From Alphaproteobacteria bacterium (lineage in GTDB: Bacteria; Pseudomonadota; Alphaproteobacteria; Micropepsales; Micropepsaceae): a stretch of 38,967 nucleotides of DNA. The stretch lies in contig PMKE01000120.1 in assembly GCA_003158585.1 (NCBI GenBank), positions 1-38,967 of the forward strand, read 5' to 3'. The notes beneath the pieces are model-generated. The model searched no databases. It had not been told where the DNA came from and was given only the letters and a program-made list of their open reading frames with translations. The position numbers and the translations under genes are program-made. Of this stretch, positions 1-38,967 are shown in pieces. Within the stretch, counting starts at the first letter, position 1. Each line of letters starts with the position of its first letter.

Positions 1-918
1 GGCCAGTCGGTCAAGGACCGCGCGGCGCTCTTCATCGTCATGGACGCCGTCGCGCGCGGTGCGTTGAAGCCCGGCGGCGTGATCGTGGAAGGCACCGCGG
101 GCAACACCGGCATCGGGCTTGCGGTCGTGGCGAATGCGATGGGCTTTAGAACCGTCATCGTCATTCCAGAAACCCAAAGCGTCGAAAAGAAAGATGCGTT
201 GCGCCTGTTGGGTGCCGAACTGGTGGAGGTTCCTGCCGTCCCCTATCGCGACCCCAACAACTACGTGAAGATTTCCGGCCGCATCGCCGAGAAGCTGGCG
301 AAAAACAAAGGCGGCGCCCTGTGGGCCAATCAGTTCGACAACGTCGCCAACCGTCGCGCGCACATCGAGACCACCGGACCGGAAATCTGGGAGCAGACGC
401 AAGGGCGCGTCGACGGATTTATCTGCGCCGTGGGCACGGGCGGCACGTTGGCAGGCGTCGGCATGGCGCTGAAAGAGCGCAACGCCTCGGTGCGCATCGC
501 CGCGGCCGATCCCCTGGGTGCCGCGATCTATTCCTGGGTCAAGACCGGCGAGCTGAAATCGCACGGCTCCTCGATCACCGAAGGCATCGGCCAGAACCGC
601 GTCACGGCAAACCTCGATGGCGCGCCCATCGACGACGCTTACGAAATCCCCGACGAGGAGATGCTGCCGATCCTCTTCGATCTTCTGGAGCACGAGGGCC
701 TGTGCATGGGCGGTTCGACGGGCGTCAACGTCGCGGGCGCCATCCGCATGGCGAAGGAAATGGGGCCCGGACACACCATCGTCACCATCCTCGCCGATTA
801 CGGCACGCGCTATCAGAGCAAGCTCTTCAACCCCGAATTCCTCCGCTCCAAGAACCTGCCGGTGCCGCACTGGCTGACGGAGAGACGCGCACAAATCGAG
901 GTACCGTTCGTACGATGA
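1..918 (+). CDS. cysK: Cysteine synthase A (5' end cut by window)
   Basis: PLP enzyme that makes L-cysteine from O-acetylserine and sulfide in the cytoplasm. The reading frame is open from base 1, so the start lies upstream. The first visible residues, GQSVKDR, hold the lysine that binds PLP. The phosphate-binding loop follows as GTAGNTGIG, with alanine where many CysK proteins have serine (TSGNTG). A second glycine loop reads GTGGTLAG, and GGSTGVN near the C-terminus is also typical of the fold-type II family. About 305 residues are present, close to full length. The stop overlaps the next start (ATGA), so it is translationally coupled to the sulfurtransferase gene, which fits a cysteine/sulfur operon. 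A cystathionine beta-synthase-like role is possible, but the single-domain length and context favour cysteine synthase. Confidence 0.9.
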   Translation, partial: GQSVKDRAALFIVMDAVARGALKPGGVIVEGTAGNTGIGLAVVANAMGFRTVIVIPETQSVEKKDALRLLGAELVEVPAVPYRDPNNYVKISGRIAEKLAKNKGGALWANQFDNVANRRAHIETTGPEIWEQTQGRVDGFICAVGTGGTLAGVGMALKERNASVRIAAADPLGAAIYSWVKTGELKSHGSSITEGIGQNRVTANLDGAPIDDAYEIPDEEMLPILFDLLEHEGLCMGGSTGVNVAGAIRMAKEMGPGHTIVTILADYGTRYQSKLFNPEFLRSKNLPVPHWLTERRAQIEVPFVR

Positions 919-1751
919 ACCCGCTTGTCTCCCCCTCCTGGCTTGCCGAGCGCCTTGCCGCGCCGAACGTCCGCATTGCAGACGCTTCCTGGTACCTGCC
1001 GCAGGCCGGACGCAACGCCAAAGCCGAATACGCCGCCGCGCATATCCCCGGTGCGGTTACTTTCGACATCGACGCCCTTTCGGACGAGACCAGTCCCTGG
1101 CCTCACATGCTGCCGCCCGCTCCGAAATTCGCAGCGGCGATGGGCGAGCTTGGCATAGGCGATGGCGCGACTGTCGTCGTCTATGACGGCGCCGGACTCT
1201 ATTCCAGTCCGCGCGCCTGGTGGATGCTGCGGGCGATGGGCCACGAGAAAGTCTTCGTCCTCGACGGCGGCCTGCCAGCCTGGAGGCGTGCAAATCTTCC
1301 TGTGGAAAACACTCGCGTCACGCCCCGTCGCGCTGCGTTCACAGCGAAGCCGAACCCGTCGCTGGTCCGCAGCTTCGAAGAAGTGATGGAGATCGTCCGT
1401 AACCGGACGGCCCAGATCGTCGACGCGCGCGGTGCGGCGCGTTTCTTCGCCAAGGAGCCCGAGCCGCGTCCCGGCGTTCGCGGCGGCTACATACCGGGCA
1501 GCCTCAACATCCCCTACACCCTGCTCACGAATTCCGATGGTACGCTGAAATCGCCGGATGTCTTGCGGGCGCTGTTTGCAGAGGGGTGCGTCAATCTGGC
1601 ATCGCCCTTAGTGACGAGCTGCGGCTCGGGTGTCACGGCGGCGATTGTTATGCTGGCACTAGGAGTCGCGGGGGCCGGGGATGTCGCCCTCTACGACGGT
1701 TCCTGGTCGGAATGGGGGGCGCGTCCGGAAGCGCCGGTGGAAACGAACTGA
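915..1751 (+). CDS. sseA: 3-mercaptopyruvate sulfurtransferase (tandem rhodanese)
   Basis: Transfers sulfur from 3-mercaptopyruvate to an acceptor such as cyanide or a thiol, linking cysteine breakdown to sulfane sulfur. The 278-residue protein has the usual two rhodanese domains. The inactive N-terminal half includes AAHIPGAVTFDID and VVVYDGAG. The catalytic C-terminal half has the active-site loop CGSGVTA, which is the mercaptopyruvate type; thiosulfate sulfurtransferases usually carry a charged residue in this loop. The end DGSWSEWG is also family-typical. The start is the ATG inside the ATGA overlap with the cysteine synthase stop. A GNAT gene begins 5 bases after its stop, so the three genes probably form one transcript. 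Confidence 0.93.
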   Translation: MNPLVSPSWLAERLAAPNVRIADASWYLPQAGRNAKAEYAAAHIPGAVTFDIDALSDETSPWPHMLPPAPKFAAAMGELGIGDGATVVVYDGAGLYSSPRAWWMLRAMGHEKVFVLDGGLPAWRRANLPVENTRVTPRRAAFTAKPNPSLVRSFEEVMEIVRNRTAQIVDARGAARFFAKEPEPRPGVRGGYIPGSLNIPYTLLTNSDGTLKSPDVLRALFAEGCVNLASPLVTSCGSGVTAAIVMLALGVAGAGDVALYDGSWSEWGARPEAPVETN

Positions 1752-1756
1752 ACACG

Positions 1757-2287
1757 ATGGCTGGCATTAAGTCCAAACGCTTCCTGCCTATGACGGTGAC
1801 GTTCCTGGACATGAAGTCTAGACCGTCGGTGCTGCCTCCCCCGCAGCCTGCCGGGAAAGTCGCCATCCTCCGGGCCGAGAAGCCGCCGGTTCATTTCTAC
1901 CGCTATCTCTACGACACCATCGGCAACGACTATTACTGGGTCGATCGCCGCCGGATGGATGACGCCACGGTGGCCGCGATCGTCCAGCACCCTCGGGTGG
2001 AACTCTATGTGTTGTACGTGGACGGATGTCCCGGCGGTATGGCCGAGCTGGATTTCCGCGACGCGGGCACGGGGCTCTTGGCCTATTTCGGATTGATGCC
2101 GGAGTACATCGGCAGACGACTCGGATATTTCTTTCTCTATCACACCGTCGTGAATGCCTGGGCGCATCCGATCACGACTTTGCTGGTAAACACCTGCACG
2201 TTGGACCATCCCCGCGCCCTGCCCCTCTATCAGCGGATGGGGTTCTCGCCCTATTCCCGCGAGGATCGCAGCGTCGAGTTGCTTTAG
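1757..2287 (+). CDS. GNAT family N-acetyltransferase
   Basis: A 176-residue protein with the GNAT fold. It would transfer acetyl from acetyl-CoA to an unidentified amine. The acetyl-CoA pyrophosphate loop is seen as IGRRLGYFFL (R-R-x-G pattern), preceded by a beta-strand LLAYFGLMP and followed by the C-terminal signature HPRALPLYQRMGF, in which tyrosine and MGF are typical. The start at 1757 is 5 bases after the sulfurtransferase stop. A second in-frame ATG at 1790 would give 165 residues and better matches where the fold begins, so the start is uncertain. The tight spacing to sseA suggests the same operon, but nothing shows a link to sulfur metabolism. Confidence 0.8.
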   Translation: MAGIKSKRFLPMTVTFLDMKSRPSVLPPPQPAGKVAILRAEKPPVHFYRYLYDTIGNDYYWVDRRRMDDATVAAIVQHPRVELYVLYVDGCPGGMAELDFRDAGTGLLAYFGLMPEYIGRRLGYFFLYHTVVNAWAHPITTLLVNTCTLDHPRALPLYQRMGFSPYSREDRSVELL

Positions 2288-2311
2288 CGCCGGTTTCCGA
2301 GCAACACTCAG

Positions 2312-2330
2312 CCCCGAGCACAAATCGGGG
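2312..2330 (+). promoter_or_regulatory. Hairpin covering the ribosome-binding site of the POT transporter
   Basis: CCCCGA (2312-2317) pairs with TCGGGG (2325-2330) across a 7-base loop. The G-run at 2327-2331 is the only Shine-Dalgarno-like sequence before the ATG at 2337, so the hairpin would hide it. It could also be a weak terminator for the upstream operon, but no T-run follows. Confidence 0.35.
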
Positions 2331-2336
2331 GTCGAC

Positions 2337-3770
2337 ATGTCGGCTGCGGGCGGCGCTGCAAAACAGAGAAAAGAACCGGAGCTCTTCGGCCATCCCATAG
2401 GCCTGTCGTATCTGTTCGGCACGGAGATGTGGGAGCGCTTTTCCTATTACGGAATGCGCGCGATCCTCATCCTATACCTCGTGAACTACGCGCTGCTTCC
2501 TCCCACGGCCGACACGATCGTCGGCTACGAGACGATGAAGCACTTCTTCGAGGTCGTGTTCAACGGCGGCCTGCCGCTCGATCCTCAGCCCCTTTCGTCG
2601 ATCATCTACGGCAATTACACGGCCTTCGTTTATCTGGCGCCGCTGATCGGCGGCATCATCGCCGATCAATGGATAGGCCAGCGCAACAGCGTCATCATCG
2701 GCGCGATCATCATGGCCATCGGCGAGTTCACGCTGATGCTTCCCCAGTTCCTGTTCCTCGGCCTCTTGCTGCTCATCATCGGCAATGGCTTCTTCAAGCC
2801 GAACATCTCCACGCAAGTCGGCAATCTCTACAAGCCGGGCGACAACCGTATCGACAGCGCCTTTTCGATTTTCTATGTCGGCATCAACGTGGGTGCATTC
2901 TTCTCGCCGCTGATCTGCGGCAGCCTGGGCGAGACGTACGGCTACCACTGGGGCTACGGCGCAGCCGGCGTCGGCATGCTGCTGGGCACCCTGATCTACC
3001 TGTTCGCCTTGCGCACGCTGCCTCGCGACCGCGCCACGCGGCTCAAAGCTCATACGGAAGTTAAGAAGCCGCTGGCGGCAACCGATTGGAAGGCCATCTT
3101 CGCGTTGGTCCTGTTGTTCTTCCCGGGCTGCCTTTTCTGGGCGGTCTACGAGCAGCAGGGCAACACGATCAGCCTTTTCGCGCAGGACCTCACGGACCGG
3201 CGCCTGATCCCGGGGCTGATCAACTGGGAGATTCCCGTCACTTGGTTTCAAGCTTTCAACCCTGCGCTTATCGTGGCGTTTACGCCTCTGGTGGTGGGGT
3301 TCTGGGCATGGCAGGCCAAACGCAATAAGGAGCCAAGCGTACTGACGAAGATGTCGTTGGGCAATCTGATGTTGGCTGGTTCCTATGTTGTGATGATGGC
3401 GGCGGTTTATTTCAGCGGGAATAGCCAAGTGAGTTGGCTCTGGCTCCTGCTGTTCTTCGCCGTGATCACGATGGGTGAGCTTTACTTCTCGCCGATTGGA
3501 CTAGCTCTCACCGCGCGCGTCGCGCCGGCGCAGGTCCTATCGATGATGATGGGCGTGTGGCTGATGACGAGCTTCGCCGGCAACCTGCTTCAGGGCTACA
3601 TCGGCAGTTACTTCAGCCGGATGGACAAAATATCATTCTTCCTGCTGTGCGCCTGTGTGGCAGTTGTTCCGACGGTGGTCTTCTGGGTCTTCAACATCCC
3701 GCTCAAGTCCATCCTGCACAAGGAGTCCGAAAAAGTACCGACCGGACCGATCATCGAGCCTGAACGCTAG
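2337..3770 (+). CDS. Proton-dependent oligopeptide transporter (POT/PTR2, MFS)
   Basis: Inner-membrane symporter that takes up di- and tripeptides with protons. The 477-residue length and about 12-14 hydrophobic segments match bacterial POT transporters. The N-terminal family signature is clear: TEMWERFSYYGMRAILILYL contains the ExxER proton/peptide motif followed by the YYGM turn. The second PTR2 signature region is also present (GGIIADQWIGQRN, then GNGFFKPNIST and FYVGINVGAF). A peptide importer next to cysteine and methionine genes fits amino-acid supply, but the gene is 49 bases past the GNAT stop and may have its own control through the hairpin over its ribosome-binding site. Substrate preference cannot be read from sequence. 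Confidence 0.92.
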   Translation: MSAAGGAAKQRKEPELFGHPIGLSYLFGTEMWERFSYYGMRAILILYLVNYALLPPTADTIVGYETMKHFFEVVFNGGLPLDPQPLSSIIYGNYTAFVYLAPLIGGIIADQWIGQRNSVIIGAIIMAIGEFTLMLPQFLFLGLLLLIIGNGFFKPNISTQVGNLYKPGDNRIDSAFSIFYVGINVGAFFSPLICGSLGETYGYHWGYGAAGVGMLLGTLIYLFALRTLPRDRATRLKAHTEVKKPLAATDWKAIFALVLLFFPGCLFWAVYEQQGNTISLFAQDLTDRRLIPGLINWEIPVTWFQAFNPALIVAFTPLVVGFWAWQAKRNKEPSVLTKMSLGNLMLAGSYVVMMAAVYFSGNSQVSWLWLLLFFAVITMGELYFSPIGLALTARVAPAQVLSMMMGVWLMTSFAGNLLQGYIGSYFSRMDKISFFLLCACVAVVPTVVFWVFNIPLKSILHKESEKVPTGPIIEPER

Positions 3771-3842
3771 TAAGGCTTGAGAAATGCACCTTGCCATTGT
3801 CGGCTGCGGGCCCGATAAGTCGCGCAGAAGGACAGGTACGCG

Positions 3843-5009
3843 ATGGCAGAAGAAAAACCCGAGACGACTGCCGTCTCCGCCGGGCGGATGAGCGCGGAGC
3901 ACTTCGGCACGGTCAACACGCCGGTCTACCGCACTTCGACCATCCTGCATTCCGACCTCGCTTCGCTGAAGGCCGAGCTGAGTGACGGAAAGCTGAAGCG
4001 CTACGCTTACGGCCGCCTGGGCACGCCCACCACCGTCAGCTTCGAAGAAGCGGTCAGCGCGCTGGAGGGCGCGGCTCGCACTGTCAGCCTACCCTCGGGC
4101 CTCAATGCCATCACCACGGCCATTCTCGCGGTCTGCAGCGCGGACGATCATCTCTTGATGACCGACAATGCCTACGGGCCGACCCGCCGCTTCTGTAACG
4201 GCGCGCTCAAGCGCCTGGGCGTGGAGACCACCTTCTACGATCCCCTGATCGGCGCAGGCATCGAGGAACTGTTCCGCCCCAACACCAAGGCGGTGTTCTG
4301 CGAGAGTCCCGGCTCGCTCACCTTCGAGGTGCAGGATATCCCGGCGATCTCGGCGGCCGCACACGAACACGGCATCGCTGTGCTGATGGACAACACCTGG
4401 GCGACGCCTTTCTTTTTCCCCGCCCTGAAACGCGGCGTCGATTTGGATATTCACGCCGCTACGAAATACATCTGCGGCCACTCCGACACGATGATGGGGA
4501 CCATCAGCGCCAACGAGGCCAATACCCAGCGTCTCGTCTCCTTCGTCAATGGTCTCGGTCTTTATGCCAGCGGCGACGACTGCTTCCTGGCGCTGCGCGG
4601 ATTGCGCACCCTTGCCGTGCGGCTCAAGCGACACCAGGAAACCGCGATGCGTCTGGCAAGCTGGCTGGAAGAGCGCCCTGAAGTGTCGCGCGTGCTCTAC
4701 CCGGCGCTCGAAAGCGATCCCGGCCATGTCCTGTGGAAGCGCGATTTCCTGGGTGCCTCTGGCCTTTTCGGCGTGGTGCTGAAACCGGTGAGCGAGAGGG
4801 CGCTGGCCGCCATGATCGACGGCCTGAAACATTTCGGCATCGGCTATTCCTGGGGCGGCTACGAGAGTCTCATCATTCCGGCGGAGTTCGTCCGCACCGC
4901 CACAACCTTCCAAGCCGAAGGCCCGGTGATCCGCCTCCATGCGGGCCTTGAGCATCCCGACGACCTGCTCTCCGATCTCGCTACCGGCTTTGCCAGGATG
5001 AACGCATGA
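3843..5009 (+). CDS. metC: Cystathionine beta-lyase
   Basis: PLP enzyme of the Cys/Met metabolism family. It cleaves cystathionine to homocysteine, pyruvate and ammonia in methionine synthesis. The protein has 388 residues. The PLP lysine is K208 in [12 protein letters not shown], and the cofactor-stacking and aspartate region is seen in [24 protein letters not shown] near residue 53 is the substrate/phosphate-binding segment. SWGGYESL near residue 340 is the usual C-terminal motif and fits beta-lyases. Cystathionine gamma-synthase or another family member is less likely. The stop overlaps the next start by 4 bases (ATGA), so hisI is probably co-translated. Confidence 0.88.
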
Positions 5010-5356
5010 CCGACGTGATCTCGCGCGAAGCGTTCCTCAACGCCGTGAAGTTCAACGCCGACGGCCTCGTGCCCGTCATAGCCCAGAACCGCGCCACCGG
5101 CGCCGTACTGATGCTGGCCTGGATGAACCGCCATACGCTGGAGGAAACGCTGGCCACCGGCCACGTCACCTACTGGTCGCGCTCGCGCAAGCAGGTGTGG
5201 CGCAAGGGCGAAAGCTCGGGCAACATTCAGCGCCTCGTGGAAGCCTGGATCGACTGCGACGGAGATACGTTGCTGCTCAAAGTCGATCAGCTCGGCCCGG
5301 CCTGCCACACCGGCGCGCCGGCCTGCTTCTTCCGTAGGCTCAAAGACGAAAGCTAG
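5006..5356 (+). CDS. hisI: Phosphoribosyl-AMP cyclohydrolase
   Basis: Third step of histidine biosynthesis: opens the adenine ring of phosphoribosyl-AMP. At 116 residues this is the stand-alone HisI, without the HisE pyrophosphohydrolase domain found in enterobacterial fusions. Metal-binding residues are visible as the aspartates and cysteine of [10 protein letters not shown] and the two cysteines of [13 protein letters not shown]. The substrate region [23 protein letters not shown] is strongly conserved in the family. It overlaps the metC stop by 4 bases and is not near other his genes in this window. Its stop lies 15 bases from the convergent oxidase stop. Confidence 0.95.
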
Positions 5357-5371
5357 TTTTTTGTCGTCCGC

Positions 5372-6676
5372 TCAGTCGAACATCGCTTCGAGATAATCGT
5401 TGAGGAACTTCCCTTTCGGGTCGAGCCTGCGCCGCAGCGCGCGGAACTCCTCGTACTTCGGATAGAGCCGCGACAACTCGCCCGTCGCGCGCGTGTGCAT
5501 CTTGCCCCAGTGGGGCCGTCCCTCGTAGGCGCGGAAGATGGCTTCGCACGACTCGAACAACGGCCTCGCGTCGACCTTGTAATATTGGCGGACCGAAATC
5601 GTGCCGCTTTCGCGGCCGCTGAACGGACTGAGCCAGATATCGTCCGCCGCGACGGTGCGGAATTCGATGGGAAATGCCGTGTTAATCCGCTTCTTGCGGA
5701 TCATCTCGACGACCTCGCGCAGCGCGTCCGTACTTTTCGCATACGGCACGGCGTATTCCATTTCGTTGCAACGCACCGTGCGCGCGCTGGGAAATAGCTC
5801 GCTGCTCCAGCGCACCCTTTCCATCCCCGGCATGAATGCCGAGAAGAGTTTGTGCGCAGGGCTCGTCAACGCGGGCATGTAGCGCAACAGCTCGTTAACC
5901 CCAGCGAAGATGAATTCGTCGGGGGTCCTGCGCTCGCCGCGGGCGCGCAGTGTCCTGGCGCTGTGTCGCGTCGGTGCGGGGGCCTCCGTCTCGTTGAGCG
6001 ATTTGCAGACGGCGACGTCCGAATAGGGAAACCAGAAGAATTCGAAATGCCGGTTCGTGCTCACCAGCCCGTCGAGCTGGTGGAAAAGCTCGTCGATGGG
6101 ATGCACGAAGTGCTTCTCGACCAGCTTGTAGAAGGGGCGGACCTTCATGTCGATTTCGGTCATCACGCCCAGCATGCCCATCGCAGTGCGCCCGGCGGCG
6201 AAAATTTCGGCGTTCTCGTCTGGAGAGCAGTGAAGCACCTGCCCGCTCGCCAGCAGCAGACGGAAGCTGGCGACGTCGGCGGAAATGCTGCCGAGAGTGA
6301 TACCCGTGCCGTGCGTGCCGGTGGCGACGGCTCCGCCCAGGGTTTGCCGGTCGATGTCGCACATGTTCTTGAGGGCGTAGCCGAGGGGATGCAGCAGCGA
6401 ACCGAGTCCCCAGAGCGGTGTCGCACCCGCGATCACTGCAACCTCGCGCCCGGGATCACAGCCCTTGAGTCCGACGAAGGCGGAAAGATCGATGAGGGTC
6501 CCATTCGTGGCGTTCAGCGGCGTGAACGAATACCCCGTTCCTGGAAAGCGCACGCGGCCCTCGGCCTTGCGTATGGCCGCGGCCAGGTCCACTTCGTCCC
6601 GTGGCGCCACGATCTCGCGCGGCCGGCAGACGACACTGCCGGACCAGTTGGACCATTTGCCTCCGACGATCTTCAT
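5372..6676 (-). CDS. FAD-dependent aldonolactone oxidase (D-arabinono/L-gulono-1,4-lactone type)
   Basis: A 434-residue flavoprotein of the vanillyl-alcohol oxidase superfamily. The N-terminal FAD-binding (PCMH) domain shows RFPGTGYSFTPLN and DIDRQTLGGAVATGTHGTG; the second includes the FAD pyrophosphate loop. The C-terminal ALO domain contains HWGKMHT, the HWGK motif conserved in L-gulonolactone and D-arabinonolactone oxidoreductases, and ends with KGKFLNDYLEAMF. It probably oxidises a sugar 1,4-lactone in the cytoplasm or at the membrane face; the natural substrate in bacteria is uncertain. The start at 6676 is preceded by an AGGG ribosome site. It is alone on its strand, converging with hisI. 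Confidence 0.82.
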   Translation of the reverse strand: MKIVGGKWSNWSGSVVCRPREIVAPRDEVDLAAAIRKAEGRVRFPGTGYSFTPLNATNGTLIDLSAFVGLKGCDPGREVAVIAGATPLWGLGSLLHPLGYALKNMCDIDRQTLGGAVATGTHGTGITLGSISADVASFRLLLASGQVLHCSPDENAEIFAAGRTAMGMLGVMTEIDMKVRPFYKLVEKHFVHPIDELFHQLDGLVSTNRHFEFFWFPYSDVAVCKSLNETEAPAPTRHSARTLRARGERRTPDEFIFAGVNELLRYMPALTSPAHKLFSAFMPGMERVRWSSELFPSARTVRCNEMEYAVPYAKSTDALREVVEMIRKKRINTAFPIEFRTVAADDIWLSPFSGRESGTISVRQYYKVDARPLFESCEAIFRAYEGRPHWGKMHTRATGELSRLYPKYEEFRALRRRLDPKGKFLNDYLEAMFD

Positions 6677-6858
6677 GGACCCTGCCTGGGATGACGGGCG
6701 CGGCTTGTAGTCCTTCGCACCGCCGCGTCAACTGTACCGGCTTGAGACACCCGTAGCTGCGCAGGGTGGCGTGAACCAGGCGTAGCTCGCGGCAACAGGT
6801 CCGGCTTCGCCCAGTTGGCTACGCCGGACAGGTTTTACTCGCTGTCGCGAGCGAAGCC

Positions 6859-6935
6859 TGGCGACCCCGGCGTGACTCGAACACGCAACCTGCGGCTTAG
6901 AAGGCAGCTGCTCTATCCAGTTGAGCTACGGGGTC
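6859..6935 (-). tRNA. tRNA-Arg (anticodon UCU), CCA encoded
   Basis: The acceptor stem GACCCCG/CGGGGTC pairs fully, the T-arm GCGTG-TTCGAGT-CACGC is perfect, the D-stem is GCTC/GAGC, and the anticodon loop CTTCTAA reads UCU. The discriminator is G, followed by an encoded CCA (6859-6861). The anticodon stem GCTGC/GCCGC has one mismatch at its middle pair. The 5' end lies 6 bases after the stop of the NDUFS4-like gene, so it is probably cut from a shared transcript. Confidence 0.95.
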
Positions 6936-6941
6936 GTTCGG

Positions 6942-7247
6942 TCAGTGCGACCAGGGCACTTTCCTATCATAGCGGAAATTGTCCGCGTAGGCTTTCGGCG
7001 TTGGCGTCGGTCTGTGCGGCTCGAAGAGATCATATGGGATGCCGTGCTTTTGGGCATAGGCAACCGCCTCGTCCCTGGTGTCGAACGCGAGCTGGACCTG
7101 CGACAGCATGTCGGTGGAACTCGTCCAGCCCATCAGGGGGTCGATCCGGCGCGGGCTTGCCGGCTCGTATTCGAGCAGCCACGCCTTGGTGCGTGCCCTG
7201 CCGGACTGCATGGCGTTCCTGGCGGGCTGGTAGATGCGCGCGCGCAT
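6942..7247 (-). CDS. NDUFS4-like accessory subunit of NADH dehydrogenase (ETC complex I)
   Basis: A 101-residue protein matching the conserved region of the complex I 18-kDa/NDUFS4 family, an accessory subunit found in mitochondria and alphaproteobacteria that binds the matrix/cytoplasmic arm. Seen features are the start MRARIYQPARNAMQSGRA, the core KAWLLEYEPASPRRIDPLMGW followed by SSTDM, then LAFDTRDEAVAYAQKHGIPY, and the C-terminal KAYADNF. The start is fixed by AAGGAGA a few bases upstream. It is placed between tRNA-Pro upstream and tRNA-Arg downstream, all on one strand, with only 6 bases between its stop and tRNA-Arg. The main nuo operon is not in this window. Confidence 0.9.
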   Translation of the reverse strand: MRARIYQPARNAMQSGRARTKAWLLEYEPASPRRIDPLMGWTSSTDMLSQVQLAFDTRDEAVAYAQKHGIPYDLFEPHRPTPTPKAYADNFRYDRKVPWSH

Positions 7248-7310
7248 GCCGTTTCTCCTTCATAGCCGGAGGCTGCCTGCCTGCCTAAGCTCGCGTCAGC
7301 GAGCGAAGGC

Positions 7311-7387
7311 TGGTCGGGGCGGCGTGATTCGAACACGCGACCCTCTGCTCCCAAAGCAGATGCGCTACCAGGCTGCGCCACGCCCCG
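7311..7387 (-). tRNA. tRNA-Pro (anticodon UGG), CCA encoded
   Basis: The acceptor stem CGGGGCG/CGCCCCG, anticodon stem TCTGC/GCAGA with loop TTTGGGA, and T-arm GCGTG-TTCGAAT-CACGC all pair fully. The discriminator is A, followed by an encoded CCA (7311-7313). It lies between the DUF192 gene and the NDUFS4-like gene on the same strand. A 6-bp hairpin at 7289-7304 lies in its 3' trailer. Confidence 0.96.
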
Positions 7388-7455
7388 TGGGAGCCCCCGG
7401 CTTCCCGTAAGCAACGCCGTACACGAAAGCCATGCCTCAGTTCAACCCGTAACCG

Positions 7456-7920
7456 TCAGTTGGCGTTTCCGAAGATCTTGGCATGCACTGTCTGGCCCGG
7501 CTCGATTCCCAGTTCCGCGGCGCGCCCGCCTTTGATCTCCAGCACCGCGAGGACCGGTTCGCTGGAAAGGATCGGATCCTCGGAATACGGGATCGTGTTG
7601 GTCGCGATGTTGGCGATGGTGCCGTCAGCCCGAATGAAGATCATGTCGAGCGAGATGGGCGTGTTCTTCATCCAGAAGCTGCGCGGAGCAGGCTTGTGGA
7701 AATCGAACAGCATGCCGGCATCGGGCGCCAGTTCCGTGCGGAACATCAGTCCCCTATGCTGGGAGTCTTCATCCGCCGCGACTTCCACGGTGAATGCCGC
7801 AGGTCCGCTACCGGTGTCGATGACGACGCGTGTCGTGGGAAGCCCTTCGCCGCCGGGCGAACAGCCCGTCAGCAGGACGATAGAAAAGAGGAACGCCGCA
7901 ATCTTACGCATGGTGCGCAT
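7456..7920 (-). CDS. DUF192 family lipoprotein
   Basis: A 154-residue secreted protein. The N-terminus has a short basic region, a hydrophobic core and a lipobox LLTGC with the lipidated cysteine at residue 20, so it should be anchored to a membrane in the periplasm. The rest is the DUF192 domain, visible as RGLMFRTELAPDAGMLFDF, then FWMKNTPISLDMIFI, and a C-terminal AVLEIKGGRAAELGI. The biochemical function of DUF192 is not established. The start at 7920 has GGAAG just upstream. It follows the double cold-shock gene with 66 bases between, a pairing often seen in alphaproteobacteria, and is followed by tRNA-Pro. Confidence 0.88.
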   Translation of the reverse strand: MRTMRKIAAFLFSIVLLTGCSPGGEGLPTTRVVIDTGSGPAAFTVEVAADEDSQHRGLMFRTELAPDAGMLFDFHKPAPRSFWMKNTPISLDMIFIRADGTIANIATNTIPYSEDPILSSEPVLAVLEIKGGRAAELGIEPGQTVHAKIFGNAN

Positions 7921-7986
7921 TCTACTTCCGGGCGCACGCTACGTCACGCGGCCAGGCCGCGACTTGATGTTCGCAGCGGAACCTGC

Positions 7987-8520
7987 TCAGGAGTCGAGAA
8001 TAACTATCTCGGCCGCCAGTTCTCCCTTCGGTCCGTCGCCGGCGCGCACACGGACGCGCTGCCCCTGCCGCAACTCGCGGATGCCGCTGCGCCGCAGGGT
8101 TTCCATGTGCACGAAGACATCCGGCGTGTCCGGCCCGCGCGACACGAAGCCGTAGCCCTTGCCGCGGTTGAACCATTTGACGGTGGCGTCGAAAGCCGGA
8201 CCGCGCGGTTCGGCGGCGTAACGTGCGGCGCGCTGTGCGCTCGCTTCGCTGGCCTGAGCGGTCGAGTTGTCCAGCGAGATCAGCCTGCGGGCCTGGAGGC
8301 CTTTCGGCCCCTGCACGACTTCGCAGACGACACGGGCCCCTTCATAGGCCGCCTTGAAGCCCGATTGTCGCACACAGGTTTGATGCAAGAGGACATCTCC
8401 TTGCACACCTTCCGTGGGCTTGATGAAACCGTACCCCTTGGCAAGATCGAACCACTTGATCATGCCGACAATTTCCTGCGCGGCGTCCCCTGGCGAGGAG
8501 GCCAATAGGCTTGTGTCCAT
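7987..8520 (-). CDS. Cold-shock protein with two cold-shock domains
   Basis: Nucleic-acid-binding protein, probably an RNA chaperone, of 177 residues. It has two OB-fold cold-shock domains, at about residues 18-82 and 110-176, joined by an Ala-rich linker. The RNP1 motifs are KGYGFIKP and KGYGFVSR; the RNP2 motifs are VLLHQT and VFVHME. Each RNP1 has a tyrosine in place of the first phenylalanine common in single-domain CspA. The start at 8520 is preceded by GAGGAAGGG almost touching the ATG; the in-frame ATG at 8463, just before the first domain, also has an AGGAAA upstream and is an alternative. Double-domain proteins of this type are common in alphaproteobacteria, where many are induced in stationary phase rather than by cold. 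Confidence 0.92.
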
Positions 8521-8900
8521 CCCTTCCTCAAACTCATGATGGTAAAAATAAGGTTAACACAGGTGCTCCCTTCAGGGAAGCTAAACTGTCGCACTTTTGC
8601 CGTAATTCTTCTAGCGGAGCGTGCGTACGCCAATGTCTGAGATTCGGAAGATAGTTCATGGATTTACCTGAGGAATCCTAGTCTCCAGCCGCCTCTCAGA
8701 TTATCCGGAATGCATTTTCGGCACCTTGGATTTTCGCCGTACGCGTGTCCGCCTGTGCCGCATCGTTAGGCATGAACGCCAATGAATTTGTTACCGCCGA
8801 TAGCTTGAAGATCAATCCACAGGAAAGGAAGCACCAAGCCCCCCGAAGAGATCGCGCGCTCCATCGCCGCCCAGCTGACGGAACGCCTGCACAGCACCGC
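8521..8900. other. Intergenic region, no supported gene
   Basis: This holds the upstream region of the cold-shock gene (AT-rich at 8540-8560) and the space beyond the 3' end of the EF-hand gene. On plus, 8809-8910 can be read without a stop and ends in a protein-like stretch (PPEEIARSIAAQLTERL), but there is no start codon and the reading is blocked upstream. It may be a gene remnant or chance. No RNA gene or strong terminator was seen. Confidence 0.5.
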
Positions 8901-9716
8901 TCAGTCATAGCGGCGCCTTTTCGTATTGCGTTGTCCCTGCCGGGAAATTTCGTTAGCGGCCAGCACGCGGTCCTTGTTCTTGTCAAGGCGCGAGAAGAGC
9001 GCCAGCTCGCTCCCTCCGAACTCCTGCACGGTGAGCTTGCCGTCCCTGTTCTGATCGAGACGCCGGAAGGTTCGCGTGTTCACGTCCGCGAAACGGCGCT
9101 GCTCGCTCTGGGCAAACTGGCTCGCGGTCATAGCCGAGCCGCCACCGGTCGCTTGCGCGAAGCGTTTGGCGATGGCGCTGTCCAGCTCCGCGCGGCTCAC
9201 GGTGCCGTCCCTGTTGAGGTCGTTGTCGGCGCACATTCCCGAAAGCCCGCCGCGGGATGTCCCGCGTTCGCCGCTGCCAGCCGCGCAGGAGGCAAACCCG
9301 GTCCCGTGTCTGTCAAGTGTGATAAAGCGCACGCGCTGCGGAGAGGCGAATTCGGCGAGGCTCAGCCTGCCGTCGCCGTTCCAGTCAAGGCTCTTGAACA
9401 TGTCGGCGTTATGCTGGCGGAACTCGTCGGCCCGCACGGCCAGGAATTGCTCCAGGGTCATGCCGGGCGCGCGATGGGTGGCCGCCGAGAAGCGCGCCCC
9501 GATGGTATTGTTCATCTCCGCCTGCGTGATTCTGCCGTCGTGGTTGAGGTCGAAGCTGCGCAGCAGCCGGTCCGTCCGGCCCGGATGGCTGGAGCCGAGG
9601 CCCTGCATCGGCCCGTCCGGCGGCTGAGGACCCTCCATCTGCGCGTAGCCGAGGCCTGCACCCGCTACAAACGTCACCACCCCAAGAAGCAGGGCAATCT
9701 TCAAGCTGGTCTTCAT
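8901..9716 (-). CDS. Secreted EF-hand protein with five EF-hand loops
   Basis: A 271-residue protein with an N-terminal signal peptide (about residues 1-25, ending GLGYAQ) and EF-hand calcium loops. DLNHDGRITQAE (56-67), DWNGDGRLSLAE (111-122), DLNRDGTVSRAE (166-177) and DQNRDGKLTVQE (221-232) all have acidic or polar residues at the coordinating positions 1, 3, 5 and 12. A fifth loop, DKNKDRVLAANE (245-256), has Arg at position 6 instead of Gly and may bind less well. The first four loops are exactly 55 residues apart, and residues 56-123 resemble 166-233, so the protein arose by internal duplication. It probably binds Ca2+ in the periplasm or outside. It is divergent from an OmpR-type regulator, which may control it. 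The exact role is unknown. Confidence 0.85.
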   Translation of the reverse strand: MKTSLKIALLLGVVTFVAGAGLGYAQMEGPQPPDGPMQGLGSSHPGRTDRLLRSFDLNHDGRITQAEMNNTIGARFSAATHRAPGMTLEQFLAVRADEFRQHNADMFKSLDWNGDGRLSLAEFASPQRVRFITLDRHGTGFASCAAGSGERGTSRGGLSGMCADNDLNRDGTVSRAELDSAIAKRFAQATGGGSAMTASQFAQSEQRRFADVNTRTFRRLDQNRDGKLTVQEFGGSELALFSRLDKNKDRVLAANEISRQGQRNTKRRRYD

Positions 9717-9792
9717 GGGACGACTCCATCTAATCGGCGTCTGAAAAATCGCCTGTTACCGGTCGCGGAACTTTCCCGGAACGGAAATAATA

Positions 9793-9820
9793 TTTCGCAA
9801 GTTTGTGCGGCTTTTATAAT
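9793..9820 (+). promoter_or_regulatory. Possible sigma-70 promoter for the regulator/kinase pair
   Basis: A perfect TATAAT lies at 9815-9820 with a poor -35 match (TTTCGC, 9793-9798) 16 bases upstream. It is in the 165-base divergent region between the EF-hand gene and the regulator. A weak -35 is common for promoters that need an activator. Confidence 0.4.
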
Positions 9821-9866
9821 TCGACACACTTTGCGGCAATTGAGTGTTTGCGAGGCATGAGCGAAC

Positions 9867-9881
9867 GCCCCACGATGGGGC
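9867..9881 (+). promoter_or_regulatory. Small hairpin abutting the regulator start
   Basis: GCCCC (9867-9871) pairs with GGGGC (9877-9881), directly before the ATG at 9882. The GGGG would be the only ribosome-site-like sequence and would be buried. This leaves open that translation begins at the next in-frame ATG, 9900. Confidence 0.25.
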
Positions 9882-10628
9882 ATGGTAGAGTTCCAAGCCA
9901 TGATAAAGGACGAATCGAAGCCGCACATCCTCGTGGTGGAGGATGCGCGGGACATCCGCGAGCCATTGGCGCGGTATCTGCGCGAACACGGCTACCGCGC
10001 CACCACGGCGCCCGATGCTGCTGCGGCGCGCAGAGTGTTGAAGGCTTCGGGCATCGATCTTGTCGTGCTCGACATCATGATGCCCGGCGAAGACGGCCTC
10101 AGTCTGTGCCGCTCGATTCGCGAGACCACCCAGACGCCGGTCATTCTGCTCACTGCGCGTGGCGAAGAGGTGGACCGCATCGTCGGACTGGAGATGGGGG
10201 CGGACGACTACATTCCAAAGCCGTTCAGTCCGCGCGAGCTGATCGCCCGCGTGGCGGCGGTACTACGGCGCACACAGGCGCTGCCGCCGCGCCAGAAGCC
10301 GCCGTCTGCTACGCGCATCCGCTTCGGCGACTGGACTCTGGACACCGGCCAGCGCGAGCTGATCGGCAAGGACGGCGTGGCGATGCCGCTGTCGAGCGGC
10401 GAATTCCGCCTGCTCTCCGCACTGCTCGAACGGCCCAAGATCGCGCTGACCCGCAACCAGCTCCTCGATCTGACCAAGGGACGCGACGCCGAGTTGTTCG
10501 ACCGCTCGATCGACAACCACGTCAGCCGCCTGCGCAAGAAGATCGAGCCCGATCCCAAGAACCCGCGCTACATCAAGACCGTCTGGGGGGGCGGCTACAT
10601 CTTCGCGATGGAGCCGGAGACCGAATGA
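9882..10628 (+). CDS. OmpR/PhoB-type response regulator
   Basis: DNA-binding regulator of a two-component system, 248 residues. The receiver domain (about 14-130) has the acidic pair E20-D21, the phosphoacceptor D64 in VVLDIMMPGEDG, the switch threonine in ILLTARGEE and the conserved lysine in DYIPKPFSPREL. The C-terminal winged helix (about 150-245) contains LSSGEFRLLSALLERP, then NHVSRLRKKIE and YIKTVWGGGYIF. The start may be 9882 or 9900. The stop overlaps the kinase ATG by 4 bases. The regulator at 34403-35167 is a close paralogue, with identical stretches such as IMMPGEDGLSLCRSIRE. It is divergent from the EF-hand gene, a likely target. Confidence 0.95.
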   Translation: MVEFQAMIKDESKPHILVVEDARDIREPLARYLREHGYRATTAPDAAAARRVLKASGIDLVVLDIMMPGEDGLSLCRSIRETTQTPVILLTARGEEVDRIVGLEMGADDYIPKPFSPRELIARVAAVLRRTQALPPRQKPPSATRIRFGDWTLDTGQRELIGKDGVAMPLSSGEFRLLSALLERPKIALTRNQLLDLTKGRDAELFDRSIDNHVSRLRKKIEPDPKNPRYIKTVWGGGYIFAMEPETE

Positions 10629-11986
10629 AGCTGTGGCCGCGGACGCTCGGCGTTCAGCTCATCGTCGTCACGGCGGTGGCGGTGTTCCTTTCCAATGCCG
10701 TGGTGGCCATGTGGTTCGAGTTGGGCAACGAGCGGCTGAGTGAAAACGAGCTGACGGAACGCATGCTCGACCGCGCCGCCTCGGTCACAACGCTGATGAG
10801 TTCCATCCCCCCCAAGGCGCGTGCCACGGCAACGGAAGCGCTCGGCGGCAGGCTGTGGCTATTCAGGATCAAGACGGGCAAGGACGCCGTGCTGCCGATG
10901 ACCCCCGAGGAAGCGGCGCTGGCGGCGCGTCTGAAGGCAATGCTACCGGCTAAGCACGCCAAGCTGCCGGTGAGCGTGCATTTCCGCGAATGGAAAGACG
11001 ACGACGGACGTTCGCGCAGCCCAGCGGCAACGGCCATCGAGATGACCCTGCCGGTGGTACGCAACACGCAGCTCGTCGCCACCTTCATCCGTCCGCCGGG
11101 CCCGCCCTGGCCCGCCGAGATCGTGATCGCTGCAGTGGTGGCGATCATCGTAGCGTCTGCGGCAGGCGCCTATATCGCGCGGCGCGTGGCGCGGCCATTG
11201 TCCAAGTTGGCGGACGCCGCCTCGCTTGCGGCCCGCGGCGAAACCGCGCCGCACGTTCCCGAAGTCGGCCCGGACGATGTGCGCAACGCCGCCCGCGCCT
11301 TCAACGCCATGACCGATCAGGTGTCCCGCACGCTGGATAGCCAGCGCCAGCTTCTTTCGGCTGTAGGCCACGATCTGCGTACGCCGATCACCGCCATGCG
11401 GATCAACCTCGAATTCGTCGATGACACGGAACTGCGCGACGGGCTCTTGAAGAATCTCGACGAGCTTCAGGAGCTCACCGAGGCCGTGCTGTCCGCAGCG
11501 CGCGGCGCCGGCGGCGAGAGCTCGCGCCAGATCGACCTCTCCAGTCTGGTAGAAAGTATCTGCGCCGATCTCGACGATCTAGGCGAGCCGGTGGTGTGGA
11601 ACGGGCATGCACCCGCGCCGCTGCACTGCCGCGCCAACGAGGTGCGGAGAGCCGTCCGCAATCTCATCGAGAACGCCGTCGCCTACGGTAAGAAGGCCGA
11701 AGTCTCGATCCAGGAAGTCCACGGCGCATACGAGATAGTTGTCGACGACGAAGGTCCGGGCATCCCGCCGGAAGACCGTACGCGCGTCTTCGAGCCGTTC
11801 GTGCGCCTGGAAGGCTCGCGCAACGAGGAAACAGGCGGCACGGGGCTTGGCCTCACGCAGGTGAAGACCATCGCGGAAGGTCACGGCGGCAAGGTCTTAC
11901 TGGAAGACCGTCCGGGCGGAGGGCTGCGCGCCCGCTTGTCCTTGCCTCGCCAGCCTGCGCAACGCTTCGCCAAAGAGACGCCTTGA
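10625..11986 (+). CDS. Sensor histidine kinase (HAMP, HisKA, HATPase)
   Basis: Inner-membrane sensor of 453 residues, partner of the preceding regulator (ATGA overlap). The first membrane helix is about 9-30 and the second about 164-184. The roughly 130-residue periplasmic part between them has no domain I recognise. HAMP follows (about 185-238: RRVARPLSKLADAASLAARG). The HisKA phosphoacceptor is H249 in AVGHDLRTPITAMR. The ATP-binding domain has the N-box NLIENAVAYG, the G1 box DDEGPGIPPED and the G2 box GTGLGL. The periplasmic loop has an acidic patch, WKDDDG, which could contact cations, but this is only a suggestion. Reading on plus beyond it: a 151-base gap precedes the IscU-like gene. 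Confidence 0.93.
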   Translation: MKLWPRTLGVQLIVVTAVAVFLSNAVVAMWFELGNERLSENELTERMLDRAASVTTLMSSIPPKARATATEALGGRLWLFRIKTGKDAVLPMTPEEAALAARLKAMLPAKHAKLPVSVHFREWKDDDGRSRSPAATAIEMTLPVVRNTQLVATFIRPPGPPWPAEIVIAAVVAIIVASAAGAYIARRVARPLSKLADAASLAARGETAPHVPEVGPDDVRNAARAFNAMTDQVSRTLDSQRQLLSAVGHDLRTPITAMRINLEFVDDTELRDGLLKNLDELQELTEAVLSAARGAGGESSRQIDLSSLVESICADLDDLGEPVVWNGHAPAPLHCRANEVRRAVRNLIENAVAYGKKAEVSIQEVHGAYEIVVDDEGPGIPPEDRTRVFEPFVRLEGSRNEETGGTGLGLTQVKTIAEGHGGKVLLEDRPGGGLRARLSLPRQPAQRFAKETP

Positions 11987-12137
11987 ACGCCTGTACCAAC
12001 GGCGAGACCCAATTATCCAACGAAGAAATCAGTAATTCCATAAAGATCGGGCGATATACTCAGGTGGTGCCTGTAGCGTTTGCCGTTTTATGAGGGATTG
12101 GTCGACACGCTTGATAACTTGCGTCATTAGGAGGGCA

Positions 12138-12569
12138 ATGAGCGACCTGCCTTACAGCAAGGACATCCTCCGCCTCGCCGCGGAATCCGTCGGTGCGGGC
12201 CGCCTGACGCCGCCGTGCGAAACGGGGTCCGAGTTCAATCCCGCCTGCGGCGACCGCTCGATCGTCGATCTGCGCATCGAGAACGGTCGCATCGCCGCCG
12301 TCGCGCACGAGACCAAAGCCTGCGTGCTGGCACAGGCCTCCGCTTCGATCCTGGGCAGCGCGCTGCCCGGTCGGCGGGTGGACGATTTGGCGAAGCTGAA
12401 GAGCGATGTCCTTGCCATGCTGAAAGGCGGTTCGCCGCCGCAAGGTCCCTTCGAGCGCTATGCGCATTTCAAGGACGTGGCGCAGCATCCCGGACGGCAC
12501 ACTTGCGTACTCTTGCCGATCGAAGCGGCACTCAAGGCCGCTTCACAGGCGCGCGAACCACGCAGCTAA
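12138..12569 (+). CDS. IscU/NifU-N-like iron-sulfur cluster scaffold protein
   Basis: A 143-residue cytoplasmic protein of the IscU/SufU fold, likely a platform for assembling or passing Fe-S clusters. Three cysteines sit where the cluster ligands of IscU are found: C37 in NPACGD (with D39 next to it), C62 in TKACVLAQASAS and C123 in RHTCVLLP. C27 is an extra cysteine. The family's LPPVK chaperone-binding motif is absent. The ATG at 12138 has a strong AGGAGGG site. Alphaproteobacteria often carry such a divergent scaffold outside the suf operon. Its last 27 bases overlap the 3' end of the convergent GH13 gene. Confidence 0.85.
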   Translation: MSDLPYSKDILRLAAESVGAGRLTPPCETGSEFNPACGDRSIVDLRIENGRIAAVAHETKACVLAQASASILGSALPGRRVDDLAKLKSDVLAMLKGGSPPQGPFERYAHFKDVAQHPGRHTCVLLPIEAALKAASQAREPRS

Positions 12570-14147
12570 AGGCCCGAGGCGCAGGCGCCCCGCTTCCAGG
12601 GCTGCTTCGCCGCATCCCCAATCCGTGCCCTTTGCTCCCGTAAGTAGCGCGTGACGAAACTCTGCGGGTTTGCGGCTTAGGTTGAAGACGCACAGAATGC
12701 GCTCGGCTTCGTGGCTCCGCGTGAAAGCAAGAACCTGCGCGCCCGCTTCGACGAACTCCATTTCGCCAATACGCATCGCGACGCTTTGTTTGCGGGCCGT
12801 AAGAAAGCGCCTGGCATGGTTGAGCGTCGAGGCTTCGTCGTTCTCCTGGCGCGACACCGCCAGAACCCGATGCGTTACTCCAGGCGGCAGCCAGGGCGTG
12901 CCCTTCGTGAATCCGAGATTGAGTGCTTCCGCATCCCAGGGCATGGGCGTACGGCATCCGTCGCGGCCCTTGAACAGCGGATAATAGAGATCGCCAACGG
13001 GATCCTTGAGCTGGTACCGCTTCAGATCGACTTCTGTCAGCCCCAGCTCCTCGCCCTGATACAGCAGCACCGTTCCCTTGATGGCGAAGAGCAACGCCAG
13101 CATCAGTTTGGCAAGTGCCGGATCGCCCTCGGACCCGCCGCCAAAACGCGTGACGGTGCGCACCACGTCGTGATTGCTGAACGAAGCGCAGGGCCAGTGC
13201 CGCGGATGATCGGCGAACAGCGCGTAATTGCCGGTGATGAAGGCGGGCGCAAGTTCGCTAGCCCGAAGCATGAAGAAAGTATAGCCGCCGTGCAGTCCTT
13301 CGTCCGGCGCGGCATAGGCGCCGGCGCGTTCGTAGCCTTCGGAGAATTCCCCGAACACGAAGCGCTCGCCGTGGCGTTCCACCGTGCGACGGATTTCGTC
13401 GAGGACGCCGACATTCTCCGGCAGATTGCAGTCGTGCAAATGATCCTGGAGGTTCGCCGCATCCGCCCAGATCGCATCGGTGCGCTTATCCATTGGGAAT
13501 GGCGGATTGTCGGCCAGCGTAGCGTCGTGCAGATAGGCGTTGGCAACGTCGAGGCGGTAGCCGTCCGCACCGCGCTCCAGCCAGAAATCCAGCACCTTCA
13601 GCGCCGCGGCCCTCGCCTCCGCATTGTGCCAGTTGAGCTTCGGCTGCTGGCGCAGGAATTTGTGATGATAGTGCTGGCGACGCGCCGGCTGGTACGACCA
13701 CGCCGGCCCGCCGAATGCCGACAGCCAGTTGTTCGGCGCCGTGCCGTCGAGGCGCGGCTCGGCCCAGACATACCAGTCAGCCTTGGCGCCGCGGGCTAGG
13801 CTGTCCTTGAACCAAGCGTGCTCGTCCGAAGTGTGGCACAGGACCTCGTCGAGGACGATCTTCAGCCCACGCGCATGGGCTTCGGTGCAGAGCTTCTCGA
13901 AATCGGCCAATGTGCCGTAATCGGGATGAACGGCCTCGTAATCCGATACGTCATAACCCCAGTCACGGTTGGGCGAAGGATGTATCGGCGACAGCCAGAT
14001 GGCATCCACGCCCAGCGCGGCGATGTAATCGAGCTTGGAAATCAGGCCTGCAAAATCGCCATGCCCGTCGCCGTTGCCGTCGCAGAAGCTGCGGACATAG
14101 ACCTGATAGACAACCGCCCCTCGCCACCAGGGCGCAGCCACGCTCAC
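12543..14147 (-). CDS. GH13 alpha-glucosidase / oligo-1,6-glucosidase
   Basis: Hydrolyses alpha-linked glucose oligomers. The 534-residue protein has no signal peptide and is probably cytoplasmic. It begins WWRGAVVYQVYVRSFCDGNGDG, the classic opening of the alpha-glucosidase subfamily. The catalytic residues are the nucleophile D200 in GADGYRLDVANA, the acid/base E267 in FVFGEFSE, and the stabilising aspartate D327 in FSNHDVVR. Conserved region I reads DEVLCHTSD, with cysteine where most GH13 enzymes have asparagine; serine is known at this place in related enzymes. Its start overlaps the stop of the ClpP-like gene by 4 bases, so they are probably co-translated. Trehalose- or sucrose-active relatives cannot be excluded. 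Confidence 0.88.
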   Translation of the reverse strand: MSVAAPWWRGAVVYQVYVRSFCDGNGDGHGDFAGLISKLDYIAALGVDAIWLSPIHPSPNRDWGYDVSDYEAVHPDYGTLADFEKLCTEAHARGLKIVLDEVLCHTSDEHAWFKDSLARGAKADWYVWAEPRLDGTAPNNWLSAFGGPAWSYQPARRQHYHHKFLRQQPKLNWHNAEARAAALKVLDFWLERGADGYRLDVANAYLHDATLADNPPFPMDKRTDAIWADAANLQDHLHDCNLPENVGVLDEIRRTVERHGERFVFGEFSEGYERAGAYAAPDEGLHGGYTFFMLRASELAPAFITGNYALFADHPRHWPCASFSNHDVVRTVTRFGGGSEGDPALAKLMLALLFAIKGTVLLYQGEELGLTEVDLKRYQLKDPVGDLYYPLFKGRDGCRTPMPWDAEALNLGFTKGTPWLPPGVTHRVLAVSRQENDEASTLNHARRFLTARKQSVAMRIGEMEFVEAGAQVLAFTRSHEAERILCVFNLSRKPAEFRHALLTGAKGTDWGCGEAALEAGRLRLGPLAAWFARL

Positions 14148-14743
14148 ACCTCGCTCACGCTGGAGACGATCTTGGCGACCAGACCGTATTCCTTCGCCTG
14201 CTCGGCACCCATCCAGAAATTGCGTTCCGTGTCGGCGACGACTTTCTCGAAGGTCTGACCGGTTTCGCGGGCGATGATGCGGTTCAACCGCTCGCGCATC
14301 TTGAGGATTTCCTCTGCCTCGATGGAGATGTCAGAGGCCTGCCCGCGCACTCCGCCGAGCGGCTGGTGCAGCAGGAAGCGCGTGTTCGGCAGGCAGAAGC
14401 GGTTTTCCTTGGCGGCGCCGAGATAGATGTGCGCGCCCGCGCTCGCCACCCAGCCGGTGCCGATCATCTTCACCCGCGGACCGACGAACTTGATCATGTC
14501 GTGTATCGTGTCGCCGGCTTCCACGTGACCGCCAGGCGAATTGAGGATGACGCGGATGTCGCCGTCGCCTTCGGAGGCATGCGCCAGGAGCTGGCCGCTG
14601 ACCCGTTCGGCCATCTTCATGTCCACCTCGCCGAAGATCAGCACGGTGCGGGACTTGAACAGTGCCTTCTGGACCGGCGTGGCCTGCGGTTCGGCCGAGT
14701 CGTTCTTGCTCTTCTCGTCTTCTTCTTCGTCGAGGCGGGACAT
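14144..14743 (-). CDS. ClpP-like serine peptidase (ATP-dependent Clp protease proteolytic subunit family)
   Basis: A 199-residue ClpP-fold peptidase. The catalytic triad is intact: S101 in GWVASAGAH, H126 in RFLLHQPLGG and D171 in VADTERNFWM. ILNSPGGHVEAGDTIHDMI is the typical oxyanion/handle region. An acidic, charged N-terminus (DEEEDEKSK) replaces the usual propeptide. The start at 14743 is chosen because AGGAGC lies just upstream; a longer frame to 14800 lacks support. The usual partner genes clpX and tig are not adjacent. Instead it overlaps a glucosidase gene, so it is probably a second, specialised ClpP paralogue rather than the main one. Confidence 0.87.
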   Translation of the reverse strand: MSRLDEEEDEKSKNDSAEPQATPVQKALFKSRTVLIFGEVDMKMAERVSGQLLAHASEGDGDIRVILNSPGGHVEAGDTIHDMIKFVGPRVKMIGTGWVASAGAHIYLGAAKENRFCLPNTRFLLHQPLGGVRGQASDISIEAEEILKMRERLNRIIARETGQTFEKVVADTERNFWMGAEQAKEYGLVAKIVSSVSEV

Positions 14744-14815
14744 GCGTGCTCCTGTAAGGCGAATCCGGGCAATACTAGCCAAGATGCGCCTCGCGTCCAT
14801 GTGCTTTGAAGAAAG

Positions 14816-15328
14816 CTAGTGGCGCGGCTTCACCTTGCCGCAATCGGCGGATAGCCAGCGTCCGTCCATGCTCATGTCTGTGTGCATCTGGGTGCCGTGC
14901 ACGGTCATGGCCACGGTTTCCCTGCCGTAGTAGTGCTCCGGCGAGGCGTAAGTGATCTGTACATGCCCTGTCCCGACCACCTTTCCGGTGCATACCAGGT
15001 CGGCGCTGAAGGTGTTTCCCACCGTTTTCATGTTCTTGGCCTGGCAGGAGGCGTTGTGGGTCAGTACGGGTTTGTCGTTCGCCACGTCGGCGGCGGTCAT
15101 GCAGTAGCGGCTCGTCATGCCGGCAGAGTTCATCTGGATGCCGCGGGCCTGCATCTGCGCCCGCGCTTGGGGCGGCAGTCTGGACATGTCCGGCATGCCG
15201 GCCATGTTGCCCGCGTTGTTCTTGATCGTGATCTCCCAGAGACCGGGCTTGCCGTGGGCTCCCCACGCCGCCGGCGATAGTGCCAGACCCATGACCAGTC
15301 CTAACGAAATTGTGCGAACCGATTTCAT
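14816..15328 (-). CDS. DUF3617 family secreted protein
   Basis: A 170-residue protein with a signal peptide (MKSVRTISLGLVMGLALSPA, cleaved near residue 23). The mature part starts GKPGLWEITI, the usual opening of DUF3617 proteins, followed by cysteines that probably form disulfides (YCMT, ASCQ, VCTG, DCGK). Its function is unknown; it should be periplasmic. The start at 15328 has GGAG 6-7 bases upstream; an upstream GTG at 15340 has no ribosome site. It ends close to the ClpP-like gene region (72 bases to that start) and could be in the same transcript. Confidence 0.82.
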   Translation of the reverse strand: MKSVRTISLGLVMGLALSPAAWGAHGKPGLWEITIKNNAGNMAGMPDMSRLPPQARAQMQARGIQMNSAGMTSRYCMTAADVANDKPVLTHNASCQAKNMKTVGNTFSADLVCTGKVVGTGHVQITYASPEHYYGRETVAMTVHGTQMHTDMSMDGRWLSADCGKVKPRH

Positions 15329-15411
15329 CGAGTGCTCCACTGCTGTCTGTCCGGCACTGGCGCCGAAGCATCCCCCATTATCGAAGCGGCGCTCGCTGAA
15401 TCAAGTGAGCT

Positions 15412-17340
15412 TTAATGCTCGATCCGGTAAACTCGATAGGAATGCGGCTCAAGCGTAATCGGGAACACAGTCGTCGGCGGCGGCTTAAAGTAACGGCGCC
15501 GGCGCGGATCTGGGACGGCCTTCGGCGGCGGCTTCGCAACGAGCAACTTCCCGGTCAGAAGATCCCTTAATTTCACATTCTCACCCCGCAGGATCACATT
15601 CCCCTGCGAGATCGTATGCCGGAAGGACTCCACGACGAGCGTTTCGTTGTCGTAGGGGAACAGCGCGACCCGGTCGGGTGCGTCCAGCACCGGCAGACCG
15701 CCCGAGAGATAGGTCTTGATCTGCGTCAGCAGGGCTTGCGGCAGATCGTAGAGATCGGCCTGGTTCTCCGGAATGTTCAGGAGATAGACGATTCCCTTGG
15801 AGTAGCGATTCATCAGAAGGATAGGATTGCCCTTGCCGCCCGCCACGCCGCGGATAATTGGCCATGAATCGTTGGTGTAGAACCGAATTTCAGGGAACAG
15901 CACCGCTGCGCCGGGGTGCTTGGGATCGTTCAGCAGCGTGCCGTTGCCTGCGCCGAAGCCGTTGACGAAATCGCGGATTGCCAGCACGCGGCCGGTGTTT
16001 TCCCACTCGGCGATGTCGCGGAAGCCCTTGTCCTGCATGGCGCGGAGAAACCCGCTGGTGACGACCACGCTGCCGCCCGCCTTGAGCCGGGCTTCGATCT
16101 TTCCCACGATGCCGGGATCGTATTTCGCCTGCTCGGTGAGCAGCACCAGTGGAGCGTCTGCCGGGAATTCCGGCGTCATCTCGATCGGGATGCCGGCATT
16201 GCCGAGGTAGTTCTGGAGGAAATCCTCGCCTTCTGACTGGTACGGCTTGTAGCTCGCAATTCCCACCGGCTTGCCGAGGAACCCGAGCACCTTGTCCACC
16301 TGTTCGAGGGAATAACCCGCGATGCTGCCCAAGCCCGGTCCCGGATCGCCTTTGCCCGCGCCGCGATAGGACTTCGCCATCGCATTCCAGTTGAAGCCGG
16401 TGGGCCGCCCCTTCCAAGCCGCGCGGTCGCCCGGTTCGACGGCGGTCTCCTCGACGAGATCGTGCCAGTTGAATAGCGTGATCTCCGGCGCCTTGGCGAA
16501 CAGCGTGTCCCAGAGCTGTTCGGCGTAGCGGTCGGCGTAGCGAATGCTGTAGGTGTCCACCCAGCCGCCGCCGTTGCCGCCGGGCCGGATGTTGTCGAAA
16601 TAGCGGATGATCTCGAAGCTCTCGTACTGCTGAAGGAGCTGGTCGGTAATGATGGGGTCTCGCGTCTCCGTGCCTGTATAGATGCCGTCGAACAGCCGCG
16701 CTTCCTGGTCGAGATCGTAACCCAGGCCCTGGAAGTGCTCGTACCAGTTCGGATACTTGATGATCATCCGGACCTGCGGATTGACGGCCTTCGCCGGGCC
16801 TAGCACGAGGACGCGCGCAGCCTCGCGCATCTTGTCCAAACGGTATTGCGTCCAACTTCGCGCACCTTTGGCGGCGATGTCCGCGTCGCTCTTGCTGGTA
16901 TAGAAGAAGAAATCATCGAGGATGACTTCGTTGAAATGCCCGGCGGCAAGCTCCACCGCCTTCACGCATTCCGCACGATCCGCCGCGTCCTCGTAGTCGA
17001 AGGTGCCGAATTGACCATTCTTGCCGCCAGCCGCCAGCGTGACACCGCCCGCAACACTGATACCCTTAGCCTCGAACGCCTTCTTCACGGCTTCGATTTC
17101 CGCGTCGGTGGCGAACAGATGGTTGCGGTAGACCTCGACATAGACCTTGTCGAATTTGAGCTGGCGCTGCATGCGGTCGAACTGCCGCGCGAACACTTTG
17201 GGATCGGCCAGTTGCTTGGTGGAGTTGACCACGACGTAGATCGCAGTGCGGAAATTCCGGTATTTGCCCTGATCGGGCGAAGCGGATGACATCGTTGTCA
17301 AAACGAGCATCGAAACAATTACTGCAAACAACCCGCGCAT
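15412..17340 (-). CDS. Large secreted protein of unknown function, TIM-barrel glycosidase-like
   Basis: A 642-residue protein with a signal peptide (MRGLFAVIVSMLVLTTMSSA, about 21 residues). I do not recognise the family. The N-terminal 300 residues look like an (alpha/beta)8 barrel: FDKVYVEVYRNHLFATDAEI, then HFNEVILDDFFFYTS, then YPNWYEHFQGLGYD and DTYSIRYADRY. The aspartates of ILDDFFF are at a strand end, as catalytic acids of retaining glycosidases often are. A middle alpha/beta part (VVVTSGFLRAMQDKGF) resembles a class I glutamine-amidotransferase-like fold as found in some glycosidases. The C-terminus is beta-rich (VFPITLEPHSYRVYRI). The start at 17340 has GAGAGGGG upstream. It begins 22 bases after the 3' end of tRNA-Glu. 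A role in polysaccharide breakdown is a guess. Confidence 0.6.
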   Translation of the reverse strand: MRGLFAVIVSMLVLTTMSSASPDQGKYRNFRTAIYVVVNSTKQLADPKVFARQFDRMQRQLKFDKVYVEVYRNHLFATDAEIEAVKKAFEAKGISVAGGVTLAAGGKNGQFGTFDYEDAADRAECVKAVELAAGHFNEVILDDFFFYTSKSDADIAAKGARSWTQYRLDKMREAARVLVLGPAKAVNPQVRMIIKYPNWYEHFQGLGYDLDQEARLFDGIYTGTETRDPIITDQLLQQYESFEIIRYFDNIRPGGNGGGWVDTYSIRYADRYAEQLWDTLFAKAPEITLFNWHDLVEETAVEPGDRAAWKGRPTGFNWNAMAKSYRGAGKGDPGPGLGSIAGYSLEQVDKVLGFLGKPVGIASYKPYQSEGEDFLQNYLGNAGIPIEMTPEFPADAPLVLLTEQAKYDPGIVGKIEARLKAGGSVVVTSGFLRAMQDKGFRDIAEWENTGRVLAIRDFVNGFGAGNGTLLNDPKHPGAAVLFPEIRFYTNDSWPIIRGVAGGKGNPILLMNRYSKGIVYLLNIPENQADLYDLPQALLTQIKTYLSGGLPVLDAPDRVALFPYDNETLVVESFRHTISQGNVILRGENVKLRDLLTGKLLVAKPPPKAVPDPRRRRYFKPPPTTVFPITLEPHSYRVYRIEH

Positions 17341-17361
17341 ATGCCCCTCTCGCATGAACGA

Positions 17362-17436
17362 TGGTGGGCCCTACGGGAGTCGAACCCGTCTTGCAAGATT
17401 GAAAATCTTGAGTCCTAACCGATAGACGAAGGGCCC
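17362..17436 (-). tRNA. tRNA-Glu (anticodon UUC), CCA encoded
   Basis: The acceptor stem GGGCCCT/AGGGCCC, anticodon stem CAAGA/TCTTG with loop TTTTCAA, and T-arm ACGGG-TTCGACT-CCCGT are all paired. The discriminator is A, followed by an encoded CCA (17362-17364). It lies between recJ and the secreted-protein gene, all on minus. Confidence 0.96.
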
Positions 17437-17504
17437 GCGGTAGCGCACCTAGGCGGTACGGAGACGGGGCTATAAGGCCCGAACGCGGCCTTGGCAAGCG
17501 CGGG

Positions 17505-19262
17505 TCAGGCGCTTCCGGGTGCCGCATCTTCCAGGTGCAACTGCACCCTTTCGTTGCCGTTCCAGGCATCCGCCCTGAGCCGCCCTGCGGCGTGGATGCG
17601 CTGCCCCCGGGCGCCGAGCAGGCTGCGGCCAAGTGCCGTGTCCGCCACCCGGAAGGCGATGGCGTCCAGCCGGGCCCCGTCGCCGCCTATCAGCCGCATC
17701 CGGACATGGCCCTGCCCGACCAGATCGGCGAAGGCGACCTTGGCATCCGGCACGGCCAGGATCGGCTCGGGATTTCCGGCGCCGAAGGGTCCGGCGCGGG
17801 CGATGTCGCGCACCAGCGAAGTTGTGGCACCGGAGGGTGCGATCATGGCCTCGACCTGGAGCGCAGCGGCCTCCTCCGAGACGCCGGTGCCTGCAGCAAA
17901 TGCCTCCGCCAGGAAGCGCCGGAACGGCTCGGTCTGGTCCGGGCGAAGGGTGAACCCTGCCGCCATCGCGTGACCGCCACCGCTTTCGACGACGCCCGCT
18001 TCGCGCGCCGCGCGCACCATGCTGCCGATGTCTGCGCCGGGCACGGAGCGCGCCGAGCCGCGGCCCAATCCGCCTTCGAATCCAGCGACAAAGGCCGGTT
18101 TGTTGAAGCGATCCTTGAGCCTGCCCGCCACGATACCGACGACGCCGGGATGCCAGCCTTCGCCCGCCACGAAGAGGAACGGCGCGTTGTCCTGCTGCTC
18201 CGCCAATGCCGTCGCTTCGTCGAGGATCAGCTTCTCGATGGCCTGCCGCTCGCGGTTGTGCAGGTCGAGCGCCAGCGCGAATTCCTCCGCCGTTGCCGCG
18301 TCCGTGGCGGTCAGCAGATCGACGCCGAGGCCGCAGCGCCCGACGCGCCCGCCCGCATTGATCCGCGGCCCGAACACGAAGCCGAGATGATAAGGCGTGA
18401 AGGGCGGCGTAACGCCCGCAACGCGCGCCAGCGCTGCCAGCCCAGGCCGTTCGAGCTTCGACAGTTTCGCCAAGCCTCCGCGCACGAAGGCGCGGTTGAC
18501 GCCGGTCAGCGGCACCACATCGCAAACCGTCGCCAGGCCGACGAGATCGATGGCCTGCATCAGATCGGGTTCCGCGCCTCCGGCAAAACGTCCCGCTTCT
18601 CGCAGCGCGCGGTTCAAGGCGACGAGGAAGAGGAACACGATCCCCGCGGCGCAGACATGGCTCAGGCCGGAAGCGTCGCCCGCCGCGTTCGGATTGACCT
18701 GCGCCACGACGGGCAAGGCGTGCTCCTTCGCATGATGGTCGAGCACCACCACGTCGAGCCCGGCCGCGTGTGCCGCTTCCAGCGCCAGCGAAGCGCCCGC
18801 GCCGCAATCGACTGTGATGACGAGGCTGGCGCCCTCTTCTTTCAACTTCAGCAACGCCGCAACGTTCGGGCCATAGCCCTCCGTCATGCGGTCGGGTGTG
18901 TAGAGACGCGGCGGCGCACCGAGGGCCGAAAGAAATCCGTGCAGCAGCGCGGCCGAACAGGAACCGTCCACATCGTAATCGCCGAACACCGCGATGTGCT
19001 CGCCGTTCGCGAGCGCGGCAACGACGCGCGCCACGGCTTTGTCCATGTCCTTGAGGGTGAGCGGCTCGGGCAGCAGCTTCTTCAGAACCGGATTGAGGTA
19101 GCTTGCCGCCGCCTCGTTCGTCACGCCGCGCGCCATGAGCAGCCGCGCCAGGACGGCGGAGATCTCGTGCTCGCGCGCCAGCGCCCGCGCCGCCTCCTCG
19201 TCGCAGGTGACGAGGTTCCACTTCCGGCCGGAAAACGACTGCGCGACCTGCATGAGCGCCAC
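17505..19262 (-). CDS. recJ: Single-stranded-DNA-specific 5'-3' exonuclease RecJ
   Basis: Degrades single-stranded DNA 5' to 3' in recombination and mismatch/base-excision repair; cytoplasmic. The protein has 585 residues, usual for RecJ. DHH-family metal motifs are in order: GDYDVDGSCSAALL (D95, D97, D99), TVDCGAGA (D152) and VVLDHHAKE (D175-H176-H177). The DHHA1 domain with GGGHAMAAGF follows at about residue 435, then an OB-fold C-terminus. The start is a GTG at 19262 with GAGG upstream; the ATG at 19253 is an alternative. It is followed by tRNA-Glu. In other alphaproteobacteria recJ is often near hom and glpX; here hom is 3.2 kb away and glpX is absent. Confidence 0.95.
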   Translation of the reverse strand: MALMQVAQSFSGRKWNLVTCDEEAARALAREHEISAVLARLLMARGVTNEAAASYLNPVLKKLLPEPLTLKDMDKAVARVVAALANGEHIAVFGDYDVDGSCSAALLHGFLSALGAPPRLYTPDRMTEGYGPNVAALLKLKEEGASLVITVDCGAGASLALEAAHAAGLDVVVLDHHAKEHALPVVAQVNPNAAGDASGLSHVCAAGIVFLFLVALNRALREAGRFAGGAEPDLMQAIDLVGLATVCDVVPLTGVNRAFVRGGLAKLSKLERPGLAALARVAGVTPPFTPYHLGFVFGPRINAGGRVGRCGLGVDLLTATDAATAEEFALALDLHNRERQAIEKLILDEATALAEQQDNAPFLFVAGEGWHPGVVGIVAGRLKDRFNKPAFVAGFEGGLGRGSARSVPGADIGSMVRAAREAGVVESGGGHAMAAGFTLRPDQTEPFRRFLAEAFAAGTGVSEEAAALQVEAMIAPSGATTSLVRDIARAGPFGAGNPEPILAVPDAKVAFADLVGQGHVRMRLIGGDGARLDAIAFRVADTALGRSLLGARGQRIHAAGRLRADAWNGNERVQLHLEDAAPGSA

Positions 19263-19753
19263 ATGCCTCGATTCGATCCGGCGCGGCCAGCATCCGGCAG
19301 GCTCGGCGCAAATCCTCTGGAGGGAAACGTGAATTCAACCCTGCAATTTTTGGTCGAAGTAATTGAATCGTCTCGATAATCGTTCGACGACGGTTTTGCA
19401 CCAGAGCGACATGGGCGAGCACCGTGGCGACCTGGGCGTCGGCCCGCATCGGAGGCAGCGTACCTTTGCGGTTGCGTATTCCCAGATGCCAACCCCTGCA
19501 CTCCTCCGTTAACGGCATCTCTTGCCGCTTCGCCAAACCTCGCGCGCACGCGTTTGCGCGCTTTGTTGTTTTAGATGGGAATGCGGAAATGCGATGTCAA
19601 GCTAACTAATTTCAATTCGCGGATTAAATTTTGGGGGTGCGGAGCGCAGGCTGGGGCAGTTTCCGCTTTGCGGCAGAACACGACATTCCCGGGGAGCGGC
19701 TTTGTGGCTACGGTTCGCCCAGAAGGTAGATTGGATTGCAGCAGGGGAACGCC
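19263..19753. other. Intergenic region between recJ and the S10 peptidase gene
   Basis: About 490 bases without a supported gene. The stretch 19330-19400 and 19560-19640 is AT-richer than its surroundings and may hold the divergent promoters. Short open frames here have no ribosome sites or protein-like composition. AGGGGAA at 19743-19749 is the ribosome site of the downstream gene. No RNA structure was recognised. Confidence 0.5.
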
Positions 19754-21298
19754 ATGAAGCGGGCCGTTTTTGTTTTCATCGCGGCGCTGTCTGCTTCTCT
19801 GGTTAGCACCGTCGCACTAGGTGCCCAGCACGAGATCGCGCTACCACAGCGTGGTTCTGTTCCGGGCGCTGCGCCGGAGACCGCAATCACGCCAGTCGTC
19901 ACCCGGCACACGATTACCGTAAATGGCACTCGCCTCTCCTACACGGCGCGAGCGGGCTTCATTCCTCTTCTCGATGAAGCCACAGGCGAAGTGCACGCCA
20001 AAATTTTCTTCGTGAGCTACAGCGTCGATTCGAAGCGCGGCGAGCCGACACGTCCTCTCACCTTCTTCACCGAAGGTGGGCCTGGAGCCCCGACAACTCT
20101 GGACGACATAGGACCGCGGTCATTGAAAGGCGTGAAACTCCCGAACCAGTTGCCGCCGCCGCCATATGGGCTGGTCGACAACCAGAATACCTGGCTCACC
20201 TTCACCGATCTCGTGCTCATCGATCCCGTGGGCACAGGCTATAGCCGGGCGACCAAGCCGGAATATGCCGCGCAATATTACAGTCGTGATGGAGATGCGG
20301 AGTCGATCGCGCAATTCATCCAGAATTACCTTCAAGACTATGATCCAGCCAAGCGGCAACCAGTCTTCGTCTCAGGCATCAGCTACGGCTCCATGCGCTC
20401 GGCTCTCATCGCTGGCATCGCAAAGCGACATGGCCTTTCCCTGCGCGGGCTCATGCTTCTCTCGTCGGGTCTTGGCAATCAGCCGAGCCAAGAGGTTACG
20501 ACGGCCGTCGTAGGCGAGCTGCCCTTCACTTACAGCGATCTGTATTACATCCACCAGCTCCCGACCTTTACAGCGACCGCCCTCTTCCATAGGAAGCTCG
20601 CTCCTGAGCTGCAACACAACTTCGATGGCGCGCTTGGGCAAGCGGAGGCCTGGGCGACAAATCAGTATCCCAAAATCCTGGCGCAGACCGATCATCTTAC
20701 CAGCGAACAACAACAGAACGCCGCAGCCGACATGGCACGACTGACGGGACTCTCGTCAGATGCCATCCTGAAGTATCGATTCAGGATTCTGCCCGATACC
20801 TACCTCCGCGAACTGCTCGGCGAGAACTGGACACCTGTCGGGCTGGATGATTCACGTCGGGTGAAAGCTGACGAGGCCAAAGTAGGATACGACAAGAACT
20901 GGTATCCCGTGCTCTCGTCGCTCTATCTGGGCGGCGAACTCCATTTCAAGGCTGAGACGCCGTACGCAGATTACATTGACGCGTACGTCAGCGTCGTCGA
21001 TGAAGGCTGGCACTGCGGTGGTTTCGGCGAGCACGACTGCACGGGCGGTTCGCAAGCCTTGGCGAGTCTGCAGCGCGCCATGCGCCAAGATCATTCGCTA
21101 CAGGTGCTGATGACAAATGGCTATTACGATTTCGTCTGCCCCTACTTCGGAACCAAGACGGCCGTCAGCGGGCTCGAGCCGGATTTCAAAGCACGCATCA
21201 CCATCGCTAATTTTCACACCGGTCATAACCTCCTGCTTGCTGCGCGGCCGGCAGTTGAAGGATTTATTCATAGAACATTGGCGACGAATAACGACTAA
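19754..21298 (+). CDS. Secreted S10 family serine carboxypeptidase-like protein
   Basis: A 514-residue alpha/beta-hydrolase of the S10 (carboxypeptidase Y-type) family with a signal peptide (about residues 1-23, ending VALGA), so probably periplasmic or secreted. The catalytic triad is visible: S210 in SGISYGSMR, D459 in NGYYDFVCPY and H491 in HTGHNLLL. The oxyanion-hole glycines are in FFTEGGPGAP, and LIDPVGTGYSR precedes the insertion. It would remove C-terminal residues from peptides. The start is the ATG with AGGGGAA just upstream. Base composition looks lower in GC than the flanking recJ and hom genes, and no partner gene is adjacent, so recent acquisition is possible. Confidence 0.85.
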   Translation: MKRAVFVFIAALSASLVSTVALGAQHEIALPQRGSVPGAAPETAITPVVTRHTITVNGTRLSYTARAGFIPLLDEATGEVHAKIFFVSYSVDSKRGEPTRPLTFFTEGGPGAPTTLDDIGPRSLKGVKLPNQLPPPPYGLVDNQNTWLTFTDLVLIDPVGTGYSRATKPEYAAQYYSRDGDAESIAQFIQNYLQDYDPAKRQPVFVSGISYGSMRSALIAGIAKRHGLSLRGLMLLSSGLGNQPSQEVTTAVVGELPFTYSDLYYIHQLPTFTATALFHRKLAPELQHNFDGALGQAEAWATNQYPKILAQTDHLTSEQQQNAAADMARLTGLSSDAILKYRFRILPDTYLRELLGENWTPVGLDDSRRVKADEAKVGYDKNWYPVLSSLYLGGELHFKAETPYADYIDAYVSVVDEGWHCGGFGEHDCTGGSQALASLQRAMRQDHSLQVLMTNGYYDFVCPYFGTKTAVSGLEPDFKARITIANFHTGHNLLLAARPAVEGFIHRTLATNND

Positions 21299-21398
21299 CA
21301 CCCCTGCCGTGAAGGCGACCAGCTTAGGCGCCGGTTAGGATCGCAAATTATAGAGAATCCTATGACCGAAAGTGACGCAAAGCGGATGCCCCCCACCC

Positions 21399-21454
21399 GG
21401 AAAAATCGCTCGCCGGCGCTCGCCATTTTTCCGACCTCCCCGCAAGGGGGAGGT
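21399..21454. repeat. Double inverted repeat, likely dispersed intergenic element
   Basis: GGAAAAAT (21399-21406) is inverted as ATTTTTCC (21425-21432), with the direct repeat CGCTCGCC twice between them. It is followed directly by ACCTCCCC (21434-21441) and GGGGAGGT (21447-21454). This layout resembles REP-like elements common in alphaproteobacterial intergenic DNA. It may also end transcription of the flanking convergent genes. Only one copy is in this window. Confidence 0.6.
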
Positions 21455-21481
21455 AAAGGTTGGTCAGCGCAACGCGGGATT

Positions 21482-21952
21482 TCAGAACGGACGACGGCGC
21501 TGCTCGGGCACGGAGTCGGCGATGAGGAAAAGAAGAGGCAGGCCGAGCGGAATGGCCAGAGCCATACCAAGTTCGTAATTGCCTACAGCGGCACCTATGC
21601 CCCAGCCGATGACGAAGCCGACGCCCGACGCGCCGACGACTTTAATCAGGGAACGGACCGGCCGGGTGCTGGTCACCGCGACGGCGGCCAATACCCCGAC
21701 CGCGGAGCCGACGGCCATTGCAACCGCCAATGCATCGGCCAGATTGGCAACCAACCAGCCGGCCAACGATCCGAGCGCCATCGCGCCGGCTATCTTCAAG
21801 ACGGAGTAAACCGGGTGTGTGCCGAACAGAGCAACGGTGGTCAAAACGCCTATCGCCGCGCCGGCCGCGATGGCGATCGCCGCCTCGTCGGTCACCGAAG
21901 CGATCAGCCAGCCGGACAACGAACCGATCGCCATCGCGATGAGCCACTTCAT
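21482..21952 (-). CDS. Small membrane protein with three glycine-zipper repeats
   Basis: A 156-residue, very hydrophobic protein of unknown function. Three tandem units of about 50 residues can be lined up: 1-51 (AMAIGSLSGWLIASV), 52-102 (AMALGSLAGWLVANL) and 103-150 (ASGVGFVIGWGIGAA). Each has the pattern GxxxGWxxA and then a second Ala/Gly-rich helix such as AAGAAIGVL or AVGSAVGVL. That predicts six membrane helices packed through small residues. Charged residues fall in the loops (TDEA, TRPVRS), and the tail EQRRRPF is basic. The start at 21952 has GGAGAG 8 bases upstream. It lies between two intergenic repeat clusters. Confidence 0.65.
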   Translation of the reverse strand: MKWLIAMAIGSLSGWLIASVTDEAAIAIAAGAAIGVLTTVALFGTHPVYSVLKIAGAMALGSLAGWLVANLADALAVAMAVGSAVGVLAAVAVTSTRPVRSLIKVVGASGVGFVIGWGIGAAVGNYELGMALAIPLGLPLLFLIADSVPEQRRRPF

Positions 21953-22199
21953 AGACGCACTCTCCGGACTCTGCCTGCACTGAATATATATCATGGAAGA
22001 ACCGTCGGAAGCAGGTGGCGCAAAGCAAGCTTATAACGGAATCTCTTCAACCTGCTCCAAAGTTGTCGTCCCGGGCGAACATCCAGAGCAGAGCGAGGGA
22101 CGTGAGACCCGGGAACCACTATGAAACCCACGCTTGCGCGAGGGTGGGTCCCGGCACGGCGCGACGCGTCCATTCGCTGCCGCTCATGGACCGTCGCTT

Positions 22200-22267
22200 C
22201 CGCCTTCGCTAAAGCTACGGCGGACCAGATGGGCCACACGACCCGCCGAAGCCTCGGCGTAGGCGGG
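22200..22267. repeat. Two related stem-loops in a composite intergenic repeat
   Basis: Hairpin 1 is CCGCC...GGCGG (22200-22223) with inner pairs around the loop TAAA. Hairpin 2 is CCCGCC...GGCGGG (22242-22267), with inner pairs GCC/GGC. The two share the plan CGCC-[TTCG or GAAG]...GGCGG and are separated by 18 bases. Elements of this look occur many times in some alphaproteobacterial genomes. Confidence 0.55.
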
Positions 22268-22330
22268 TGGCCGGGATGACAGAGGTTGTTATGTGTCAGT
22301 CTAGAGCAAAATACATTCAAACGAAGTCGC

Positions 22331-22421
22331 CCCCACCCTTCGACAAGCTCAGGGTGAGGGGCTTTGCTAATCCCTCATGCTGGTCGGCACGCTGTCGCTA
22401 CCGACTGTCGAAGCATGAAGG
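22331..22421. repeat. TTCGACAAGCTCAGG-type repeat pair, second arm interrupted
   Basis: Unit 1 (22331-22360) has CACCCT-TCGACAAGCTC-AGGGTG. Unit 2 starts CCTCATGCTG (22373-22382) and ends GTCGAAGCATGAAGG (22407-22421), which is the complement form of the same motif, but AGCTT in its centre is replaced by 24 bases (22383-22406). These 24 bases carry their own short inverted repeat, GTCGG...CCGAC. The basic motif is widespread in proteobacterial intergenic DNA. Confidence 0.6.
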
Positions 22422-22446
22422 ACGGGAACCTATGAATCGGGCGGTT

Positions 22447-23730
22447 CTACTTCGCTTCCATCGGAATCATGCACGGCGGCGCGACAACCTTGTCGGACGC
22501 TGCGATGGTCTCGAGCGCACCGGCGACCGCTGCATGGGTCGTTTCGTGCGTGATCATCACAATCGATACGGCCTCCCCCGGGGCCCGTCCGCGCTGGATC
22601 ATACTCTCGATCGAGACGCGCCACTTCGCCAGATGCCCGGCGATCTCCGCCAGGACGCCGGGCACATCCAGCACCTGGAAGCGTAGATAAAACGGAGACG
22701 ATGCGCTACCCGCAGGCGCTGCTGTGAGCGTTAACAGCGACGCTGCGGGCACTCCGAAGGCCGGACCGCGATTTCCCCGCGCAATATCTACGATGTCTGC
22801 GATGACAGCGTTGGCAGTCGGCGCTTCCCCTGCGCCACGTCCTTCGAAGAAGTACGGCCCCGCCTGTTTTGTGTCCGCCACGATGCCGTTGAAGACGCCG
22901 TCCACGTCGGCGAGCGGCGTGCCGGCGTTGACCATCGCGGGCTGCACGCGCAGGTCGAGTCCCTGCGGCGTGATCTTGGCGATGCCGAGCAGCTTGATGC
23001 GGTAGCCGAACTCGCGCGCGAAGGAGATGTCCTCCGGCGTGATGTGCGCGATGCCCTGCACCGCCATCCCGTCGAGGTCCGGCTTGACGCCGAAGGCCAG
23101 GCCCGTGAGCAGCGCCAGCTTGTGCGCCGTGTCGCCGCCGCCGACGTCGAGCGTAGGATCGGCTTCGGCGTAACCCAGGCGTTGCGCGTCCTTGAGCACT
23201 TCCTCGAAGCTGCGGCCGGTGGCTTCCATCTGCGTCAGGATATAGTTGCAGGTGCCGTTCAGGATGCCGCGGATCGCCGACACGCCATAGACGAACAGGC
23301 TCTCGCGCAACGACTTCACGATCGGGATGCCGCCCGCCACCGCCGCCTCGAATTTGAGGGCGAGGTTCTTCTCTTCCGCCAGAACCGCAAGTCTGACGCC
23401 GTGACGGGCCATCATGGCCTTGTTGGCGGTGACGACGTGTTTGCCTGCCTTCAGGGATTCCTCGACCAGCGAAGGCGCGGCCCCGTTCTCGCCGCCGATC
23501 AGCTCCACGACGACATCGGCCGCGCTTTGCGCAATGGCATGGAGATCGTTCACCCAGACCCGGGCGTCGAGACCGGACTTCTTGCTCTCGTCGCGGTCGC
23601 AGGCGGCGACGATCTCGAGCTTGCGCCCGGCGCGCCCGCTCAGCGCTTCGCCGCGCGCCGTCAATGCCTTGACCACCCCGCCGCCTACGGTGCCAAGTCC
23701 GGCAATTGCAATCTTCAGCGGAGCGTTCAT
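22447..23730 (-). CDS. hom: Homoserine dehydrogenase
   Basis: Reduces aspartate semialdehyde to homoserine on the way to threonine and methionine; cytoplasmic. The 427-residue protein has the N-terminal NAD(P) fold with IAGLGTVGGGVV (about 9-20), the substrate domain with NGTCNYILTQME, then AQRLGYAEADPTLDVGG, and a C-terminal ACT domain (about 345-427, starting FYLRFQVLDVPGVLAEIAGHL) that usually gives threonine feedback. It is the stand-alone form without aspartokinase. The start at 23730 overlaps the aminotransferase stop by 4 bases, so the two are co-translated. A longer open frame continues upstream in the same register but has no family similarity. Confidence 0.95.
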   Translation of the reverse strand: MNAPLKIAIAGLGTVGGGVVKALTARGEALSGRAGRKLEIVAACDRDESKKSGLDARVWVNDLHAIAQSAADVVVELIGGENGAAPSLVEESLKAGKHVVTANKAMMARHGVRLAVLAEEKNLALKFEAAVAGGIPIVKSLRESLFVYGVSAIRGILNGTCNYILTQMEATGRSFEEVLKDAQRLGYAEADPTLDVGGGDTAHKLALLTGLAFGVKPDLDGMAVQGIAHITPEDISFAREFGYRIKLLGIAKITPQGLDLRVQPAMVNAGTPLADVDGVFNGIVADTKQAGPYFFEGRGAGEAPTANAVIADIVDIARGNRGPAFGVPAASLLTLTAAPAGSASSPFYLRFQVLDVPGVLAEIAGHLAKWRVSIESMIQRGRAPGEAVSIVMITHETTHAAVAGALETIAASDKVVAPPCMIPMEAK

Positions 23731-24938
23731 TTCACGTTGTCCAGTGCGGGCGGTTCGTTGATCTTGAGTGAGAGGAACTTCTTCACGTTGCGCGCGGCCT
23801 GGCGGATGCGGTGCTCGTTCTCGACCAGCGCGACGCGCACATAGCCTTCGCCGTATTCGCCGAAGCCGATGCCGGGCGCCACGGCCACTTTGGCGTGGAT
23901 GAGAAGCTGTTTGGCGAATTCCATCGAGCCGTGCTCGCGGTACTGTTCCGGCAGCTTCGCCCAGGCGAACATCGAAGCGGGCGGCGAAGCGATTTCCCAC
24001 CCCGCGCGGCCCATGCTTTCCACAAGCACGTCGCGCCGCGATTTGTAGATGGCGCGGATCTCGTCGATGCACTCCTGCGGCCCATTGAGTGCCGCGGACG
24101 CGGCGACCTGCACCGGCGTGTAGGCACCGTAATCGAGATAGGACTTGATGCGCGCCAGCGCCCCGATCAGCCGCGGGTTGCCTGCGGCGTAGCCCATGCG
24201 CCAGCCGGGCATGGCATAGGTCTTCGACAGCGACTGGAATTCGATGGCGATTTCCTTGGCCCCGTCGAGCTGGAGGATCGAAGGCGGCGGATTGTCGTCG
24301 AAATAGATGTCCGCATAGGCCAGATCGGAAAGCACCCAGATCTCGTGCTTCTTCGCGAAGGCAAGCACCTCCTTGTAGAAGTCGAGGCCTACCACCTGCG
24401 CCGTCGGGTTCGAGGGGTAGTTCACCACCAGCGCCAGCGGCGACGGAATCGAATGGCGCGTCGCATGGCCCAAGGCGCTGAGATACGCCTCCGGCGAAGT
24501 CGCCGGGATGTGCCGGATGGCGGCGCCCGCCAGGATGAAGCCGAAGGCGTGGATCGGATAGGCCGGATTGGGCACCAGCACCACGTCGCCGGGTGCGGTG
24601 ATGGCGGCCGCCAGATTGGCAAAACCTTCTTTCGAGCCGAGGGTGGCGATGACCTCCGTATCGGGGTCGAGTGTGACCCCGAAGCGCCGCTTGTAGTAGG
24701 CGGTCATTGCCTTGCGCAGGCCCTTGATGCCCCGAGAGGCCGAGTAGCGGTTGGATTTCGGGTCGCGCGCCACCTCGCACAGCTTGTCGACCACGTGCTT
24801 GGGCGTGGGCATGTCGGGATTGCCCATGCCGAAGTCGATGATGTCCTCTCCCGCCGCCCGCGCTTGCGCCTTGAGACGGTTAACTTCCTCGAAAATATAG
24901 GGCGGCAGCCGCTTTATGCGGTGGAAGTCGGTATGCAT
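23727..24938 (-). CDS. Class I/II PLP aminotransferase (LL-DAP/alanine/aspartate type)
   Basis: A 403-residue fold-type I aminotransferase. The PLP lysine is K239 in FQSLSKTYAMPGWRMGY. NYPSNPTA (about 173-180) and SDLAYADIYFDD (about 204-215) hold the cofactor-binding asparagine, aspartate and tyrosine. It opens HRIKRLPPYIFEEVN and FGMGNPDMPTP, typical of the group annotated as LL-diaminopimelate or alanine aminotransferases in alphaproteobacteria. The ATG at 24938 has AAGG upstream; the frame continues to 24980 without support. Overlap with hom suggests work in aspartate-family amino-acid synthesis. The exact amino donor and acceptor cannot be told. Confidence 0.88.
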   Translation of the reverse strand: MHTDFHRIKRLPPYIFEEVNRLKAQARAAGEDIIDFGMGNPDMPTPKHVVDKLCEVARDPKSNRYSASRGIKGLRKAMTAYYKRRFGVTLDPDTEVIATLGSKEGFANLAAAITAPGDVVLVPNPAYPIHAFGFILAGAAIRHIPATSPEAYLSALGHATRHSIPSPLALVVNYPSNPTAQVVGLDFYKEVLAFAKKHEIWVLSDLAYADIYFDDNPPPSILQLDGAKEIAIEFQSLSKTYAMPGWRMGYAAGNPRLIGALARIKSYLDYGAYTPVQVAASAALNGPQECIDEIRAIYKSRRDVLVESMGRAGWEIASPPASMFAWAKLPEQYREHGSMEFAKQLLIHAKVAVAPGIGFGEYGEGYVRVALVENEHRIRQAARNVKKFLSLKINEPPALDNVK

Positions 24939-25047
24939 TGGAAACCTTGCGCAGGAAGCTCCGGGAAAACGCGGCAGCATCGCGGCAGGATGCCCGCCGC
25001 GTCAATGGCTTTTGAGACGTTTCTGCTAGGCCCTAATGCCGCCGGAC

Positions 25048-26481
25048 TCAGCCCTGGACGAAAATCTCTGCCCGGCGGTTGCCGTCTTCGCCCTTCGGCA
25101 TGGATTCGTAGTAGACGGGCTGGGAGTCGCCGACCGCCTCCACCAGCACTTTGTCGGCAGGAACGCCGTGGCGGATGATCTCTCTGGCGACCGCGTCGGC
25201 GCGCTGCTGCGATTTGCGGAAAATGATTTCGATATGCCGCGCCACGGGCATGTTGGACGTCCGGCTGGAGGAATGACCGACCACGCGGATGTAACCCTTG
25301 CCGCCGCTCGCATTGAACTGATCGACCGCTGCCTGGACCTGGGCTCGCGCCGAGGCGTTCAGATAAACGGAGTCGCCGGGGAAGAAGACGACCGCGGTCG
25401 CAGGATTGCCCTGTGCATCGGCATAGACGGCCGGTGCCGGATTCTGGACGGCCGGTCCCAGGACGTCGAGATTGGCCACCACCGCGCCGCTCATGTGCTC
25501 CGGCCCGCCGACGCCGTGCCGGCTGTGGCCTCTGCTGACGGCGGCGGTGCTGCTGACGGGTTCGGCGCTGGCGACGACGGCGCTGCTGCTACTGCGATGC
25601 CTGTGGTGCGCTCTGCGGGGCGGCTGGTTTTCCGCCACCATCGTAGGCACGTTATAAGCCGTGCCCGCGTCGGCTGCCGTCTGCTGATAGCGCTGGATGA
25701 TCGGCGCCGCGACGAACTGCGAAACGCTAGGATCGAGCGGCGGCGCCGTCGAAGGCTTGAAGCCGAGCATGGCATCGGACGGCGAGATCGTGGCCGTCCG
25801 GACGGCGGGCGGCGGAGAGGCTGTCACCGGAGGCTCCGCGACGGCTACTGCTCTCGGTGTAGTGCTCTGCTGCGCAGGAACGGGTTCCGCCGGCGCCGCC
25901 GCCGTCTGAACCGGAGCGGGTTCACCCGGCGCTGCAGTTGTCTGTGCGGGTGCGGGCGTTTCGACCATCGCGACCTGCGTTGCGGGGGCCGTCGCCGGAA
26001 GCGTACCCGGAATGGCTCTGCCGGCCGGATCCTGCGCAATAGATCGGTCCGCCACGCGGACGGGTTCGCTCGCGGCGGGGGTGGCAGGCTTGTGGGTCCG
26101 GGCGGATGTCCCGGCACTCGTTGTCGCCGTCTCTTCAGACGCATGAGTAACCGCGACGTTCGGCGGCGGAGCGGCAGCAACCTCCGTGCCCCCACGCAAC
26201 GCATCCGCGCTGTACTTGGCGTGCGTGCGATCGGCAGCCAGGGACTCCGCGACTTGCAGTTGATCGTCCGGCGTCGTTGCCTGGGGCTTGTCCGGCAGGC
26301 CGGCAAGATCGGGGGTCTGCCCGTTGTCGGCTGCGGTTGAATCGTCTCCCCACCAGGTCGTGGGATCGACCCAATCCGGCACGGCCGGCAGACTGGAGCA
26401 GGCGCCGGCACTCACCGCGATGACCGCCAGTGCGGTAAGGCGCAGGATACCTTTGCTTCGTCCGTGAACGCCCATCGTCAT
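25048..26481 (-). CDS. OmpA-family lipoprotein with long Pro/Ala/Thr-rich linker
   Basis: A 477-residue envelope protein. It has a signal sequence ending in a lipobox-like SAGAC (cysteine at 28), a region of about 300 residues rich in Pro, Ala, Thr and Val with low complexity, and a C-terminal OmpA domain (about 355-477). That domain has VVFFPGDSVYLN, the peptidoglycan-contact segment IRVVGHSSSR, and the ending VEAVGDSQPVYYESMPKGEDGNRRAEIFV, where the NRRxEI motif is classic. It should link the outer membrane to peptidoglycan. The ATG at 26481 has GGAG upstream. It lies 109 bases upstream of the aminotransferase gene. Linker length may vary between strains because of its repetitive coding sequence. 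Confidence 0.88.
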   Translation of the reverse strand: MTMGVHGRSKGILRLTALAVIAVSAGACSSLPAVPDWVDPTTWWGDDSTAADNGQTPDLAGLPDKPQATTPDDQLQVAESLAADRTHAKYSADALRGGTEVAAAPPPNVAVTHASEETATTSAGTSARTHKPATPAASEPVRVADRSIAQDPAGRAIPGTLPATAPATQVAMVETPAPAQTTAAPGEPAPVQTAAAPAEPVPAQQSTTPRAVAVAEPPVTASPPPAVRTATISPSDAMLGFKPSTAPPLDPSVSQFVAAPIIQRYQQTAADAGTAYNVPTMVAENQPPRRAHHRHRSSSSAVVASAEPVSSTAAVSRGHSRHGVGGPEHMSGAVVANLDVLGPAVQNPAPAVYADAQGNPATAVVFFPGDSVYLNASARAQVQAAVDQFNASGGKGYIRVVGHSSSRTSNMPVARHIEIIFRKSQQRADAVAREIIRHGVPADKVLVEAVGDSQPVYYESMPKGEDGNRRAEIFVQG

Positions 26482-26769
26482 GGAGTGCTCCTAAGAGGGC
26501 CGCGCATACTCGACCCACCTGCTCATATACAGACCCATCATGCCCGATCCAAGCGTCCAAAGTCACGCAAGCACATGAAATCTGTGTCAAACTTGCCGGA
26601 TCGTGCGCGGCGCAACTAGATTGTCGCAGGCCCGGGCGCGACACCTTGTTCTGTCCGGCGACGAATCAGCCGGGCGTACAAAAAAACGCACCGCAAACAC
26701 CGCCCTGCCCGGCCTGTCGGGAGCCGGCCTGCGGGGATAGGATATGCAGGGGGTTAGGGGAGAACGACG

Positions 26770-27207
26770 ATGCTGCGCCGACAAGCGATCTTGTTGCTGG
26801 CGGCCTCCGCGGCAGGGGCGCTTGTCCCGCGCGCCTGGGCACAGGAAGTCAGCCCGGATTTTGCCCCGGGACAGATGTGGTCGCTCAAGTCCTACCCCGC
26901 CAAAGTGATCGTGGGGATCATCGAGCCCTGGTTCGACACAACCGTCGTGCACGTCTCGGTCCTCGACATTCCGGGCGGCATCATCAGCCAGGTCAGCCAT
27001 CTGCCGATTGAAAAGCCGGCGCTGGCCGCATCCGTCGATCAGTTGTTGTCGCGCGATGCGAAGACCCTGCAAGGGTTCGAAGCCGAGTACCAGGAGTGGA
27101 AAGCAAACCCTGGCTCCGGAATTTTCAGCAGCAGGGTGCCGCAGACGATCGCACTGCTTATCAAGAACAAAAATCTAGCCGCACCGCCTGCAGCCGTTGG
27201 GCAATAA
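26770..27207 (+). CDS. Small secreted protein of unknown function
   Basis: A 145-residue protein with a signal peptide (MLRRQAILLLAASAAGALVPRAWAQ, read in part; cleavage near residue 25). The double arginine at the start is not followed by a full Tat motif, so Sec export is likelier. The mature part has a compact beta-rich section (MWSLKSYPAKVIVGIIEPWF, then VHVSVLDIPGG) that begins like proteins responding to 'bulk' metabolite queries, but I recognise no family. The C-terminal half is helical (LAASVDQLLSRDAKTLQGFEAEYQEWK). The ATG has GGGGAGAA upstream. It is divergent from the OmpA-like gene and convergent with argC. Confidence 0.65.
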   Translation: MLRRQAILLLAASAAGALVPRAWAQEVSPDFAPGQMWSLKSYPAKVIVGIIEPWFDTTVVHVSVLDIPGGIISQVSHLPIEKPALAASVDQLLSRDAKTLQGFEAEYQEWKANPGSGIFSSRVPQTIALLIKNKNLAAPPAAVGQ

Positions 27208-27226
27208 CGCTACGCCCGCTTGATCC

Positions 27227-28165
27227 TCACAAGAGCCCTTCGGTCTCCGGCAGGCCGAGCATGATGTTGAGGTTCTGCACCGCCGCACCGCCGGCGCCCT
27301 TGCCGAGATTGTCGAGCAGCGCGACGAGGCGCGCCTGCCCCGTCTTGTCGTTGCCGAGCACGAACAGCTTCATCAAGTTGGTGTTCCGGAGTCCTTCCGC
27401 ATCGATGGAGGTGCCTTCCGGCGCCGCGACTTCGACGAGCTTCTCGCCGCGATAGGCTTCCGCCAGTACCTTGTGCAAATCCGCCGCCTTGGGCTTTCCC
27501 GGCAGCGCCCAGAGCTGCAGCGGCACCTCCACCAGCATGCCGCGGTAGAAGCGCCCGACACCCGGCGCGAACACGGGCGGATGCGCGAGACTCGCGTGCA
27601 TCTGCATCTCGGGAATGTGCTTGTGCGACAGGGTGAGCGCGTAGGCGCGCACCACCGTTTCGACATAGGCGGGCGAATCCTTCTTTTCGAATTCCTCGAT
27701 CATCGACTTGCCGCCGCCGGAATAGCCGGAGACGCCGTTCACCGTGACCGGGAAGTCGGCCGGCACGACGCCAGCGCGCACCAAGGGATGCACCAACGCG
27801 ATGAAGGCCGTCGCCCAGCAACCGGGATTGCTCACCCGCTTCGAGGCGGCGATCCTGGCACGCTGGCCGGGTTCCAGTTCGGCAAAGCCGTAGACCCAGC
27901 CGGGCGCGGTGCGATGCGCCGTGGAGGCGTCGATAACGCGCACGCCGGGATCGGCGATCAGCGCCACGGCCTGGCGCGCCGCGTCGTCCGGCAGGCAGAG
28001 GATCACGAGGTCGGCCTCGTTCAACGCCTTGGCGCGGGCGGGCGCGTCCTTGCGCTCCGCCTCGCCGAGCTGCACGAGTTCGAGGTCTTTGCGCCCACGC
28101 AGCCTTTCGCGGATTTCTAGGCCCGTCGTGCCTGCTGCGCCGTCGATGAAGATTCTGTGCGTCAC
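27227..28165 (-). CDS. argC: N-acetyl-gamma-glutamyl-phosphate reductase (type 2)
   Basis: Third step of arginine synthesis: NADPH-dependent reduction of N-acetylglutamyl phosphate to the semialdehyde. At 312 residues it is the shorter type-2 ArgC. The NADP loop is FIDGAAGTTGLEIRERL (residues 6-22), and the catalytic cysteine is C116 in VSNPGCWATAF. GVSGYSGGGKSMI and HIPEM are further family markers. The start is GTG at 28165 with a G-rich site just upstream. No other arg gene is adjacent. Confidence 0.94.
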   Translation of the reverse strand: MTHRIFIDGAAGTTGLEIRERLRGRKDLELVQLGEAERKDAPARAKALNEADLVILCLPDDAARQAVALIADPGVRVIDASTAHRTAPGWVYGFAELEPGQRARIAASKRVSNPGCWATAFIALVHPLVRAGVVPADFPVTVNGVSGYSGGGKSMIEEFEKKDSPAYVETVVRAYALTLSHKHIPEMQMHASLAHPPVFAPGVGRFYRGMLVEVPLQLWALPGKPKAADLHKVLAEAYRGEKLVEVAAPEGTSIDAEGLRNTNLMKLFVLGNDKTGQARLVALLDNLGKGAGGAAVQNLNIMLGLPETEGLL

Positions 28166-28210
28166 GGGAACCCCCGGCCGATTCGGTCCCTTCTATAAGA
28201 ACCGTTTGCA

Positions 28211-28239
28211 TTGACAAGCCCTGTGCGGCGTCTTTACCT
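28211..28239 (+). promoter_or_regulatory. Likely sigma-70 promoter of the DUF805 gene
   Basis: A perfect -35 box TTGACA (28211-28216) and a -10-like TTACCT (28234-28239) are separated by 17 bases. It is 66 bases upstream of the ATG at 28305, in the divergent region with argC. Confidence 0.5.
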
Positions 28240-28304
28240 CGATTCCGACGGCGATTCTGCTGGGAGTCGCCGAACATGGCTGTATCGAAGAAGGGGGCTG
28301 GCCC

Positions 28305-28790
28305 ATGGATCCGAAAGAAATCATCGAGGTGTTCCGCCGCAATGTCATGGAACATTACTTCGACATGTCCGGCCGAGTCAGCCGCAAGGAGTTCTGGTAT
28401 TTCGTGCTGGCGAGCTTCGTCCTCTACCTGGGCGCGGCGATCATCGGTTCCATCCTGTTCTCCGGCCTTCTCACGAGCCTCTTGGGACTGGCGCTGCTGC
28501 TTCCCATGATGGGTATCGGCGCAAGGCGGCTGCAGGACATCGGCCGCAACGGACAGCTCATGTGGGTCTGGGCAGGCGTCACGCTGGTGATGAACGTGAT
28601 CGGCCTGCTGGCGGCCATGACCGGACCGTTCGGTGCGGTGGGCTTCCTGTTCTTCTTCCTGTCGATCGGCTGGCTGATCAGTCTGGCGATGCTCGTGATC
28701 TCGGTCGTGCTGATCTACTTCTGGATTCAGCCCGGAACGGCCGGACCGAACGAGTTCGGACCCGACCCGTTACCCTCGGCTGCCAAGTAG
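28305..28790 (+). CDS. DUF805 family inner-membrane protein
   Basis: A 161-residue membrane protein. The DUF805 pattern is clear: FDMSGRVSRKEFWYFVLASF at about residues 18-37, then GIGARRLQDIGRNGQLMWVW near 75-94, with three to four hydrophobic helices around these. DUF805 proteins are widespread and have no settled function. The C-terminus (QPGTAGPNEFGPDPLP) is the usual family ending. The ATG follows a G-rich site. Its stop is 12 bases from the stop of the convergent TetR/Sel1 gene. Confidence 0.9.
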   Translation: MDPKEIIEVFRRNVMEHYFDMSGRVSRKEFWYFVLASFVLYLGAAIIGSILFSGLLTSLLGLALLLPMMGIGARRLQDIGRNGQLMWVWAGVTLVMNVIGLLAAMTGPFGAVGFLFFFLSIGWLISLAMLVISVVLIYFWIQPGTAGPNEFGPDPLPSAAK

Positions 28791-28802
28791 GCGCAACGGG
28801 CC

Positions 28803-30404
28803 TTAGTTTGGGGTCTGCGCGGCGGGCGGCACGTCGTTCGCCGCGCGGTCGATTTTGCTTGGCTTAAAGGCCGCAATAGCCGTCTGGGCGGCTTGAAGCT
28901 CGTCCGGCGTCAGCTGTGCAGCGAGCATTTCGGCGCGCGTCTCGGCGTTCTGGTCGCCCCGTGCCGCCGCGATGGCGTACCATTCGTAAGCTTCGGGGAT
29001 ACTGCGCGACACGCCTTGGCCGCGCTCGTAGAGGATCGCCAGATCGAACTCTGCATCGACGTCGCCCAGGGCGGCCGCGCGGCCGAACCACTGCGCCGCC
29101 TTTTCGTAATCCGTCCCCTCTGCCCAGCCTCCGGCATAGAGCTTGCCGAGATTGGTCATGGCCTTGATGTTGCCGTGCTGCGCAGAGGCTTCGTACCAGC
29201 GGATGGCCTTCGCCATGTCGGCGGGGACGCCGGTTCCTGTCTGATAGAGAACGCCGGTGAAATTCATCGCCACGGGCTGGCCCGCCGCGGCGGCGCGTTC
29301 GAGCCACTTCGCGGCCTTTTCGACGTTCGTCGCCACGCCCGTCCCGTTCAGCAGCCGTATGCCGAGTATCAATTGAGCCTTGGCGTCGCTGCGCGCCGGA
29401 ACGGTGTACGGCTTGGCCGGTACGGGAGCGACCGCTCTTTCCTGTGTCGCCGCGCGCGGGGGGAAAGCGGCGAGCACGAAAGTATCGAACGCCGCCACGG
29501 CCAGCGCCGCGAGTCCGAGGATCAGCCAGACTCGCCGCTTGTTGCCGAAACGCAGTTTGGGAAGCAGCGGCGGCCGCCGGGGCGGTTGCTGCACGACGAT
29601 CTGCGAGGCGACGATCGCGGCCCGCCGTGCCGTGCTGAGATAGTTGTCCGCGGCCGACGTCTCTGTGGCCGGTTCGCGTTCCGCTTGCGGCTCCGGCTCC
29701 TGAGGAATTTCCAGCACGATCGCAGGTTCGTCCGCCGGGCTTGGAGGAACCGTATGCGTCTCGTCCTTTCCCGTGTGCATCAGATTGTGCAGGTCGAGCC
29801 GAAGTTCCGCGACCGCCGTTTGCTGGCGCTGCTCGAAGGCTTTCAGCCGCGCCTGCAACTGCTGCAACGTCTCCGTCACCGCCGAAGTCTGGCCGGCAAG
29901 CTCTTTCGCCTGCTCGTCCATGCGCCGCTCCAGCTTGGTTGCGGACTGTTCCGCAACGCTGAGGCGCGCTTCCACGCGCGACAGGACGCTGTCGGTCCCT
30001 TCTTTCATCAACGACTTCGGGACGATGACGCGACTGGCGATCTTATGGAGCGCGTCGGCCTGGGCCTTCATCAACTCCTGGTATTCTTCGCCGGACGGTT
30101 CGCCGGCTGGCGCCGTTGCTTCGGCTTCGAGCGCCGGAGACGACTCCGCGATTGCAGTTTCGGCGGTTGGCGCCGCTTCCGTCGTATCGTCCGCAGGCGG
30201 TGAATCCGTCGCGGCTTCCGGTTCGCCGTTTTCTTCGGAGGACGCCGGCCCAACCTGAGAAAACAGGTCCTTCCTGCTCGAGAAGTAGCCGTAAACCGTG
30301 GCACGCGCGATGTTCGCTTCGCTCGCCACCGCGCTTAAAGTCAGCGCTTCCGGTCCGTTCCGCTCGATAAGACGGTTTGCCGCTTCGAGGATCACGGCGC
30401 GCAT
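28803..30404 (-). CDS. TetR-type HTH / coiled-coil / membrane / Sel1-repeat fusion protein
   Basis: A 533-residue protein of unusual architecture, in order: a TetR-type helix-turn-helix (1-47: ILEAANRLIERNG, then LTLSAVASEANIARATVYGY with FSSRKDLF, a complete TetR signature); an acidic Ala/Pro/Glu-rich stretch (55-105); a coiled coil (about 105-210, rich in Leu, Gln and Glu); a Pro-rich segment; DNYLSTARRAAIVAS (253-267), a motif I associate with PodJ-like Sel1 proteins; one membrane helix (292-314) after the basic FGNKRR; then four Sel1 repeats (340-484) in the periplasm. It lacks the TetR ligand-binding domain. One reading is a membrane-tethered regulator like CadC/ToxR in layout. ATG 30404 is used; a TTG at 30470 with GGAG upstream would add 22 residues (including ARPRERV) and is a real alternative. 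It is divergent from the pentapeptide-repeat gene. Confidence 0.85.
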   Translation of the reverse strand: MRAVILEAANRLIERNGPEALTLSAVASEANIARATVYGYFSSRKDLFSQVGPASSEENGEPEAATDSPPADDTTEAAPTAETAIAESSPALEAEATAPAGEPSGEEYQELMKAQADALHKIASRVIVPKSLMKEGTDSVLSRVEARLSVAEQSATKLERRMDEQAKELAGQTSAVTETLQQLQARLKAFEQRQQTAVAELRLDLHNLMHTGKDETHTVPPSPADEPAIVLEIPQEPEPQAEREPATETSAADNYLSTARRAAIVASQIVVQQPPRRPPLLPKLRFGNKRRVWLILGLAALAVAAFDTFVLAAFPPRAATQERAVAPVPAKPYTVPARSDAKAQLILGIRLLNGTGVATNVEKAAKWLERAAAAGQPVAMNFTGVLYQTGTGVPADMAKAIRWYEASAQHGNIKAMTNLGKLYAGGWAEGTDYEKAAQWFGRAAALGDVDAEFDLAILYERGQGVSRSIPEAYEWYAIAAARGDQNAETRAEMLAAQLTPDELQAAQTAIAAFKPSKIDRAANDVPPAAQTPN

Positions 30405-30509
30405 AGACACGCGCTCACGCGGGCGTGCCCACCCCGCGTCAAGTGCCGTTCCTGCTCTTCTGCCGGACAATGACGGCTCCGACCCTGTTCGCCGCCTACT
30501 GTGCTGCTT

Positions 30510-30524
30510 TTTTGGTGAACAAAA
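30510..30524. promoter_or_regulatory. Inverted repeat, candidate operator
   Basis: TTTTG-GTGAA-CAAAA is a perfect 5-bp inverted repeat in the divergent region, 40 bases upstream of the TTG start alternative and 106 from the ATG of the TetR-type fusion gene. It sits in an AT-rich patch (30505-30540) that probably contains that gene's promoter. TetR-type proteins often bind their own promoters. Confidence 0.35.
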
Positions 30525-30637
30525 CGTTGGAAAATATCGGAGCGGCAGGGACGCGGTAAACGAAAGATGAAGCCTCCGCCCGGATGTCGCCGAGGGCGCG
30601 CGGCTGCCGGATTGGGACTGCGCAACCCCGGGTTAAC

Positions 30638-30649
30638 ACTCTGTAGAGT
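30638..30649. promoter_or_regulatory. Perfect inverted repeat next to the pentapeptide-gene start
   Basis: ACTCT-GT-AGAGT lies 24 bases upstream of the GTG start. TTAACA precedes it and TATATT (30649-30654) follows it, so a regulator bound here would touch the probable promoter region. Confidence 0.4.
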
Positions 30650-30672
30650 ATATTGGCGGAGCAAGCGGGGGG

Positions 30673-31779
30673 GTGCGTGTGGGGGCTTCCGTCATAGTCA
30701 AGAGCGACGCGTCTGCGGTTACGTCGCACGGTACAGCAGCGATGCCGCGAGAGGAAATCGAGCGGATTATCCGCGCGCACGAGCTTTATCTTTCACATTC
30801 TGGCAAGGGCTCCCGCGCTGTCCTCACCTCTCGTCACCTCGCGGGCGTGGACTTCTCTAACCGGGCGCTTGCGGAAGCCGAATTCATAGGATCGGACCTT
30901 TGCGGGGCCAATCTGAGGTTCGCCAATCTCATCGGCGCAAACCTTTATTGCTGCGAGATGCGCAACGTGGACGCGCGCTACGCCAATTTCACCCATGCGG
31001 ATATGCGCGGCGTCACGCTGAACGGCAGCAATCTGTCGCATGCGCGCCTCGATCACGTCGATTTCCGCGCCGGCCGTCTGATGAAGAGCGTTGCCGGAGG
31101 CAAAGAAGCCGTCATCGACCGCAACGGATCGGCGAATGGCGTCGACCTCAGCTATTGCTCCCTCTCCTGCGCGACCTTCGAGGGCGCCGATCTCAACGGC
31201 GCGGATTTCACCGGCGCCATCATCACCGCCACCAAATTCAAGGGTGCGCGCCTGGCGGGCGCCACCTTCAAGGGCGCTATCCTGAGCGACATGGACATCA
31301 GCGAAATCCCGTTGCCGCCTTCCGCCTTCGCGGAATGCGTGCTGCCGCCTAGCGCCGAGGCCATCGCCGCCAAACCGCACCTGATGTTCCGGCTCAACGC
31401 CCACCAGCGCTGGGTCGAGTCCGACGCGCGCATGGGTTCCTGCGCGGTATTCGACGGCGAAGACCTGCGACCGCTGGCGACGGCGATCGGCAAGTTCAAG
31501 CTCACCGCAATCTCGGCGAGGAAAGTCATCGCGGCCGGTGTGGATTTCTCGTGCACCGAATTGCAAGGCGCCAATTTCGAGGGTGCCGATCTCAGGGGCG
31601 CCAGCTTCGAAGGAGCAGACTTGCGCGGCGTAAAGTTCGCCGGCGCCCGTCTGCACCACGCCAAGTTCATCGGCGCGGACATGCGTCCCCTCGCGCTCAA
31701 GACAGGCGGCACGCTGCCGTGCGACCTTACGGGCGTCGAACTGAGCGCCGAACAGCGAGCGGAAGCGATCTTCGCCTGA
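30673..31779 (+). CDS. Pentapeptide-repeat protein
   Basis: A 368-residue protein built around A(D/N)LXX repeats. Repeat block 1 is about 56-135 (GANLRFANLIGANL and similar), block 2 about 155-210 (FEGADLNGADFTGA) and block 3 about 288-355 (LQGANFEGADLRGASFEGAD). The blocks would form right-handed beta-helices. Between blocks 2 and 3 lies a non-repeat part (235-285) with LNAHQRWVESDARMG. The N-terminus holds a short helix EEIERIIRAHELYL. The start is a GTG at 30673 next to a G-run; GTG 30679 and ATG 30742 are alternatives. No signal peptide is seen. Function is unknown; in this family some members mimic DNA, but the divergent TetR-type fusion gene is the only contextual clue. Confidence 0.85.
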   Translation: MRVGASVIVKSDASAVTSHGTAAMPREEIERIIRAHELYLSHSGKGSRAVLTSRHLAGVDFSNRALAEAEFIGSDLCGANLRFANLIGANLYCCEMRNVDARYANFTHADMRGVTLNGSNLSHARLDHVDFRAGRLMKSVAGGKEAVIDRNGSANGVDLSYCSLSCATFEGADLNGADFTGAIITATKFKGARLAGATFKGAILSDMDISEIPLPPSAFAECVLPPSAEAIAAKPHLMFRLNAHQRWVESDARMGSCAVFDGEDLRPLATAIGKFKLTAISARKVIAAGVDFSCTELQGANFEGADLRGASFEGADLRGVKFAGARLHHAKFIGADMRPLALKTGGTLPCDLTGVELSAEQRAEAIFA

Positions 31780-32189
31780 CCGGAAGTGGGACACTGCCGA
31801 GTCGAAGTGCGATTGCACGGCTATCATCTAAAACCGAGCAAATACCCTAGACTATTGGATTAACCTGTCGGAAATGTACTTAAATTATGCACGAACTTCC
31901 GCGATTCGCTTGTAAGTGGCGCTTATAGCTTCTATATCGACCGTGCGACGGCGTCCCGTCAGATGAAGCGCACTGTTGTCCTCCCGACTCGCATCGTGCG
32001 CGCCAGGCAGATACAGCCGAACTTCTTATCCGATGGTGCCGTTCGCTGCGTTTGAGCATGTGCTTGCGCGGCCATCGATCCGTACGCCGTTTAGCTTGTG
32101 CGATTGAGATAGCTGCAACGGGACGGCGCGTATTTCTTGAGATCACGGTGTGCATCAAGAATTGTCGCGTAACGAGGAGACTGAATTCG
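31780..32189. other. AT-richer intergenic region
   Basis: About 410 bases with no supported gene and a clear drop in GC at 31820-31900. Short frames on both strands lack ribosome sites. It includes the inverted repeat at 32134-32161 and probably the promoter of the two small genes that follow. A small RNA cannot be excluded. Confidence 0.5.
32134..32161. promoter_or_regulatory. 7-bp inverted repeat upstream of small orphan gene
   Basis: TTCTTGA (32134-32140) is inverted as TCAAGAA (32155-32161) across 14 bases, ending 28 bases before the ATG at 32190. The spacing equals two helical turns between half-site centres, as for a dimeric regulator. Confidence 0.35.
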
Positions 32190-32573
32190 ATGAGTTCGTT
32201 GGGAAATAGCGAAGATCTCTCGCGGGTGCGTCATACCGGCGGCGCGAGGCCGAGGCGCTCCGACCCGTCCTGCGTCGCGGAATTGATCGACGTCCTTTCG
32301 CAATATCCCGGCGGTCTTCGCCGCTGGTCGGTAATGCGCGCGATCCGCCGCGCTCGCGAGAATGCGCAACGCGATGTTCCGCTCAAGCTGGAAGACGAGA
32401 TCGAGCGTGCGTTTCGCAAGTTCTGCGCGGACGGCGAATTTGCCAAGGCCCCGGACGACGTCGCAACGAGCGTGCTGTTCTTTCGGCTGCGGGAGAAGGC
32501 CGGCGAGGTATGGGCGGTGATTCCGGATCATGCGAAGGCATGGACTGCCGGCGAGATCGTCGATTTCGACTGA
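32190..32573 (+). CDS. Small protein of unknown function (127 residues)
   Basis: Not recognised. It is a soluble, basic protein with no signal peptide or membrane helix. PRRSDPSCVAELIDVLSQYPGGLRRWSVMRAIRRARENA looks helical and DNA-binding-like in charge, followed by LKLEDEIERAFRKFC. The C-terminus, DVATSVLFFRLREKAGEVWAV, is beta/alpha mixed. The ATG at 32190 has GAGGAGA about 10 bases upstream, and codon use is like neighbouring genes. It is followed after 12 bases by another small gene, so the two are probably one transcript. Confidence 0.65.
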   Translation: MSSLGNSEDLSRVRHTGGARPRRSDPSCVAELIDVLSQYPGGLRRWSVMRAIRRARENAQRDVPLKLEDEIERAFRKFCADGEFAKAPDDVATSVLFFRLREKAGEVWAVIPDHAKAWTAGEIVDFD

Positions 32574-32585
32574 CGGAGTCCGTTC

Positions 32586-32828
32586 ATGACAATCGACAGA
32601 CCGATGTCGCAGCACGAGGGCGCGCTGTTCGATGCCGTTCGCGTTCTGGCAACGAGCGTCCTGGATCTCGGGGCCGATGCGAAGCTCCTTCGCACGCGCC
32701 TGACGGCGGCCCGCGACAAGGCCGATGCGGTGGGCAACAAACAGTCTGCCGCAACGTTGGACTTCCTCGTCGACGCGCTGTTTCCCCCGCCCGACGTGCC
32801 GCCCAAACCTTCATTCCGCATCGTCTGA
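32586..32828 (+). CDS. Small protein of unknown function (80 residues)
   Basis: Not recognised. It is mainly helical (EGALFDAVRVLATSVLDLGADAKLLRTRLTAA, read in part) with a Pro-rich end (FPPPDVPPKPSFRIV). There is no signal peptide. GGAG lies upstream of the ATG. It follows the 127-residue gene by 12 bases, and the pair is convergent with a histidine kinase gene. The helical N-terminal part plus short tail would suit a small partner or antitoxin-like protein, but nothing in the sequence proves this. Confidence 0.6.
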   Translation: MTIDRPMSQHEGALFDAVRVLATSVLDLGADAKLLRTRLTAARDKADAVGNKQSAATLDFLVDALFPPPDVPPKPSFRIV

Positions 32829-32844
32829 GCGATAAGGAAACGCC

Positions 32845-32862
32845 GCCTCGCTCGATCGAGGC
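32845..32862. terminator. Weak hairpin between convergent genes
   Basis: GCCTCG-CTCGAT-CGAGGC lies between the stops at 32828 (plus) and 32880 (minus). No T-run follows on either strand, so termination here would be weak. Confidence 0.25.
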
Positions 32863-32879
32863 TCGCCGCTCCGTTTGTG

Positions 32880-34406
32880 TCAGCTTTCTGCCAAAGCCGC
32901 TTTGGACCACTTAACGGTCGCCCGCAGACCGTTCGGTTCCTTGTTATGTAGAATGAGCGTCGCGCCCTGGCTGCGTGCAACGGCGTCGGCAATGGACAAT
33001 CCCAATCCCATACCGCCTGTCTCACGGCTGCGGGAGTGCTCGAGGCGCGTGAACGGCTGAATGACGTCCGTCAATGCGCTCTGCGGTATGCCCGGGCCGT
33101 CATCTTCGACGCGAAGCTCGACGGCATCTGCGGTATCCGTAACCGAAACCCGGGCACGCTCGCCATACTTGACCGCGTTGTCGATCAGATTGCGCAATAG
33201 CCGGCGAACCAGACCCGGCTGCATCATGAGAGGGGTACGCGGCGCTTCCTCGAACGTCACGTCTTTTCCGAGTTCGCGAAACTCCTCCACGATCGAATCC
33301 GCCAGAGCCGAGAGATCGACCAGCAGGCGCGGCTCGGTGGACTGGCCCAGCCGGGCCAGGCTCAGGATTTCGTCGACCATTCTCGTCATGTCGTCGATCG
33401 TTTCGACGACACGCTCCCGCTCGGTTTCGGGCTCGACCGATTCCGCGCGAATTCTGAGAGAAGCCAGCGGCGTGCGCAGATCGTGACCGATCGCGCTCAA
33501 CATGCGGTCCTTTTCCTGGAGGAGGTCCTTGACGCGTTGCGCCATCGTATTGAAGGAGACGATGGCCGCGCGGACGTCCCGCGGACCTTGCTCCGGAATG
33601 GGGCTGATGGCCTCCTGCGGTCGCAGGTTCTCCGCCGCGCGGGCCAATATGCGCAGCGGCCTCGAAATCCGGGAGGCCCAGAAAAGCGATATACAGAGTA
33701 CGGCAATGAACAGGGCCAATTCCGACACGAACATGGGACTGAGGAACAAGGGCAGCGGCCTGAACATCAGGAAACGGCCGTCGAGCCACGAACCGTCGGG
33801 CAATTGCGCCGCCAGATGAACCTCATCGTTCATATGGGCCCAGGGCGGACCGCCGAGGCCGTAAGGCCGTGTCAACGGAGGACGTGGTGGGCGCGCGAAC
33901 GGCGGCGGCGGCATCCCGTCCGGTCCGGCGCCTTCGAGCCCCTTCTCGGGAGGCGGGAAAGGCATGGCGGACCCCGGACCGGGGGCGCTCCTCGCTCCCG
34001 GAGGCGGAGCAAAGTCCGGGCGTCCGGGCCGCCGGGATGCGTTCACGGCGGAAAAACTCAATTTGCGTTTCTTCAAAGCGGTCCTGAGGCTGTCTTCGAG
34101 CTGCGTCTGCCGCGCCCCATCGAGAACCGGAGAGCTGTTCGTCAGTCTGAAATTCTGGCCGTCGGCATTGGCTTCAAGCACGACCTGCAGGCGGGCGTTC
34201 TTGGGCGTTGCCGCCACCTCTTGAGCCACTTCCGCAAACCGATCGACCGCCGGATCGACGACGATGAACTTCTGCCATTGTTCCGTGATGTTACCCAGCA
34301 GAAAGAACGCAAAGATCTGGGCAACGGACAGCGCGCCGAAGATCAGCAAAGCTGTCTGTCCGAATGTGCTCCAGGAGCCGAAATCAAGCCGCCAACGTCT
34401 GCTCAC
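32880..34406 (-). CDS. Sensor histidine kinase with Pro-rich periplasmic loop
   Basis: Inner-membrane sensor of 508 residues. Membrane helices are at about 17-39 and 220-244. The roughly 180-residue periplasmic part has an ordered first half (TEQWQKFIVVDPAVDRFAEV) and then a Pro/Gly-rich stretch (130-190: APPPGARSAPGPGSAMPFPP). HAMP follows (245-297), then HisKA with the phosphoacceptor H308 in AIGHDLRTPLAS. The ATPase domain shows NLIDNAVKYG, then EDDGPGIPQ, and GMGLGL. The start is taken as GTG 34406, which overlaps the regulator stop by 4 bases (GTGA); an ATG at 34448 would overlap by 46. Its layout is that of the kinase at 10625, but the periplasmic loops differ. Confidence 0.92.
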   Translation of the reverse strand: MSRRWRLDFGSWSTFGQTALLIFGALSVAQIFAFFLLGNITEQWQKFIVVDPAVDRFAEVAQEVAATPKNARLQVVLEANADGQNFRLTNSSPVLDGARQTQLEDSLRTALKKRKLSFSAVNASRRPGRPDFAPPPGARSAPGPGSAMPFPPPEKGLEGAGPDGMPPPPFARPPRPPLTRPYGLGGPPWAHMNDEVHLAAQLPDGSWLDGRFLMFRPLPLFLSPMFVSELALFIAVLCISLFWASRISRPLRILARAAENLRPQEAISPIPEQGPRDVRAAIVSFNTMAQRVKDLLQEKDRMLSAIGHDLRTPLASLRIRAESVEPETERERVVETIDDMTRMVDEILSLARLGQSTEPRLLVDLSALADSIVEEFRELGKDVTFEEAPRTPLMMQPGLVRRLLRNLIDNAVKYGERARVSVTDTADAVELRVEDDGPGIPQSALTDVIQPFTRLEHSRSRETGGMGLGLSIADAVARSQGATLILHNKEPNGLRATVKWSKAALAES

Positions 34407-35167
34407 TCTTGCCGGACCTCTGCCACAAAGCAATAACCTCCACCCCATACCGTCTTGATGTAGATCGGAGTCTTGGAATCGGGCTCGATCTTCTTTCGCA
34501 CGCGGCTGATCAGATTGTCTATGCTGCGATCGAAGGCCGACGCTTCGCGGCCGCGCGTCATGTCGAGAAGCTGATCGCGGGACAGCACGACCCGCGGGCG
34601 CTCCAGAAAGATCGTGAGAAGATTGAATTCGCCGGTCGACAGCGGCACGACAACTCCGTCGTCGCCGACCAGATGACGTTCGCCTGTCATGAGCTTCCAG
34701 CTGCCGAACCGGAGAGTTTTGTGCGTGGGCAGCCGCTGGACGCTCGGCATGGAGTTCGCCCGCCTGATGATCGCCTTTGCCCTTGCCAGCAACTCGCGAG
34801 GCGCAAACGGTTTCACGACATAATCGTCCGCTCCCATCTCGAGACCGACGATCCTGTCGGTCTCCTCGGCCTTCGCCGTGAGCAGGATGGTCGGGATGTC
34901 GAGCTTTTCGCGGATCGACCGGCAGAGGCTCAAGCCGTCCTCACCCGGCATCATGATGTCGATGATGACGAGATCGAACTTGTAGCGGCCCAGCATATGA
35001 CGCGCCTCCAGCGCGTGCGCGGCCTGCGTGACGCGGAAACCGTTGCTTTTCAAATAGCGGGCCAGAGGATCGCGAACACTGCGTTCGTCCTCTACGACCA
35101 GAATATGATGCGCGCTATCCGAAGCGTGCGTGGAACCTTCCGGCTTTATCTGTTCCGGCATGGACAT
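34403..35167 (-). CDS. OmpR/PhoB-type response regulator (paralogue of 9882-10628)
   Basis: A 254-residue regulator. The receiver has E26-D27, the phosphoacceptor D70 in VIIDIMMPGEDG, the threonine in ILLTAKAEE and the lysine in DYVVKPFAPREL. The winged helix contains LSTGEFNLLTIFLERP, then NLISRVRKKIE and YIKTVWGGGYCF. Large parts are identical to the other regulator in this window, including IMMPGEDGLSLCRSIRE and DRIVGLEMGADDY, so they are recent paralogues. The ATG at 35167 has AGGTGG about 5 bases upstream; GTG 35176 is an alternative. It is divergent from an EF-hand gene and co-transcribed with its kinase. Confidence 0.94.
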   Translation of the reverse strand: MSMPEQIKPEGSTHASDSAHHILVVEDERSVRDPLARYLKSNGFRVTQAAHALEARHMLGRYKFDLVIIDIMMPGEDGLSLCRSIREKLDIPTILLTAKAEETDRIVGLEMGADDYVVKPFAPRELLARAKAIIRRANSMPSVQRLPTHKTLRFGSWKLMTGERHLVGDDGVVVPLSTGEFNLLTIFLERPRVVLSRDQLLDMTRGREASAFDRSIDNLISRVRKKIEPDSKTPIYIKTVWGGGYCFVAEVRQE

Positions 35168-35533
35168 CACTGCCACCTGCGGTCGACCAGTTTTTCAACC
35201 CTATAGCGGGAACCGGCAGCATTGCACCCGGAGACGGGGATACAACTGCCAAAGTCGAATATATGTAACAACTCGTATCAGCCGTCGGATACGCGATGAT
35301 GCGAGATGGGGGCGGCGTCGCCGGTCCGGCCGCCGGCATTTACCGTGATCGTTTGCCCCGGCACGAATTGCCGTGTTGGGCACTTTATGCACGTTTTGTA
35401 TTGCAACTGTATCAGGGACAGTCGCGTGACGCCGCCTGCCGCCGTTTTTTCCTCGCAAATACTGGCACATGGGCTGCTTTTCGGTCTTTGCCCGCTCTGT
35501 GAGTTGCAGGCGGCACAAGCAAAGGAGACTACC
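35168..35533. other. Divergent promoter region of regulator and EF-hand gene
   Basis: 366 bases with no supported gene. An AT-rich patch at 35245-35275 is the likeliest core of the regulator's promoter. A palindrome GGTCGACC lies at 35183-35190. AAAGGAGA (35521-35528) is the ribosome site of the downstream gene. The plus frame is open through part of this region, but the composition (many Cys, Arg and Pro) is not protein-like. Confidence 0.5.
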
Positions 35534-36403
35534 ATGTCGATAGCCGGCATAGGGTCGTACGGCACCGGGAATCTCTCCCAGATGCTGTCGACCCTGTTAT
35601 CCAGGCTGGACACGACGACCTCTACGTCCTCAAGCACGGACCAAACAACGTCAAGTTCAGCGACTACGTCCGACAACGCAGAACAGCTGAAAGGACCCAC
35701 GAAGCCCAGCCTCAGCAGCATGATCCTGAGCACGCTGATCGGACTGCAGCAGCAGAATAGCGACAGTTCGTCTTCATCTTCGTCTTCATCTTCGTCTTCA
35801 TCTTCGTCTTCATCTTCGTCTTCATCGACCTCATCCGACCCAGTGCAGAGCTTGTTTTCCGCAATGGATTCGGACGGCGACGGCACGGTGACGCAATCCG
35901 AACTGGAGAGCTATATCGTACAACAGGGCGGCACCCAGACCGAAGCCGACAACCTGTACTCGATGCTCGCTCAGTCCGACAGCAACGGCATCACCGAAGA
36001 CGACTTGGCGAGCCAGGCGCCGCCGCCTCCGCCCCCAGGCGGTCCCGGCGGACCTGGCGGCGGGCCCCCGCCGCAGAATTCCGACGGCTCTTCGGATGCC
36101 ACGAGCGATCTTGGCAGCAAGCTGGTTAGTCTGTTCGACACGAACGGAGACGGAACGGTAAGCCAGAGCGAGCTCGAGAATTTCGTGACACAGAACGGCG
36201 GCACGACGGACACGGCCGATACTTATTTCACGTCCCTCGACACAACGGGCAGCGGTTCGCTCAGTTCTTCGGACTTCGCAACCGCAATCGAAAAACTTCA
36301 GGAAAACATCTCCAACAACTACACCTCGCCGATCCTGACGCTGCTCGATGCGTTCGCCAATAACACTTCGACCACCACGTCTTCGCTGTCGGTGACGGCG
36401 TAG
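35534..36403 (+). CDS. Ser-rich EF-hand protein
   Basis: A 289-residue protein with no signal peptide. The N-terminal 75 residues are Ser/Thr-rich. A run of 21 serines (78-98) is encoded by a 12-base tandem repeat. Two canonical EF loops, DSDGDGTVTQSE (about 111-122) and DTNGDGTVSQSE, are each followed by a weaker one (SDSNGITEDD, and DTTGSGSLSSSD), giving two EF pairs joined by a Pro/Gly linker (APPPPPPGGPGGPGGG). It is very acidic and likely binds Ca2+. Low-complexity, unstructured sections and lack of a signal peptide suggest a non-Sec export route or a cytoplasmic role. AAAGGAGA precedes the ATG. It is divergent from the OmpR-type regulator. The exact role is unknown. Confidence 0.82.
   Translation: MSIAGIGSYGTGNLSQMLSTLLSRLDTTTSTSSSTDQTTSSSATTSDNAEQLKGPTKPSLSSMILSTLIGLQQQNSDSSSSSSSSSSSSSSSSSSSSSTSSDPVQSLFSAMDSDGDGTVTQSELESYIVQQGGTQTEADNLYSMLAQSDSNGITEDDLASQAPPPPPPGGPGGPGGGPPPQNSDGSSDATSDLGSKLVSLFDTNGDGTVSQSELENFVTQNGGTTDTADTYFTSLDTTGSGSLSSSDFATAIEKLQENISNNYTSPILTLLDAFANNTSTTTSSLSVTA
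35768..35827 (+). repeat. Five tandem 12-base repeats coding for poly-serine
   Basis: The unit TCGTCTTCATCT occurs five times, the last with one base change in its final codon. It is in frame, so copy changes by slippage would change the serine run by four residues without breaking the frame. Confidence 0.95.
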
Positions 36404-36417
36404 AGCCTTGCAATGCG

Positions 36418-36445
36418 CCAGGAGACCGGATTTCCGATCTCCTGG
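36418..36445 (+). terminator. Strong hairpin after the EF-hand gene
   Basis: CCAGGAGA (36418-36425) pairs with TCTCCTGG (36438-36445), and inside this CGG pairs with CCG around the loop ATTT with one mismatch between. It starts 14 bases after the stop. It is followed by a C-rich stretch with only a short T-run, so termination may be partial. Confidence 0.55.
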
Positions 36446-36614
36446 TGCCCCCTTTGCCGGTCGCCGGGCTGCCGCTGAAAAAACACGGGCGATTGTGCAA
36501 CAAAACGCGTACGCCGCACTCCTCTCGACACTTTGCGACAACTGATGGCCGGTAAGCCCGCAGCGCACCCTCTATAATCCGGCCTTGGAAGTTACCAAGC
36601 GAGGGGATTGCCTT

Positions 36615-37196
36615 ATGCAACTCAGATTTCTAATTGCTGTCATTGCTTCGGCAGCGCTTTGCGGATCCGCAGGTATGGCACAGGACGCACCGCCGCCACC
36701 GCGACCGGACAATCCGATGCAGATGAGGCCCGCCGATAAGGCGGAAATGCAGAAACACTTCGAGCAGATGTGTTCTGACCGCTACGCCCGCACTGTCGGC
36801 GAGATGGCCTTTCTGGAAGTCAGGCTCGCCCTTTCCGACAAGCAGAGGCCGCTGTTCGACCGCTGGAAATCCGTAAAGCTGGCAAGCGCCAAGGCGCGCC
36901 TTTCGGAGTGCGCCGCCCATCGGCCGCCGGACAAGCCGCCTTCGATCGTCGATCTCATGAAGCTGGAGGAAAGCAATATCCGCGCCCGGCTGGACGATCT
37001 CGAGGCCGAGATGCCGGCGTTGGAAGCGCTGTTCAATTCGCTTGGCGACGAACAGAAGCAGGCTTTCGAAGGCGGCGATCCGATGGCTCCGATGGGACCG
37101 GAGAGAGGCAGCCGCCCCCCCATGCCTCCCGGCGACGATTGCATGGCCGATCCGGGAGCGATGGGCCGTGGCGAGCCCCCTCCGCCTCCGCAATAG
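36615..37196 (+). CDS. LTXXQ (Spy/CpxP-like) periplasmic protein
   Basis: A 193-residue protein with a signal peptide (about residues 1-23: FLIAVIASAALCGSAGMAQ). The mature part is helical, with two LTXXQ-like motifs, ALSDKQRPLFDRW (about 78-90) and SLGDEQKQAF, as in Spy and CpxP, which are periplasmic chaperones or sensor-inhibitors of envelope stress. Both ends are rich in Pro and Met; the C-terminus (PPMPPGDDCMADPG) could bind metal. The ATG at 36615 has GAGGGG upstream. It follows the EF-hand gene by 211 bases and a hairpin, so it may have its own promoter. In E. coli, CpxP damps the CpxA kinase; here the nearby kinase with a Pro-rich sensor part makes a similar link plausible but unproven. 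Confidence 0.75.
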   Translation: MQLRFLIAVIASAALCGSAGMAQDAPPPPRPDNPMQMRPADKAEMQKHFEQMCSDRYARTVGEMAFLEVRLALSDKQRPLFDRWKSVKLASAKARLSECAAHRPPDKPPSIVDLMKLEESNIRARLDDLEAEMPALEALFNSLGDEQKQAFEGGDPMAPMGPERGSRPPMPPGDDCMADPGAMGRGEPPPPPQ

Positions 37197-37239
37197 AATC
37201 CTCTCCGTCACCCCTGTGTTTCAAATGGAGAGGTCTCTC

Positions 37240-37278
37240 GCGGGTTTTGCTTCCCCAGGCGAAACCCGCTTTTTTTTT
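37240..37278 (+). terminator. Rho-independent terminator of the LTXXQ gene
   Basis: GCGGGTTT (37240-37247) pairs with AAACCCGC (37262-37269), followed directly by nine T residues (37270-37278). It lies 43 bases after the stop at 37196. Confidence 0.9.
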
Positions 37279-37345
37279 CGCGGACCGGATGCCGGGACGG
37301 TGAGATGACTCATATCGAAGGAGTAATAATGATCGGCGATTGTCT

Positions 37346-38967
37346 TCAAATTTCTCCGAGGACAACATGCAGCCGATGGACTTTCTCGTCGTTGCACAAC
37401 GGCACCCGGAGCGGCCGTTCCGTGAGCGATTGTCCGTCCAGCTCCGCCGCCGCGACGCCGTGGCCCGCACCCCGGTTCTCGACCGCAATGTCATAGCGCG
37501 TTGAGCCATGCCGGAATGTCATTTCAAATCCCGGCCAGCGCTGCGGAATGCACGGTTCTACGACCAGGAACGCGCCCTGCCGCCTGACCCCGAGAATGGA
37601 TTCGATGCCGGCGCGATAAAGCCATCCGGCTGCGCCCGTGTACCAAGTCCAGCCGCCGCGTCCAACATGCGGCGCCTCAGAATAGACGTCCGCCGCGACG
37701 ACATAGGGCTCGACTTTGTAGCGTTGAATGCCCGCGCGCGTGTCCGCATGTCTGATCGGATTGAGCATTGCGAACAGTGCCGCCGCCTTGTCCCCTTCGC
37801 CGAGTTCTGCGAAGGCGATCACCGACCAAACCGCCGCGTGAGTGTACTGCCCGCCGTTTTCGCGAATGCCGGGCGGATAGCCTTTGATGTAGCCCGGATC
37901 GAGTGCTGCACGGTCGAAAGGAGGCGTAAAGAGCAGCGCCAGCCCGGTGTCGCGCTGAATGAGTTGATCGTCGACGGCGGCCATAGCTTGCGCGGCGCGG
38001 CCGGGATCGGCGGCGCCCGAGATCAAACTCCACGATTGGACGATGGAGTCGATCCGGCATTCGCCGTTCGTCGACGAGCCGAGCGGCGTTCCGTTGTCAT
38101 AATAGGCACGCCGGTACCAGCTTCCGTCCCAACCGTCTCGTTCGAGCGCCGTTTGCAACCCCTTGGCGTGAGTGCGCCACGTCGAGGCGCGGGCTTTTTC
38201 GTCGCGAGCGTCCGCCAAAGTCACGAAGGCGGACAGCGCCGCGTAGAGGAACCAACCGAGCCAGATGCTCTCTCCCTTGCCCAGTTCCCCGACGCGGGTC
38301 ATGCCGTCGTTCCAGTCGCCTGTGCCGATCAGAGGCAGGCCGTGCCCGCCGACAGGAAGGCTCCGATCGAGCCCGAGTGCACAGTGCTCGAAGAGCGAGG
38401 CGGACTCCTCCGTTACCGTCGGCAGGAAATAGGAGTCGTGCTCGCCGGCGACGAGCATCGGTCCTTCGACAAACGGGACCATCTCGTCGAGTACGCCGGT
38501 GTCGCCGGTTGTCTCGACATAATGCGCGACGGCATAAGCGAGCCATATCCGGTCGTCCGAAATGTGTGTGCGCACGCCCTGGCCGGACGGCGGCAGCCAC
38601 CAATGCTGGACGTCGCCTTCGACGAACTGGCGGGCGGCGGCGCGCAACAGGTGTTCGCGCGTCATCGCCGGCTTCGACAAAACCAGCGCCATCACGTCTT
38701 GGAGCTGGTCGCGAAAGCCATAGGCCCCGCCCGCCTGATAAAACGCCGATCGCGCCCACAACCGGCAAGCCACCGTTTGATAAAGCAGCCAGCGATTGAG
38801 CATCAGGTCCATGGACCGATCCGGCGTCTTCACCTGAACGGTGCCGAGCAAATCGTCCCAATATTGCAGCACATCGCGGAAGACGGCCTCGAGATCGATT
38901 TCGCGGTAGTGCGCGATCAGGAATTGCGCATCTGCCGCGCCGGCTGCTTCACCCAGGAAGAAGACAA
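37346..38967 (-). CDS. Cyclic beta-1,2-glucan synthase, C-terminal GH94 part (5' end outside window)
   Basis: The frame is open to the window edge, so about 540 C-terminal residues are seen. They match the GH94 (cellobiose/chitobiose phosphorylase-like) domain at the end of NdvB/ChvB cyclic glucan synthases, where it trims the glucan chain by phosphorolysis. Seen are AYGFRDQLQDVMALV, HISDDRIWLAYAVAHYVE, the catalytic segment GTGDWNDGMTRVGE (with the general-acid aspartate) and ENGGQYTHAAVWSVIAF. The visible start of the frame (VFFLGEAAGAADA) is still inside the protein. The full protein is usually over 2,500 residues and sits in the inner membrane, making periplasmic cyclic glucan. A stand-alone GH94 phosphorylase cannot be excluded without the upstream sequence. 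Confidence 0.85.
   Translation of the reverse strand, partial: VFFLGEAAGAADAQFLIAHYREIDLEAVFRDVLQYWDDLLGTVQVKTPDRSMDLMLNRWLLYQTVACRLWARSAFYQAGGAYGFRDQLQDVMALVLSKPAMTREHLLRAAARQFVEGDVQHWWLPPSGQGVRTHISDDRIWLAYAVAHYVETTGDTGVLDEMVPFVEGPMLVAGEHDSYFLPTVTEESASLFEHCALGLDRSLPVGGHGLPLIGTGDWNDGMTRVGELGKGESIWLGWFLYAALSAFVTLADARDEKARASTWRTHAKGLQTALERDGWDGSWYRRAYYDNGTPLGSSTNGECRIDSIVQSWSLISGAADPGRAAQAMAAVDDQLIQRDTGLALLFTPPFDRAALDPGYIKGYPPGIRENGGQYTHAAVWSVIAFAELGEGDKAAALFAMLNPIRHADTRAGIQRYKVEPYVVAADVYSEAPHVGRGGWTWYTGAAGWLYRAGIESILGVRRQGAFLVVEPCIPQRWPGFEMTFRHGSTRYDIAVENRGAGHGVAAAELDGQSLTERPLRVPLCNDEKVHRLHVVLGEI

Follow-up and report, generated by a model that had tools for sequence, protein, structure and literature searches.

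A TetR-type helix-turn-helix heads a predicted membrane-anchored, PodJ-like Sel1 protein in Rhizomicrobium-like Alphaproteobacteria

The 38,967-nucleotide stretch of DNA analysed here (the window; contig PMKE01000120.1 of the Micropepsaceae assembly GCA_003158585.1) encodes on its reverse strand a protein with a TetR-type helix-turn-helix (HTH) near its N-terminus and, behind it, a linker, a long helix, a membrane helix and Sel1 repeats. We read this TetR-headed protein as a lineage-specific PodJ paralogue in which a TetR-type HTH took over the N-terminus in a single event, giving an envelope-anchored DNA-binding scaffold, an interpretation that we hold at a little under an even chance. The source bacterium is related to the soil genus Rhizomicrobium. 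In broader terms, since about two thirds of the genus genomes examined retain the design and no other genome searched showed it, the protein's probable role is to hold or read DNA at the envelope of the cell.

The preliminary description placed the start of the gene at ATG 30404. Pfam finds TetR_N and four Sel1 repeats in the open frame, as claimed, but the start has to be revised. ATG 30404 has no ribosome-binding site, and a TTG at 30468–30470 has a GGAG box 6 bases ahead of it. Sequence comparison shows that orthologues keep the box, the TTG and the initial residues. Translation therefore very probably begins at the TTG, which adds 22 residues, including an RPRER arm.

28803..30470, reverse strand: whole gene, 555 amino acids, stop codon included (TTG start; Shine-Dalgarno box and TTG conserved in orthologues)
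30477..30480, reverse strand: Shine-Dalgarno GGAG (same box in L009, L050 and L053)

An imperfect dyad, TTGTC-N9-GACAA, overlaps the TTG start in L012 and L094 and partly in L009 and L011. It could be an operator or merely a coding constraint.

The protein itself is composed of the following parts.

30402..30470, reverse strand: N-terminal arm, residues 1–23, with the arginine-rich RPRER ahead of the HTH
30255..30401, reverse strand: TetR-type HTH, residues 24–72 (Pfam TetR_N, AF2, PDB sequence matches)
30078..30245, reverse strand: disordered acidic linker, residues 76–131, length not conserved (AF2, family comparison)
29772..30092, reverse strand: helices 127–147 and 152–233, probable oligomerisation region (AF2, periodicity)
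29589..29654, reverse strand: juxtamembrane helix 273–294 (YLSTARRAA), common to the PodJ-like paralogue (AF2)
29466..29540, reverse strand: single membrane helix, residues 311–335, predicted N-in/C-out (hydropathy, AF2, flank charge)
28920..29384, reverse strand: Sel1-repeat solenoid, residues 363–517, predicted periplasmic (Pfam, AF2, Foldseek)

The TetR-type HTH proposed earlier is well defined. Pfam assigns TetR_N with an E-value of 1.2e-13 (51 bits, where the cut-off is 24), and the sequence matches of the N-terminus in the PDB are TetR regulators. In an AlphaFold (AF2) model built with 24 family sequences, the HTH helices lie at residues 17–38, 45–52, 56–62 and 66–73, with a pLDDT of about 95. 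By sequence and predicted fold this is the N-terminal HTH of TetR regulators. However, the TetR ligand-binding and dimerisation domain is absent, as had been noted; in its place, Pfam and AF2 give a disordered linker, a long helix, a membrane helix and Sel1 repeats. Since the TetR core is missing, this protein, membrane-anchored by prediction, is not a regular TetR protein.

Residues 76–120 of the linker have a pLDDT below 50. The helix at 152–233 is continuous (about 82 residues) and amphipathic, with a hydrophobic period of 3.6 residues (p 0.003); the heptad period of 3.5 is weak (p 0.14). Of the coiled coil described earlier, the long amphipathic helix stands, but a clean heptad was not found, so the name is an interpretation of this helix. 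Hydropathy and AF2 agree on a single membrane helix: the protein has one markedly hydrophobic segment, which starts at residue 316 and scores KD 2.3 across 19 residues. The four Sel1 repeats (Pfam E 8.5e-33) form a solenoid with a pLDDT of about 97, and the Foldseek matches of the model are Sel1 proteins; membrane helix and repeats were both correctly anticipated. In 36 of 39 family members, positive charge is higher on the N-terminal than on the C-terminal side of the membrane helix (mean net flank charge +3.2 versus +0.3). On this basis the HTH is predicted inside and Sel1 outside, and the fold agrees with this topology, which had also been suggested from the letters.

In combining a DNA-binding domain predicted in the cytoplasm with a single membrane helix and a C-terminal domain predicted in the periplasm, the chain recalls CadC, ToxR and TcpP, whose HTH is winged, whereas it is TetR-type here. 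The protein may thus be a one-component transmembrane regulator of the CadC/ToxR type, in which Sel1 would sense the periplasm or a partner, changing HTH pairing and the repression or activation of target genes; we regard this, the chief alternative, as possible but less likely than the scaffold. ExoR is a precedent for a periplasmic Sel1 regulator, and the Sel1 repeats, predicted periplasmic here, give a weak NCBIfam match to it. ExoR itself lacks both a membrane domain and a DNA-binding one. Transmembrane transcription regulators are described in PMC10269533 as widespread, with more than a hundred DNA-binding domains in use among them; TetR goes unmentioned in its main text, though other membrane TetR proteins may exist. 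The predicted architecture is that of these regulators (PMC10269533), and the descent is PodJ-like.

The PodJ-like nature of the C-terminal part, claimed at first from resemblance, is borne out by a tree of the Sel1 region (83 rows; a quick tree in which many branches are weak), where it groups with the PodJ-like proteins of the genus as its closest relatives. All proteins of the genus, TetR-headed and PodJ-like, form one clade against the PodJ-like rows of other families (SH-aLRT 100). Within it, the TetR-headed rows fall together and the genus PodJ-like rows outside, except for the short open frames L023 and L103. The TetR label changes 5 times on the tree compared with 27.6 times in shuffles, which is compatible with a single gain and later losses. 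The sequences fit one gain of the HTH head in the genus followed by at least two losses, in L054 and in L041/L042.

Alphaproteobacteria use PodJ as a core polarity scaffold; localisation at a pole and recruitment of clients (PleC) characterise such scaffolds. In Caulobacter crescentus PodJ combines cytoplasmic long helices and disorder with one membrane helix and periplasmic Sel1/TPR repeats, as the TetR-headed protein is predicted to do, and the topology of PodJ (PMC8980812) agrees with the one predicted here. The TetR-headed protein differs in being shorter and in lacking a peptidoglycan-binding domain behind the Sel1 repeats. The same genome holds a PodJ-like paralogue without the HTH (L195:2546-4948, on G000:C26; about 801 amino acids), which starts with MQPDLPWNVAGIPAEAREAARAAARREGLSVGEWLTR. 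The N-terminal motif PWNVAGI..EAREAARAAARREGLS.GEW.TR hardly varies among the paralogues L195–L214. This N-terminus is missing from the TetR-headed protein, where the HTH occupies the place that the motif and the first coiled coils have in the genus paralogue. The comparison fits an HTH that took the place of the N-terminus of a genus PodJ-like relative. The motif region of the paralogue looks like a small folded domain; it has no convincing match in Pfam or, by sequence, in the PDB, and these searches gave no support for a ribbon-helix-helix.

Matches run from head to tail in 42 of the 69 genomes of the genus (Rhizomicrobium-like), and the head was located separately in four further ones (G008, G012, G425 and G448). 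Orthologues with the same domain order, for which a search had been proposed, were thus found in frame in at least 46 of the 69, including Rhizomicrobium electricum DSM 21034 (Micropepsales); the relatives also include many alphaproteobacterial MAGs. Across the class, 198 of 385 genomes match. Among the matches listed, the head occurs in genus members only, and elsewhere the helix-membrane-Sel1 part alone is found. The genome assembly is a draft in 143 contigs, and in G421 (L216, G421:C4) the HTH lies in another frame than the helix and Sel1 part, by frameshift or assembly error. For the window, two genes joined by such an error are nevertheless wildly improbable, and sequencing error is excluded because the order recurs in so many genomes.

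The HTH is absent from L041/L042 and L054, and it was not found in L215. In L054 (the same gene as L014) the TTG frame stops shortly past the start, and hence the head is gone. Orthologues lacking the HTH had been named as evidence against the design. They do exist, but they are few and appear as secondary losses inside the TetR-headed clade. The open-access literature searched held nothing relevant on TetR–Sel1 fusions or membrane TetR proteins and no described system with this design, in agreement with the preliminary description.

The HTH itself appears constrained. Identity among close pairs is 67% in the HTH, 30% in the linker next to it and 69% in the membrane helix, and dN/dS in the HTH has a median of 0.33. 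Judged from these sequences, the HTH is under purifying selection comparable to that on the membrane helix. Pfam still matches TetR_N at E 0.01 in 22 of 24 members. T/S44 and F63 are kept in 39/39 family members each, K/R66 in 37/39, R/K24 in 34/39, R56 in 29/39 and Y60 in 21/39, with arginine at position 60 in 12/39. Positions like 56, 60 and 66 presumably face DNA, as in TetR–DNA complexes, and this pattern of conservation supports DNA binding. Tyr60 is replaced by arginine in many members of one branch with almost no linker (L030, L037, L043–L048, L107, L109 and L113), so specificity or binding may have changed there. The altered Tyr60 and the few orthologues that lost the HTH could also point to an HTH that does not bind DNA and acts as a protein–protein or dimerisation module on a PodJ-like scaffold. 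We consider this unlikely, as the purifying selection, the basic residues kept at 24, 56 and 66 and the persistent TetR_N matches speak against it.

Some members of the Arg60 branch adjoin an AsmA-like gene. Phylogenetic footprinting found no operator common to the family; the best dyads differ among sub-clades and barely exceed column-shuffled controls, and they were rejected as an operator.

Two elements were located upstream of the gene.

30514..30530, reverse strand: upstream element CCAACGTTTTGTTCACC (AA-N7-TTCA[CT]), conserved in the window's branch
30557..30571, reverse strand: weak CtrA-like box TTCA-N7-TTTA, 2 mismatches to TTAA-N7-TTAA

The full CtrA motif of Caulobacter is TTAA-N7-TTAA, and podJ has a variant of it (PMC4287350), so that a CtrA-type motif upstream is a further likeness. 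With at most one mismatch, the motif occurs 14 times in 39 family upstream regions, compared with 0.6 for flanking DNA and 1.3 for shuffles, counts that are drawn from related sequences and so are not independent. The number of boxes peaks at the 7-base spacing. PodJ-like genes, likewise related to one another, have 19 such boxes at this spacing in 20 upstream regions and 0–2 at other spacings. As the window's own boxes carry 2 mismatches each, the CtrA claim rests on the family. AA-N7-TTCA[CT] is present in 14 of the 39 related regions, each of them from the window's branch, where shuffles would give 0.2; the other branch has [GC]TAA-N7-TTAA boxes instead. In most of L195–L214 a CtrA-like box is nearly fixed about 133–153 bases before the start, and several of these PodJ-like genes have a second element, AACC/AACATTC-TTTAC, near −70.

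Across the relatives compared, the gene has no widely conserved neighbour, and neither an operon nor a conserved divergent target was found; argC and a gene for an OmpA-type lipoprotein lie close to it repeatedly, though only in the closest relatives. In the window, a divergent gene for a long pentapeptide-repeat protein (30673–31779, forward strand) adjoins, as it does in L052 and L054 only, and a convergent gene for a DUF805 membrane protein (28305–28790, forward strand) also adjoins in L050 and L052.

The distance from HTH to membrane ranges from 140 to 419 residues in the family and the linker between HTH and helix from about 0 to 190, which makes a rigid signal from Sel1 to the HTH unlikely. 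Tethering, or control by local concentration and pairing, fits better. This wide variation, the lack of a conserved neighbouring target gene or shared operator, and the scaffold-type ancestor all count against the CadC/ToxR-type regulator; CadC, ToxR and TcpP lack its PodJ descent and long variable linker. For these reasons we lean to a tether or scaffold, and PodJ descent, CtrA-like boxes and the missing conserved neighbour together favour a DNA-binding scaffold anchored at the envelope or pole.

Such a scaffold would be transcribed in a CtrA-controlled phase of the cell cycle, if the upstream boxes are a guide. It would enter the membrane with its HTH on the inner and Sel1 on the outer side, as charge and fold suggest. 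Its descent suggests that the Sel1 solenoid and PodJ-type helices would position it, the probable place being a pole or division site. The long helix may pair two chains, so that two HTHs could bind a palindromic site. Sites bound in this way would be kept at the envelope, and transcription nearby might be affected. The most specific version, a sequence-specific chromosome-to-envelope tether in Rhizomicrobium that joins a PodJ-type scaffold to a TetR head, is expressed under CtrA and keeps chosen chromosomal sites at a pole, is a rather doubtful possibility.

SlmA and RefZ are TetR proteins that position division and use a TetR-type HTH in a spatial role. For RefZ this role is also described in PMC6657595. 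Both are soluble, complete TetR proteins, unlike the TetR-headed protein, which lacks the TetR core and is predicted to be membrane-anchored. The stable exchange of a PodJ N-terminus for a DNA-binding domain lets one ask, in a natural setting, whether DNA can be captured directly by polar scaffolds or whether such a protein can become a regulator at the membrane; R. electricum DSM 21034 is a cultured type strain that carries the gene.
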